Source of the DNA: Prorocentrum cordatum
Taxonomy: Eukaryota; Sar; Dinophyceae; Prorocentrales; Prorocentraceae
Assembly: GCA_963575745.1 (NCBI GenBank)
Contig: CAUYUJ010015691.1
Location: 87,001 to 151,000 of the forward strand
DNA length: 64,000 nt
Direction of reading: 5' to 3'
In this document: in pieces, positions 1 to 64,000 of the stretch
How positions within the stretch are numbered: the stretch's first letter is position 1
Layout of the letters: every line of letters begins with the position of its first letter
Notes under the pieces: generated by a model
Databases searched by the model: none
What the model saw: only the letters and a program-made list of their open reading frames with translations
Told to the model about the DNA's origin: nothing
Made by a program: the position numbers and the translations under genes

Positions 1-2167
1 CCCTGGAATGTTGGGAGGGGCGCGAAACCTGATACATAACATTGTGTGCGGATACCCTGCCCGCTCTGGTGGGGCCTCCCTGGAGGGGTGGAGGGGCACG
101 AAACCAGATAAATAACATGGTGTGCGAATACCCTGCCCGCTCTGGTGGGGCCTCCCTGGAGGGGTGGGAGGGGCACGAAACCAATAAATAACATGGTGTG
201 CGAATACCCTGCTCGCTCAGGCGGGGCCTCCCTGGAGGGGTGGGAGGGGCACGAAACCTGATAAATAACATGGTGTGCGAATACCTTGCTTGCTCAGGCT
301 GGGCCTCCCTGGAGGGGTGGGAGAGGCACGAAAACTTATAAATAACATGGTGTGCGAATACCCTGCTTGCTCAGGCGGGGCCTCCCTGGAGGGGAGGGAT
401 GGGCAAGATACCTGATAAAAAACATGGTGTGCGAACACCCTTCCCGCTCTGGTGGGGCCTCCCTGGAGGGGTGGGAGGGGCACGAAACCTGATAACTAGC
501 ATGGTGTGCGAATACCCTGCTCGCTCAGGCGGGGCCTCCCTGGAGGGATCGGGGGGCAGGACACCTGATACATATCATGGTGTGCGAATACCCTGCTCGC
601 TCAGGCGGGGCCTCCCTGGAGGGGTGGGAGGGGCACGAAACCTGATAAATAACATGGTGTGCGAATACCCTGCTCGCTCAGGCGGGGCCTCCCTGGAGGG
701 TGGGAGGGGCACGAAACCTGATAAATAACATGGTGTGCGAATACCCTGCTCGCTCAGGCGGGGCCCCCCTGGAGGGGTGGGAGGGGCACGAAACCTGATA
801 AATAACATGGTGTGCGAATACCCTGCTCGCTCAGGCGGGGCCTCCCTGGAGGGGTGGGAGGGGCACGAAACCTGATAAATAACATGGTGTGCGAATACCC
901 TGCTCGCTCAGGCGGGGCCTCCCTGGAGGGGTGGGAGGGGCACGAAACCTGATAAATAACATGGTGTGCGAATACCCTGCTCGCTCAGGCGGGGCCTCCC
1001 TGGAGGGGTGGGAGGGGCACGAAACCTGATAAATAACATGGTGTGCGAATACCCTGCTCGCTCAGGCGGGGCCTCCCTGGAGGGGTGGGAGGGGCACGAA
1101 ACCTGATAAATAACATGGTGTGCGAATACCCTGCTCGCTCAGGCGGGGCCTCCCTGGAGGGGTGGGAGGGGCACGAAACCTGATACATAACATGGTGTGC
1201 GAATACCCTGCTCGCTCAGGCGGGGCCTCCCTGGAGGGGTGGGAGGGGCACGAAACCCGCTAAATAACATGGTGTGCGAATACCTTGCTTGCTCAGGCTG
1301 GGCCTCCCTGGATGGGGTGGGAGAGGCACGAAACCTGATAAATAACATGGTGTGCGAATATCGTGCTCGCTCAGGCGGGGCCTCCCTGGAGGGGTGGGAT
1401 GGGCAGGATACCTGATAAATAACATGGTGTGCAAACACCCTTCCTAGCATGGTGTGCGAATACCCTGCCCGCTCAGGCGGGGCCTCCCTGGAGGGATGGG
1501 TGGGGCAGGAAACCTGATAAATATCATGGTGTGCGAATACCCTGCTCGCTCAGGCGGGGCATCCCTGGAGGGGTGGGAGGGGCACGAAACCTGATAAATA
1601 ACATGGTGTGCGAATACCCTGCTCGCTCAGGCGGGGCCTCCCTGGAGGGGTGGGAGGGGCACGAAACCAGATAAATAACATGGTGTGCGAATACCCTGCT
1701 CGCTCAGGCGGGGCCCCCCTGGAGGGGTGGGAGGGGCACGAAACCTGATAAATAACATGGTGTGCGAATACCCTGCTCGCTCAGGCGGGGCCCCTCTGGA
1801 GGGGTGGGAGGGGCACGAAACCTGATGGGAGGGGCACGAAACCTGATAAATAACATGGTGTGCGAATACCCTGCTCAGGCGGGGCCTCCCTGGAGGGGTG
1901 GGAGGGGCACGAAACCTGATAAATAACATGGTGTGCGAATACCCTGCTCGCTCAGGCGGGGCCTCCCTGGAGGGGTGGGAGGGGCACGAAACCTGATAAA
2001 TAACATGGTGTGCGAATACCCTGCTCGCTCAGGCGGGGCCTCCCTGGAGGGGTGGGAGGGGCACGAAACCTGATAAATAACATGGTGTGCGAATACCCTG
2101 CTCGCTCAGGCGGGGCCTCCCTGGAGGGGTGGGAGGGGCACGAAACCTGATAAATAACATGGTGTGA
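1..2167. repeat. 77-bp tandem satellite, about 28 copies
   Basis: Near-identical units repeat every 77 bases: the AACATGGTGTGCG block recurs at 881, 958 and so on. The array is cut by the left window edge. Each unit carries a short palindrome, CCTCCCTGGAGG. Most units differ by one to three substitutions. A rearranged unit lies near 1440, and a partial internal duplication followed by a shortened unit lies at 1800-1880. Because 77 is not a multiple of 3, open frames shift from unit to unit, so the open minus-strand frames here are not evidence of a protein. Confidence 0.97.
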
Positions 2168-2173
2168 GGAAAG

Positions 2174-2277
2174 GCATGGTATGGTATGGGATGGTGGATG
2201 CATGGTATGGTATGGTAAGGTATGGTATGGAGTGGCATGGTATTGGTATGGTATGATACAGTATGGGATGGTGGAGG
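2174..2277. repeat. Degenerate TATGG pentamer repeat
   Basis: The stretch is built mostly from ATGGT/TATGG pentamers with scattered substitutions. It directly follows the last 77-bp unit and runs into a GGA tract. Confidence 0.85.
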
Positions 2278-2466
2278 AAGCGGGAGGAGGAGGAGGAGGA
2301 GGAGGAGGAGGAGGAGGAGAGGATGTTCTGGGAAAACAAGAACCCCACTCAGGATGTGGGGAAAAAGACAGCGTCGCACCTACGTGTTCGGAGGAGGAGG
2401 AGGAACAGGATTAGGATTAGGAGGAGGAGGAGGAGGAGGAGGAGGAGGAGGAGGAGGAGGAGGAGT
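2278..2466. repeat. Two (GGA)n tracts with a short spacer
   Basis: Pure or nearly pure GGA runs at about 2281-2320 and 2392-2466 flank a 70-base non-repetitive spacer. Poly-Glu, poly-Arg and poly-Gly frames across them are artefacts of the trinucleotide. Confidence 0.95.
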
Positions 2467-2755
2467 TTGAGATTGACATCAGCAGCCAAGGACCCCCTGC
2501 CGGGAAGGGTGACAGGCGGAGCCGCTCTGGCAAGGCAGCTCGCGACGGCTGCTGCAGCGCGCCGGCGCCCGCGGCAGCCGCTGGCCTGCCCCCGGGGGCC
2601 GGCCGGCGCCAAGCGGACTGCGTGCGCCGGGCCCGCGAAAGAGCGCGCGATCCGCACAGGGCGCGGGGTTGGATTTCCCACGGGCTGGCTGCGTGGGTCT
2701 CCGCCCCGAACTGTCCGGAGTTCGTGTGGTGTTCATTCCAACGTTTGGTGTGCGT

Positions 2756-3085
2756 TCCTCCTCCTCCTCCTCCTCCTCCTCTTCCACATCCTCTTCCTCC
2801 TCCTCCTCCTCCTCCTCTTCTTCTTCCTCCTCCTCCTCCTCCTCCTCCTCCTCATCCCCCTTCCTCTCATCGACCTCCTGCTCCTCATGCCGCTCTTCCT
2901 CGACCTCGTGGCACTCTTGCTGCTGCTGCTGCTCATGCTCCTACCTGTTCCCCCTTATCCTCTTCCTTCTCCTTCTTTTCCTCCTCTTCCTCCTTCTCCT
3001 CCGACTCCTGATCCTCCTCATCCCCCCATTTCACTCTGGGTTTCCTCATCTTCCCCCTCCCTTCTCCTTCTCCTACTCCTCTAAC
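2756..3085. repeat. Imperfect (TCC)n polypyrimidine tract
   Basis: About 330 bases of TCC/TTC trinucleotides with few purines. It is the opposite strand sense to the GGA tracts just to the left. The 289 bases between them (2467-2755) are GC-rich and show no recognisable feature. Confidence 0.93.
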
Positions 3086-3682
3086 CGCAGATGTGAACAC
3101 GAATGCTATCTCCATGCCGCTGTCTCGGCCACACCCCTTGCCCCTCCTCTTCCCGCAAACCCTGGAGAATGAATTGCACTGGGACGTGGCGGCGATCGTG
3201 TTTTCACAGCGGGACTACGCGAAACGTTCCAATGATCAATGCTTGAGTCAAAGGTTTATGGTAACTGTTTCCCCTCCCCCCTCTCTACATATGATACACG
3301 GTCTAGAACGGAGTTTCGGGCCAGGGCCTCTGCTCATCGAGGGCGGGGCAACCGCCCACGTCGTGTTTTTAACTGCGTGGCCACCCAGTCGTCTGGACCC
3401 CTTCCCTGAGACTGGCTTCTCGTCCCGAGTTCTTCTTTGACGGCCCTGGGGGCACGGTGAGCGCCCCCAGAGGCCGAAATCTGTGACAGGCCTCCCGTCG
3501 CGATTGGAGGGCTCCCGGGTGGGGCCTGAGTAGATGGGGTCGGAGGATTGCGTCGCATCGCCGGTGTATCGCCGATGCATCGAGGCTGCGCTGGCGACGT
3601 TGGCGATGCGTCGGCGAGGACCTCGACAGAGTTCTCCACCGCGCCCCGAGGAGGCCCGACGAGGGCAGCGTGGTGCCTCCCC
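3086..3682. other. Unassigned spacer
   Basis: Mixed-composition sequence with no recognisable gene. Short open frames on both strands show no known motif. Around 3536-3610 there is a run rich in GCGATGC/GCATCG words that looks like a decayed short repeat. Confidence 0.5.
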
Positions 3683-3747
3683 AAGGAGGAGGAGGAGGAG
3701 GAGGAGGAGGAGGAGGAGGAGGAGGAGGAGGAGGAGGAGGAGGAGGA
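3683..3747. repeat. (GGA)n tract, about 20 repeats
   Basis: An uninterrupted run of GGA. Neighbouring open frames of 90-330 codons on both strands depend on this tract and on the TCC tract at 3890-4115, and are rejected as genes. Confidence 0.95.
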
Positions 3748-3889
3748 ACCCCCCAACGACGCAGATCGCAAACGCTGGGCGCGCCGCGACCTGGCCGCTC
3801 ACGGCGCGGCTCGCCCTGCCCTCCCCTGATGCCCGCCCTCCCTTTGGCCATCCCCCGCCCTCTTCCCAGCCTCCTGGTCCTCCTGCTAC

Positions 3890-4115
3890 AGTCTGCTCCT
3901 CCTGCTGCTGCTCCTGCTCCTCCTCCTCCTCCTCCTCTCCTCCTCCTCCTCATCATCTTCCTCTCCTCCTCACACTCCTCCTGTCTTTCTCGTCCTTCGC
4001 CTCCTCCTCCCCTCCTCCTCCTCCGCCTCCTCCTCTCCTCCTCCTCCTCCTCCTCCTCCTCCTCCCTCTCTCCTCCCATTCCTCCTCCTCCTCCTCCTCC
4101 TCCTCGTCGCCCTTT
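3890..4115. repeat. Imperfect (TCC)n tract
   Basis: TCC/TGC-rich polypyrimidine run with a few interruptions. It is followed by 200 bases of unassigned GC-rich sequence (4116-4314). Confidence 0.92.
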
Positions 4116-4314
4116 GGCTTCGCCGCGGAGGGTGCTCCTCCCAGTTCCTCCTCGCCTCCGCCAGCGTCGCCACGTAGTCCGCGAGCACCGCGGCCTCCTC
4201 GTGGCCGCGGCAGAGCGACCGAAGCCGGTCGCAGATGCGCTCCTCTCGCGGCGCCGCCCGGAGGGAAACATCAGCCAGCGCAGAGTCCAGATAGATCGGA
4301 AGACTGACATGAAG

Positions 4315-4439
4315 TGAACGAAGGATTGCAAAAAAAAGGATTGCAAAAAAAAGGATTGCAAAAAAAAAGGATTGCAAAAAAAAACCCTTCGTGCAAAAAA
4401 AGGATTGCAAAAAAGGTTTTTTTTGCAATCCTTCGTTCG
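4315..4439. repeat. Fold-back repeat of GGATTGCAAAAAA units
   Basis: The left end GAACGAAGGATTGCAAAAAA (about 4315-4335) is matched in reverse complement by TTTTTTGCAATCCTTCGTTC (about 4419-4438). Between them lie direct repeats of a roughly 15-base AAGGATTGCAAAAAA unit. The whole 125 bases can fold on itself. No product is expected. Confidence 0.85.
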
Positions 4440-4489
4440 AGTGGGCTGAAGTCAATTGGACTAGAGTATACTGGACTGGGCTGGGGTGG

Positions 4490-4672
4490 AATCCACTCCA
4501 CACTACTCGACTCCACTCCACTCCACCCGACTCTGCTCTACCGCACCACTCTACCCTAAGCACTCTGTTATACTCTATTATCCTCTGCTCTACCCTAACC
4601 TAATCTACTCTGCTCCTACTCTACTCCTACTCTACTCAACTCTAATAGGCTCGCCTCCACTCTACTCGATCT
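4490..4672. repeat. Degenerate CTCCA/CTCTA pentamer repeat
   Basis: Pentamers of the form CTCYA and CTCTG follow one another for about 180 bases with much divergence. The sequence from 4673 to 4832 is unassigned. Confidence 0.75.
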
Positions 4673-4832
4673 TATTCTCCTTTAGCGGCCTCGCGAAGGT
4701 CCCGACCCCTTCCCCAAGGGCAGCTTTGCGCGCCCCAGACTCATTTCTGATGGCCCTGGGGCCCGATGGCGGCCCGCAGATACCAAGCATGATGAAAAGC
4801 ATTGAAATTAGAGGAACAACAGGCTGAATAAA

Positions 4833-5068
4833 ACTAAACTTTCGGAGGTCCGCACAGATTTCTGGGATCGGCGCTGGACGCCCCTTCTTGGCGCGCGCAG
4901 CGCGCCTGTGGCGGTGCCTCAGGCGCCGCCAAGGCCGACCCTTGGAGATGGGGCGGAGGAGGAGGAGAAGGATGAGGAGGAGGAGGAGGAGGAGGAGGAG
5001 GAGGCGGAGGAGGAGGAGGGGGGCCCAGCGCCGATCCAAAAAATCCGCGCAAAACTCCGAACGTTTCA
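4833..5068. mobile_element. Hairpin element family A, copy 1
   Basis: An imperfect terminal inverted repeat brackets this stretch. The left arm contains GGATCGGCGCTGG and the right arm CCAGCGCCGATCC, and outer bases AAACTTTCGG match CCGAACGTTT inverted. The middle holds a GCGCGCAGCGCGC palindrome and a GGA expansion (about 4967-5020). Copies with the same arms lie at 52356-52486 and, less completely, at 55303-55634. There is no coding capacity, so it is best read as a non-autonomous fold-back or MITE-like element. The family name is mine. Confidence 0.7.
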
Positions 5069-5160
5069 AGCTTGCCCTGGTCGTCCGTCCGTGCGGGAAT
5101 TCTCGCTGGAGAGCTGAACACGGCGCGCGCCCGTCGCAGCCCGCACTGCACGCGCAAGCT

Positions 5161-5379
5161 GCTGATGCTGGTGCTGATGATGCAAATGACGGTGCAGATG
5201 CAGATGATGATGCTGATGATGGTGCTGATGATGATGCTGATGATGATGACGATGATGATGCTGATGATGCTGATGATGCTGATGACGATGACGATGACGG
5301 TGACGATGATTATGATGATGATGATGATGATGCTGATGATGATGGTGATGATGATGATGACGATGACGATGACGATGAC

Positions 5380-5431
<52 letters not shown>

Positions 5432-5438
5432 TTGATGC

Positions 5439-5482
<44 letters not shown>

Positions 5483-5577
5483 CTGATGCTGATGCTGATG
5501 CTGATGATGCTGATGCTGATGATGCTGATGAAAGTGACGATGGTGATGACGATGCTGCTGATGATGATTATGATGAT
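5161..5577. repeat. (GAT)n-rich trinucleotide tract
   Basis: About 415 bases of GAT with GCT and GAC variants. In one frame it reads as poly-Asp, in the others as poly-Met or poly-His on the opposite strand. Open frames of 319-482 codons across it are products of the repeat. Confidence 0.95.
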
Positions 5578-6130
5578 GGGGGGGCGGCAGGGGCGACCCG
5601 CGGCGGCCTTGAACGAGAGGCTGCTCGCAAGCTCGGCGGCAGGGCTCCCGGAGGCCTCGGGCTCGCGCGGGCGCGCGACGAGCGGCACCCCGAGCGGCCC
5701 GCCTCTGCGAGCCGCGCGTCGCAAGGCCTGCTCGCGGGGTGCTCCCCCGCAGTGGTTCCACCGAACCCCTCGCCCCTCCCCCATCTCCTCCATTCTCCGC
5801 CTCCTTCCTCCTTTTCCTCCTTCTTCCTCCTCCTCCTCCTCCATCCTCCTCCGCCTCCTCCTCCTCCTTCCTCCTCCCCCCTTCAGCCGAGAGGCCTTTT
5901 CTCCCGACGCTGGCGCCACAGCCGCACCAATACTCTCTCCGATGTCCGCGCCTTTGGGCGCAGGCGCGCGCCGCCGCAGCGGGTCGCCATGTTCGCCCGT
6001 GCTGCCTTTGCTCCCCGCGTCCCACCCTCAGTTCTTGACTCTTGTGGTAAACGTGTTCAGGTCGTTGATCCTCAGCAGGCGCAGGAGCCTGCCCGCCAGA
6101 GAATACGATCCCACAAAATCGATACGTATA
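5578..6130. other. Unassigned GC-rich stretch with a short TCC tract
   Basis: The first 180 bases are very GC-rich without motifs. A TCC tract occupies about 5765-5885. The last 240 bases lead into the 3' end of the copia element on the minus strand; no long terminal repeat could be recognised by eye. Confidence 0.5.
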
Positions 6131-7083
6131 TTAAGAGGCCCTCTTCGTCGTCGCCAGTTCTCCACTCGAAATCTGACTCGATCCATGGAACACTCGGCCC
6201 GTCGACTTCCAAGCCATGCCAAGGTGTTGAACCTTCCACCATCCTCGTGCGACGCACCTCCGTGCCTCTCGTGTCGATACACCACAGTACTCGTAGGATG
6301 GGTCTGTCCAGCAGCTCCCGTATCCATTGTGCGTGATACAGCGTTTGCCTCTCGGTCGGCATCTTGACTTGCTCAGCCTGACTTGCTCAACCGTAATGCC
6401 CGAGAACACACTCTGCGAATCTACACTAGCTTCCAGCGGCAGTCCTGGCATCATGCAGTTCTCAGCGCCATCCACCATGTCTCGCAACCGTCGTACACTC
6501 ATATCTCCCATCTGAACCTCTGCCAGGAAACCCGCCAACAGAAGAAGGTACACACATCCATCCGATAGCTGGCATAGATCAGCTCCCCAGGTACTTCTCA
6601 CCACGTGAGCCTGCTTCCTCGCATAGTACTCCAGCATGTTGCATTTGCCTCCTGGTCCTTCTCCAGCTTTCCACCAGACGATATACTGCGCCCCATCATG
6701 GCCAAGTGTCGTCAGGTTCTCTCCTGAAGGCTTCGTCGCCAACTGTAACTACCCTCGCCGGCAGCTTCAGCTGATGGGTCACCAGGGACACTGGATTTTA
6801 TATACTTCAGCAACACATTCATCTTCCTGATGTAGCCCACCTTGGGAGCCTTACCATGCCTCGGCAAAGCCGCCATGTATATGCATATATACACTCTCGT
6901 CATGGTCCGCCACGCAATAGCCCCAAGGAGGGACGGATACAGCTTCGCATGCTTCTCCGGCGGGTCGTCCTTGTCACTCTTGCCTTGTAGCTCCTTGTCG
7001 TCGATGCAGTTCAGGTTCTTGATGTACTCCGTGTGGTTCACTCTATGCTCATAACAACTAATCGTCGGTGTCGGAGTCCGCAA
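6131..7083 (-). pseudogene. Copia RT connection and RNase H region
   Basis: Two overlapping minus-strand frames carry the 3' part of pol. The upstream frame (7083-6712) contains YPSLLGAIAWRTMTRVYICI and RHGKAPKVGYIRKMNVLLKY, the connection after the copia RT. The downstream frame (6742-6131) contains YIVWWKAGEG and HVVRSTWGADLCQLSDG, which fits the copia RNase H segment where Arg-Ser-Thr precedes the catalytic acidic residue. A frameshift near 6730 joins them. In an active element RNase H removes RNA from the RNA-DNA hybrid during reverse transcription in the particle. Here the frame breaks make it a pseudogene. Confidence 0.75.
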
Positions 7084-7087
7084 TGCA

Positions 7088-7981
7088 CTAAATTCTTCTC
7101 ATGCGTAGCCATCTAGCCGAAACCGTTTCCAGCGCTCGTATCATCTCGTTCACGGCCTTGCCCTTCCCGGCGCACTCCAGGTCATCCAGGTGCGTGGAGA
7201 CCACCAAAACCAGAACCTGACCAACGTGCTTCAGCCAAAGTTGGGAATCGGCATGAGTTGCTCGAGTACCAACCGACAACAACACTTGATCGCGTCGAAG
7301 GCCGAAGAGGCAGGGAGCGTCGTTGAGACCGAAGCCCCCCTTTTCCATTCGTAGCACCTCCAAGACGCTGTTGAAACCCTCGGAGCCCTCGACCTGGCAT
7401 AGCAATTCTGCCGACCCCACGGGCAGCTCGAAACATCTCTCGGATAGGCTCTCGTTCAGCAGCTGCGACACCTCTTCAAACGTCATACCCCGCAGAAGTG
7501 CCGAGGAGATGTCCGCGCAGCATAGCTTCCACCGGTGTTGAGCCGCCAGTACATTCACCATTCGCTGCCCCCAGCAGGTGCTCGTCGCCGTGGAGGCCTT
7601 AACTTCATCCTTATAACGGTCCTTAAACCCACGAGCTGTCAACCTGCAGCGAATGATCATCGTCGTAGTGCCGTCAGGTGCTTGTGTCCACTTCCATTTG
7701 TCGACCCACTTCGCGTCGATGAGGTTCTTGGCGTTCATCCGCGAAGCCCTGGACATGGCCTGAGAGCCTGCCCAGTGGCGCAATTCCTTGAGGCGTCCGG
7801 CTCGTGTCGTTTCTCGGTGTTCTATCTTTTCGGCCGGCGTCAGAATGTCGTCGTCGCGCTCTAGCGCTGCCTTCGCGGTGCCGCCCCCGTAGAAAGTGAG
7901 ACTCACCGCGTCGTCTTCGTGTCGGGGATCTCCCGCGATGTAGGGTCCGTTTAGCATTCCATGCCTATGCTGCAGAACCAA
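7088..7981 (-). CDS. Ty1/copia reverse transcriptase domain
   Basis: An open frame of 297 codons covers most of a copia RT. Visible landmarks in order are WVDKWKWTQAPDG and MIIRCRLTARGFKD (fingers), WKLCCADISSALLRGMTFEE with the motif A aspartate, KGGFGLNDAPCLFGLRRDQV (motif B), and VVSTHLDDLECAGKG, the HLDD form of the YxDD catalytic motif. The copy keeps its catalytic aspartates but lies between broken frames. The N-terminal Met is only the first in the frame; the protein would normally be part of a longer polyprotein. The enzyme would copy element RNA into DNA. Confidence 0.85.
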   Translation of the reverse strand: MVLQHRHGMLNGPYIAGDPRHEDDAVSLTFYGGGTAKAALERDDDILTPAEKIEHRETTRAGRLKELRHWAGSQAMSRASRMNAKNLIDAKWVDKWKWTQAPDGTTTMIIRCRLTARGFKDRYKDEVKASTATSTCWGQRMVNVLAAQHRWKLCCADISSALLRGMTFEEVSQLLNESLSERCFELPVGSAELLCQVEGSEGFNSVLEVLRMEKGGFGLNDAPCLFGLRRDQVLLSVGTRATHADSQLWLKHVGQVLVLVVSTHLDDLECAGKGKAVNEMIRALETVSARWLRMRRI

Positions 7982-8810
7982 TATGCATAATCTTCTCGGG
8001 CTGCAGAGACTCCGCAGTCTTTGTGGTCAGCTTGCCGTTGTTGTCGTCCTGGGTCATCCAGGTCTCTACGTCGCTCCTGTCGATGGCCGAGGTGTCTGGC
8101 TCCTCCGTCAGACACGCATTCTAAAACATCATCCTCATCTGGCATATCCTTGCCTTCTTTCGGCGTCGCCCAGAGTGGCTCGACCGAGTATAGCGCATCG
8201 AGACTGTTATCCATATCTTCCTCCTCGTTCGACCCCTCCACGGCTGCTGTCGCTGTCGCTCCTGCAGCAGGGTGTGGCAGTCCAGGCGGAGGATGTGGAG
8301 GTGTCGGCGTCGTCACAAGCGATTCGTCTTCCAGCCTCCTTGCCGCGTGCGCTGCCGGTCTCTCGGGGCCCTGCGAGCCTGCTGAGAGCAGGCTTTGGCT
8401 ATCGCGCGATGGTCTCGCCACCGAGCGCCCGCGCCGGGCAGAGACCCCCCCGCGCGCGGTGCCCGAGGGGCCTGCTCCTGCAGGATCTCCGGCACATCGG
8501 GCTCTACGGTGAGGAACTGCATGAAACAGGTGTTGCTCCAATATGCTTCGCCGAAGATCTGTCGCAAGCTCAGATGTTCCGAAGCTGCGCCTTCACCGTA
8601 GCACATCGCTTCCACGCCCGTGCCTTCCTTGCCTTGTCTCCTCGGCGTCCACCAGCGCATCGAGTAGAACTCGAAGTCGCGCAGCCCAGGCAGCGTCGGC
8701 GCCTTCCTGCCAACTCGCGCCGCCACGACTCCATCGGGATGCAAGCCGCACGAAGCCACCTGCAGCATTGCCGCCACCACTCCGGGGCACTTCTGAGATA
8801 CCTTCGTCAA
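7951..8810 (-). pseudogene. Copia integrase-RT linker
   Basis: Two overlapping minus-strand frames (8810-8313 and 8541-7951) join the integrase tail to the RT. The first contains LPGLRDFEFYSMRWWTPRRQ, the second an acidic stretch with EEEDMDNSLDALYSVEPLW followed by the RT start. Linkers of this kind are poorly conserved, so assignment rests on position between recognised domains. A shift of frame near 8500 is needed. Confidence 0.5.
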
Positions 8811-9939
8811 CGGCCAACCCTCTGAGGTACTCGCTCAGCCTTAGGTGTTCGAAGCCCTCGCCGATATCGCGCGCGAAGTCGATGGGCACCCGAGCTGGGT
8901 CGCTTTCCGTCGACGCGACGCGGCGTAGGTGCACGTAATCGCCCTTCTGACGTCAGTGGCCTTGATCGCCATGTCTCGAGCCTGCCCCGCTGGATTGTCA
9001 GCGCGCCCGTCTCTGGCGCGGCCGCTGACGCAACCTTTGCTGGGCCCTTCCAATTTGGCACGTCCTTCGGGGCCTTGCCGTGATTGTGGAAATCCACAAG
9101 ATCGCCGATCTCGAGTTTTAGGTCTTCCAGCGCCGGGCCGCTCTCGACTTCGCTGCTCCCTCCATCCTGGCCTATGCCGTCGCCTCGGTGATCGACGTTG
9201 TCGCAATCTCGCGCAGCCTCTGTGCGTGCCGAAAGATAGCCAACCCATCCTCGTCGTCAAACCTGACAGAAGAGGCACCCTACTTCTTTCGAAATCTCGT
9301 CGTCGTCCGACAGTCTTCTCGTCGTCATTCTCTACTTCTTTCGAAATCTCTGAGCAGGAAAGGCACCCTGCCGCATGGCGCTTCGTAGGGAGCGCCCTCT
9401 CCGATCGTCAGGAACGCATTCTTCGCGAAGACGGCCTCCGCCAGCCTCCTGGCGAACGGGACCTTGTTATCGTTCGCGCGGCACTGGGCGTCAGCCAGTT
9501 GTAGCTGCCTCCGTAACATCTCGTGGTACCGCTCCACCGTCTGTGCGTGCTGACCTGGTGCCTTGAGCTTTCGTGTAGTGCCGATTCTTCCGAGAGCCAC
9601 TCCTGCTTCTTCCGATGCCATGGCCCCTTTCACCACCGACAGTCAGCACCGCCATAGGGCCCAGATAAAGCCGAAGAGGTACTCTACGGATTTGTCCACC
9701 ACCTCACGGGCGACTGTGCGCAAAATGCACTCATCGCACAAATGTCCAATTACCCTTCGCTCGTAGAAGAGAAGATCCAGCTGCGCTTCGTCGTTGAACT
9801 CGACACTCAGTTTTACCGTCGTGGACGGCCTATTGCCGCCCTTCGTCCACAGCCTGCAGACCCTGCAGGTATCCACGATGTCGTCGACCATCCGGACCAC
9901 CTTGGGCGAAGCGCCGGCGGCGCTGAGCATGCGCTTCAT
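8807..9939 (-). pseudogene. Copia integrase, split over several frames
   Basis: The first piece (9939-9643) has the zinc-binding end, VDDIVDTCRVCRLW, and the start of the catalytic core, FNDEAQLDLLFY with the first catalytic aspartate, then IGHLCDECILRTVAREVVDK. The second (9636-9325) has KLKAPGQHAQTVERYHEMLR with the catalytic glutamate. The second catalytic aspartate normally sits just before this; the readable sequence there is LSVVKGAMASEE, so the Asp appears lost. The third piece (9097-8807) has VDFHNHGKAP-type residues and WKGPAKV, the C-terminal GPA domain. Integrase inserts the cDNA into the genome. This copy is broken and probably dead. Confidence 0.75.
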
Positions 9940-11178
9940 GACCTTCTTGTTGGCGTGAAGCTATCGAAGATGTAGGCGTCGGAGAACGCGCCGAGACATC
10001 GCCTCGTTGTTCCTGGACAGCGCGCGCCTTGTCGAACCCGAGTCCCAGCTCGACCAGTGTCCGTCCATGGCCTGCTCTTCTTCCAGCTCTTCTTCCAGCG
10101 CCGCTGGTGCTGGCCCGGTGGCAATCTCACATCCGTTTGGCACGTCGTCAGCATCCGCAACTCCGTCCGGTCGTGGTATTCCAGCTCCAGGAGCTGGGTC
10201 GTCAGCCGTTGCTCGAGCTGCGCGTCGTCTGCCAGGTGGTTGCCAACCCACCTCGATCGCCCGCCTGCTTTGTCTTGCGATATGCGCATGGCCTGGCGCT
10301 GTCTCTGGCCTTCCTCGGGCGCGCTGTTGACGTCTCCATGTCCGTGCTCCAGGCGTCGCTAGCCGACGCTCTCCAGGTATGAGCGCGCGCGTCACGCGGG
10401 TTCCGCTGCACGCCCTGCAGCTCCGTCCAGAGCGCGCTCGCCGCCCCGCGCGCGCTGGACGAACTCTAGCTTCAACGAGAGGCCCGGGAGCTTCGCTCTC
10501 GGGAGTCGCCGCCGCCGCGGGCGCTGACTACGCTGCGGGGGATGGAGCCGTCTGTCTTCTTGGCGGCGACGCGCCTCCGCGCTGCTGGCCCCGGCGCGGC
10601 CGGCGGCGACGGATCGACAGAACCCGTCGCGTCCCAAGGGGGCTGCGCCCATGGCGGCCGCCGCGGCCCCCGCTCGTCCGCCAGCGCCGCTGCGGCAGCC
10701 CCGGGAATAGGCCGCCACGGTCTGCAGGTGGTGCATCACCTCCCGGTTCGCCGCCAGAGGTGCAATCCACGATGCCGTTCGCGATGGCGACTGCGAAAGA
10801 CCAGGGCCACAGCCTGGCCCGCGCCGTCTCCTCCCTGCCATCAACCGTCTCGTGATCATGTCTGCCGTCGCACTGAAACGTCGCTGCGTGCCGTTGTAGG
10901 GCCTCATGGGATGCGCCAAACTCCGTCGCCTTCCTCATCGGTACTCCAGTTGAGCTTCTCAGGCCTGCCATGTGCTGATCCGCCATGGCGTGCGCAACTC
11001 CAAGATGCGCCGCAATTCGCCGCCGCGGTGGCTCATGGTGCAGCTCGGATTCTGTTGGACTCTCATTAGTAAAACCTTGTCCGCGCTCCAGCTGGTAGAG
11101 GGCCACCTCTCCTCGCGGGATGGCCAGCGGCTGGCGCCTCTTGTAGATCTGAATCCAGCTGTCCCTCGCGTTGAACAT
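9940..11178 (-). pseudogene. Copia pre-integrase region, degenerate
   Basis: One frame (11178-10528) contains FTNESPTESEL, VPMRKATEFG and QCDGRHDHETVDGREETARA followed by WSFAVAIANGIVD. I recognise a Lys-Ala-Thr, Cys-Asp-Gly-x-His block of this shape from dinoflagellate copia polyproteins between protease and integrase; this is from memory of the family and was not searched. Further frames down to 9961 are Arg-rich and not interpretable. Function of the block is unknown. Confidence 0.5.
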
Positions 11179-11552
11179 GTGAATGCTCGAGAAGCGGCCG
11201 CAGGGAGTTCATGGATGAGCCATTGCCGCGATCATCACACCACGGTCCAAATATCCCCAGAAGGGGCCACTGTTCGTCCGCATTCCGGTGATCTGAGCCG
11301 CGCGCGATATCGAAATGAAGTCCGATTTGACATGTCCTGCGAACGCAGATGCGACTGACGTAGCCTCTTCCCCCCCCCCCCCCACCCACAGATTTCCAGA
11401 ACGTCCATGCCGGACGTCGTCTTCGCGAGGAGGGCGCAACATGCGTGAGATTGGCGGCCCGACGGACTCTTGGGCCTTCGCGCCACGTAGCTCCATCGTC
11501 GCCTGCGAGTCCGCGAATACAAGAGGTGTAGTATCCACCATCGTAAAAAAAA
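11179..11552. other. Unassigned, upstream of copia pol
   Basis: No protease motif or gag zinc knuckle could be read here, so the element's 5' half is missing or unrecognisable. A run of C lies near 11372-11383. Confidence 0.4.
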
Positions 11553-12346
<794 letters not shown>

Positions 12347-12428
12347 ATGCACGCAGGTGGGGCCGGGCAGCTGCGCGAAGCGAAATGCTATTGCAACAGC
12401 AGGAACACCCAATGCACGCAAGAGTATT

Positions 12429-14030
12429 TCACTCGCCTGCCCCGGGCGACTCTGAGTGCTCAACCAGAAACTCGGCCTCAGCTACCAAGCCCCGCGCTTT
12501 GGCGGAAGTACACGCAAACGCAGTAAGCCCTCGCCAACCGCCCGAGTAGAACAGTGCTGTTGGACCGTTAGCTTGAAGGCACTCCGTGGCCCAACCTCTA
12601 CGAAAGGCATGCGTGCCCCACGCCGCCGCATCAGCGAAGCCGCAGCCTTGAGCAGCGAGCTTAAGCACAGCAAGGCATATTGCGTATGCCACGCCTGGGA
12701 ATATGACTTTATTCCCGGCTTCAGCCTGCGGCGCTGTGTCTGTAGACGCAGAAGCCGCGGCGCCACTCGCGAGCTTGGCCCGGAGCTTGTGCCGGGCAAC
12801 CACCCGGCATACACCACGCAGTGCTTTCCCTTGGAGATCACAAATGCACCTGCGAGTGGCAACAACAGGTTCAGAAGAGCACTTTCTATTCATGAAGGTG
12901 ATATCCACGACATTCTGCCCTTCCGCAGTCACACTGATCGACGCGGGAGCTGTGTCGGAGCCCAGCTGCAAGACTTCTCCGTAGCGCAAACAGAACTTCC
13001 GCGCCACTACGAAAGACTCACCGATGTCAATGATGCCGTTCCCGGAACCCCACCGTGACAATTCTTTTGTCTGCTCTGCAGAGGCGCGGATCTTCGGCCG
13101 CCGCAGCGCCCGCCCTGCCTTCTCAGCTCCCCGCGCAACACGTGCTGTGTCCGCAAGAGGACCCACAGGACAGTGCAACCAGACTAAGGCAGTGCGAATG
13201 TGCGACAAATATCTTGACAAAGTAGCCGCACTCCTGAAGAGACAAACGTATGCTTCCAGTATACCCTGCGTTGGTGGCCATGCCGGGACTCTGCAGAAGA
13301 GAACGACTTGGCCATAGAGTCTCAGCGCCAAGGCATAACCTGCAGCGCTGGCCTTCCATCCACAAAATTCCAACCACATTGCCTGCTCCGCCATCGCTGT
13401 TGGGGCAGTGCCCTCGCGTGAGATACGTGCGATCTCCTGCCGCGGTGCTCCGGGAGGACTGTGGGGCGCCAGAGCATCTGCTCGTGCCATGGCAGCAATA
13501 GCGTCGGCAAGGACGTGCGGCGCAGGGGGCCGGCCAAACGTCCGCGCCGCAGTGCATAGCCGCAACGCCGCCCTCGCCGCAGCTTGTTCCTCGGGCGTGG
13601 AACTTGCCTCTCGCCGCGCCATGGCCGGAAGCAGAGCTGCCTGGCGCGCCTGTGGCGACTGCGGACACTGCGCAGTCGATGCCATTTCCTTTGCCACACT
13701 TTGACCACAGGATTTACATAAATCCAAGAAGGAGCTGACGACAGCAAGAGACACTCTCGAGAACGCGCCCCACACCTCAACAGCTTCCTCGGGCGTGATG
13801 CCCAAGAAATCAGATGGCGCCACGGCCCCTTCCTGTCGGAGATTTGCCTCTACCGTGCGCACATCCGCCGGGGCATCCGCGATGCCCGCCGCGCGCCTGA
13901 GCAGCTGCGTCAAGACAGTCTCGGGTGTATCTTGCGGAGCCGCTTCGGGCAGTCTCGGCCGCACTTGCCGGGCAGCATCGCCGCCGGCCAAGGCAGCCCG
14001 CTCCCGACTGCCCGCAATGAACTCAAGCAT
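12429..14030 (-). CDS. DIRS tyrosine recombinase, likely inactive
   Basis: A single open frame of 533 codons starts MLEFIAGSRE. The N-terminal third is Ala-rich and probably flexible. The core begins near residue 219 with AMWLEFCGWKASAAGY and continues through LSRYLSHIRTALVWL. The catalytic part shows GTHAFRRGWATECLQ (the His-x-x-Arg box) and FYSGGWRG (the Trp position). No tyrosine occurs after this point; the expected region reads LTAFACTSAKARG, so the nucleophile seems lost. A homologue with the same start and blocks lies at 29400-30851. The enzyme would join circular element DNA to the chromosome. The open frame is long, but the missing Tyr argues for a dead enzyme. Confidence 0.8.
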   Translation of the reverse strand: MLEFIAGSRERAALAGGDAARQVRPRLPEAAPQDTPETVLTQLLRRAAGIADAPADVRTVEANLRQEGAVAPSDFLGITPEEAVEVWGAFSRVSLAVVSSFLDLCKSCGQSVAKEMASTAQCPQSPQARQAALLPAMARREASSTPEEQAAARAALRLCTAARTFGRPPAPHVLADAIAAMARADALAPHSPPGAPRQEIARISREGTAPTAMAEQAMWLEFCGWKASAAGYALALRLYGQVVLFCRVPAWPPTQGILEAYVCLFRSAATLSRYLSHIRTALVWLHCPVGPLADTARVARGAEKAGRALRRPKIRASAEQTKELSRWGSGNGIIDIGESFVVARKFCLRYGEVLQLGSDTAPASISVTAEGQNVVDITFMNRKCSSEPVVATRRCICDLQGKALRGVCRVVARHKLRAKLASGAAASASTDTAPQAEAGNKVIFPGVAYAICLAVLKLAAQGCGFADAAAWGTHAFRRGWATECLQANGPTALFYSGGWRGLTAFACTSAKARGLVAEAEFLVEHSESPGAGE

Positions 14031-14137
14031 TGAGCAAAACCGGCTACTGATGACGAGAGTCCAAACGCAAACGTCGCTTCAAACCCGCATCCGGCCACTC
14101 TTGGCCGCAATGGCCTCAGATGATGTATTTTTCCTTC

Positions 14138-15225
14138 TCAGCAAGTGCGCTGCATTTTTTCTCCACGGCACTGCGCTGACCAAGGCAGCGCGGGCGGCCG
14201 TGCCCACTCTAGCTGACGGAATCCGCGGGACTGAAAAGCCAAGACAGATGCGTCCCAAGTTTCTTGCCGAGTCGGGCCGTCAGCAATATTTAACTTGCTA
14301 GGCACTCGGAAAGCGTGCAACAGCACGCGCGCGCTGGCTACTTCAAACCAGAACCCGGTGATCACATCATTTAAATCACTTTGCCGGCTCGCTCCGCGAA
14401 CCAGCGCATGCAAGGCTGGATTGCAATCGACCATGCTCGATCAGACAGCGCACAGCACAAATTGCAGCAACGAGCTCCCGAAGCACTATCTGTGTCCGGC
14501 GCGCGCGCGCCCACGTCCACGCCTCCCGGGGCACCCTGGTGGCCCCCCAGGCGCGGAAAGCGGGAGGCACAATCGCAAAAGCCATGTGGCCATCCCCTGC
14601 GGCATCTGTATAAACGACACACCTGGGCAGAGATAGCGGCTGAAGCGATACCCGGCGCGCGGGGGCGCTGCCGAGGAACCGGCACCGCCATTGCACTGCT
14701 GTGCGGGCTCTAGAAGTGAGCGTCCCCGAGGACCTGTGGGCTTGCCAATGCAGCGCTGCCAAATATGCACGAGCCCCCTTGCCGAGGACAACGCTGCCTG
14801 CCCAGCTCAGCCGCCCTGCCAGCCGCTTCGCTTCGGAAGGGCGCAGGACATTCTCGCTGAGTGCACGCGTGATAACAGCCAGCCACTTCTCTCTCTTATG
14901 CTCTCCAATGCAGAAAATGACAGCACCTGGCGCAGAGCTTACTTCCACGCCGAGCATGGTAGCCGCAGTGACGTTGTGCATACGTTTCTTCGGCTCGAGC
15001 TCCCAGCCGGTCAGTTGGGGCATCTGCTGTGCGCACGCCGCGGTGCCCGCTGGCCCGGTGAGCGCCCCATGTGCTCCCTGGGCGCGGTCCGCCGAAAAAA
15101 AATCATCAACGAACCGAGGGTGCGCAATGTGCAATTCTCGCGCCAGGAGCGCCTGCAGAAACGAGCCCAATCTATGCCAACTATATACAGAGGCTCGCGA
15201 CCCGAATGGGCTGCGTAGCAGCTGT
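14138..15225 (-). pseudogene. DIRS reverse transcriptase C-terminal part and RNase H
   Basis: Coding resemblance starts at RSPFGSRASVYSWHRLGSFL (RT motif B, before the first Met in the frame). It continues with HPRFVDDFFSADR, the intact VDD catalytic motif, the thumb (RPSEAKRLAGRLSWAGSVVL) and the RNase H start CVVYTDAAGDG. A frameshift near 14400 leads to a second frame with DCNPALHALVRGASRQSDLN and HAFRVPSKLNIADGPTR, the RNase H end. The copy at 31248-32160 has matching blocks. The upstream RT half lies at 16700-17641 beyond an insertion. Confidence 0.8.
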
Positions 15226-16021
15226 CAACCTTTGCCGCACTGAGCGGCGCTTGGCCAAGTCACAACTGCAAAAGGCAAGTGCTGAGACAGGAGCGGGAGC
15301 GATTTGATTCTCCTTTCTGAAAGACTAATAGATTCCCCCCCCCCGACTTATCGGTTACCCCGCGCGTGCTGCAAATTGCATATGATTCTGACCACATGTC
15401 CATCCTACATATGAATTCGTACTATCCCAGCCAAGCCGGGTTCCCCCCCCTGCGGGTCCCTAGTAAAAACACCATGCGGTGACATTTTTTGTTCTAACAT
15501 AACACTTTTTCGCGAATCCCTTGCAAAAAAATGGGACGAAGTGCGCGCGCGCGCGTCGTCGCGCGCGCATGCCGAAATCCTTCAAAAAGCTTCGGTGCCG
15601 GAAGGATTTCGCAATCGAGTTTCCGAAAAACATACACAAACACATGGTTTCGCAACACTGATTTTCTAAAAAAACTTCCGCGTGAGGTTTTGCGAAAACA
15701 TAAGAAAACCATAGGTTTTCCAACATTTTCACAAAATGCTACCAAACGGGCTTCGCGCGCGCGCATGTCGAAATCTGTCGAACGCCCTTGCGCGTATGGC
15801 GTCGCGAGAATCCTCTGCAAAAAATGGGACGAAGTGCAGACGCGCGCGTCGTCGCGGGCGTATGCCGAAATCCTTCAAACACCATCGGTTTCAGAAGGAT
15901 TTCAAAATCGTGCGTCCAAAAAACCCACAAGAACCCAAGGTTTCGCAACGCGGATTTTCAACAAAAGCGTGCGCGCGCGCGCTCTTGCGTCGTCGTCGTC
16001 GTCGTCGTCCTCCCTCCTCCC

Positions 16022-16056
<35 letters not shown>

Positions 16057-16700
16057 TTCTGTCTTTCCTCGTCGTCGTTGTCGTCGTCTTGGCGTCGTCG
16101 TCGTTTCCGTCGTCGTTGTCGCCGAGGTCGTCCTTCCTCCCTCGTTGTCTTCGTCGGCGTCTCGTCGTTGTCCCTCCTATTTCGTCGCCGTCGTCGTCGT
16201 CGTCGTCGGTCTTCACTCCTCCCTCGTCGTTATCCTCCTCCCTCGTCGTCGTCGTCCGTCGTCGGCGTCTCGTCGTCGTCCTTTCATTTCGTCGCCGTCG
16301 TCGTCGTCTTCGTCGTCGTTGTCATCGTCGTCGTCTTCCCTCCTCCCTCGTCGTTGTCGTCGTCGGCGTCGCCGTCCTTCCTCCTTCTTCGTCGTTGGCG
16401 TCGTCGCCGTCTTCCCTCCTCCATCGTCGTTGTCGTCGTTGTCGCCGTCGTCGTTTTTTCTCCTCCCTCGTCGTCGTCTCCGTTGGCGACGTCGTCGTCG
16501 TCTTCGTCGTCGTCGGCGGCGTCGTTGTCGTCGTCGTCGGTGTCGTCGTCGTCGTTGTCGCCGTCGAAAACATTGGAGACGTCGTCGGTGTCGTCGCAGT
16601 CGCTGTCGGCGGCGCCGTCGTCGTCGATGTCGCTGTCGTCGTCGGCATCGGTGTCGCGGCCAAGTGCCATGTGGTACCTACCGTCACGGTCTTGTCTGAA
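15226..16700. other. Insertion splitting the DIRS RT
   Basis: Between the two RT halves lies non-coding, repeat-rich DNA. Its left part (15460-15960) holds about one and a half copies of a roughly 292-base unit: GCAAAAAATGGGACGAAGTG recurs at about 15524 and 15815, each followed by GCGCGC and CGTCGTCG runs and by AT-rich words with TTTCGCAA. The right part is a long GTC tract. No target-site duplication was recognised. Confidence 0.7.
15990..16665. repeat. (GTC)n trinucleotide tract
   Basis: About 675 bases of GTC/GCC/TCC trinucleotides with interruptions. Long Arg/Ser/Val frames (plus) and Asp/Thr frames (minus) across it are repeat artefacts; one of them extends the RT frame artificially. 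Confidence 0.95.
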
Positions 16701-17641
16701 GAGGTCTTGCAACCAAGTTGCGGGTGGGAGGGTGGGATGTTTGCACGGGCAGTGGAGAGGGCAGCTTCAAGAAGGTCAAGATTAAATGCGCCCTTCAAAT
16801 CCTCTTTCCTGAACAGGAACTCGCGATCTGCAGGCTGGCCACGGGCAAGCCACGCAGCCAAGGACACCAAAGTATCTAGCGTATTCACTGGCATTGGCTC
16901 GCCTACAGCTGTCGCCGAATTCGCAAGCGAGGCAGTGAAATCATCAATCAATCGCACTTTCGGGCACGCACTACCCCGCTCGTCTTCCTTCCACCCCTCC
17001 AGGGCAGGAGAGCGTGCGGAAATGATAGACGCTGCCGTGTTCAGCCGCGTCCACCATGCTTTCTCCTCTCCTACCTCTTGTATACACTTTGCTTCAAAGG
17101 TTTCCTCCACCATCGGGCGCGCGCCGGTCGGCCTGCGCGCCCTGTGCAACGTGGCAACATTGCGCTCCTCACAATGGCGGAAGAGATACTCAGGAGTGAG
17201 CGACAGCTGCGGGAAAGGCACTGGCGGCAAAATGCCCGAGCGCGGCAATTCCCCTATCAACGGAAAACCAAATTTCAGATGCTCAATGAGCACCTGGTCT
17301 GGCCACTCGATCGCCTCCAGCATTTCGGCCACGAGAAGCAAATTCTTATCCAGCCCGAGCACGCTCTGGCAGTGCGCTGGCAATCGCGACACTGCCCGCC
17401 GCCGCGCAGGGTCTGTCACACGTTTCCTATCAGCCCAATACTGGAGCTCGCTTGCACGATGTTCGTGCAATTCAGAATCCGTTAAAGATTCTGCCCGCTC
17501 CAACGCCTCAACTATTATTGCTGGCATTGCAGCGGGCACTTCAAACGCTGGCAAAGTACAGGCCCATTCAAGATGATTCCACGCACACATGGACTCAAGC
17601 AAAACTGAATCGGCCAACAGCGCGCTGACAGCCCCGCTCAA
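16700..17641 (-). pseudogene. DIRS reverse transcriptase N-terminal part
   Basis: The frame begins MSGAVSALLADSVLLES and contains LPAHCQSVLGLDKNLLLVAE, LKFGFPLIGELPRSGILPPV, KVRLIDDFTASLANSA and the motif A block FRKEDLKGAFNLDLL. After this the readable RT stops and the GTC tract follows. Upstream resemblance probably starts before the first Met. The block before the fingers is matched closely by the plus-strand relic at 33606-34023, which shares SVLG, LPAH and GFPLIGE, PRSG. Confidence 0.75.
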
Positions 17642-17746
17642 AGTGGCAAACCCACCAAGCGCATGCTGCCGCCCACTATCTTCGCTTAGAACACTTGTAC
17701 CGGTGCTGCTTGCGTCGTCCTCGGACGCAGACTTCTCTGGCGAAGC

Positions 17747-19065
17747 TCACTTCTTCTTCCCGTCGTACCACCCCTGCTGATGCCAGCCATCCTTCCTGGT
17801 GTTGCGACTCCTGGAACGGCCGCGCTGGCTGGGAGGCTTCCTCGGCGGCGAGCGCACGGGCCGGTTATCGCCCTTGCCACTCTTGCCGCCCTTGCCGACA
17901 GCCTTGCCGCCGCTGCCACGACCGTGATTCCCAGCGGCGCTCTGAGCAGAAGACCCCGCTGCAGCAGCTGATGCGAATTTCGCAACCCTGCCAGCGCCAG
18001 ACTACGCTTTATCTTTCGCTGCCCTGGCCGTGTCGTCGTTCAGCTCGAGGAGCCAGCGCAGCGCGCTGGGTTTCTCACGCTCCAGCTCCGTCGCCATCTC
18101 CTTCCGCACCTTGACATCATAGTGGTACGCCGTGGCCGCGCCACCATGCTCCTCCGCCACCCGGGCGAGGATGAAGACATACGACCGGAGGTGCGTCTGA
18201 GAGCAAACCTTCATCATGACGAGCTTGAGGCCCCACGAGAACACATGCCCCAGGAACGTGGCGAAACCCTGGTAGTGCACCCGCTCTTCCAGGGAGCGCG
18301 CCTTCTTCATGTCAAGCGCGGCTTTGAGCCGATCATCCCAACTGCCGCCGCTCGGCATCAAATCGATTGCTGGCGACCTCGTCCACGCTGGCCGGTGCAA
18401 TGCCATCAGATCATCTGCGTCAGCACTGCCGACATAGATGCGGCCCTTTTCTGCGGCTATCTTTCCGGCCGTTTCCAACTTGGCCAGAAGATCCTCTGAT
18501 GGCAGACCTTCTGGTGGAAACTCTGATAGGGCTACCTCTTCGATCCTCTTGGCTTGATTGAAAGACAACCCTTTGGGTGTAGTTGTCTGCTTCTCTTTCT
18601 CGGCCTGACACTTTACGAACTCTGTGAGAGCATCCTTCAAACCACCGTCGCCCAGCTGCCCATCTTTAGAGCCTTGTGCCACCTCCATCCCCGCTGCTTT
18701 CGCGAAAGCAGCCTGGGCACGCAAGGCAAACCCAACCATGGCCGGAGTCATCTTGAGAGTCTTCCAACTCTCAGGGTTGCTCTCTTCATTGAAGGCGTGT
18801 CGCCAGCTTTGAAGTTGGTCTTGATCACGTCGCGGACGTAGTCGCCCGCGTAATCCTCTGGTTGCGCGCTGCACACCACGTCGGCGAGCAGCCGCCCGAC
18901 GCCCGCGTAGAAGCGCAGGTCATGCTTCCCACGAGCCTGGGGCTCCACGTCCAAGACCGTTTCCATCCGCTGGACGCGGACATCCATCTCGGTCTTGTTG
19001 AACGCGCTAGCCGGCAGACCAGCGAGGTCCGCGCGGATCTCTTCAGGGGCGAACTGGCCAGGCAT
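17747..19065 (-). pseudogene. DIRS gag-like protein with a frameshift and an in-frame TAG
   Basis: The frame starts MPGQFAPEEIRADLAGLPAS at 19065. Near 18800 the reading must shift to a second frame that runs MTPAMVGFALRAQAAFAKAA to LNDDTARAAKDKA and meets TAG at 18002-18004. The same frame stays open beyond this stop for 85 codons, giving a Gly/Lys/Arg-rich tail (GRGSGGKAVGKGGKSGKG, then RNTRKDGWHQQGWYDGKKK) ending at TGA, 17747-17749. The basic tail is typical of a nucleic-acid-binding gag end. A homologous block (VAEEHGGAA, then a basic tail ending in a Trp-rich motif) lies at 33022-33431. Gag would package the element RNA. Confidence 0.7.
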
Positions 19066-20354
19066 GGTGGACCACAGGCGAGCACAGCTGAGAGTACAGA
19101 TAAACAGAATGCCGAAATTGAGCGTTTGGGCACTGCAAGCGTAGACTTGCGAGGTTGACGAGCGTAAATGCCAGCGGCGCGGACAGACTTCGCAGAATTG
19201 CCTTGCATTCGCTTCGGGCCGCAGTTCCTCAGAAGCCCCTCGTGCTTATTGATAGAGCGCGGCTTGTCAGCACGCAGCTTTACAAACGACCGCTGATGAG
19301 AGGGGCCACTACAGGCAGGGGATAATGATGACGGAAGGAGGAAACATTTGAAATGAAAAATGTGTTCGTGCATTCTCCCCTTCTGGAGAGCGCTGAGACG
19401 TTGCGCCGATCCCGTTCCTTCCACGGACGCCTCTCTGGGAAGCGTCATCGCTTCTCCACCCCGCTGTCGCCGCTTCGTCGTTGCCGGCGCAGCCCCCAAC
19501 ACCGCCGTCAGAGGAGGAGGGAAAGGCACTGGATAATGCGAGGAATGAGCGCCCGCTTTGGGGCGATATGTCCAACTGGACTGATCGCGGGGGGGCTTGC
19601 GCACATCCCCCGCTACGTGCCGGACGATCCGGCGATTTGCACGGGGCTGTTTGCGCCCCAATCCGGGGCTATAGCGCCTTTTTCCAGCGATGATGTCCTT
19701 TTGGACGACTTGCGAAGGGGCTTGCGCGCGCCCCACGCTACAGGGCACTTTTGGCGGCGCCAGCGCGCCACTGGAGCGGTCCAAAAGCCAAGAGCGGTTA
19801 CTATAGACTTGGTCGCCGACTTCATCCAATTCGGCGTCGCTGAAACTCAGTTGGAATTCCAGCGGTTTCTAGCTAGCGGGGCCAGTTTTCCACGAGACGC
19901 ACCATAATTTAATTCTGAGTTCGCTCGTGGAAAGGGTCCGGCATGGACAGTGGGGCACGGGTGCCCCGGAGCAGCAGGGTGCCGGTGGGGGCGGGGTCTG
20001 ACCGGACAAGCGTCCGGACAGGGGGCCCCGCCCCTTTGTGCGCAGGTGGAGCGGCTGGACCATGCGCCGTCCATTAAGCTATTGTCAGCGCCCGCGCACA
20101 TCCGGCACCCCGGGAGTTCCCTGTTAGTCGGTGCTCTCCCTTTCCCCCCGTGGGCCCCACAACGTCGGCTGGGCACCCCGCGGGGAGCGCCGGGCCAGCA
20201 AACTCTTTGGACAAAGTCCGAGAAGAATGTTGGCCCGGTCTTGCCCTGGAAAACTCGCGAGGCGATCAGCTGGAACGGTCCCATGTGCGCCGTCCAGATG
20301 GGCATTCCGAGTACTCTGGGGTCGCAGCGACTCTGGCGCACTCAAACGCGCACA
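19066..20354. other. Unassigned, upstream of DIRS copy 1
   Basis: This should hold the 5' terminal repeat of the DIRS element, but no repeat shared with the 12.3 kb end was seen. GGGGCTTGCGC words recur at 19595-19740 at irregular spacing. No convincing gene. Confidence 0.4.
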
Positions 20355-21425
20355 GACTCGTAATCTGAGCTTGACTTGCCCTTCGGTCGGCGGGCTCAGT
20401 TTCGCCTTGTAAGACCACTTGCGCGAGCCTCCAGCCGAGGCGCACCCAGATTGGCAACCGGAGCCCGAATTAGCGCCCTCAGGTGCTTGCGGACACAGAA
20501 CGGTGTCCTGAGGGCGGTTCTGCGCACTCTGGGCGAGGCGCGCCCAGATTAGCAATGCGAGCTCGACTTCGCAGTCCCCCGGGGCCCGGCGTGCTCAGAA
20601 TAGCATTCCGAGCCTGATTCTGCGCACTCTGGGCGAGGCGCAGCCAGATTAGCGATCTGAACTCGATTTCTCGCCCTGGAGGCCCGACTCGCTCAGAATA
20701 ACATTCTGAGCCTGGTTCTGCGCACCTTGGGCGAAGCGCGCCCAGATTAGCAAACTGAACCCGATTTCGCGCCCTGGAAGCCGGGTGCACCCAGAATAGC
20801 ATTCTGAGCCTGACCCCGCGCACAACAGCCGAAGCACACTCAGATCAGCGATCTGAGCTCGATTTCCAGACTCGGGGCCCGACGCGCCCAGAATAACATT
20901 CTGAGCCTGATTCTGCGCACTTTGGGCCGGGCACGCCCAGATTGGCGATCTGAGCGATTCCGCGGCCCCGGGGCCCGGCGCGCTCAGAATAGCATTCTGA
21001 GCCTGATACTGCGCGCACTGGGCGAAGCACGCCCAGATAAGCGATTCGAGCTCGATTTCCCGCCCTGGGGGCCCAATGCACACAGAGTAGCCTACTGAGC
21101 CTGAGCCGGCGCACTTTAGGCGAGGTGCACCCAGATGAGCAATCTGAGCCAGATGCAGTGCCACAGGCGCCAGCGCGCACAGAACTGCATTCTGAGCCCC
21201 ATACTGCGCACCCTGGTGGGCGCGTACAGAGAGCACGATGCCGCACCCTCCGGCGTCGGTGGACTGAAATTTGCAATCTGCGACCGACCTGCGCGCCCTG
21301 GCCGAAGCGCGCCTGGATTTGCAAACTGGAGCCGAATCCGGGCCCTTGGCACCCGAGGCCCAGTACCGCGCACTGGCTAGGCGCGCCCAGATTTGCAATC
21401 TGAGCCTGAATACGCGTCATTGAGC
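20355..21425. repeat. Diverged 97-bp satellite of two half-units, family F
   Basis: The words TAGCATTCTGAGCCTG or TAACATTCTGAGCCTG recur at 20601, 20699, 20797, 20894 and 20990, a spacing of 96-98 bases. Between them lies a second half-unit with CGCCCAGATTAGCGATCTGAGC. The half-unit is the same sequence family as the 49-bp array at 34024-35097 (GCGCGCCCAGAATTGCAATCTGAGCCTG type). Here the copies are older and more diverged. Confidence 0.88.
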
Positions 21426-21610
21426 GCAGCAACACGCCCAGACGGAGGCATGCCCAGCGCCTGCCTGTGCGCGGCGTTTTGCAGTGCCTGAAGCCCTGCG
21501 CGAAGCACGCTCAATGCCAGCGGTGAAAACCAAGGCAGAGCGGAGGCAGGAGCGGCGAGGAGTACGGGCACTGAAGCGCGGTGGGACTGCGCAGAATGCG
21601 GGCGCCCCTG

Positions 21611-21800
21611 GTGCCTGAGGCCCCCAGGGAGTGCGAACGCGTGGTGCCTGAGGCTCCCACGGCACGCGCTGCGCTTGCCGCCGAGACCGCCCCCGGTGCC
21701 TGAGGCCCCCAGGGAGTGCGAGCGCGTGGTGCCTGAGGCCCCCACGCCGCGCACTGCGCTTGCCGCCGAGACCGCCCCTGGTGCCTGAGGCCCCCAGGGG
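21611..21800. repeat. 85-bp tandem repeat, about 2.2 copies
   Basis: GGTGCCTGAGGCCCCCAGGG starts at 21610, 21695 and 21780, exactly 85 bases apart. It abuts the 327-bp element on the right. Confidence 0.9.
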
Positions 21801-22127
21801 CCCACTCCGCGGTGCCAGCTGACGCCCGCGGGCAGGGCGAGGACGCCCCAGGGAGACGACGGACAGACAGACCGACAGACAGACGACAGACCGACAGACA
21901 CACAGACGGGACGGACGGACAGACAGACAGACACCCGCTGTCCACAGGACACGGCGCGTTAACAGACCCACCAGGGCGGGTCAAGTCCGCCACCCGCACT
22001 TGGAGGTATTTAAGCTTCGTGCGTTCTGCTGGGAGCTCAAGGCCATTAGGCTAGGAGGAGTGTGGCAGCGCTAGCTCCTGAAATGTTCCTGCCCTCCAAA
22101 CCGCTGCGCGATTTGAGGGCTAAGAAA
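21801..22127. mobile_element. 327-bp dispersed element, copy 2
   Basis: This is the second copy of the element at 11851-12177, the same length to the base and differing only by scattered substitutions. It ends in the same CCAAACCGCTGCGCGATTTG hairpin followed by GAGGGCTAAGAAA. The neighbouring sequence on either side differs from copy 1, so the limits of the match mark the element or segment that moved. Confidence 0.8.
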
Positions 22128-23206
22128 TCTTCCTCGGTGAAGAGTGCAGGGAAGTCGTCGTCATCATCTGAATACGTCTCGTTTTCTTCGTAGATCGTCA
22201 AGAGCTCGCTGCTCATGCCCTGTCCTTGGATGTACCCGCCGCAGTCGTCAAAGTGATTCTCCATCCCGAACTTCTTCATCTTTGCTTCTTTCGGTTTGTC
22301 GACCAGGGCCTTCATCTTGACGCGCGTCATGGCCTCTGTCGGGTATGAGCTCTCTTCTTGTCGGATGTCCGTAGCCGTAGCTGGCTTTAGACTCTGGTGG
22401 TGAACGGTTCTCCTCAATATCGGGAGCGTCGTTAATCTCCAGAAACATCGCCGCCATGTGCTGGGGATGTTGCTCGTCTCGTTGCTGCTTCCGCTGGTCG
22501 CTGCCTCATGAGCTCCTCCAATAGCTTTTATGCCGTCGCCCCTTGCCCGCGCGCGCAGGGCTTCGCGGGCTTCGCCGTGGCCCGGAAAGACGCTTGAGCG
22601 CGGTTGACCCGGTCGCTCCAACCTTGCTCGCCAGACTCGCCTGGAAGAAGGCGCATCGAAGGGGCGCCAATGGATGTCCGCCTCGCGCGGCACCTCCGTC
22701 CGCAATCGCATGGCCGTCGGATCTGCCCACGTGGCGCCGGCGCGATCGGTGGCCAACATAGCTGCTCCGCCCCCAGCCGCTTGCGCTCGAACGCACTCCT
22801 CAAGACGCCGTCGACGTCGTCGTGGGCGATGTCCTCGTTCGGCTCCACGGCGCCCGGGTAGATCTGCCCAGAGCAATCGGAAAACACTACCGACGACCTC
22901 CGCGGGAGCAGTGGGACGCGACAGACCCCGCTGCCTGACTGGGAGACTCTGGGACGACTCCAAATCCCCAGTCAGGCGATCGCCGAAAACCGAACCCCCA
23001 CCACCAGGGCGGGCGGGCGGGAAAACCGAACACCGAGCAGCCGGTACCAAGAAGACCGCCCTCAGCGGCCCACCGAGGGAGCGCGCCGTCTGCGACCAAC
23101 GCCGCGGGCCCCATGGCCGCGAGCACACGGCCACCGAGCCCCCGAAAGGGAACTGCGGCTCCACCGCCCCAAAGGGCAAACACGACGACGACGACGAAGA
23201 CGACGA
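22128..23206. other. Unassigned; includes a 43-base motif shared with 38 kb
   Basis: A minus-strand open frame crosses the whole interval and the GACA tract beside it, but it runs through repeats and has no recognised domain. An acidic segment, YEENETYSDDDDDFPALFTE, is encoded near 22130-22200. At 22884-22926 the sequence matches 38141-38184 nearly perfectly (ACGACCTCCGCGGGAGCAGT and flanks). The stretch may be the copia part downstream of the protease, but I cannot show it. Confidence 0.35.
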
Positions 23207-23217
23207 CAGACAGACAT

Positions 23218-23255
<38 letters not shown>

Positions 23256-23264
23256 GGACGGACG

Positions 23265-23306
<42 letters not shown>
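23207..23306. repeat. (GACA)n tetranucleotide tract
   Basis: GACA units with GACG variants run for about 100 bases. Shorter GACA runs also occur inside both copies of the 327-bp element. Confidence 0.95.
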
Positions 23307-23307
<1 letters not shown>

Positions 23308-23570
23308 CAACAGCCCAGAGAGACCGACGGACAACCGCGACCTCACCGAGGCCCCAGGCGCGTGAGAAGCAACGCCGCCGACGGAAAGCGCCGCCAGGCA
23401 CCGCCAGCTCCACCAGGATCACCCACTTTGGGATAAGGCGAGTGAGCACAGAAGCGGAGGAGAACATTGACAACTGCGGCCGCTCGTTGTTTTCTCGCCC
23501 TGCAAACGCTACGCGCTTTCGCGCGGAAAAACGTCCTCGAGTAAGATGCCGTTTGAGGTCTCGAAACTCT

Positions 23571-25347
23571 CTACCGTGCGCCTGATCGTAGGCCAGCGCT
23601 TGCGCAATCGGCCAGCCTTCTTTCCTTGCAGCTCTCATCGTCGTGGCCAGACCGAGACGGTGACCAAGAACCTGTACTTGTTGCGGCGTTGCCGTATGGC
23701 GCCCAGCAGCTGCTCCGGCCGCCGCGACTGGAGCCCTGCGCCCTCGTTGGTGCTCCGAGGGCGCAGCCGGCGACTCGTCCTCGAAGCGCGGGCCGTCTCC
23801 TGCGCAAGCGCCGCCGCGGGCTTGGAGGCGGCCGTCGCCTTGGGCCTCGCGCGACGCGCGGCTCTCTGCCCCGAGCTGCCTCGTGGAACTCCGCGCCCCG
23901 TGACGGCGGGGCCTTGGCCGCCTCGGTCCTCGGGCTTCGTCTCGTTCTCGGCCTCGACCATCGCGGAGCCGAGTTGTTCGGGCCTCGGTCGCAACTCCTT
24001 GAACTTCGATCGCGGGAGACGCCAGTGCCCGCTCCTACTGGCCTTCAGATGGTAGCTCCTCGCACCGGGAGGTAGCGACGATTCTCGACGCCCTGGCCCG
24101 CGTGGGCGTAGAATGCCAAGGCCGCGCTCCGTGATTGCGTCGAGCTTCTTCAAGGAACTGTTTCCAACCAGTGCCGGGGCGTCGCCGTCAGGGATGGCGG
24201 GTGCCGCGCGCGAGCCGAGGTTGCTGGTGCCTCGGCATTCTTGGTTGATCTTCCGCGCGCCGATCGGCAATCGCCCCTGCTGGTGGCAGTAGTCGGGGCC
24301 TTTGCCGACGCCGTTAATGTCCGGGGGTTCGTTCAGCATCATCTCTTCGGTGTTGTGTCGGAGACGCGATGCCTTGGCTGCCCGCTGCTTGGCCTGCCGA
24401 TCCCCTGCGAGGTTCCCGTGGGCCCCCGGCTCAACGAGGATGCCATTCCCCCGTTGTCGAGCCTCGTCTGTTCATGGCCGAGGTAGTGCGTCTCGCTCCC
24501 CTTGTTCAGCGTCCAGACAACCCCGTGGAAGTCCTTCTGGTTGTACGCGAAATCGACGTTTTTGTTCTGGTCGTTGCCCTCGCGCTCGACCTCCTCATCC
24601 AAGTCGCGCTTCTCCTCGTCGCCGAAGTAGCTCTCAAAATCGCCGTCGAAGATCGAGAGGTCCACCTGCTGCTCTGCGGCGACGGCCGCGTGAGTATCGT
24701 CGCAAGGTGAACTCGAGATCTGCCCCCAGCTGACCGCCTCGCCGTTCGCGCTCGGCGGCGTGACCGACGCTTCCGGCGGAACTGCTGTGAACGTGAGACC
24801 GCCGATGCTGGGGGCTTCCTGCTGGGGTTCTTTCTCGTAGACGTCGAACCTTCTGTCCTTCTGGCATTGTCGGCGTTGTTGTCGGCGCAGCCGCCCTCGG
24901 TGAGACGACGCGTGACGGCGGGCTGGAGGACTTGAAGGCTTGGCCCAGGCGGTTTCTCCCGCAGCCGTCGAGATAGAGGATGGCCCGCATATTTGGTCGA
25001 GTCCAAAGGCTGGCTTGTCTGGCGCGAGTCCTGGGGTGCCCGTCATGTCTCTCGTCTCGCTCACGCTCGGCATGCCCGTTATAGGAAAGGCTTGTCCTCC
25101 ACTCGCCGATGATGTGGGCCCGCTCGGACTCGGAGGAGGCCCCCAAGTAGCGCTCGATCTTCAATCGCCATCTTCGGCTCCGCCGCGGCCGGTGCGATCG
25201 CAACTCCAGCAAATCCCTTCGAGCCTGTCGCGCTGGCCTTCCTTCCGGGGCCTTCGGGCGTCTCGTTGGTCGCGATGTTCTCTGCCGCGAAGAAGCAGGC
25301 GGCTCCAGAGCAGGTCGTCTAGTCAGGGACGGCGCTACTACGTGCAA
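23571..25347 (-). pseudogene. Copia protease-like region, degenerate
   Basis: The most informative frame (24342-23635) contains PPDINGVGKGPDYCHQQGRL, PAIPDGDAPALVGNSSLKKL and LPPGARSYHLKASRSGHWRL. I recognise this succession (G-V-G-x-G, then P-A-L-x-G-x-x-S-L, then L-P-P-G, then S-G-H) from dinoflagellate copia polyproteins around the retropepsin. The upstream frame (25073-24339) has FAYNQKDFHGVVWTLNKG and would hold the active-site Asp, which I could not place. Frames from 25347 to 25073 are Arg-rich and unreadable. A protease would cut the gag-pol polyprotein. The copy is broken in several places. Confidence 0.5.
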
Positions 25348-27655
25348 CTCTCCGCGGTGAATAGCGGTGCGAGTGGATTGTGCAATGTGAGTGCGATACT
25401 ACGGCAGACAGTCAGGCGAAGGAAGCGACTTCAGCAAAACACTGAGCCAGCTAAGGACAGTAAGGGAACCACCTACTTACGACCACTATCACCACCACGG
25501 TCCCAGTACGTAGCTCTTTCGGCTCCAATTTCACAGAGCTGACCCACGACAGCGACGCGAAGATAGGCGATCCCCAGCAGCGATGGACAGCCCGACGGGC
25601 AACCGACAGATGGACGGCGCGGACATCAGCGGCGTTGAGGGGAACGAGACCAAGCAGCAGCATGCAGCAGGTGCCCGCACAGCGCCCACAACACCGATGA
25701 GGTCAAGGCGAGCAGGTGGTCGGCAGCATCAAGCACCGCCTCAACCTAGCGCACTCCAGCATGCAAGCGACCAGCATGATCTTCAAGCAGTGCAACGAGC
25801 CCGTCCAGATGACTATCGTCGCGCTCCAGCGCCACCAGGAGTGGCTCACCACCAGTCTCGGACGACGGAAGTGCCCCCGCCGCGAGAGCGTGTACGAGGA
25901 GATGGAGCGGGCCCGAGACATCGAGATCAGCACCTACCAGCTGCAGAAGATCGAGCATCCGATCAATATCGCCACGGATCCGAAGGGATGCTTGGAGGGC
26001 ACTTCGAGGCTCGGGAGACGGGCTACGGCCGTAAGCAGAATGACGAGTTGGAGGGCTGCTACACGACATGGCCCAAGGGCCAGCATGGTTTTGGATGCGA
26101 CATCGATGAGAAGCAGCAACCAGCGCCTCAAACGCCAAGCGGAGCAGGAACCCACCAGAGGCGCACGGGGTGCACGGGGTGGACGACCAACTACAGATTA
26201 ATGGAGGCGCCGACCATCAACAGAGCGAGCGGTGACGCCAGGCCCTCGAACGTAGAAGTCGCCACCACGGCAGGGTGGGGCCCCGGCTTCTTAGAGTGAG
26301 AGAGCGAGTTCCACCGCTATCCGCCCCACTTGCCCAGCAGGATGGATGCAGCTCTGCAGCACTCACTGCCGCGACCAGCTTTATGGTTTTGTCGCAGGGA
26401 GGAACTGGGGAGTGGGGCGGGGGGAGAGGTGGATAGCGGAGGCCCTCAGAGCCAGCCGCCCGCCCTTGAGGCAGCGGCTGTCTCCTGCGTCGTTTTTCCA
26501 TTTGGCGCCCACGGCGCAGAGGCCCCTGCAGCGGGGCAACGAAGCGGGGGGCTTCCGCAAAGCAGCCCTCGCCTCGCCCGCCCCAGGCAGCCACTCGGGC
26601 CAACGAACGTTGTTGAGAAGGGGCCGCTTCCATGTTTATCCCAGGGGTCAAGAGTGCCCAGAGTTGTGAACGGCGCGACCCCCGACGGCCTTATCCTGAT
26701 CCTTTATCCTTATCCTTATCCTCACCCACTTCCCTCGCCTCCTCGTCAGCCTCCTCCTCGGCGCCCGGGCAATCTTCAAGTCCAGATCGTTAACGAAGAG
26801 TTAGAGAAGGCGGTGAATCGGCGGAAAGGTCGCCATTTCCAAGAACAGGATCTGATGGAGTTCTTCGACGGAAGCGACGCCTTGGAAAGGGCGTCCAGGG
26901 TTGTTTGCCATGCTACAAACCAAGCGGCTGGATACCCCCCGCGCCCAACGGTCGCCGGCGGCTGCTGCCGCCCTCGCTGGGCGCACGAATGGCGCGCAAG
27001 GACGCGTCGTCGGGAACTGGGGTCTCCGCGGCCGCGAAGCACGCGGGGAAAGCTGTCGGGGCCGCCTCGGCATCAAGCCTGGGGATCCGCCGCGGCGCAC
27101 TGCGGATTGGCTTGCCTGGCGCCCCGCTGGGCGACGCAGCGCGCGCTCGTAGACGCGCTCGCCAGCATGCCGAAGACGCAGATCTACAACTACAACGTTG
27201 ACCAGATGAGTATCGAGCGCGAGGGGGGCGCCATGACAGCGGCCCTCGGCGGGACTCGCGAGGGGCGCCGCCTCCTGCGGGCGACCGCCCAGGACGGGGG
27301 CCGCCGCCGCCGTCGCCAGCGGGCGACGCCGCAGAGGGCGCGCAGCTCATGCCGAAGCAATGCAGTCCGCCGACTCTTCGAAACCATGCCCTCGGAGCAG
27401 GAGGAAAACCAGTGCGGTAGCCAGGCCCGCTGTAGAGTGGCCGGCGTCCTTGCGCCAGCATAGGGCGTGTGAACGGCGCTGCCTGGCTGGCAGGAGCCTT
27501 CTTGGGAACCCGCCCCTTGGGCTCCCAGCCAGAGCAGGACGCCGGCGCGGGCCATATAAGGTGGCAGGAGGGCGGGCAGAAAGCTGGCAGACAGCCGCCA
27601 GGCTGTTGCTGGGAAGCGCGCTGGCGCAGCGCCGCGGAGCCGCCCCAGGAGGCGC
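25348..27655. other. Unassigned stretch with low-confidence open frames
   Basis: Plus-strand open frames occur at 25583-26299 (238 codons, starting MDSPTGNRQMDGADIS) and, in another frame, 25716-26201 (MVGSIKHRLNLAHSSMQATS). A 377-codon frame covers 26330-27463 and includes VNEELEKAVNRRKGRHFQEQ and MPKTQIYNYNVDQMSIEREG. None matches a family I know, and opposing frames of similar size exist, so reading direction is uncertain. A short TTATCC-type repeat lies at 26693-26724. These could be exons of a host gene or old element fragments. Confidence 0.25.
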
Positions 27656-27689
27656 ACAGGCGTGACTCCTGCTACAGAGCTGCGGGGGC

Positions 27690-28195
27690 GCCGCTCCTGT
27701 CTGGGAGCACACAGGCGCAGCTCCTTTCAGGGAGCTTGGGGGTGCTGCTCCTGTCAGGGAGCACAGGAAGGAGCTCTGGGGGGCAGCGCTCCTGTCGAGG
27801 AGCACACAGGCGCAGCTCCTTTCAGGGAGGATTGGGCGCCGCCCCCTTCGGCGAACTTCTGTTCTGGGGGGCCGCTCCTGTCAGGGAGCTTTGAAGTGCC
27901 GCTCCTATCAGGGAGCTTTGAGGCGCCGCCCCCGTCAAAGAGTTTTCGGCCGCTGGCCCTGCCAGGGAACGCGCAAAAAGGGAGCTTTTGGGCGCCGCTC
28001 CTGTCGGGGAGCACGCAGGCGCAGCTCCTTTCAGGGAGCGCTCGGCATCTCTAGCTCCTATCAGGGAGCACGCAGGCGCAGCTCCTTTCAGGGGCCTCGG
28101 AGGCGCCGCTCCTATCAGGGGGCCTGTCTTGTTTGTGCAGCCCCTGTCGGCGAGTTTTTTTCGCCGCTGCTCCTATCAGGGGGCATTCTCGATCT
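27690..28195. repeat. Array of GCTCC-loop-GGAGC hairpins on a 27-base step
   Basis: The motif GCTCCTNTCAGGGAGC, a 5-bp stem with a 6-base loop, recurs more than a dozen times. The first spacings are 27 bases (27693, 27720, 27747), and later ones are 27 or a small multiple with slips. Because 27 is a multiple of 3, one plus-strand frame reads as a 9-residue repeat of the type GAAPIREHA / GAAPFRERS. Whether it is translated is unknown. Confidence 0.85.
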
Positions 28196-28455
28196 GGCTT
28201 CAAGGAGCCAGCGCGCGGGAGCAGCAACAGAAGAACTGCGAGGCACCATCGGCCCAGCAGACGAGACCCGAGCAGCGCAGGCCAACCGCCATGCGAGACC
28301 GCACCAGAGTACACACAAACAGAGCAAGGTGAGCATACTTCCGCCGCTTCGCGCAGAGAACCGCCAGCCGTCGACGCGGCAGCCCGCTGCGCAGGCATTC
28401 ACTGAGCGCGCAGGAATTGAAGAGTGGAGGCGAACACACGTGGGGCTGCTCCTCA
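28196..28455. other. Unassigned, follows hairpin array
   Basis: GC-rich, without repeats or recognisable motifs. Short open frames on both strands. Confidence 0.4.
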
Positions 28456-28612
28456 TGGTTTTCATCGCCCCAAAATCTCGCAGCGATCTGGGGGGCAGGA
28501 AAATCTTTGCGGGCGCGCCTTCTCTCCGCTAACGGCCGGCGCCCCCGCGCCAGCATGTGGCAAGCGAGAACGGCGCCGCCGGGAAGCCCTGACTGGAAAC
28601 CTCCAGAGGCCC
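28456..28612. repeat. Palindrome D plus 114-bp repeat E, copy 1
   Basis: A near-palindrome (TTTTCATCGCCCC ... GGGGGCAGGAAAA with a CGCAGCG centre) ends at GAAAATC (28499). It is followed by repeat E, which matches 29113-29226 at equal length and includes CCTTCTCTCCG and CGCCAGCATGTGGCAAGCGA. Compared with copy 2, the palindrome is in the opposite orientation while E is in the same orientation. Confidence 0.8.
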
Positions 28613-29070
28613 TCCCGGCAGGAGCGCCGGCAACAGCACACTGCAGTGCACTGGGGCGGCTGAGGGCGGGACAAGAGCACAATAGCACCCACAGCGGCAA
28701 GAGCAGGAGGCCAGATGCCTGCGCGCACGCCCTGGAAGAACGGCATCCTCCTGCGGCGACAGACCGACGCGCGCCCGACCTCCATGAGGGCGGGCCGCGG
28801 CCCAGAGTCAGCGCGGCCTCGCTCGCGGACTGCTCCCGCTACGGGGCTAGCACCGCCAGCGAGCGAGCCCCCTCCCGGCCAATCGACCAACCAACCAGCC
28901 AGCCAGCCAACGACCGCGAAGAAGAAGAGCGAGGCGGACGGGAGGTGAGGCCGTCCAGGCGTGTGAGCCGCAGCCCCCTGTTGGGGGCAACCAAGGCCAA
29001 GGGCGCTATCCATGGAGCCCAGAATCAGAGAAGCAGGGAGGCATAGAGGTTAATGCAGCCCCGCCCTGCC
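28613..29070. other. Unassigned between the two D-E repeats
   Basis: GC-rich. CCAACCAGCCAGCC-type short repeats lie at 28880-28915. No gene recognised. Confidence 0.4.
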
Positions 29071-29226
29071 GATTTTCCTGCCCCGCAAACCGCTGCGCGG
29101 TTTGCGATCTATGAAAATCTTCGCGGGCGTGCCTTCTCTCCGTTAACGGCAGGCGCCCCCGCGCCAGCATGTGGCAAGCGAGAACGGCGCCGCCGGGGAG
29201 CCCGGACTGGAACCCCCCAGAGGCCC
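29071..29226. repeat. Palindrome D plus 114-bp repeat E, copy 2
   Basis: The palindrome reads GATTTTCCTGCCCCGCAAAC, then CGCTGCG, then GTTTGCGATCTATGAAAATC. Repeat E starts at GAAAATC (29113). The hairpin core is the same family as the 3' hairpins of the 327-bp elements at 12133 and 22083. Confidence 0.8.
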
Positions 29227-29399
29227 AATGCATCCAGGAAGGGCTCGCGGACAATGCGCGCAAGCGCGCGGGCCTGTTTTGCACCTCTCGCAAAATGCCC
29301 TCTGCGCGCAAACAGGCGCGCGTCAGTCCTCACCACTTGAATCAGAATACTGCACAAGCCAATCGGCGGCGGCCACAGCGCCTCGCGACCGCGCTGTCG

Positions 29400-30851
29400 C
29401 TAGCCAAACGCGGCCAGTCCTTTCCAGCCCCCAGGCCAGAATAATGCTGACGGGCCTCCCGCGCGCAAGGCGTCATCGGCGAAACCTCGGCGGAATGCGT
29501 GAGCCCCCCACGCAGCGGCGTCTGGGTGCCCGAGCGCGGCCGCCCCAGCTTTTAAAAACCCAAGTGCTTCTGGATACCTGATGCCGCTGAAGGGCGCTGC
29601 GTTCTGCGCGGCTGCTTCGCTGGGAGCGCAAACGCCGCAAAGAGGCAAACGACTGGCAGCGCAAGCGCACCACCGAGTCACCTCCACTGGCGCGCTGTAG
29701 CATTTTCTCCGTGGGAAGGTAATCACGACTGACACCCTGGAGCCAGCGCTCTCGATGCGGAACGGCGCTGTCTCTGTTCCAAGCGCCAGGCACTCAGACG
29801 AATGCCGAAGGCAAAAATGCCTGGCAACCACCCACGACCATGCTATGTCTTGGCGGCCTGCTGCTCTCGCCCAAGTGGTCAAGGCTGTTGTTTTGGCAGC
29901 TGTGGCCCAGACTCTGGGGCGGGTCGGTCGTTCACATGCCTTTTCTGCTCCTCGCACGAGCCGGCTAGTGTCCGCCAAATCGCCAAGTGGAGCACGTTGC
30001 AGCGCCAGCACAGAACGGATATGCGAACAATACCTTCCCAGGGATGCACTATTACGAAAGAGCGTGCTGAAAACGCACACAGCTGGGCATTGTGGCGGCC
30101 GCGGCTGCACGCCCGCCAGAGCAGCAGCCTCGCCCCAAAGTTCAACTGCAGCTGCATGCGACGAAGCACTCCTCCTCCAATTGCAGAATTCCAGCCAAGT
30201 CGCACGCTCCTCGAAATTCACCTGCACTGCCACCTGACCGCGCGCCCGCTCGGCAGCAGCACGGGGCAGCATGTTGACATCAGCAACGGGGTAATCTGCC
30301 ATCCGGGCCAGATCTGTAATTGCCTCAGCACCCACTTTCGGGGAGAGGGGTTGTCTTTCACGCCGCGCCCGGGCTATGAGAGCGAGCGCAGCCTGCCCGC
30401 GCGTATCCCGAGTGGGGGAGTGGCAACGAACCTGAGGCTGCACCTGCGAAACTAGCGATGACGTTGCCACGACAACCGTGCTGGACAAAGCCTCTGACTG
30501 CCCAACTGGCCTGGCCACCTGCACCTGGCACAGCTGCAGAAACCGTGCCACGAACTGCCTCGAGCAAGCTGCCAGGGGCTGCCAGATCTCCTGCGCGTCT
30601 TCCACTGACAGGCCATCGAAATCCGCCGCGCCACCAGCGCCGGCGCGGAGAAGCTCCGCGTGCAAAACGTCAGCAGCTGGCCCTGGCGGACTCGCAAACG
30701 CCACTTGCCGAATGAGATTGTGGAACAGATTGGGAACCGCAGCAATATTGCTGGGAGCGCCCTCGGCACCAGGAGACCCTTCAGCAGCCTGCGCGGCAGC
30801 AGGAGGCATCGCAGCGTGGGCCTCACGACTGCGCGCAATGAGCTCTAACAT
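29400..30851 (-). pseudogene. DIRS tyrosine recombinase, copy 2
   Basis: An open minus-strand frame starts MLELIARSRE at 30851, matching the start of copy 1 (MLEFIAGSRE). The frame is open 80 codons further upstream, but similarity begins here. It contains TWLEFCNWRRSASSH, LGRYCSHIRSVLALQ, RLVRGAEKACERPTRPRVWA, GAHAFRRGFADDALR (His-x-x-Arg) and FWPGGWKGLAAFG, then a stop at 29400. The C-terminal helix with the catalytic tyrosine is therefore cut off. The gene would encode the strand-joining enzyme of the element. RNase H of the same element lies just upstream at 31248-32160. Confidence 0.78.
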
Positions 30852-31247
30852 GCCAGCTTGCGCCCAAATGACTACTGAGCAATGCAGACATGAGACGTGT
30901 GGCAGGATGCGCCATCTGAGCACGGAAACGCGTAAAAACGACCAAATGAACAACCGAAACGCAAATCGGCGATTGGCGCGGAATCGGACCCCAATCCGAG
31001 CGACACCGTGATGAGACAGGTTCGACCCGTCCATCCAAGCGCGGAAACTCTGGACTGGCTCGCTCGCGCATCGAACCCCCCGAATCGGCAATCCGAGTAG
31101 GGACGCGGAATTAGCAGCACATCACGACCCGCACCTGCAACGCGCGTGCAATCGAATCGCCAATCCGACCATCGGACAGCCGTAGTCGACAACCTGAGCT
31201 CGCGATGCTCCTTTTTTTCCGTGCGCCCAGGCGTGCTGCTTCGACTA

Positions 31248-32160
31248 TCACTGCGGCCATGGTGCATCTGGTGGCGTCTCCCAAGAAACTTGTGCAAAGC
31301 CAGCCCGCCGCATATCTTCCAGCTCGCGCTGCTTCTCGCCTGGCCTAGAAGGTGCATCGGCCACGTTCATATGGCTTGGCACGTAAAGGCAATTAAATAG
31401 GAGACCAGAACGGGCGACGCGTAGCCAGAGGTCGCCTACGAGATCGTTCCAGTCGGGTTGCCTGGATGACCCGCGGAGCAGCGTGCTAAGGGCATTAATG
31501 TTGTCGACATACAGGCAAACCTCCAGTTCGCCTTTTTGGCGCCTCAGCACCCAATCTAAAACGCAGATCGCTGCAAGCAGCTCCCAGGTCGCTACTCGAT
31601 TCTTCCTGTGGCGCACCACTGGAGCACCGGTGGCTGGAGGACAGTGAAGGTCGCCCACGTGCGGACACCGGGCATTGCCGCGACCCAGCCAAGATTCCCC
31701 CGGCCAGTCGCGTCGGAATAAAGAACGCAGCGAATGCGGGCAACTGGCTGCCTGCAACGGAAAACGCGGCAAGGCACGCACTCCAAGAATCGGAGCCACC
31801 ACTCGAGCGCCCGGGCCACGCGGCCAGACAGGCGAGACGAATTGCGGGAAGCATGCCAAAACAAAGGTGCAAGATGCACGCGGGCTGCTTTGCCAAAAAC
31901 TGCTGAGGCACCCCAGCTGAGCCTGCCTGCTAGTTTTCCTGCTTCAGCAGGGTGGAGAATCCCCGACTCGAGAAGCAGTGCCCTGGCGGCGCGGCGGACC
32001 TTTCTCACAGTCGGTGGCGGCTGGCCGGCGGATTTGGCGATGCCACGCCTTGCCTCCTTCTGCTTGTACCCCGCTTCTGTTGCTGGAGGTTGGTTGGTGA
32101 TTGATTGGCGGGCTTCTCGGCCCACGGGTCTGCCCCGAGTGCTCAGGTAGCACCTGTGGC
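31248..32160 (-). pseudogene. DIRS RT thumb and RNase H, copy 2
   Basis: The upstream frame (to 31592) reads EAGKLAGRLSWGASAVFGKA, ALEWWLRFLECVPCRVFRC and RCVLYSDATGRGN, matching the thumb and RNase H start of copy 1. The downstream frame (31859-31248) has WELLAAICVLDWVLRRQKGE, CLYVDNINALSTLLRGSSRQ and YVPSHMNVADAPSRPGEKQR. A frameshift around 31690 joins the two. The RT palm is absent: resemblance stops near 32090-32160, where the CCCAGGTGTG satellite begins. Confidence 0.75.
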
Positions 32161-32164
32161 AGTT

Positions 32165-32960
32165 GCTGTTCGCTCTCGCCGCGGCGCCGGCTACCGTTCG
32201 GGCCCAGGTGTGCGCGCTCGGCGTTGTCCAGCCCAGGTGTGCTGTGCATCGCTTCTGCCCCAGGTGTGGCAGCAATTTCGGGCCGCAGTTGTGCTCGCTC
32301 GGCGTTGTCCAGCCCAGGTGTGCTGCATCGCTTCTGCCCCAGGTGTGGCTGCAGTTTCGGGCCCAGGTGTGCTCGCTCGGCGTTGTCCAGCCCAGGTGTT
32401 GTGCATCGCTCTGCCCCAGGTGTGGCAGCAATTTCGGGCCCAGGTGTGCGCGCTCGGCGTTGTCCAGCCCAGGTGTGCTGTGCTTCGCTTCTGCCCCAGG
32501 TGTGGCAGCAATTTCGGGCCCAGTCGTTTCTGCCCCAGGTGTGGCAGTGTGTACTAGCCAAGTGTGTCAGGCCGTTGCAGCCAGTTGTGCTGCGCATCGT
32601 TCCTGCCCCCAGGAGAAGCAGCGTTATCGGGCCCAGGAGCGCTAGCTCGTTGCCAGCCCAGATGTGCTGCACATCGCTTCTGCCCCAAGTGTGGCAGTGC
32701 TTTGGGCCCAGGTGGGCTCCGTCAGCCCTGTGCCGGCCCGTGTGTGCTGCACTTCACTTCTGCCCCTGGAGTGGGTACCTCTTCGGGCTCAGGTGTGCTC
32801 AGTCGGGGCTGTGCCAGCCTTCGTTTCTGGCCAGGTGCGCAGTATCTGCGGGCCCACGCGTGCTCGGCCTGCGCTGTGCTACCCCTGGTGTGCTGCGCAA
32901 CACTTCTGCCCCGGGTGTGGCGGTGTCTTCGGGATCAGGTGTGCTGAATCGGCCCGGCCC
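32165..32960. repeat. CCCAGGTGTG satellite, unit 77-81 bp
   Basis: CTCGGCGTTGTCCAGCCCAG starts at 32217, 32298, 32376 and 32453 (spacing 81, 78, 77). To the right the units decay but keep CCCAGGTGTG and CTTCTGCCCC words to about 32960. The array lies exactly between two DIRS relics that point away from each other. Confidence 0.88.
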
Positions 32961-33021
32961 AGGGCCCGCGTTGTGTGGGTGCTGTAAAGCGCACGCCCCT
33001 TGACATCCTGGGTGCAGCTTT

Positions 33022-33431
33022 CTGCTGGCCAAGGTGGCGGAAGAGCACGGCGGCGCCGCACCGCGTGCCAGGACGACATATTGGCGCGGAAAGCGATGGC
33101 CAAGAGTCTAGAGAAGGGCGACGCCGACTGGAAAGTGATGTTCTCCAGGATCGACCGGGAACTGGCCAAGGAGGCCAGGGGCAAGGTGACAGCCAGGGCT
33201 TCTGATGCCGCGAAGATCGCCCACACCAAGGGCAAGGGCAAGGGGGGGGCCGACGGCGCCGCTCAGAAGGGCGGTTCCGGTCACGGCTCTGCCGCCAGCT
33301 CAGCGGCGCGGCCCCCTGCGCCCAGGTCTCCGTTGGTGCCGCCGCGCTCGCGCAGCCCACGCAAGCAGCAGCGCGGCTGGGAGGGCGGCTGGCACAACCA
33401 GGACCGCGGCGCCATGGCGTGGAAGAAGTGA
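33022..33431 (+). pseudogene. DIRS gag C-terminal part, copy 3
   Basis: Similarity to copy-1 gag begins at LAKVAEEHGGAA (33022 on). After a frameshift near 33060 it continues LARKAMAKSLEKGDADWKVM, RELAKEARGKVTARASDAAK and a basic tail, KIAHTKGKGKGGADGAAQKG, ending RGWEGGWHNQDRGAMAWKK at the stop. Copy 1 has a TAG at the corresponding place (18002); here the frame reads through without a stop. The N-terminal half is absent and replaced by satellite. Confidence 0.7.
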
Positions 33432-33605
33432 GCGGCTTCCGTTAGCGGAAGCAGCAGTGCTGCCAGCGACGCTTCGGCCACTTTTGTCGCCGACGGTGCT
33501 ATCGGTGCGTCGCCGCTCCGTTCTGCCCCGCGGGGGGGGGGGGCGGAGCTTCCTTTTCAGTTTGTATGCCTTGATTGTCTTCGTGTCGCTGCGGCGCGGA
33601 GGGCT

Positions 33606-34023
33606 GTGCATAGCTTCCTGGGCGATCCTGCAGTGCGTGATTGCACGCCTCTTGGTCATTCGAACTGGGCTCTCGGTCTTCCGTCCTGTGACGAGCTTCC
33701 CGAAATCCCTGCAGCTGTGGCAGACTCGCTTTGCCGGGTGCTTGCCCTCGACGGGCATGCGTTGGCCGAGTCCCGCGCTGCGAGCCTCGAGCACTGGCGG
33801 CAGCGCAGGCGCGTGCTGGACCCACTGTGGGCGGGCAAATTCGCGGGTTTGCCTGCGCACGTCCGCAGCGTTCTTGGTCCGAAGAAAAACTTGCTTGTTC
33901 TGTCGGAGATGCGATCGGCAGGCCCGACGACTGGCTGGTGCGCGACCTGCAGAATGGTTTCCCTCTGATTGGCGAGATTCCGCGCAGCGGGGTTCTGCCA
34001 CGCATCCCTTTTTCTGTTCCCTG
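33606..34023 (+). pseudogene. DIRS RT N-terminal part, copy 3
   Basis: The frame includes SRAASLEHWRQRRRVLDPLW, FAGLPAHVRSVLGPKKNLLV and, after a frameshift near 33915, DDWLVRDLQNGFPLIGEIPR followed by SGVLPRIPFSVP. Copy 1 has LPAHCQSVLGLDKNLLLVAE and KFGFPLIGELPRSGILPPVP at the same spacing. The similarity stops where the 49-bp satellite starts, before RT motif A. Confidence 0.75.
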
Positions 34024-35097
34024 TTTTCGCGCCCTCCCGAATGACCGCGCCCAGAATTGCAGTCTGAGCCTGTCTTCGCGTTCTCCCGAGCGGGCGCGCC
34101 CAGAATTGCAATCTGAGCATGTTTTCGCGTTCCCCCGAGCGGGCGCGCCCAGAATTGCAATCTGAGTTTGTTTTCGCGCTCGCCCGAGCGGGCGCGCCCA
34201 GAATTGCAATCTGAGCTTGTTTCCGCGCTCTCCCAAGCGGGCGCGCCCAGATTTGCAATCTGAACCTGTTTTCGCGTTCTCCCGAGCGGGCGCGCCCAGA
34301 GTTGCAATCTGAGCCTGTTTCTGCGCTCTCCCGAGCGGGCGCGCCCAGAATTGCAATCTGAGCCTGTTTCCGCGCTCTCCCAAGCGGGCGCGCCCGGAAT
34401 TGCAATCTGAGCCTGTTTCCGCGCACTCCCGAGCGGGCGCGCCCAGAATTGCAATCTGAGCCTGTTTTCGCGTTCGCCCGAGCGGGCGCGCCCAGAAATG
34501 CAATCTGGGCCTGTTTCCGCGCTCCCCCGAGCGGGCGCGCCCGGAAAAGCAATCTGAGCTTGTTTTCGCGCTCTCCGCCCTCCCCCGAGCGGGCGCGCCC
34601 CGAATTGCAATCTGAGCCTGTCTCCGCGCTCTCCCGAGCGGGCGCGCCCAGAATTGCAGCGTGCGCCTGTTTTCGCGCTCTCCCGAGCGGGCGCGCCCAG
34701 AGTTGCAATCTGCGCTTGTTTCCGCGCTCCCCCGAGCGGGCGCCCAGAATTGCAATCTGAGCCTGTTTCCGCGCTCTCCCGAGCGGGCGCGCTCAGAATT
34801 GCAATCTGAGCTTGTTTTCGCGTTCTCCCGGGCGGGCGCGCCCAGAATTGCAATCTGAGCTTGTTTCCGCGCTCTCCCGAGCGGGCGCGCCCAGAAATGC
34901 AACCTGAGCTTGTTTCCGCGCTCCCCCGAGCGGGCGCGCCCCGAATTGCAATCTGGGCCTGTTTCCGCGCCCCCCCGAGCGGACGCGCCCATAATTGCTT
35001 CCTGAGCCTGTTTTCGCGCTCTCCCGAGCGGGCGCGCCCAGAAATGCAATCTGAGCATGTTTTCCCGCTCTCCCGAGCGGGCGCGCCCAGAACTGCC
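34024..35097. repeat. 49-bp satellite, about 22 copies, family F
   Basis: AGAATTGCAATCTGAG starts at 34151 and 34200, and its variant at 34249, a strict 49-base step. Copies are highly alike. On the minus strand all three frames are open over the whole array, because 49 is not a multiple of 3 and no unit carries a stop in any phase. The 49-residue protein period (for example RPLGRARKQAQIAILGAPAR) follows from this. The 20355-21425 array is a diverged relative. Confidence 0.95.
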
Positions 35098-35196
35098 CGA
35101 ATGGGTAATCTGAGCGCGGGGGCGCCCGAATCGCAATCTGAACATAGAAATCCGCAAATCGGCAATCTGAAGACTCAAATGCTGGAATCCGCAATC
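35098..35196. other. Decayed flank of the 49-bp satellite
   Basis: CGCAATCTGA and GGCAATCTGA words persist at irregular spacing. This may be the boundary of the transposase-OTU element. Confidence 0.5.
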
Positions 35197-35990
35197 TCAC
35201 GGAAATGCCCGACCCCTGCATGGGCGGCGGGCTTGCTTCTGAATCCGAGTCCCGTAGTTGTGGTTGATGCGGCTGTATGCCAGCCATAGACTATCTGGAG
35301 AAGGGCCGCCCACATCGACACCCAGGCGTGTAAATGTGCGGACGCTGTCAACATTCTCGACAACAGCGCTTTTCTTGTAGATTCTGGCCAACACTCCGAT
35401 CACCAGATCGTCGCCGTAATCGTTTGTTTTCTGCAGTGCACGTGTTCTTCCACTGAACGCCCCATCTCTGCGGCTGCAGCTGCGAGAGCATCTAGCTTTG
35501 CCTCATCCATTGCCCGCCCCCGCATTGTGGGGATACTATCGCTTGTCATGCCGAGTTTCCGCAACGCATGGTAAAGGCAGTGTCCGTCTTTCGGGGTTGC
35601 GGGATCGCACCGCTTCCCATATTGGGCCAACGCTTCATCGAGCTCCTCGCCTGTGGCTTCGACAGGCTGCTCTTGAGAAGCTGCAGGTTTTTGCGGCGCT
35701 TGTGCTGCCGGCCGCTTTCGGGGAACGAGTGGGGCCTCATCGGAATCGACATCGGATTCTGATGTCTCTCCCGTTACGTCTGTGCTGGGCTCTCCATCTG
35801 ATGGATATTCTGCATCGTTTTCTGCGTCCTCTGGGTGGTTCTCGGGTTCCATGCGTAATTGTTTGCGATGCACCCGCTCCCCTCTTTTTAAAGTCAGCAC
35901 TCGCTCTGGCTCGTCCCCAGAAGACTCGTGAAGAATAACATGAAAGCATTCGCACCACTGATGGCAGTAAAACCGCTGAGTTTTGGACAA
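35197..35990 (-). pseudogene. OTU-like cysteine protease domain, frameshifted
   Basis: The upstream frame (35990-35400) starts with FYCHQWCECFHVILHESSGD, passes an acidic linker and reaches PATPKDGHCLYHALRKLGM, which has the OTU catalytic Asp-Gly-x-Cys signature. The frame ends at TGA (35400), but shifting by one base near 35430 continues as KTNDYGDDLVIGVLARIYKK and ends SLWLAYSRINHNYGTRIQ, where the His-Asn-Tyr fits the OTU histidine motif. OTU proteins cut ubiquitin chains or act as viral and transposon proteases. The frame joins the transposase upstream through only one stop (36045-36047). Substrate and activity are unknown. Confidence 0.6.
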
Positions 35991-36044
35991 CCCAGGTAAC
36001 TCTAACGTATCAGGATTACTTTTAAGCCATTCCCGTAAAATCCG

Positions 36045-37427
36045 CTAGCATTCTTTCAAGGGTTCTTGTCGCACCGCGGGGAACCTGCTGACGCGGTGCT
36101 CCCCTGACGGAGCAGTAATGGCGCGCATCTCGGTGACGCGCCTGTGTTCCGAGCAGACAGGGGGGGTTGATCCTGCTGTGCTGGCTTGATATTGAGTGGG
36201 GACGCTGAGAAACCCCATCAACTTGGCACCAACTGCAACACCTGCTTTATTGAATCCGGAATAAATTCGCCAAGCGAGTTCGTGCCAGAGCGTCTCCAAT
36301 TTATCATCGGTTACGCGGCCTTTCCATAAATGCAGTTCGGTACCAAGTTTCTTGATGATGCCGTTGTACGCTTCCCCTAGGTTGGTCGTAGTGCCATCTT
36401 GCGCGACTCACTCGACTGAGTGATTCGCGGTAGCGGCAGCAGTGAATACCTGGGGTAACCGCCCCCATTCGCTCCCTTTGTCTGTTGTCGCACGACAGGA
36501 TGGGTCCATCATGGTGAGAGCTACTTTCTTGCTATAAGTTGCATCCTTACTCAAGACTCGCTCGACTCTGAGACTTCCTGGCAGAAATCTGCGCACCCCA
36601 ACCTCCATGCGATAAGCGACGCCCACTTGGACAGTATAGCTTTCGTATTTCAGCGGTCTAGCCGGAACTCCATATCGAATGCGTCTCCTGCGCGGGCCCC
36701 ATGTGATATCAATAATAACATCTTCATTGGCCACGCGGGGTAAGCTTTTCTGGTGCCAGGCCACGATATCTCTGCAGGAATCCCAGATTGAACGCGCGGT
36801 GCCATCCCAGACTTTCAGTTCTCTGGCAGTACGTCTGACTGTTGATCCGTCTAACCAATGCGCCACTATGCTCAGAGTCGTAGTAAGTCCAAGTTTATCT
36901 CGCTGGCCTTCAAAGGGGGTCCCATCGTAACTAACGGAGCCTCTCGCTTGACATTTCGGGCACCTAGTGCACGCGATGGGACCGTGGCCCCTGCCCTTTT
37001 TGGATTGACTGGCACGCGATCCTGGTCGTGGAAGCGGAGTTTGACTGCAAGTGCATCGCCCCAAAGGCCTGACGATAGAAGCTGTTAGTAGATCAGACAG
37101 AAGACCTGCCTCGCACCTGTCTTTAATCCATACCAGCAAATTCGACAAGTCCATTTCTACACAGCTTTGAAACCCAACAGATCGGGAAGCTGGAGCAGGT
37201 ACAGGAGCTGCAGACGGGGGCGGTTCTATTGCGAGTGGGGAGCGCACTGATCGAGAATCAGGACTCAAAGGAAGAGAGCTCCTAACTCGGACTGGCGACA
37301 ACATGGGCAGCGGCTGAGACGAAGAGCTGCCGCTGAATTGCTGAGCGTATCCTGGATGCGCTGAAGTCAAATGAACAATCGTTAATCCTTCAGGCACTGG
37401 CAATTGACAGTACGGGCACTCCAACAT
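36045..37427 (-). pseudogene. DDE transposase, IS1595/Merlin-like
   Basis: Start is chosen at the Met of MLECPYCQLPVPEGL (37427), a C2H2-type zinc motif (ECPYC ... HLTSAH). A second Cys pair lies in CTRCPKCQARG, followed by a helix-turn-helix-like region (STVRRTARELKVWDGTARSI). The catalytic core shows DVIIDITWG (first Asp), TTDKGSEWGRLP (second Asp) and TTNLGEAYNGIIKKLG (Glu), then ETLWHELAWRIYSGF. This spacing and the TN-x-x-E block resemble IS1595/Merlin transposases. One in-frame TGA (36408-36410), sitting where Trp would fit, breaks it. The frame stops at TAG 36045-36047 and stays open beyond it into the OTU domain. No terminal inverted repeats were found. Confidence 0.6.
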
Positions 37428-37589
37428 TTCGCAAGTCAATCGCAGAGAACGCACACGCGCAATGCAAGCAAGTATCAGTGTGGAGAGCATATGGAACGAA
37501 TGAAATCTCAGCCACAATGGCAACTCAGTAGAATCGTGTGGAATTGCATCGAAATTGATGCTGAAATCATTTCAGATTGTGCCTGCGCC

Positions 37590-37765
37590 CGAAAGCCTTC
37601 AGAATGCGCCCGGAAGCCTCTCGAAATGCGCCTGGGAGCCTCTCGGAATGCGCCCAGAAGCCTCTCGGAATGGGCCCGGGAACCTTTCAGAATGCGCCCA
37701 GAAGCCTCTCGGAATGCGACCGGAAACCTTTCAGAATGCGCCCAGAAGCCTCCGAATGCGCCCGG
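37590..37765. repeat. 24-bp tandem repeat, about 7 copies
   Basis: Units such as GAATGCGCCCAGAAGCCTCTC repeat about every 24 bases, which reads as an 8-residue period in each frame. The interval 37428-37589 is unassigned apart from a weak spliced-leader-like word at about 37505-37526. Confidence 0.88.
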
Positions 37766-37774
37766 AAGCCAAAC

Positions 37775-38135
37775 CCCCAAATCACCCCCAGAACACCCCA
37801 AAATCACCCCCAGAACACCCCCCAAATCACCCCCAGAACCCCCCCAAATCACCCCCAGAACTCCCCCAAATGATCCCCGCAACGCCCCGAAATCATCCCC
37901 AGAACTCCCCCAAATCACCCCCAGAACACCCCCAAATCACCCCCAGAGCTCCCCCAAATCACCCCCAGAACCCTTCCAAATCTTCCCCAGAACTCCCCAA
38001 ACCGCAGAACTCCCCCAAATCGCCCCCAGAACACTCCCAAATCACACCCAGAACACCCCCAAATCACCCCCAGAACACCCCCAAATCACCCCCAGAACTA
38101 TCCAAATCACCCCAAGACACCAAAACCACCCCCAG
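37775..38135. repeat. CAAATCACCCCCAGAACACC tandem repeat
   Basis: Units of about 18-21 bases with CCCAAATCACCCCCAGAAC repeat for some 360 bases with slips. The purine-poor composition gives Pro/Thr/Asn frames (plus) and Gly/Val frames (minus) without meaning. Confidence 0.92.
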
Positions 38136-38140
38136 ACAAC

Positions 38141-38184
38141 ACTATCGACGACCTCCGCGGGAGCAGTGGGACGCGACAGACCCG
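38141..38184. repeat. Short motif shared with 22884-22926
   Basis: ACACTATCGACGACCTCCGC and the following bases to GACAGACC occur here and at 22884-22926 with about one difference. One site lies at the 3' side of the copia gag relic, the other downstream of the protease-like relic. Confidence 0.8.
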
Positions 38185-38323
38185 TGGGCAAACGCCGACG
38201 ATGCGCTCGGCAATGTCGCAGCCGCCGTAGACGAGTTCGCCGCCGCGCTTGTGTTGAATCCTAACCGCGGTACTCTGGCGCTGGCTTCATCTCGGCAGCC
38301 AGGCGAGGTTCGTCGGCGATGAA

Positions 38324-39658
38324 TTATCCTTTCCCTTTTGATTTCCCGCCTTGACGGCGCGGGCACTCCTTCGCCAGATGGAACTGGCTTTCGCGTCCCT
38401 TCGTCGAAAACTTCGCCACCTTGCCATCTCGACCAACCGGATTGCGTCTGCCTTCTTCTTCAAAATGGTAACCTTTGCCTCTGTGCCCTCGCTTTCCGAA
38501 GGCCCCTCGGAAGGGTGTCAGTGATCCTTTTCCGTTCTTACCTTTACTAAAACGCTGGAAACGAGTAGGCCGTCCAGTGAATCTCCTCCAGCGCTTCTTG
38601 TGGTGCTGGGGAAATCCGATCCGTTCAGGCCCTCGCCGTCGTCCTCGTCTGCGCCCGCATCGTTGTCTTCGGCGTTTTCTGAACCCAGATTGTTGGCCCA
38701 CGGGTCGGATGAACCTGCTGTCGGCGACCACGTCGCCGAAGGACTCCATCCCGATCCTTGGACTTCTTGAGTGGCGGGGTAAGCTCCGGACGGTGTCATG
38801 CCGCTTCCTGTTCCAGATCCGAAGCCTCCATCGTGTCCATCACCTTGCTGTCCTCCACTGCCACCATGGTTAAAAGTGGGGAAGAAGAAATTGCCGCCTC
38901 TGTAGCTGCTTTCGCCACTGCTTCTGTTGACTGCCAGCGGTCCCTTCTCCAGGATGTGCCCGTATCTTCTGATGTAGTCGGCCCATTCGTTGAACTGTTG
39001 CTCCGTCCTGGGTACGTGGCCGCGGACAACTACAGTAGTTCGTTCCATTCTTGAAGGCTGCAGTTGAGAGCGTTCAGCAACATCCACGCGAACCCCTCCG
39101 GGCCCATGTTGAATCCTCCCATCGTCGTTGCGTTCCTGCGTGTGGCCGCGAACCTCGATTGCGTCTGGTCTGGATTCTCGTGGTTATCCCGATAGAATCC
39201 CAACACATCGTGGGTCGCACGCAGCTCACTCTCGCCACCCAGCGGCGCGAACGACTTCGACAACACAAGTAGAAGCAGCTGGAGACCACTCAACTGCCTC
39301 GCTCCGCTCCCGTCGCCTGGGTCTGCACAAATTCTCCATCACGTAGCTGCTGCTGTGGTATCTCCCTCGCCAGGCTGCGCGCAACGCCTCCCAGTCGCAA
39401 GGCCACTGCTGGTCCTTGTTGTTCTGGAAGGACTGTTCGCGCCGCCGCCGCCGCCATCCACATCGTGACGTCCGCGAGCCAGAACCTGAACGGGTAGGCC
39501 CTGTCCTGCTCGAGAGTCCACGTGGGCGGAACCTTCAGGGAACCCATCGCCTCGATCTGTATGTTTTCCATCTTGTCCAGGAGGAGCGATCCAGCCAGGG
39601 GCAATATCAGAAGATGGCCGGCCAGAAACCGGCCCCGTAGTCCGAGCCGTGGTTGCAT
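38324..39658 (-). pseudogene. Copia gag, split over four frames
   Basis: The first frame (39658-39290) contains VPPTWTLEQDRAYPFRFWLA and VALRLGGVARSLAREIPQQQ, a succession typical of dinoflagellate copia gag. The second (39293-39030) has SFAPLGGESELRATHDVLGF and GPEGFAWMLLNALNCSLQEW. The third (39087-38518) has FNEWADYIRRYGHILEKG and a Gly/Ser/Asp-rich region. The fourth (38749-38324) is basic and ends in ESQFHLAKECPRR followed by a Lys/Gly tail. This keeps the His and last Cys of a CCHC zinc knuckle, but the first two Cys are missing. Gag would form the particle and bind RNA. Confidence 0.7.
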
Positions 39659-39884
39659 TCCACCTCGATGGAAACCACCTGCTCGCCGTTCCTCGATGAC
39701 TTGCTTGTGGCTGGGAACGTCCAGCCCTCGTCGCGCAATGGTGGTACTGGAACCTCTAGTCCGTGGTGGACCAACGGTCCGCGACCAAGTCGAAAGGCCT
39801 CAGTCGCTCGGCATTGAGCCAGAGCAGCCGCAGCGGGTCGCCAGCCCGTGCTGCCCTTGCTCCCCACGCCCCACCCCCAGTTCT

Positions 39885-40075
39885 GGACTCCCTCCTCCTC
39901 CTCCTCCTCCTCCTCCACCCCCTCCTCCTCCTCGGGCCTCCTCGATCCCTCCTCCTCCTCCTCCTCCTCCTCGTCCTCCTCCTCCTCCTCCGCGATCCCT
40001 CCCCCTCCTCCTCCTCCTCCTCCTCCTCCTCCTCCTCCTCCTCCATCCGATCGCGGGGCCCCTCCCCCTCCTCCA
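39885..40075. repeat. (TCC)n tract
   Basis: Nearly pure TCC for about 190 bases with short breaks. The bases between the gag relic and this tract (39659-39884) may still be gag-related but show no clear motif. Confidence 0.95.
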
Positions 40076-40689
40076 TCCCTTCTCATTGTGAGGAACTCTC
40101 TGTCGCGTTCCAGGCGTGCCGGTGGGCCTGGCTGGGCGCGCCCGAAACTTCCTCGCCATGTATGGTCCTTGAACTTGAGCTTTGCGACATCGTCGAGGAT
40201 GGAACGCAGGCTGCTTTCAAAATGGTGGCTCTCGCCGTAACGCCGCGCACGGTCGACTCAAGCATTTGCAACCGATTGAGGATGAAGGTGGGTTCCTTGT
40301 CAGAGCAATGGCTCTCGCCTCAACGCCGCGCGTATACAAATCTGATAAGCTTGCGCAAGTGTAGGGAACAGGAGTCAACCGTCACGTTGAGTCGCGGTGT
40401 GAAAATCCCAAGGAAATTGTTCTGGCACGATCTAGGGATGTCAGGACGGACTGGTAACGTTTAGCCGCGATTTTGAAGTGCCAGGACAGGAAATTGAGCA
40501 ATATGGAGGTCCTCATACGGTTGTGTTTTCCAGGAACACTTCGTGCAATGAAGCATCTGCTTGTAGGGAATTATGTGCAAATAACTTGGGCGGATGAATT
40601 ATTGCGACGTCGTTGATGCGTCTTGGGTTTACACCGGTCCTTCCTCCTGCTCCTCGCCCTCCTCCTCATCCTCCTCTTCCACCTCCTCT
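40076..40689. other. Unassigned; carries two TGGCTCTCGCC repeats and a TCC tract
   Basis: TTTCAAAATGGTGGCTCTCGCC with CGCCGCGC downstream occurs near 40216, and a second related unit near 40305. The same pair occurs at 44200-44340. A TCC tract lies at 40641-40685. No gene recognised. Confidence 0.5.
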
Positions 40690-41250
40690 TGCATGGAGAT
40701 CCCGCCTGGAAGCAATCGGTGGCACCCGCAATGCAGTGTGCGTCGAGCGTATGGCGATATATTGCGCAGCCGAGGACGCTCCCTTTTTTGTTTCGGAAGC
40801 ATGTGCAGCTGTGGAGGGAAACTATTGAAGCGCCAAAACTCGATCTGGGACCCCTGGTGTGGAAGCAGTTCACGGGTCCCATGCACAGGATGCTCCTCAG
40901 CCTCCACAGGATCGGTTGGAAGGCCCCGAGCTTCATGGTGTGGCACGATGAAGGAGGATATGCGACCGATTTTCTCCACGCGTTGCCCGCAATGATTGGT
41001 AAACTGTTGGAGGAAGGGGTCCAAAGATCCCATGGGCGTCGAATGGCGCATGCAGTTCCGCTGTCTTCGGCCGAACGTGTTTCACCCGCTCAGCTGGGGC
41101 GATCCTGGCGCGCCAAGGAAGTGATGACCCCCCGTGAAAAAATGCTGGCTGGGCGTTTGCTTCTCGGGGGCCTGCTGGACGGGAGGCAAGTTGAGAGCGT
41201 TGGGGTACGCTCACGACGGGTCGTGTCCGCTGTGCAGAAGCCGGACTCCC
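40690..41250 (+). pseudogene. Non-LTR retrotransposon ORF2 fragment (post-RT region), element 2
   Basis: The frame reads DPAWKQSVAPAMQCASSVWR, GPMHRMLLSLHRIGWKAPSF and MVWHDEGGYATDFL, then after a frameshift near 41160 continues GACWTGGKLRALGYAHDGSC followed by PLCRSRTP. The non-LTR element at 46-48 kb has the same layout (ERPGWKMPSF, then LVCQAPWTKARAEDHGYIMP, then LCPLRG). In these elements a Cys-x-x-Cys module follows the RT thumb. The RT itself is missing upstream. Function of this module is not known. Confidence 0.65.
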
Positions 41251-41774
41251 CGGTCACGGCGGCGAGAGAGGGGGGAAATGAAAAGGAGAACGCCTTCTCA
41301 GAAGGTTCGGGAGTCCCCCGGCCTTCCGAGCAGTTTTTTCTAAGCCTTCCCCGATGACCCAACAACAACTTCTGGGAAGCCGCGAGGGCTTCTGAGAAGT
41401 CCCGCCGAATTCTGACAAGGCCTTCTCCTTCTCATTTCCCCCCGCCCCCCCCCCTCGCTTGCCGCCGACAGTCCACGGGCAGCTTTTGTTCGTGACGGCC
41501 CCTCTCGGACGAGGAGGTCCAGGAGGAGGAGGAGGAGGAGGAGCAGCAGGAGGAGGAGGAGTAGGAGGTGGAGGAGGTCGTCGTGGCCCGCGCAGCTGGC
41601 CCCCCGAGACGCTGATGTCCTGGCCACGATGGACCGCGCCTCCGCCCCTGCCCCCATTCGCCCTGCCTCGACCTCGACCCCATGCTCTTTTTGTTTTGTT
41701 GCGGATGTTGGAGGACAAGTTGCCCCAGTGCGACCGTACCTAGAAGTTGGAGCCCCTAGGAAGGCAGCATTAGT
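41251..41774. other. Unassigned with GCCTTCTC/GAGAAGGC words and a GGA tract
   Basis: Short inverted words such as GCCTTCTCAGAAGG and CTTCTGAGAAG recur at 41290-41430, and similar words occur at 56040-56200. A GGA tract lies at 41518-41575. Confidence 0.5.
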
Positions 41775-42425
41775 TGCTATGCTATGCTATGCTGTGCTAT
41801 GCTATGCCATGTTATGCTGCGCTATGCTATGCTATGCTATGCTATGCTATGCTATGTTATGCTATGTCATGCTGCGCTGTGCTATGCTATCCTATGCTAT
41901 GATATGCTAAGCTATGCTATGTAATGCTGCGCTGTGCTATGCTGAGCTATGCTAACCTATGCTATGCTAAGCTGCGCTATGCTATGCTATACTCTGCTCT
42001 GCTCTGCTCTGCTCTGCTATGCTATGTTATGCTGCGCTGTGCTATGCTGTGCTGTGCTGTGCTGCGCCATGCGATGCGATGCTATGCTATACTGCGCTAT
42101 GCTATGCTATGATGGGCTATGCTATGATATGCTATGCTGCGCTGTGCTATGCTACGCTATGCTATGCTGTGCTCTGCTATGCTAAAGCTCAGCGAAGCTA
42201 AGATGAAGGTGAGCTAAGCTAAGATAAGCCTGAGCTAAGGTGAAGCTAAGCTAAGCTAATATGAAATAAGCTAAGCTAGTATGATATAAACAACGCTAAG
42301 CTAAGGGGACGTAGCCGGGGGAACCGCGGGGCGAATACTGGGGGAACCGCCCGGGGCGATTTCCACTGCACGGCCCCTTAAGCCCAGAGAGTAAGAACCC
42401 TTCTAGGCAGAGCCTAGGTAGGGAA
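41775..42425. mobile_element. GCTAT-repeat element, copy 1
   Basis: The left part (to about 42185) is a GCTAT/GCTGC pentamer array. The right part, from AAGCTCAGCGAAGCTAAGAT to CTTCTAGGCAGAGCCTAGGT and GGGAAT, matches 60770-61015 nearly base for base. The end carries the small hairpin CTAGGCAGAGCCTAG. The pair of copies with matching non-repeat tails shows that this is a dispersed element rather than chance satellite growth. Nothing in it is coding. Confidence 0.8.
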
Positions 42426-42899
42426 TAAAACATAGTCCAAACATTCTCAACTATATTCAAACATAGTAAAACAAAATCGTCGCCAGACTATTGTTTGACC
42501 ATCTTTGAGTATTCCTCCTGTAGAGGGACATGCCCGACTTGAGCGTGCCTGGCTCGACTGTCCTTGCCCCTGGGGACCCCTGCGTCACCAAACGCGCAGG
42601 CCCCGGGCACGGCTTGGCCGGGCCTCCCACAAGACTGCCCAACCCGGCGCGCCTCTCGGGATGCACGCTCGGAGCAGCCCGGCCACGGGCAGCAGCGATG
42701 CGCACAGCGACGGTTTTGGAGCCGCCCGCTTGGCCTCTGCGAGGCCCTCGGCCCAGACGGTAGAAGGAAACAACTAGTGGACACTCCCCCGCCACCCCCA
42801 CACTCAAAGTTGTCACGCGCGGTGCAGACTGCTGTCGATGTGCAGCTCATCAGACCCACCGCCAATTTTGATCATTGGGGGAGGACGCTTGACAGGTGA
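42426..42899. other. Unassigned; AT-richer start and a 27-base shared motif
   Basis: At 42512-42538 the word TTCCTCCTGTAGAGGGACA and eight further bases match 55468-55494 with one difference. Open frames on both strands between 42530 and 42850 show no motif. Confidence 0.45.
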
Positions 42900-43170
42900 A
42901 TGCGGCAGCGTTCGCAAATTTCTTCCGAGGCCTGGCTGGACCCCCTACAGGGCTTCACGGGCTTGCGTAGGAGGGCCTTGGCCGACGATGGCCAGGCCAG
43001 CATCGTTTCCCTCTCACACGTGCGGGCGCACTGGTCTGAGGGTGCGATCGAAGTTCTTCCTCCGCACGCGCGCACGACAGCTGTGGGGCAATGCTGACGC
43101 TGACCGCGTGGCGAAGCATGAAACGAATATGCACCCTAGCCTTGCCCCTTCAGGAGCTAGAGCGGCTTGA
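42900..43170 (+). pseudogene. Non-LTR RNase H end fragment, element 2
   Basis: The frame ends with RQLWGNADADRVAKHETNMH followed by PSLAPSG. The Gly-Asn-x-x-Ala-Asp-x-x-Ala-Lys block is the last conserved part of RNase H in these non-LTR elements; compare KTGNDLADHYVKLGALAHEK at 46.4 kb. Upstream in the same frame no other motif is clear. It probably belongs to the same element as the fragments at 40690 and 43361, with the GCTAT element lying in between. Confidence 0.5.
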
Positions 43171-43360
43171 CTCTGACGTGTTCTGCTCCTAACGCTGGTC
43201 TCTATGTTTGACGCTTTCCTCCCTTGTTTCCCGAAGCTTGACTTTCGTCGGGGCCCTCGGGACCTCGTTTGCCGCCACGACGTACCCAGCGCGCGCATGA
43301 CTGGGTCGCCCTGGACCCGCTGGACCCTGAGGACGAAGCTGACTTGGAGAGCGTGTCGCG

Positions 43361-43660
43361 TTGCACCAGGTGTTTCATAGTGGCGTATGGGGGGCGGGAG
43401 GCCGATGTTTGGGTGTAACAAATTGTCCACGGCCCTCCGTCGTGTGCATGGTGCGTAAAGCGACCGTGGCCACCTCCTGTGCACCAGTTTGCGCCAGACA
43501 GCCCAGTGTGCACCGCTTGTTTTCTGTTTCGGTGTGGTGCATGCGCGAGGGAGCGGTGCTTCAAATTGGCTGGTCGGTGCGATGGGGAGCCAGGACCGCG
43601 TGGCAGAGGTGCTCTCAAGCGTACTCGCCAAGGTCTTTATTCCCATTCCAGATCTGAGGA
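43361..43660 (+). pseudogene. Non-LTR C-terminal zinc domain, element 2
   Basis: One plus-strand frame contains VCTACFLFRCGACARERCFK, LAGRCDGEPGPRGRGALKRT and RQGLYSHSRSEE. The pattern Cys-x-x-Cys, then a Leu-rich turn, Cys, and a basic Arg-x-x-x-Gly-x-x-P/S end matches WYCGTCGFYGQAQLRGLAEP at 62.7 kb and VCVRCKAFSAGNCVRYLAKP at 45.9 kb. Frame breaks separate it from the RNase H fragment. Confidence 0.6.
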
Positions 43661-44199
43661 GACTGCTGCTGCGGGCTCCGGCACCGCCTGTCGTACCTCG
43701 GCCAAGTTTGTGCAACTGCCAGCAGCGCCCTTTGGACTCGCCTCTTCGCCCGCGAGCGTGCGCTGTTAATCCCGACACCTGGGATGGAGGCGCCAGCCGC
43801 TAGCTTCTCGCATCACGCAGCGCGAGGAGGCAGCCTCAGCCACATCAGCAAGTCGTCAGGGCTAAAGTGCTATGCGTTTCTATGTTCTGCCTTGGTTGCC
43901 CCCGCGAAACATCATCCTCTCCCTCCTCCTCCCCCTCCTCCTCCTCCTCCTCCTGCTCCTCTTCCTCCTGCTCCTCCTCGTCCTCCTCCTCCTCCCCCGC
44001 CTCCTCCTCCGCCTCCCTCCGCCTCCGCCTTCTCCTCCTCCTCGCCCATTCTTCCTCCATTCCTTTCCTTTTCCATAACTCCTCCCTGTCGCACCCCGAG
44101 GCTAAGTCGGAAGGGCGGGCTGGGCGTTTCGCCTGATACTTCCTTACACTGATGACGCTTAAGCTTTAAGGTGGGAGGAGCAGTTTCACACGTGGAAGG
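43661..44199. other. Unassigned with a TCC tract
   Basis: A TCC tract occupies about 43915-44045. The rest shows no gene; open frames here follow the tract. Confidence 0.5.
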
Positions 44200-44340
44200 C
44201 GGCCGATTTTAAAAATGTGGCTCTCGCTTTGGCGCCGGGCGCATTCGATTCAAACATTAGCCAAAGTTTCACGTATTGAGGGCGGGCCGTTTTCAAAATG
44301 TGGCTCTCGCCTTTACGCCGCGTGCTCTCGTCCCAAACAT
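44200..44340. repeat. Pair of TGGCTCTCGCY repeats, about 80 bp each
   Basis: Two units, starting near TTTTAAAAATGTGGCTCTCG (44207) and TTTTCAAAATGTGGCTCTCG (44290), share GCGCCG/CGCCGCG words downstream. The same two-unit arrangement lies at about 40205-40350. Confidence 0.7.
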
Positions 44341-44884
44341 GTACAAGGAGTTCTCGCATTCCCATGCTGAACGAACCAGAAATGGTGTTTCGGAACGATT
44401 CAGGATTGTCAGGGCTCACTAGTTGCGTTGATTCGCTGTGTTGAAGTCCCACGGATGGCGCCCTGGCGCGATTCAGGATCGTCAAGAGGCAACCATCAAA
44501 TTTGTTCGCGGCGCTGGGGCCCCGAGAAGGGTATCTTCGCACGTTTCAGGATCTTCAAACGATTGTATCCCACGGGGCACTCCTGTAGAACTGAATCCTT
44601 GTATGAGCCTTTGAATGGGTTCGCACTGGTCCTTCACCACCTCCTCCTCCTCCTCCTCCTCCTCCTTCTCCGCGTGCGCATCGGAGCGAGCCCGAGGACG
44701 GGCCCGCTCGAGTTCATCGTCTGTCCGCCTGGCCGCCAGCCGCGGCCCTCAGGGCGCGAACACCCAGTGCGCGTGGTCGTCGTAGAAGATCAGGTACTTC
44801 TCGCAACCACCAACAAACATTTCCAGACGATCTCCAAAAATCATCAATACTAAGAAACCAGTGCAGCGAAGTCGCTCAGGATCA
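44341..44884. other. Unassigned
   Basis: GATTCAGGATNGTCA words at 44398 and 44471 and a related GTTTCAGGATCTTCA at 44541 suggest an old repeat. A short TCC tract lies at 44637-44668. No gene recognised. Confidence 0.4.
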
Positions 44885-45417
44885 CGACCACGCATGTAGC
44901 TGCTCGGCCCCAACACCCCCTCAGCGGCCAAGTGTGCTGGCACCGGCAGCCACCACGAGAGAGCCTTCGCTCATCCACTGCAACGAAGGGGGTGCGGCCA
45001 AAAAGGGAAAGGCAGGTCGCGCAGGTGCTGGACCTCATGCGAGTATGAACGGGCCCCAACGCAACCTCAGCGGCCAAGTGTGCTGACACCGTCAGCCACC
45101 ATAACTGAGCTTGCGCTCGCCCGCTGCAACGAAGAGTGCATGGCCAAACGAGAGTGCCGCCATGATCGCGACCACGGATGTAGCTGCTCGGCCCCAACAC
45201 CTCCTCAGCGGCCAAGTGTACTAACGCCGTCAGCCACCAGAAGAGACCTTTCGCTCATCCACTGCAACGAAGGGTGTGCGGCCAAAAAGGGAAAGGCAGG
45301 TCGCGCAGGTGCTTGACCTCATGCGAGTATGAAAAGGGCCCCAACACACCCTCAGCGGCCAAGTGTGCTGACACCGTTTGCCACCATTTTTGAGCTTGCG
45401 CTCGCCCGCTGCAACGA
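44885..45417. repeat. Tandem repeat, 140-148 bp units in a 285-bp higher-order pattern
   Basis: GGCCCCAACRC with CTCAGCGGCCAAGTGT recurs at about 44907, 45051, 45190 and 45336. Units 1 and 3 share CTTTCGCTCATCCACTGCAA-type sequence and the AAAAAGGGAAAGGCAGGTCG part, while units 2 and 4 share GAGCTTGCGCTCGCCCGCTG. The alternation shows dimer-wise amplification. Confidence 0.88.
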
Positions 45418-45685
45418 AGGAGGAGGAGGAGGAGGAAAAGGAGGAAGAGAAGGAGGAGGAGGAAGAGGAAGGAGGAGGAGGAGGAAGAGGAGGAGAGGAT
45501 GGAGGAGGAGGAGGAGGAAGGACGAGAAGGAGGGGCGGAGGAGGAGGAGGAGGAGGAGGAGGAGGGAGGAGGAGGACGGGGAGGAGGAGGAGGAGAAGGA
45601 GGAGGAGGATGAGGAGGAGGGGGGGGAGGAGGGCGGAGGAGGAGGAGGAAGGGCAGGAAGAGGAGGACGAGGAGGAGGAGTTGTT
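45418..45685. repeat. (GGA)n tract inside the last 145-bp unit
   Basis: GGA with a few GAA and GGG breaks for about 265 bases. It starts directly after CAACGAAGG, a point present in the preceding units without expansion, so the tract grew within the satellite unit. Confidence 0.95.
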
Positions 45686-45867
45686 GTTTTTTTGTTTTCT
45701 TCCGCTACGCTGCTCTCCACGGCGTCCCGCAGTCGGCCTGGCACTGGGAGCCAGGCGGCCGTCGAGCACGGCACTTAAATGGCACAGAAAGGTCATACAT
45801 GCCATGAAACCTTATATCAGGGCCACGCCCCGCGACACGAGACCGAGAGGCTGGGCCAGATACAGGC

Positions 45868-46191
45868 CTAGGAGATATTAAAGAGACGAACAACACTGTT
45901 AGCATCCGCATCAAGCCAGACGTCCGAAAGCTTGGGGTGCTTGCCAGTCGAAATTCTGTCCCAGTAATACTTAGAGCACCTAATATTATGAGGCCTACCT
46001 GGGCACGGTTTAGCCAGGTAGCGAACGCAATTGCCAGCGGAAAACGCCTTACAACGGACACACACACAGACAATGCCGCCGTCCGAACACGCTAATCCAA
46101 GACAGTTGTGCTCCAGCTGCTGCAGGACGTCAACCTGGAGCTTATGCTTCTTGGTGCAAGTCGAATTATTCCGCGGGAAACCCCACGGCAC
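45868..46191 (-). pseudogene. ORF2 C-terminal zinc domain, element 1
   Basis: The frame contains QQLEHNCLGLACSDGGIVCV, CVRCKAFSAGNCVRYLAKPC and GRPHNIRCSKYYWDRISTGK followed by HPKLSDVW. The Cys-x-x-Cys and later Cys, followed by an aromatic-basic segment and G-K-H-P, is shared with the two other non-LTR copies. It likely binds the template or target nucleic acid; this is inference from position and zinc ligands. Confidence 0.6.
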
Positions 46192-47508
46192 ACCGTGAGG
46201 CAGTGATTACACTGCCAGAAACTTCCCACCTTCTTCCAAAGATGGGGCACTTTGACTGGCACTGGTTTCGGCTCGACGGGCGCACGAGTGGCTTCCGACA
46301 GGTCGAGCGGAGGCCAGAGAGGCAGCACACGGGCAGCCAAAACAAAAACCTTGCGAACGACCGACAAGCATTTATCAAGCCACTCTTGCTGCTCAGGGCA
46401 CGGCTTCTCGTGAGCTAGGGCCCCAAGCTTAACATAATGGTCGGCGAGGTCGTTACCCGTCTTACAGAACTTCAGATAGGCATCATTACCCACCTGCTCG
46501 TCCGACATGTGGCCTTTCACTTGATGGATGGGCCCCATTCGACTGTCTGCGGTCCAAACAAACATACCCGAGTGCACTCGCTTATACGACAAGTGTTCAC
46601 TACGAGGGAGGGCCCGCAGAGATACTACATTCTGGCAGTCGCTATACCCCACAGCTGGAGAGACAACATTTTGGCAAGCAGCAGTGCAAGCAGCAACTTC
46701 ACCAGCCTGAGCCGTTTGGGGAATGGGGATCGGGGAGGGGGGCATAGACATGACCCAGCTCCTGCCCAGAATCGGACACCGAGACATAACTCCACCCCGT
46801 CCTCGATAACTCTCTTATGACCGAGCGTATACAAGAACCATCCATGAAGATATTCCCCGAAACTCTATAATCGTCTTTATCCGGATCGTCAACATGCTCA
46901 TGACTGGGCTCGCACATCGATGGGGGTGGGAAGGTGTCACCAGGGTGGGTAAACAGCCCCATCGTGTACATTATCTTGTCAGCATCCGACAGCGAGTCGT
47001 ACTCCAGCGGCCGAAACTGGAACCCTTCTCCGAGGATGTCCTCTCGGGCCTGGGCGACCGACTCGCGCTGGCAGCACCGCAACCTGTGGAAAATGGTGCC
47101 CCTTGCCACGCCGCGCAACGGGCACAACGCGTCAGGCATGATGTAGCCGTGGTCCTCGGCTCGAGCCTTGGTCCAGGGCGCCTGGCAGACAAGACCTCTA
47201 ATGCACCCTTTCTCGAAGGGGGTGAATTTTGAAGAACTCATGGCCGCAAGGGCCGCGTCGAAACAGACTCTACGGCCCAGGCCCAGGGACCGCCCATAAT
47301 CACGTTCAAGATTCCTCAAAACAGCAGTGCGGAGGAGACGTTTCAGGAGGCAAGGCGAAAACAGGGTGAGGGAAACTTCCACCCCCAGGTCGTCGACGAG
47401 CATGCTGAAGCTCGGCATCTTCCACCCAGGGCGCTCCACCGAGAGACGAAGGGCCCCCGCAGGGCCGCGAACGCGACGCCACGGCTGGAGAGGCCCCGAA
47501 AAACCCAC
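46092..47508 (-). pseudogene. ORF2 post-RT module and RNase H, element 1
   Basis: The upstream frame (47508-46699) carries LQPWRRVRGPAGALRLSVER, SKFTPFEKGCIRGLVCQAPW and DALCPLRGVARGTIFHRLRC, the Cys-rich module after the RT. It then reads RVSGNIFMDGSCIRSVIREL, the RNase H start with its first Asp. A frameshift near 46750 leads to the second frame (46787-46092), with SDCQNVVSLRALPRSEHLSY, IHQVKGHMSDEQVGNDAYLK and KTGNDLADHYVKLGALAHEK, the RNase H end, then VGSFWQCNHCLTVC. RNase H would remove the RNA strand after target-primed reverse transcription. Confidence 0.72.
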
Positions 47509-47511
47509 AGC

Positions 47512-49701
47512 TCAGGCACCGCGGAGCTCGGCCAAGTTGAGGCCGAACTGGTAGGCCCCCACCAGGCAGGCCCAGATCTCTTTAGACCACCTCACAATGG
47601 GCGCGGCGGACGCGTACCAGGTGGGGTCGGCGGCAAACAGCAGAGCTGCCGTGAGAGATCCCCCTCCAGCGGAGGGCTGCAAGAAACGACCCATGGCTCT
47701 CCGAAGGGTGGAAAGTTCATGGTCCGAGGTGCCGTGCACCTCGCAACCGTAGGTTCGGCTGGCAAGGGGCCCAGTCGTGAAAACTCGACGCGAGTGTCGG
47801 CCGAGGGTTCTCTTATGACGAGCCAGACGAGCAACCTCAGCCGAAAACAGGGTCTTACGAACCTTAAACCTGCCTCCACGACGAGCGACGCGGCGGGGCC
47901 TGCCAGCAGCATCGTCGATGCCGAGGTTGACAGCGGAGTCACGCGGCGCTCCGCCCACCGTGCCAAGACCTTGGCGCACGGCCTTAGCAACAGAAGGATG
48001 TGAGGCGAGAGCTGCCGCCTTCTTGACAGCGATCGCGCAACCAAGATCGCCCTCGATGACCACTTGCAATTTAATGGCCCCCCCAGGAGGTCATTAACGA
48101 CCGTCGGAGCGGTCCCTTGGCACGACAAGGTGTAATCACCGATATATATCTTCAACGAGACCGATCTTGGCAAGCTAAGCCCATCCATGGCGGCTAAGCT
48201 GAAGACACGGATTAAAGTGGTCGCGAAGCCGCAGCCTGCCACAAGACCTCGCCATGCGAACTTGGGCCCGATGACCCTGCTGTTCATGGCGATGTAGCGG
48301 CAGGCGCGGTACGCAACATCGCATGCTCTCGCAATCTGCATGGGGAAACCGTGCTGGCGGCAACGCTGCAAGAGCAGATCCAAGTCGACCGATTCATAAA
48401 ACTTGAGAAGGTCCCAAAGAACCGAACTGGAGCATAAATCGGAAGAAACAGCTTTCTCACTTCGTACGCATTGCCGCCAGGCGGTGTCCACGCTCGAGGC
48501 AAAGGAGCCCGCGGCGAAGAAGTCCCTGCTGTTAGCCGCTTCCCACCTGCGAGCATACTCGCGACGAGCGCGGGCCCGGAGACGATACACTGACACGAAT
48601 AATCCGATCGGTCTGTGACCACCGTCGGGCTTGGCAAGCATGATGAGCAGCAGCGCGCGCATCTGCATTGGCAAGTGCCCTGACTTCTCGAACGTCGCGA
48701 TGAGGCGAGAGAGGGCGACAAGGGCCTGATCCGAGAGGTGCTGGAAGTGGCTGACATGAAAGCCGTCGACAGAGGAGGCCGTGTGCTTCGGGAAAGACCT
48801 AGAGACACGACGAAGGTCGGCTGGGGTCAACTCGGGCAGGGGCTCGAGCACCTCAAAGCGGGCACCTGTCGCCGGGGGGGCCTGCTGGTCTTCGGCATGC
48901 CAAAGATCAGAAAACTTAGCACATTCAGACTCAAGGAGGGCCTGTGGGTCCGAAACAACTTCGCCTTTGACGCTGAGGGTAGTGGTGGGGGTCCAAGCAG
49001 GGCCCCCCCGAACCACCCCATGGGCGCGCCGAGCCCCAGACTCAATATTGGTCTTAAGCCATGACACCCACTTACGATTCTCAGCATTGCGATGTTCGCT
49101 CTCGGCCACAGCTTGGGCCTGGGAGACCGCATCCAGGGCATGCTCAGGTTCCCAGAGACGACGGACTGACCAGGAGGGCTGTGGGTGACGACATCCCTGC
49201 AACGCTGAAGTAGCGCGGCCGCGTGGCCGCTCCACTCTCCCAGCCTAGCAGGGGGATTGAAAAGCTCAGCAGCCGTGGCACACAGATGGCTGCTGCGTGC
49301 CGAGCTGTGCTCGGCGCGTCCTGGCACTGTCGTTTCGATAAAACTGCTACGAGCAAAACGCGGGGAGGAGGAGGGCTCGGGCGCAGCCGTCGACGCTCCT
49401 AAGGCGTACAGCTGCATCCAAAGCCGATATCGATTGCTGAGCCAGCGGAGCTGCGAAGCAAGCTGCCGATCGACGAAATACCTTCCATCGAGGCCGAACT
49501 CGGCTGCAGCGCGCTGACCCAGTGCAACTCCGCCTGGCGCCCACGACTGCCGTGGTGCGAAAGGCGGCGCTGAAACACTCCTTCGAGCTCCTTTTCAGCC
49601 GTGTTGGCCCAATGTTTGTAGATGGTGTCCAGATGATACTGGGTAACATCAGTCTCCCCACTCTCGGCCACAGCCAGGGCTCGGGAGGCCAACCGATCCA
49701 A
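47512..49701 (-). pseudogene. ORF2 reverse transcriptase, element 1
   Basis: A linker (49701-49347) with VTQYHLDTIYKHWANTAEKE precedes the RT. The main frame (49235-47592) has ARFEVLEPLPELTPADLRRV, KHTASSVDGFHVSHF, ALLLIMLAKPDGGHRPIGLF, VLWDLLKFYESVDLDLLLQR (motif A), GLVAGCGFATTLIRVF (motif B) and SLKIYIGDYTLSCQ at motif C, where Tyr-x-Asp-Asp is expected and Tyr-Ile-Gly-Asp is found. After a frameshift near 48060, the frame 48069-47512 continues MQVVIEGDLGCAIAVKKAAA and DSAVNLGIDDAAGRPRRVAR, the thumb. The lost first Asp of motif C suggests an inactive enzyme even before the frameshifts. Confidence 0.8.
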
Positions 49702-50616
49702 AACTCCCCATTCGGATGGGGGGCTCAGGGCAAGGTCCCGCGGGCCGGCTAGTGGGCAAGGGTGGGGGGCGTCGGAAGGTCAAAGCTTTGAGAGACGCAA
49801 GGGAGGGGTGGAAGGTGAGGGAGACAGGGTCATGCGTCGCTAACTCCGAATCGCTCACTATCTTCACGCCTTTAATCGCCTGCGCCAGGCGGGAGCAACA
49901 AAGGAAGAAATCGAACATCTTCACGCCCCCCAGTGCTGCGACAGGTGCCCTCGACACCAGGGGGGTACACAATGTCAGCACCCATCCTTCTGTGAATCGC
50001 CGAGCCTGCTAGCACGGCGGGCTCCAAGTTGAAGTCGGCACCGGCAAGGAACGGCACAGACATGCTCTTTGCTCGCGCCGCTACGCCAGCAAGGATATCC
50101 TGATTGAAATCGCTAAGTCCAACACAATCCTGCAGGTAGACACTAACAACGTAGAAAGAGGTCTGACCTGGGAGGTGGACGACAGCTCCGAGGGCCCTGC
50201 GGGGCCGAATCGTGGGGCCAATATCGGGGTGGTGCAACCCGAGGAAGGACCTAACCAGGACCCCGACCCCAGCCGAAGGGCCCCCCCCAGGCCCCAGGGT
50301 TCCAGGTTCGAAGCTGGCTTTCCACCCGTTTCGCACACACCAGGCCGAAGCCTTCCTGATGTCCTCAGCGCTTATGAGCTTGTGCTCCTGGACGAGCACG
50401 ATGTGGGCCGAGGTAATTCCCAAAAACTGTTGGAGCGAGCTCCAAGCCGTGCCGTTAGCCGTCACTATCTCCAGCTCAATAGACTCATTAGCAGCAACAA
50501 AATCTCCATGGTCCCAAGGGCGATGCAGACACGCATTCCGTGGGGCATCCAAAACTGGGCAGGAGGTAGGGAGTCTAGGGTAGGAGAAAGGTGATGGCTC
50601 GGCACAGGTCTGGCTA
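49649..50616 (-). pseudogene. ORF2 endonuclease, element 1
   Basis: The first frame shows EIVTANGTAWSSLQQFLGIT (Asn), AHIVLVQEHKLISAEDIRKA (Glu), SAGVGVLVRSFLGLHH, YVVSVYLQD (Tyr) and PFLAGADFNLEPAVLAG (Asp-x-Asn), and stops at 49872. The next frame (49981-49649) provides GGVKMFDFFLCCSRLAQAIK and SELATHDPVSLTF, with the final Asp/His. These are the landmarks of apurinic-type endonuclease of non-LTR elements, which nicks the target to prime reverse transcription. The frame is already open through ORF1, so the true ORF2 start could not be set; it begins near the ORF1 stop. Confidence 0.75.
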
Positions 50617-51750
50617 GGAACGAGCCGCCCCCTTGGCTGGGGGGCCCGCTGGTGGCGGCGCCTTCCCGTCTGGGACCGCGGGGGGCGCCTTGTTCGGTGC
50701 CCTGCTGATCGCCTCGCGAGCCTGGGCGCGGACAGAGGCGCCAGGCTTAGAAGGCGGGGCGCCTGGGGCAACAGGCGGCGCAGGGGCGGCCTTGCTTCCA
50801 GCAGCCGAGGCCGACGCTCCCGATGCCTCAGAGGCGGCAGCAGCGTCTCCTGCAGGTGCACCAGCAGCAGCAGGTTCGGCATCCGTCTTCCGCTTCTTCT
50901 CGAGCCGCTTGGCCTGCTCCTGGTGGTTCTTCTTAAGATCGACGCACTTAGACTGAACCTCCCCGAACAGGGCCGTCGTGAGGGTAGTGATACGCTCTGA
51001 CAACTGCTCCTTCCGAGACTGGGCTTCACGTAGGTCTTCTGGGGTAACGTCCTGAAGCTCCGCCAACCCAAACATGTCGCCGTCGTCAAGCACGAACGAG
51101 GACAACTTGCCACCCAGGATGTCCTGCAGGCGCAGCACTGGGGCGACTGGGGCCTCCTGTGGCTGAGACGGCTGGACCGTGACAGACAGGTGCAGCTTTG
51201 AGATGGCAGACTTGTACTCCTCATCGTATCGCTCAAGCTCCTGCAACGTGACCTCCAAGTCCGCGCGCTGCTGAGCCAACTTCCGTTCAAGGCCGTGGAC
51301 GTGGTCCAGATCGCGATCCAACTTCTTCTCGAGTCGCTGGATCTCTTTGAAGGCCGCGTCCGCCCGTTGCTGCGGGGGCAGAGGGGCTTGCGCCAACTGG
51401 GCCACCTTCTCTTGCGCCAAGGAGAGCAGGGACGCGTCCCCCACCTTGGCGCTGAGCTCCGCCAGCTGCTGCAACTCAGACTTGGTCGCAGTCGGGGCGG
51501 TAGCCGGCCGCGCGGGTGGAGGCCTTCCCGACACTGCGTCTGCTGCAGCACGACGAACTTCAGCAGCAGCCGCTCCTCGGGGGACGCCTCCTCCTCTGGC
51601 CTGACCGTCACCTGGCACGGGCTCAGTCCACTTCTTACCGCAATGTTTGCACCACATGTAGTGCCCCAAGTTCTTGCGGCATCCGCAGTGCCCGCAAGTC
51701 CACTTCTTGGTGGCGTCGTAGCCGCTACGAGGCTTGCCACCAGGAGCCAT
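50614..51750 (-). CDS. Non-LTR retrotransposon ORF1 (zinc finger plus coiled coil)
   Basis: A 378-codon frame starts at MAPGGKPRSGYDATKK, 111 bases downstream of the spliced-leader relic. Residues 16-40 form a zinc motif, KWTCGHCGCRKN then LGHYMWCKHCGKKW, close to the RanBP2 type (Trp-x-Cys-x2-Cys ... Asn-x6-Cys-x2-Cys). A long charged coiled coil follows (AAFKEIQRLEKKLDRDLDHV, ERKLAQQRADLEVTLQELER). The C-terminal third is Ala/Pro-rich. An ORF1 of this build would bind the element RNA and form multimers. Unlike ORF2, the frame is intact. The frame is open further upstream only through the GGA tract, so this Met is preferred. Confidence 0.8.
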   Translation of the reverse strand: MAPGGKPRSGYDATKKWTCGHCGCRKNLGHYMWCKHCGKKWTEPVPGDGQARGGGVPRGAAAAEVRRAAADAVSGRPPPARPATAPTATKSELQQLAELSAKVGDASLLSLAQEKVAQLAQAPLPPQQRADAAFKEIQRLEKKLDRDLDHVHGLERKLAQQRADLEVTLQELERYDEEYKSAISKLHLSVTVQPSQPQEAPVAPVLRLQDILGGKLSSFVLDDGDMFGLAELQDVTPEDLREAQSRKEQLSERITTLTTALFGEVQSKCVDLKKNHQEQAKRLEKKRKTDAEPAAAGAPAGDAAAASEASGASASAAGSKAAPAPPVAPGAPPSKPGASVRAQAREAISRAPNKAPPAVPDGKAPPPAGPPAKGAARS

Positions 51751-51860
51751 CGCAGCGCCGCCGTGAGAGGAAAGGGAATCCGAGCCACTCTGGCCCGCGA
51801 ACACCCAGCCGTTCTGAAGATCGGTGATCGCATGCACAAAAATGAATTGTGCCAGAACGG

Positions 51861-51882
51861 CTTGAGCCAAAATGGCTACGGA
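51861..51882 (-). other. Dinoflagellate spliced-leader relic
   Basis: The minus strand reads TCCGTAGCCATTTTGGCTCA followed by AG, equal at all 22 positions to the dinoflagellate spliced leader. Directly downstream, CCGTTCTGGCACAA matches 11 of 14 bases of the leader's inner part, as if a second, older leader follows. Such genomic relics arise when a trans-spliced mRNA is copied back into DNA. It sits 111 bases before the ORF1 Met of the non-LTR element, consistent with the element RNA itself having been trans-spliced. Confidence 0.93.
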
Positions 51883-51888
51883 AAAGAC

Positions 51889-52210
51889 GAGGAGGAGGAG
51901 GAGGAGGAGAAGGAGGAGGAGGAGGAGGGGGAGGAGGAGGAGGAGGAGGAGGAGGAGGAGGAGGAGGAGGAAGAGGAGAAGGAGGAGGAGGAAAAGGACG
52001 AGGAGGCCCCAGGACGAGGACGAGGAGGAGGAGGAGGAAAGGAGGAGGAGGAGGAGGAGGAGGAGGAGGCGGGGGAGGAGGAGGAGGAGGAGGAGGAGGA
52101 CGAGGAGGACGAGGAGAAGGAGGACGAGGAGCACGAGGAGGACGAGGACGAGGACGAGGATGACGAGGAGAACGAGGAGCACGAGGAGGACGAGGGCGAG
52201 GAGGGGAGCC
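51889..52210. repeat. (GGA)n tract upstream of element 1
   Basis: About 320 bases of GGA with GAC and GAA variants start seven bases beyond the spliced-leader relic. Acidic, Arg or Gly frames across it are artefacts. Confidence 0.95.
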
Positions 52211-52355
52211 CCCTCCTCGCCCCCGTCGGACCGAAGATAAGCTACCCCTCCTGGCCCCGGAGGCCCTCCTCTTTCTCGAGGCAAGCTGCTGGGGCCTCTG
52301 GGGCCCGAAGCGTCAGAGGGGGCACAACCTTGAAGAAGAAGAGCGGCATAAACAG

Positions 52356-52486
52356 AAACTGTTGGCGCTCCGCGCGGATTTCTTGGATCCGCGCCGTGCC
52401 CCCCTCTGGCGCGCGGAGCGCGCCAGGGGCGCCGCCAGGGGGGCTCAGTCGCCGATCCAAGAAATCCGCCCAGGCGTCAAAAGTTT
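52356..52486. mobile_element. Hairpin element family A, copy 2
   Basis: The left arm AAACTGTTGGCGC ... GCGGATTTCTTGGATC and the right arm GATCCAAGAAATCCGC ... GCGTCAAAAGTTT are inverted repeats of about 34 bases with few mismatches. The centre has GGCGCGCGGAGCGCGCC. At 131 bp without GGA expansion, it is the most compact copy of the family. Confidence 0.8.
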
Positions 52487-52609
52487 GTTGTGTTTATGCA
52501 GTTGTTTCTTCTTCGACAGGGCGGAAGCCCATCGCCCACGAGGGCGGAAGCGCCTCGGCCGGTCGTGCCCACTAGCTTCAGCAGGCCCACGGCGACACGG
52601 CCCAGCAGG

Positions 52610-53220
52610 CCCTCCTCCTCGTCCTACTCCTTCTCCTCCGCCTCCTCCTCCTCCTCTTCCTCCTCCTCCTTCTCATCCTCCTCCTCTTCCTCCTCCTCCT
52701 TCCTCCTTCCTCCTTCCTCCTTCCTCCTTCCTCCTCTCCTCATCCTCCTCCTCCTCATCCTCCTCCTCCTCCCTCCCTCCTCCTCCTCCTCCTCCTCCCT
52801 CCTCCTCCTCCTCCTCCTCGTTGCTCATCCTCCCTCCTCCTCCGCCAGTTCAACTCCTCCTCCTCCTCCTCCTCCTCCTCGTCGTCGTCCTACTCCTCCT
52901 CCTCTTCCTCCTCCTCCTTCTCCTCCACCTCCTCCGTCCTCCCCCCCCCTCCCCCTCCTCCTCCTCCTCCTCCTCCTCCTCCTCCTCCTCCTCCTCCTCC
53001 TCCTCTCCCCCTCCTCCCCCTCCTTCGCTTGCTCCTCCTCCTCCTCCTCCGCCAGTTCAACTCCTCCTCCTCCTCTTCCTCTCCTCCTCCTCCTCCTCGT
53101 CGTCGTCCTCCTCCTCCTCCTCCTCCTCTTCCTCCTCCTCCTTCTCCTCCACATCCTCCGTCCTCCCCCTCCTCCTCCTCCTCCTCCTCCTCCTCCTCTT
53201 CCTCCTCCGCCTCTGCTTCC
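52610..53220. repeat. (TCC)n polypyrimidine tract, 610 bp
   Basis: TCC with CTCCTCC, GTC and TCTT breaks. Two internal blocks containing CTCCTCCTCCGCCAGTTCAA (about 52835 and 53045) repeat about 200 bases apart, so part of the tract has been duplicated as a longer unit. Confidence 0.95.
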
Positions 53221-53324
53221 CCTGCCTGGCAGCTGGCCTGGTCCTTGGCGCTCGCGGGCCGCTCCAGAGCGGACGCGTCATTGGTCGGCGCGTCGATGGT
53301 CGGCGACGACATCTGGCCCGGGCA

Positions 53325-53550
53325 AGAGGAGGAGGAGGAGGAGGGGGAAGAGGCGAAGGAGGAGGAAGAGGAGGAGGAGGAGGATGAGGAGGAGGGGGAG
53401 GAGGAGGAGCGGGAGGAGAAGGAGGAGGAGGAGGAGGAGGGGGAGGAGGAGGAGGGAGGAGGAGGAGGAGGAGGAGGAAGGAGGAAGGAGGAAGGAGGAA
53501 GGAGTAAGGAGTAAGGAGGAAGGAGGAGGAGGAGGAGGAGGAGGAGAAGG
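53325..53550. repeat. (GGA)n tract
   Basis: GGA with GAAGGAGG variants for about 225 bases, in the opposite sense to the TCC tract that ends 105 bases to the left, so the two together could form a very large hairpin. Confidence 0.95.
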
Positions 53551-54000
53551 GAGACCATCAGGAAGACTGGACAAAAGAATGACATGCCTCTGAGGCCAAC
53601 CTTCGGGTGATGAGCAGATGCTTGTTTGTTTCCCAGGGGGGGCGGGGCGAGGACTTCGTTTCGCTCGGCAGTTCAAGCCAATCGGATTTACACTTCGACG
53701 TGTACTCAGATTTGAATTCCGAGATGCACTTCGACGTACAATGTGATGCTCATTTTGAATTATACATCGACTAGCGTTCATATCTGGATGTCGATGAGAT
53801 TTCAAGTTTGCACATAGGCTTACATGTCGACTTACATGCGGAATTGCATTTCGGCTTGTACTTCAAGGTGCAGTTCGATGTGCATTGGGACTACATGCCA
53901 TTATGATATCGATACGCATTCCGATTTGATTTCGGATTGAATTCGTACTTACCTTTTCATGCCACTCCGGTTTGGATTGAATGTTGCATTGATTAGTCCA
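53551..54000. other. Unassigned; degenerate TTCGACNTACAT words
   Basis: TTCGACGTGTACTC, TTCGACGTACAATG, TGTCGACTTACATG and TTCGATGTGCATTG words between 53690 and 53900 look like an old short tandem repeat. No gene recognised. Confidence 0.45.
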
Positions 54001-54004
54001 GAGG

Positions 54005-54190
54005 GGAACTACGGGACAAACCATGCGACAACACCAGGACGGCCCACAGGACAACCCACGGGACAACCCGAGGAACAATCCTGGAGATAACCACGAGGCA
54101 TCCACGGGGCAACCACGAAGCAACCACGGGGTAACCTCTTGAACGACGCACGGGACAACGACAGGACAACCCCCGGGACAACCCCGCACC
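54005..54190. repeat. CACGGGACAACC short tandem repeat
   Basis: Words of the type CACGGGACAACC and CACGARGCAACC repeat every 11-18 bases for about 185 bases. Confidence 0.85.
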
Positions 54191-55302
54191 CTAGTCGCGA
54201 GATACTTGCACCGGGGGGTTCTGCCCGCCCCATGGCCCCAGCGCAGCTTCGCCTCTCGCACATCGCCGCCCTCGTGCAGCCTCGCCTCGCCCGCACGCTC
54301 GACGCGACTGGAAACCGAAACCGATTTCCGAGTTGGGTTCGCTTCGTGCTCCTCCCCCCAGCCTCCGAACTGCTGCCTATTCTTCCCGATCTGCCATCTC
54401 AAATAGATAGCTACCACAAACTAGACTAACCATCTGTCTGACTGCATCTCTCCATCTTCTCCGATTTATTCTCTTGTCCCGCCCTCCTCATTCCTCTTCT
54501 GCCCGTCCTTCTACATCTCAATGCCTGCCTCCTTCGTCATCGGACCGCCTTACCCCTTCCGTTTCCTGCCCCGTCCTCCATCCTCTTCCCTCTTTCGTAT
54601 TTCATTCTGGTTCTCCACCACTCGAACGATCGATCTACTACCTTGCATAACTATTTAGCAAAACACACATGTATATACACACGTTTGTCTACCTATCGAC
54701 ATAACTATCTCACGTATACCCGGATACCGGGTATAGTTACCATATGCATAACATGTGCTCGCTCACGGTTTCCCAATGAAGGAACCTATCCCGTGTCTCG
54801 CTGAATCATGCGCTCTCCCCTGCCTGCTACTTACTGCCAACTTGTTGCTACCTGTCAAACTCGCCAGCTAGCCAGCTATGTAACATTACGCATGCATGTG
54901 TGATCCTGCGATCAATTCAATGACATGTGCAGCGATCTTCTTACCACGAAGAGCGCCAGGCAAGGAAACAATGAGCATCTCTGGCCACGGCGAGCCTCGG
55001 CCACGACCTGGCCCCTCGGCCCAGATCTAAGAACGGCCCACGACCATGCCTCTTACTGATCACGTGCTCACTATCCTGGCATCTACAGAGGAGCAACCAC
55101 TTTGTCCGTCGGCGGCGAGGCAGAGGTAGTCCGCACCAGGCGTGAGGCTAATTGGGGCAACCGACACGCGAATCGACCGGAGTGCAAGAGGAAAGGGACG
55201 AGAGCAAGGGCGCGGGGGGGAGGTGGGGGAAAAACGCTCAGATGCGGAAGAGTTCCGCGAAGAGCAGGCCGGAGCGGCAGAGGAGCGACCACACAAGCAT
55301 AT
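54191..55302. other. AT-richer unassigned region
   Basis: The segment 54230-54400 shares CGAAACCGAAACCGATTTC-like sequence and a following CCAACCTCCGA/CCAGCCTCCGA word with 61430-61515. From 54430 to 55060 the composition is clearly lower in GC than the surroundings, with no repeats, element motifs or long frames. This is the least repetitive part of the right half and could be intron or old intergenic DNA. Confidence 0.45.
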
Positions 55303-55634
55303 ACTTTTGGCGGCCCGCGCGGATCTCTTACATAGGTTTAAAGCGGGCCTGTCCCCCCACAGGCAGATTCTGGACGAAAAATTTAAAGAACAAGTATGCA
55401 ACAAATGTTCAAAGATGACAACAAATCGCCCCCTATACTTTTCTAAAAATATTATTATTGTTGAATCTTCCTCCTGTAGAGGGACACGCCCGACATAATC
55501 TCAGGTCGGCGTTGGGCCCCACCCGCCTCCCCCCGGCGCGCGCAGCGCGCTCGCGGTGGCGGCGCCAGAGGCGTCTCTTGGAGGCTCCATCGCCGATCCC
55601 CCAAGCAAAATCCGCGCGGGCATCCAGAAGTTTA
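55303..55634. mobile_element. Hairpin element family A, copy 3, disrupted
   Basis: The left arm ACTTTTGGCGGCCCGCGCGG and the right arm ATCCGCGCGGGCATCCAGAA then GTTT correspond to the arms of copy 2. The inside also has GGCGCGCGCAGCGCGC and GCCGATCCCCCAAGC. The interior is longer and includes the 27-base motif shared with 42512-42538, so something was inserted, or two ends of different copies lie here. Confidence 0.5.
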
Positions 55635-55653
55635 CGTCTACGATGAGTATCGA

Positions 55654-55831
55654 TTAACCGATCCCCATCCCCAGCGGCGTGGCCTGGGCCCCACTGGCCG
55701 ATTTGCCCCCCCCCCCCCCCAGATGGGGATATAGGTCGTTCACTTCGGGTTTCGAGGGGTGTATCCCCAACTGGGGTGGTAATTTGGTGGGGGTCTCGAA
55801 GGGGATGGGGATGGGGATGGGGATCGGTTAA
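55654..55831. mobile_element. 178-bp inverted-repeat element
   Basis: TTAACCGATCCCCATCCCC (55654-55672) and its exact reverse complement (55813-55831) form 19-bp terminal inverted repeats. The right arm extends into GGGGAT repeats. There is no coding capacity. A run of C lies near 55706-55720. Confidence 0.65.
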
Positions 55832-56487
55832 ACGACACCGATATTAGGGAACCCACAAAAAACGTACGCGTTAAACAATGTACATGAACACGGCCCCTCG
55901 ATCTGCGAGACCGGCCGCGTGGTGCGACAATTCGAGCAATGCGTGCTCCCGAAATCAGCGTGGATTCATGTACGTGTACGTCCTTCTTTCGCTCCTGACC
56001 TCTGCAACTTTCTAGACCCGAACCTTCGGCGGCGCTCCCGGGGAGGAAGGCAGCTGCGGAGGGCCTTCCCAGAGGGTTCCGAAGACCTCCCGTCCTCTGA
56101 GACACGCCTCAAGCCTTCTCCGAAGCCGCGGCCGCGGAGGGCTTCTCGGAAGGCTGGGGCGCTTCTGAGCAGCCCCACCGCCTCTTGAGAAGGCCTCCCC
56201 GCCTGCCCCCTTGAGGACGCCCGACTCGGCTCTCCGGCGACCGCTCGGGACGATCCAGGAGCCACCCAGAACGCTCTCGGCGAGGCCCAGGCGGTGGAAT
56301 ACACCCCGACGAACCGGAACCCCGGGCGCGAGCCCCCCGAGTCCCGAGCCTGAGCCCGCACACCGGAGGAGCCGAGTCCCGAGCCCGACGAACCGGAACC
56401 CCTGGCCCGAGACCCCGGCCCCGACGCCCGACGCCCGAACCCGAGCCCTGAACCCGCACGGTTTCCCCCGGGGCCGTGGGCGACCCG
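55832..56487. other. Unassigned GC-rich stretch
   Basis: GGAAGGC/GCCTTCC hairpin-like words at 56040-56200 and CCCGAGCC/CCGAACCC words at 56310-56460 suggest decayed repeats. No gene recognised. Confidence 0.45.
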
Positions 56488-56630
56488 AGGAGGAGGAGGA
56501 GGAGGAGGAGGAGGAGGAGGAGGAGGAGGAGGGGGAGGGGGAGGAGGAGGAGGAGGAGGAGGAGGAGGAGGAGGAGGAGGAGAGGAGGAGGAGGAGGAGG
56601 AGGAGGAGGAGGAGGAGGAGGAGGAGGAGG
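56488..56630. repeat. (GGA)n tract
   Basis: Nearly pure GGA for about 140 bases. The 300-480-codon frames running through it and the following GTC tract are rejected as genes. Confidence 0.95.
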
Positions 56631-56768
56631 GGTCGCCTAAGCCCTTCGGAGAATCCCTCCTCCCGAACCCTCCGAGCCCCGAAGTCGACGCATTGGCGCG
56701 CCGCCCCGGAGCTTCCGCTCGTGCGCCCGCGAGGAACCCCGCGGGGGCCCCCGACGCTGCGGCTCGGC

Positions 56769-56769
56769 G

Positions 56770-56811
<42 letters not shown>

Positions 56812-56827
56812 CCGTCGTCGTCGCCGT

Positions 56828-56913
<86 letters not shown>

Positions 56914-56924
56914 CCGTCGTCTTG
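56769..56924. repeat. (GTC)n/(GCC)n trinucleotide tract
   Basis: GTCGTCGCC trinucleotides for about 155 bases, similar in type to the tract at 15990-16665. The following stretch (56925-57179) is GC-rich and unassigned. Confidence 0.95.
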
Positions 56925-57179
56925 GCGGGCCTGGCGCGGCGGCGGCGACGCGGGCTGCAGCTGCCGGGTCTGCCCCGGCGGCGCGCGCTCGGCGGAGGCC
57001 GCCGCGGGCGCCTCCCGCGCGAGGCGGGGCCAGGGAGACGGAGGACCCACACACAGTGGGGGCCCGACCACAAGAGACCTTCCACAAGAAACCCAACCCT
57101 GAGACCCCAGGACGTCCACTGATTTTTGGTGTGGGTTGCGCCACGCTTTCCTTGGCAAGACCATCGGGACCGAAGAAGC

Positions 57180-57890
57180 TCAGGGCACCCTGGAGGCAAG
57201 TAGGGTGTTTCTTGGCATGGGACTCCACTGTAAGACGCACTGCTTCGAACAAACACGAATTTCACTTAGTGTTTTGGAGGGGAACCCTCTTCGTGATGGG
57301 AGGAAAGGGTTGGGAGGATAAAGAGTATGGGCAATAGCCTCCGGCTGCAATGCATGATACCTTCGGCCGCCTACGGGTAATGATGTCCACATTTCTCTCA
57401 GCTCCATCCTCCCAGCCCGATATCTGTCTTCCTGAGTTGCATCGAATGGACATTCGGCAATCAACCTCGAACAGGGCACCGGGGGACGAGTTCACCTGCT
57501 GGCAGTGGCGTTCCCGCTCCATATCGCAGGACGCGGCCTCCCAAAGAGGGCGAGAACACCGAACAAACTACAGCCCGCGTCTTCTCAGGGATACCCCTGC
57601 GCCGGATCAATATACACACCATTGATCATGCCGTGCGTAATCCCAATGCCGCCGAAATTGCGGCGTGCCGCTCGAATCTTCTTCTCGCTAATGAAGCGTA
57701 GGATCGACATGGTCATACACACTTCCTCCCCCACTCGCTCGGCTCCCGACCAGGAACAATGTGGGCACATCCAGCCATCCTTGCCAACAAACAATAGAAG
57801 GTGCACGTGACGGCGAATCTGGATGTGCATATCGCAGGCATGCTGCAGTTGTGTTTGACAAAGGATGGCGGGGTTTCTTTGCATCATCTT
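57180..57890 (-). other. Unassigned minus-strand frames, possible gene fragment
   Basis: Two non-repetitive minus-strand frames stand out. 57522-57262 contains LFEVDCRMSIRCNSGRQISG and VSCIAAGGYCPYSLSSQPF. 57887-57585 contains CDMHIQIRRHVHLLLFVGKD, GWMCPHCSWSGAERVGEEV and NFGGIGITHGMINGVYIDPA. The CPHC pair suggests a zinc site, but I do not recognise the family. Neither frame is repeat-driven, which sets them apart from most open frames here. They could be exons or remains of an unknown element. Confidence 0.3.
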
Positions 57891-58426
57891 TGTCCGCTGT
57901 GAGTTGGCCTACTGCCCATTTAAAAATCAATGACAACTGAACGCGGGTGCGCACGCCATACACCCTGCTGACCACCCCTCCGCAACCACGCGGTGCTTTT
58001 TGGCACGGATCGTGGATGTTTCGACCGATTGCCCGACATGTGCTGTCACGCGCGTCGCGCACCTGGCGCACCTGGCGCGGCTGGAGCATGACATACCCAT
58101 CGGTCGGAAGAAGTAGGTAGAAACATGCAGTAGGAAGGCGTTGGAAATAGATTGGGTTTCCGCACGCCTCCTGAAGAGGAAGGAAGAGGGAAAACCACTC
58201 GGCTCTTGAAGTAGGAAGGCGCTGAAAGTAGATTGTAATCTGGGAATCCAAAAATACCTACTTTCAACGACCGATGGGTACACCTGGCGCACATGGAGAA
58301 CGTGGCGCATCTGGCACGCCAGGGGCGCCTGGCACGCCTGGCCCCGCGTGGCACCTGGCCCACCCGGTGCGGGCGGCACGCCTCTCGAAGGTCGAGCACC
58401 CCGCGCCTGTACTGCCTCCCGACGGC
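57891..58426. other. Unassigned with small tandem repeats
   Basis: AGTAGGAAGGCG with AGATTG downstream occurs twice (about 58130 and 58211), 80 bases apart. GGCGCACCTGGC/GGCACGCCTGGC words repeat at 58060-58080 and 58280-58370; in one frame these read as Gly-x-Pro triplets, which is a product of the repeat. Confidence 0.5.
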
Positions 58427-58428
58427 TA

Positions 58429-58607
58429 CTCCAGATCTCGTAATAAAAGGGAGGGGGTCTGGACCCTCCAAGACAAGCCATTTCAGACCCCCCCCGTGGG
58501 AGAACCCTCCCAAACATCGTCCCCAGACCCCCCCAGGCCCTCCAAGATAGCCTGGAAGAGGCCCCCCCCGAAATGAGACCCCCCTCCCTTTATTACGAAA
58601 TCTGGAG
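58429..58607. mobile_element. 179-bp MITE with TA target duplication
   Basis: Terminal inverted repeats of about 32 bases: CTCCAGATCTCGTAATAAAA on the left, and the right end reads CTCCAGATTTCGTAATAAAG in reverse complement. Both continue with GGGAGGGGG. TA precedes the left end (58427-58428) and follows the right end (58608-58609). Length, long inverted repeats and a TA duplication fit a Tc1/mariner-type (Stowaway-like) MITE. No coding capacity. Confidence 0.85.
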
Positions 58608-59490
58608 TACCCTTCCGATGGTGACCTCCGCCTTTGCTGGGTGTCGCGTCCCACCTATGTGATGTGAGGGCGGGCGGGCGGGAGTGAGCGAGACAGATTG
58701 CGGCGTTCTCATGGGGACCTTGACCTCTCTCACTCCCCTTCCTGGCCCAAAACGGTTCCCAAACAGCCTGGGGCTGTCTGCCCCGGGTAGCCCCGGGCTG
58801 TCTAGGGCCATTGGCCCCAGACAGCCCAACATATGGTTCCAGTCTGGCCCAGGTAGCTAATGGTCTAAGATGGCCTCCAACATGCCTCCCCAAAGGCCCA
58901 GGACGACTCCAAGTGGCCACCGAACCATCAAGAGATAACCCCGATATGTCAATATCTTTCTAAAACCAATGGCTTGTGCGTGCTGTTTGCCTTCTCGCCT
59001 TTTTGCTTCCGTTGGGCGTCAGAGGCCTCTGGATTACTCCAATATCGCTCACTAGGTGTTCAAGAAGGGCCTAGGATATCCCCCAAACAGCCACAAAGCC
59101 CCCCCCAAAAAGTGTGCCACGAACGTCCCAGAAGGACCCCAAGAGGGTCTCAAGAAGGCCCAATCGGAAACGGTTCGGGTCATCTTGGGCCGAGGAGACA
59201 AATAGACAAGGCATGCTGGCCACTTCGGCAGTGCTTCACATTTTTTGTTCAGCACGCGCTCGCCCCGCAGCACCAGAGCGAAACAGGTAGACTCATGCAA
59301 ACATATAAGCGCTCGGATGGAGCCCACTGGTCTCCAAGCCTAGTGGCGGCACCGCCCGCCGCTACCAATTCCAAGAGCACGCCGCCCATGTTGCCTGGCA
59401 TACAAGCCTTGGACGCGGACCTGTCAGTAGGCGGGACGGAGGATGTGGAGTTTGATGTGGTGGAGGGGGCTTTCATGATTACCATCATGA
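58608..59490. other. Unassigned
   Basis: A hairpin, GGCTGTCTAGGGCC with GGCCCCAGACAGCC, lies at about 58795-58828. AAACAGCC and AAGAAGGCC words recur. No gene recognised; a 211-codon plus frame at 58974-59609 ends in the GAT tract and has no motif. Confidence 0.45.
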
Positions 59491-59580
59491 AGGTAATGCC
59501 GAAGAAGATGGTGATGGTAATGATGATGCTGATATTGCTGGTGGTGGTGATGATCATGATGATGCTGATGACAATGTTTG
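59491..59580. repeat. Short (GAT)n/(GGT)n tract
   Basis: GATGGTGATG-type trinucleotides for about 90 bases, of the same kind as the long tract at 5161-5577. Confidence 0.85.
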
Positions 59581-60204
59581 GTTGTTCGGTGCCCGAAATC
59601 AAAGAGTAAGTACCCCACCGGCCCCAGCAGTTCTAGATCATCGAACAAATTACCTCCGACCTGACAGCGCCCGACGTGTGCTGAGGGGGCCTCGGCTCGA
59701 TGCCAGTAGGGCGCGTGAGGGCGCCTGGACCCTCGAGTGAACACCCACAGACAAGAAACTGGCGGGGGCTATAAACGAAAAGGCAACTCTCTTCCCAACA
59801 TCCTGCCTGTATGAATCCTGTCATTACTGGGGCGCCTCCATTTCTTCGCCTCCCGCCTCCGTCTCCTTTGCACACAGATCACTCGTACTCAGACCCACTC
59901 AACCTCAGATGCGCTCACACTTGGACCCACTGGCGCTCAGACACGCTCACATTCAGACTCACTCGCACTCATATTCACATACCTATACGACCGCCCTGCG
60001 GGCGATAAGGAGGTGGGGGGATTCAGATCAAATGCCCACCCTGACTGACCTCCAGCCTGTCACCTTGACCTCATCTCTCTCTTTCTCTCTGTCTCTCTCT
60101 TACTCTTTCTCTTTCTCTTTTTTTTGTTTCCTCTCCCTCTCTCTATCTGGGACAAGATGGGTTGGATAACATCCGCCGATCCAACGTGTGAGTTTCTGAG
60201 AGCG
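59581..60204. other. Unassigned; CTCAGACTCACTC repeat and a TCTCT tract
   Basis: ACTCAGACNCACTC words repeat at 59880-59975, and a similar block lies at 61518-61590. A TCTCT/TTTCT tract lies at 60074-60145. No gene recognised. Confidence 0.5.
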
Positions 60205-60486
60205 TGGGCTTGAGCTCTCTCAAGCTTCGCTCTGCAAGGGGGGGGACGCAAACGACGAAAACCGACAAAAGAATTGACACGCGAGGGGGGGGGGGGGGAA
60301 ATGAGAGAGGGGGGCGGGCTCGTTCAAGCTTCGCTCTGCAAGGGGGGGGGGGTCGCCAACGACGAAAGAATTGACACGCGAGGGGGGGGGGAAGGAGAGA
60401 GGGGGGGGGCTTGCTCAAGCTTCGCTCTGCAAGGGGGGGGGGGACGCCAACGACGAAAGAATTGACACGCGAGGGGGGGGGGGAAG
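60205..60486. repeat. Tandem repeat of 91-104 bp with G runs
   Basis: CAAGCTTCGCTCTGCAAGGG starts at 60221, 60325 and 60416. Each unit then has CGACGAAA and GAATTGACACGCGAGGGG. Long runs of G within each unit vary in length and explain the uneven spacing. Confidence 0.9.
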
Positions 60487-61020
60487 GTATGGCTATGTTA
60501 TGCTATGCTATGTTATGGTATGCCAAGCTGCGCTGTGCTATGCTAAGCTGCGCTATGCTATGATATGCTATGCTATGCTATGCTATGCTGCGCTATGCTA
60601 TGCTATGCTGCGCTATGATATGCTATGCTATGCTTGGCTATGTTATGCTATGCTATGTTATGCTAATGCAGTGCTGCGCTATGCTAGGCTAAGCTAAGCT
60701 AAACTAAGCTAACCCTCTAGGCAGAGCCTAGGTAGGGAATTACACCCGTGCTATGCTGTGCTCTGCTATGCTAAAGCTCAGCGAAGCTAAGATGAAGGTA
60801 AACTAAGCTAATATAAACCTGAGCTAAGATGAAGCTAAGCTAAGCTAAGATGACATAAGCTAAGCTAAGATGAGATAAGCAACGCTAAACTAAGGGAACG
60901 TCACTGGGGGAACCGCGGGGCGGATCCTGGGGGAACCGGCCGGGGCGGGAAGCACTGCCCGGCCCTTTAAGCATACAGGGTACGAACCCTTCTAGGCAGA
61001 GCCTAGGTAGGGAATGAATT
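60487..61020. mobile_element. GCTAT-repeat element, copy 2
   Basis: The left part is a GCTAT/GCTGC pentamer array. The word CTCTAGGCAGAGCCTAGGTA occurs at about 60712 and, as TTCTAGGCAGAGCCTAGGTA, at about 60992. The tail between them (AAGCTCAGCGAAGCTAAGAT to TAGGGAAT) matches 42190-42425. The duplicated hairpin word suggests a second terminus or a partial tandem duplication in this copy. Confidence 0.8.
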
Positions 61021-61204
61021 GATGGATTGGGTTGGGTGGATTGGATTGGGTGGGATAAGGTAAGATAGGACAATATGGGTTGGATAAGAAAAGATGGATT
61101 GGATGGGACAAGATGGATTGGATAAGATAAGCTGCATTGGATAAGAAAGCCCGCCGCAGGCGCCGAAAACAATGAATTATGAAATTAGCGACATGCGTTA
61201 GCGC
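61021..61204. repeat. Degenerate GGATTGGATAAG repeat
   Basis: GATTGGGTTGGGTGGATTGG and TTGGATAAGA words repeat for about 130 bases. Confidence 0.75.
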
Positions 61205-61395
61205 CGGGACGCCCGGGACACCCGGGACACCCAGAACACCGCCTGGCCCAACTGGGACACCTCCCGGCCACCGGCGGACGGGAAACGGAAATTCGCTCCT
61301 ACTGACACCCGAGACACCCGGGACACCGCCCGGCCCAACTGGGACACCTCCCAGCCACCGGCGGACGGGAGCGGACTTTCGCTCCTACTTCGGCC
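61205..61395. repeat. 87-bp tandem repeat, two copies
   Basis: CCAACTGGGACACCTCCCRG starts at about 61248 and 61335, and the flanking GACACCCGGGACACC and GCCACCGGCGGACGGGA parts repeat with the same offset. The interval 61396-61624 holds the CGAAACCGATTTC block shared with 54.3 kb and a CTCAGACTC repeat. Confidence 0.88.
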
Positions 61396-61624
61396 AAGCT
61401 ACAGGAGGAGCACGCGTAGCTTCTCCTCACCCGCACGCACGACACGAACACGAAACCGAAACCGATTTCGCGGTGGGGGGTCTCCGTTTCACTGCGATCT
61501 CACCCCCCAACCTCCGATACTCAGACTTACTCTCCCCCAGACCAGCTCATACTCAGACTCGCACACACTCAGACTCGCTCAAATCACATTTGGACTCGTA
61601 CACGCATCGCTCATGCGGTCAGAG

Positions 61625-62640
61625 AGAGCCCCATGCTGATCGCGATGTAGCAGGCGTTGTATTTCACAACCCCAAGGAGGACCGCCATGGGTAGGGAGAT
61701 TTGCCCGTTCACGCCCAGATAGTGGGGATGTCTCAGGCGGTTTGCCGTTTGGTTGATTGGACTTCTCTCTCGTCAGAACCCCACGCCCATCGCGATGTAG
61801 CAGGCGTGGCATTTGAGCAAACCAAGGAGGGGGCGCTTGGGCTGGGGACATTTGCCCTTTCGCGCCCAGATGGTGGGAGTATCCCAGGCGTTTGCCTGTT
61901 TGGTTGATTCCTCTTATCCCTAATGCCAGAGTTCCAAGCTCATCGCGATGAAGCAGGCGCGGCGTTTAACCACTCCAAGGAGGAGCCGCCAGGTGTCGGG
62001 ACATCTGCCCATTCGCGTCCACTTGGTGGGGATGTCTCAAGCCTTTTGCCTGTTTGGCTGGTTGGACTTTTCCCTATCGTCAGAGCCCCATGCTCATCGC
62101 GATGCAGCAGGCGTGGCATTTGAACACCCTGGGGAGGAGCCGCAAGGTGTCGGGACATTTGCCAGTTCGCGTCCTGTTGGTGGGGATGTCTCAGGTGTTT
62201 TGCCTGTTTGGCTGGTTGGACTGCTCCCCATCGTCAGAGCCTCATGCTCATCGCGATGTAGCAGGCGTGGCATTTGAGCACCCCAAGGAGGAGCCGCCAG
62301 GGTTGTGGACATTTGCCCGTTCGCGCCCAATGTGTTGGGATGTCTCACGCGTTTTGCCTGTTTTGGGGGAGCCGCCAGGGGCGAGGGCACTTGCCCGCTC
62401 GCGTCCAGGTGGTGGGATGCCTCAAGCGGTTTGCCTGTTTGGTGGCTTGGTTCTGCGTCTTAGAAAAAAATCAGTGAGGATATCTCGAGCGAGGCGCTGG
62501 TTCAGCACCCCGAAAAGGAGCCGCCAAGGGTATGCGATCCGCCCGTTCGCGCCAGGGTTGTGGAGATGTCTCAGGCGACTCGCCCCGTCTGGTGACTTGG
62601 CCGTCGGTGATTTCAAAACCGATTGCGAGGATGCCTTGAG
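61625..62640. repeat. Tandem repeat of about 155 bp, six to seven copies
   Basis: ATCGCGATG with AGCAGGCGTGGCATTTGAG recurs at about 61638, 61788, 61939, 62096 and 62255, 150-159 bases apart. Two further diverged units follow to about 62600. Each unit also has CCAAGGAGG, TTGCCCGTTCGCGCCC, GATGTCTCA and GTTTGCCTGTTTGG. Minus-strand frames across it (for example RLLHRDEHGALT) are unit products. Confidence 0.92.
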
Positions 62641-62712
62641 CGAGGGGGTGGAGGAGGAGGGGGAGGATTTCCAGGATTTCCGCCTTCACGTAGTGAAAAC
62701 TAGGCTTGATGC

Positions 62713-63991
62713 TCAGCTCTTGCATTTGGGAGGCAGGCCGCGCTCAATCCTGTCGAGATATTCGCGCCTGGCCTTCGAAATGGGTAATTTGCACGGTTCC
62801 GCTAGCCCCCTGAGCTGGGCTTGACCGTAAAAACCGCATGTGCCGCAATACCACAACTGAAGGTCTTTATGATAAATCAAAGCATGAGTGGGATGGGTCC
62901 AACCCCCAGCCAAGTGTAAACGCCGTCCTCTTGGAACACGAGCGATCTGACTATTCACATGCTGGAGTTGGAAGCATTCACTTTTTAACCATTCCGCTAA
63001 CACCGCTTTGGTCGAGGAGCCCCTACACACACTACACGCCCTACCACTTTCGGTCAGGGAGTGGGCAGACGCGAAGCGTGCAATGGCGATAGGAGGAGGA
63101 GGAGGAGGAGGAGGAGGGGGAGGCGGGCCAGCCCGAGCTGTGGCCCCAGCTTCCCCCGACGCCTGGGCGGCCTTGATAGAATCCAACCCTACACGCAAAA
63201 GCCTCCCCCGCACTAACAAGGCTTTGTATTCGATGGACATGACACGATGACGACTGGCCTGGGAAATCCGCGCGTGCGCGGCCGATTCTCCAGCAAGGAC
63301 GTCGACGCAAGCATTGCCAATCACAAGCCAACTCGGTATCCCACGAGCGAGGTACTCCCGCGGGCTGAGGTGCGAGGGCACCTGCATGATGATTATACTG
63401 GCGGGGTGCCGAGCCTGTCGCAAAAGGAGCTTGCCGACCTCTCTCCAAAGGTCGGCTTGCGGCCCCTCGGGACGACGAAAAAGCTCAGAGTACCACCCCC
63501 TAGCCACTTCAGCACAGTCAGTAACGTAAACGATATCACCTACAGAGAATCTAAGAGCCCAGAGAAACGCCAGAAGCTCGCCTCTAGGAACACTCTGAGA
63601 GGGCCCAGGGAGCGGCCCCATCAAGAAAGGCCCTACAGTAGGTGTGTCGTAGCTCCTAACATTCGCAACGGCCAGGCCTACCCTACGGGGCCTGGAGTCG
63701 TGAGTGTCTTTCCCCCCCCGACGCGTCCCCAAACAGGACCAGGGGCTCCCTCGAGGTGCCAGCCCCCAGACACCCCTCCTCCAAAGAGCCCCCGAGCCAG
63801 TTGCCTCCGACGATGGCCTCTTCGGGGGCGGGAGGAGGGACGGAGGTCCAGGGGGAAGGGATGAGGCCCCGCTTCCAAAAACACGGGAACGCCTCTGACT
63901 CCGACACAGCCTGAGTGACGATATCATTCGAATCATCGCAGGCATTGGACGCAGAGCTGGCGTTCGCCTCGCAAGTCCAGCACCTGCGCAA
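62713..63991 (-). pseudogene. Non-LTR ORF2 RNase H and C-terminal zinc domain, element 3, cut by the window edge
   Basis: The 410-codon frame ending at 62713 carries RNase H: QSVPRGELLAFLWALRFSVG, DIVYVTDCAEVARGWYSELF, IIIMQVPSHLSPREYLARGI and LVIGNACVDVLAGESAAHAR. A zinc domain follows: HKDLQLWYCGTCGFYGQAQL, RGLAEPCKLPISKARREYLD and RIERGLPPKCKS. An overlapping frame (63991-63683), with RRCWTCEANASSASNA and AFPCFWKRGLIPSPW, is the Cys-rich module upstream, joined by a frameshift near 63800. The RT would lie beyond 64000. A GGA tract near 63090-63118 encodes an added poly-Pro inside the frame. Confidence 0.78.
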
Positions 63992-64000
63992 GGCAGTCTC

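Follow-up and report, generated by a model that had tools for sequence, protein, structure and literature searches.

The 64-kb stretch of dinoflagellate DNA analysed here (the window, C14842:87001-151000) carries on its minus strand a LINE copy of about 6.2 kb (51885 to 45681, 6205 nt), which is flanked by 15-bp direct repeats within a (TCC)n tract and begins with a complete spliced leader (SL; Table 1). ORF1 is intact and has, going by motif names, what we take to be CxxC-type residues near the N-terminus and a coiled-coil-like middle. ORF2 is a remnant whose domains are scattered over several frames and whose reverse transcriptase (RT) box reads YIGD, so this copy would no longer be able to move. 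An APE endonuclease and a non-LTR RT, an A-rich tail, a target-site duplication (TSD) and the lack of LTRs identify the element as a LINE; judging from its sequence, the window copy is a dead member of an APE-type LINE family. The search for homologous proteins returned one match each for ORF1 (P0001) and the RT (P0002). RVT_1 falls below cut-off on the window RT, and a profile made from this piece and P0002 matches LINE-1 ORF2 and R2 chains and structures. No locus related to ORF1 or the RT was confirmed in the viral contigs searched, and Pfam gave nothing above cut-off for ten other ORFs of the window.

Table 1. Features of the LINE copy and its flanks, in the order in which the element is read.
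Feature	Position	Strand	Basis
5' copy of the 15-bp TSD CTCCTCCTCCTCGTC, in a pyrimidine tract that continues upstream	51886..51900	-	perfect 15/15
Three extra T between target repeat and SL, in neither the target nor the canonical SL	51883..51885	-	sequence
SL TCCGTAGCCATTTTGGCTCAAG, complete, 5' terminus of the LINE copy	51861..51882	-	mismatch search and comparison of copies
AG, last two letters of the SL and first two letters of the element (A1G2) in SL-less copies	51861..51862	-	copy comparison; the TSD of L054/L087 ends immediately 5' of AG
84-nt 5' leader RNA domain, conserved in the family and starting with A1	51779..51862	-	leader comparison
P1 5' strand AGCCGTTCTG; with H2 includes most of the "second copy"	51853..51862	-	pairing across leaders
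Hairpin H2, GCACAA/TTGTGC, variable loop	51834..51852	-	copy comparison
Pseudoknot strand a GCGATCAC	51824..51831	-	covariation test
P1 3' strand CAGAACGGCT	51807..51816	-	pairing across leaders
Pseudoknot strand b GTGTTCGC	51797..51804	-	covariation; the window copy's own pair 7/8
Hairpin H4, GGGCC...GGCTC	51782..51796	-	leader comparison
ORF1, 378 aa, intact, stop ending at 50614; homologue P0001	50614..51750	-	ORF and homologue search
ORF2 remnant, APE-like endonuclease	49875..50486	-	PF03372, 25.5 bits, cut-off 24.5
ORF2 remnant, RT; box YIGD against YVDD in P0002	47592..49235	-	profile and homologue comparison
ORF2 remnant, possible RNase H (weak)	46095..46814	-	PF00075, E 0.11, below cut-off
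A-rich 3' tail AAGAAAACAAAAAAACAACAA	45681..45701	-	sequence
3' copy of the TSD, followed by further CCT/CTC repeat	45666..45680	-	direct-repeat comparison

In a pattern search the SL (51882..51861) matches without mismatch over its 22 nt; it is the sole match at up to three mismatches in the 64-kb window, and 100 shuffles gave none. The original prediction of a full dinoflagellate SL in genomic DNA, in sense orientation upstream of the ORF1 Met, is thus confirmed, with the ATG starting at 51750, 110 nt past the last SL base. The SL is followed by CC and not by the GT donor of an SL-RNA gene (for a contrasting case see L003 below), Rfam gave zero matches at gathering score over the whole window, and the locus has the make-up of an SL-marked retrocopy, that is a genomic SL in sense at a 5' end and without the SL-RNA donor site. 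Because the SL is the 5' terminus of the LINE insertion, it is well supported, as had been suggested, that the element RNA was trans-spliced and that reverse transcription got to the cap-proximal end at least once. At up to five mismatches three SL matches, the exact one included, are seen where 0.12 are expected per window. Two SL-like 21-mers, at 14049 (minus strand, 16/21) and 30877 (minus strand, 17/21), each immediately precede the Met of an ORF; the two ORFs are related (35.6% identical) and share an HxFRRGxA...GGW end that we take to be tyrosine-recombinase-like.

The assembly (4.13 Gb, 21,875 contigs) was searched with the 561 nt that follow the SL. The best 40 of 82 candidates were scored and comprise 22 full-length copies at 91-100% (window copy included), one partial copy at 98% and 17 copies at 69-75%; 30 loci were fetched, 28 of which have an intact start when one variant letter is allowed in the motif (L075 and L082 were dropped). 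Among the close intact-start copies listed, five of 22 bear the SL (L053, L056 with 21/22 letters, L060, L064 and L065), and it is absent from the other 17 as well as from six distant intact copies (L076-L081), which refutes the expectation of an SL constant at the same site in every copy. In the SL-less copies a pyrimidine-rich tract is followed by AG and CCGTTCTGGCACAA, which has one change in L080, and the element starts at AG|CCGTTCTGG; the last two letters of the SL, AG, exactly replace the first two of the family. The 5' ends are therefore discrete and of two kinds: among the 22 close copies five start with the SL, 17 exactly at AG and none in between. On a tree of the 28 copies, the SL label needs at least four changes (gains or losses), four being forced by well-supported branches. 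L064 and L065 go back to a single insertion that was duplicated, their flanks agreeing at 96% over 1463 nt; all other copies are separate insertions, so the SL was captured several times instead of descending from a single master copy. That the SL had reached the genome more than once therefore stands, by a route other than the two rounds originally envisaged for the window copy. A 3'-end query (68 candidates, 40 scored) gave 41 matches, 32 of them close (87-100%); by contig, 19 of these 32 places correspond to an intact start, one (L075) to a 5'-truncated copy and 12 to no match of the 5' query, showing that copies without such a 5' end exist and were missed by it.

The insertions share their target. 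A pyrimidine-rich tract lies 5' of the element in 22 of 22 close copies (by eye, among the matches listed), and of the 12 3' ends sought, 11 were obtained and nine match the element; in all nine a TCC-type repeat follows the A run, so TCC-type sequence flanks the element on both sides. The clearest junction is that of the SL-less copy L054, where a perfect 16-bp TSD, TCATCCTCCTTCCCCT, ends right before AG and restarts right after the A run; its sequence is non-trivial and a repeat of at least 16 arises in 56 of 40000 chance placements. Since this TSD stops just 5' of AG, the AG belongs to the element, and the tract represents the insertion target. TSDs within microsatellites are otherwise weak evidence given their low complexity: the 15 bp of the window copy have a null of 1.7-2.6% in these tracts (5/300 and 1545/60000 placements); among SL-bearing copies, L060 has none, L056 (16) and L064 (31) have low-complexity pure repeats, and for L065 no 3' end was found among those read; the remaining SL-less copies have only low-complexity repeats, some of them off the junction. 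Independent copies in the same simple repeat and in the same orientation, with the pyrimidine strand as sense strand, nevertheless identify a microsatellite-targeted LINE.

Just downstream of the SL, the letters CCGTTCTGGCACAAT agree with CCATTTTGGCTCAAG at 11 of 15 positions (Markov null 3e-4) and had been taken for a weaker second copy of the SL. The letters are indeed there, but they are not a relic private to the window copy: CCGTTCTGGCACAA opens 27 of the 28 intact-start copies, with or without SL (L080 has one change), which overturns a second recycling round of this copy, and the candidate for a tandem truncated relic CCATTTTGGCTCAAG is the family's own conserved 5' end. An ancient origin of the motif from an SL may nonetheless lie behind it. 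A "staircase" of second and third relics, significant by letters, was likewise rejected on reading the other copies.

This conserved 5' end belongs to the structured leader of Table 1, which was compared beyond the close copies. The genome contains 132 occurrences of the 16-mer AGCCGTTCTGGCACAA against one of its reversed control, and in 65 of them 12 pyrimidines plus 3 nt stand immediately upstream. A further 40 leaders were read: 20 were drawn from these 65 and so lie behind pyrimidines by selection, the other 20 from the remaining occurrences. The latter 20 comprise five with SL or SL-like starts, seven behind pyrimidines and eight with neither. In this wider family the SL stands before AG-CCGTTCTGG exactly in L109 and L110 and with one change in L113; SL-like starts are also seen in L097 (truncated) and L106 (degenerate), and a truncated TGGCTCAAG lies behind pyrimidines in L098, L100, L104 and L108. 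For a structure test in fixed register, 51 of the 68 leaders (28 + 40) could be placed, for which H2, at least 8/10 P1 pairs and the beginning of H4 had to be present and the pseudoknot was left out of account; 17 were dropped (13 without a readable H2, 4 without H4). P1 pairs at 9-10/10 in 49 of the placed leaders and at 8/10 in two, at least 8/10 being needed for placing. The pseudoknot helix covaries, with 12 distinct strand combinations and 90.6% of positions paired across the 51 leaders, against at most 52% when the strands are slid by up to three positions and a mean of 73.6% (maximum 85.4%) when partners are re-dealt, where 0 of 2000 trials reach 90.6%; a loose search gives 98% against a null of 82% and is uninformative. 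An HDV-like ribozyme, suggested by P1 followed by GGG, was considered and rejected as a family assignment: the P2 partner is inconsistent across leaders (GCCAG is absent by eye in several, e.g. L094 and L116), leaving no HDV double pseudoknot, and Rfam finds zero families at E 10 in the window's 251 nt around the leader.

How these pieces could act together can be laid out as a cycle. RNA reading out of the pyrimidine tract, with AG just before CCGTTCTGG, would present a trans-splice acceptor, and the cell would join the 22-nt SL at that AG to yield a capped ORF1-ORF2 message, as the copies suggest. Target-primed reverse transcription by the element's endonuclease and RT would then insert a DNA copy of the RNA at another TCC tract. 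An SL-headed message reverse-transcribed in full would leave a copy that begins with the whole SL, as the window copy does, and an RNA whose 5' end is A1 would leave one that begins AG|CCGTTCTGG. The A1 end itself may stem from self-cleavage, from an exonuclease stop, from truncated cDNA or from the start of transcription. Because the last letters of the SL are ...CTCAAG, a message trans-spliced at AG|CC again carries AG before CCGTTCTG; going by the letters, P1 would thus be complete after trans-splicing and both routes would keep the same leader. The target tract would supply the acceptor pyrimidines and the family's AG, or the SL, the AG itself, which we propose helps the next round. The account as a whole, a TCC-homing LINE with trans-spliced RNA and SL-headed or A1-headed copies, appears highly probable from the sequences compared. 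Speaking against it are the low complexity of most TSDs, the eight leaders that lie behind neither pyrimidines nor an SL, the truncated (L097, L098, L100, L104, L108) or degenerate (L106) SL-like starts, and the 17 leaders that did not fit the structure.

Several other readings were weighed against it. The abundance of the SL in the assembly could suggest that the window SL is part of an SL-RNA gene or of an SL tandem array and stands here by chance, a notion which retains practically no probability because no GT donor follows, Rfam is silent and above all the exact SL-element junction recurs in other copies. Two recycling rounds of the window copy, with CCGTTCTGGCACAAT as a decayed older SL, would account for the 11 of 15 letters and for their being in the register known from retrogene relics, and such staircases are recorded in the accessible part of Jaeckisch et al., 2011. 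The motif is, however, conserved in SL-less copies and in families 25-30% apart, it is base-paired (P1 and H2), and the third repeat that was proposed would lie in the variable H2 loop and past it; as an event in the history of the window copy, two rounds are largely refuted and we consider them very improbable.

The A1 ends might instead be cDNAs of SL-headed messages that stopped two letters into the SL. This is the alternative to which we give most room, albeit as an unlikely one: the truncated TGGCTCAAG kept by the related leaders L098, L100, L104 and L108 speaks for it, yet the 22 close copies show no intermediate length. Finally, the CCT tracts beside SLs might not be targets at all but acceptor or promoter sequence selected or gained later. 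A pyrimidine tract plus AG makes a good acceptor, and such a tract could help expression; but the tract also lies 3' of the element in the nine copies whose 3' end was found, the TSD of L054 is inside it, and 11 of the 49 SL sites read across the genome stand behind purine and not pyrimidine tracts, making this explanation very unlikely.

Beyond the family, the SL 21-mer occurs exactly 14,218 times in the assembly (control, 0). We read 49 of 100 listed places (48 loci), a non-random sample taken from the first contigs. Immediately upstream, the 40-mer has a pyrimidine content of 85% or more in 24 places, of 15% or less in 11 and in between in 14, so that 35 of the 49 directly follow a pyrimidine or purine tract. 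At the same loci the background of such tracts is 0.8% (pyrimidine-type) and 5.1% (purine-type) of 48,594 windows, giving binomial tails of 2e-37 and 2e-5, respectively, for 48 sites. A LINE RT on the sense strand is present in six of the 20 SL sites with at least 3.5 kb read downstream (L033, L037, L038, L040, L046 and L048, the last by the P0002 query only), a raw count, with the first RT match 2.8-3.7 kb past the SL. Since the same kind of target adjoins most SL sites read, the sequences suggest that CCT/AGG-homing LINEs also move host messages and are strong candidates for the retrogene machine.

A bolder extension would make the 5' pseudoknot a processing device, either self-cleaving or a 5'-exonuclease stop, whose first two letters are the trans-splice AG. 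From one acceptor the element would then obtain both a translatable message capped with the SL and an RNA without leader that serves retrotransposition. Trans-splicing would rebuild the processing site as the SL ends in AG, and most of the 14,218 SL-headed insertions, including those of host retrogenes, would be the work of such TCC-homing LINEs. We advance this only tentatively, as a possibility drawn from the sequences and on balance doubtful. A 7-bp P1 counted from the AG of the SL is found at 12 of 48 SL sites against 2.5 (maximum 4) when shuffled, a weak signal given that offsets -1 and -2 give 10 and 9.

Other patterns were seen among the SL sites. In the SL-headed L014, L019, L035, L036, L038, L040 and L045, the first seven letters (from AG) pair with a downstream strand although the sequences differ, and several of them then share an AACG-like motif; they are possibly another structured leader class. 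In L008, L013, L018, L020 and L051, the SL is immediately followed by the classic truncated relic CCATTTTGGCTCAAG and stands behind CTC or GAG repeats, and these are likely two-round retrocopies. At L050, an identical SL junction and flank occur twice (355 and 5596), 5.2 kb apart, probably through tandem duplication of an SL-headed unit.

Dinoflagellate retrogenes with a relict DinoSL were reportedly described by Slamovits and Keeling in 2008. They are also treated in the accessible portions of later papers (Jaeckisch, 2011; Song, 2018; Haro, 2025), and the Song 2018 review (PMC6050394), as far as its available text goes, holds the type of retroelement behind them to be unknown and favours LTR elements. 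In these retrogenes, as in the window LINE, a genomic SL heads a retroposed message, but here the message is that of a LINE, which encodes an endonuclease and an RT, and TSD, tail and target allow the mechanism to be deduced. Dinoflagellate genomes are rich in SL-marked retrogenes, and here that mark recurs at the 5' end of a LINE. As most SL insertions read lie at the kind of target that the LINE uses, CCT or AGG repeats, the question of the retrogene machine becomes directly testable, with a simple rule for finding insertions: an SL after a CCT repeat. Titles and the beginnings of abstracts in the literature covered, to which subscription papers are mostly external, held no SL-headed LINE in a dinoflagellate nor its target.

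That transposable elements acquire SLs is not without precedent. In flatworms, the excerpted text reports 597 SL-bearing LTR/LINE retrotransposon loci with partial leaders (PMC12582326), and in Hydra, the part available gives the SL on 30.9% and 29.7% of TE Iso-Seq reads (PMC12220107). The general idea that TE transcripts receive an SL and carry it into the genome is thus already stated in these excerpts; the excerpts contain no insertion anatomy, for which the present copies supply the precise junctions, the TSD, the target and a tree showing repeated capture. Insertion into a simple repeat likewise has parallels: Dong, Kibi and Koshi are microsatellite-specific non-LTR elements. The consulted section of one account describes microsatellite-specific non-LTR elements with restriction-like endonucleases (PMC4640811). 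The present element differs in its TCC repeat, its dinoflagellate host and its APE-type endonuclease, and in that the tract would double as the pyrimidine tract of the trans-splice acceptor; it would be a case of a target repeat and a host SL together rebuilding the splice acceptor of the next generation. As for the leader, R2 has an HDV-like ribozyme at its 5' end. So do L1Tc/ingi of trypanosomes according to the part of the source at hand (PMC4035085). Both resemble the present case in having a structured RNA at the exact 5' end of a LINE, and L1Tc/ingi moreover live in a trans-splicing host. The order of elements here is P1a-H2-PKa-P1b-PKb-H4, without Rfam match, and differs from that of HDV ribozymes.

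SLs were also seen on other contigs. Two exact copies, 147 nt apart (L001:2746-2766 and 2893-2913, minus strand), lie on an AT-rich IMG/VR contig that by composition gives the impression of being giant-virus-like; the second stands in front of a gene of higher GC content, which perhaps stems from a dinoflagellate message retroposed into a virus. At L003 (4334-4354, minus strand) the SL runs into GTACGC in the manner of an SL-RNA gene; its contig is assigned to a Dehalococcoidia MAG and is probably eukaryotic contamination. At L002 (32-52) it lies at the end of a contig, also filed under a Dehalococcoidia MAG and probably chimeric, directly behind a (TCA)n repeat, the SL-after-microsatellite pattern of other SL sites. 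Within the window itself, long tandem arrays with repeats of about 77 and 49 bp occupy positions 1-2166 and 34020-35096, respectively.
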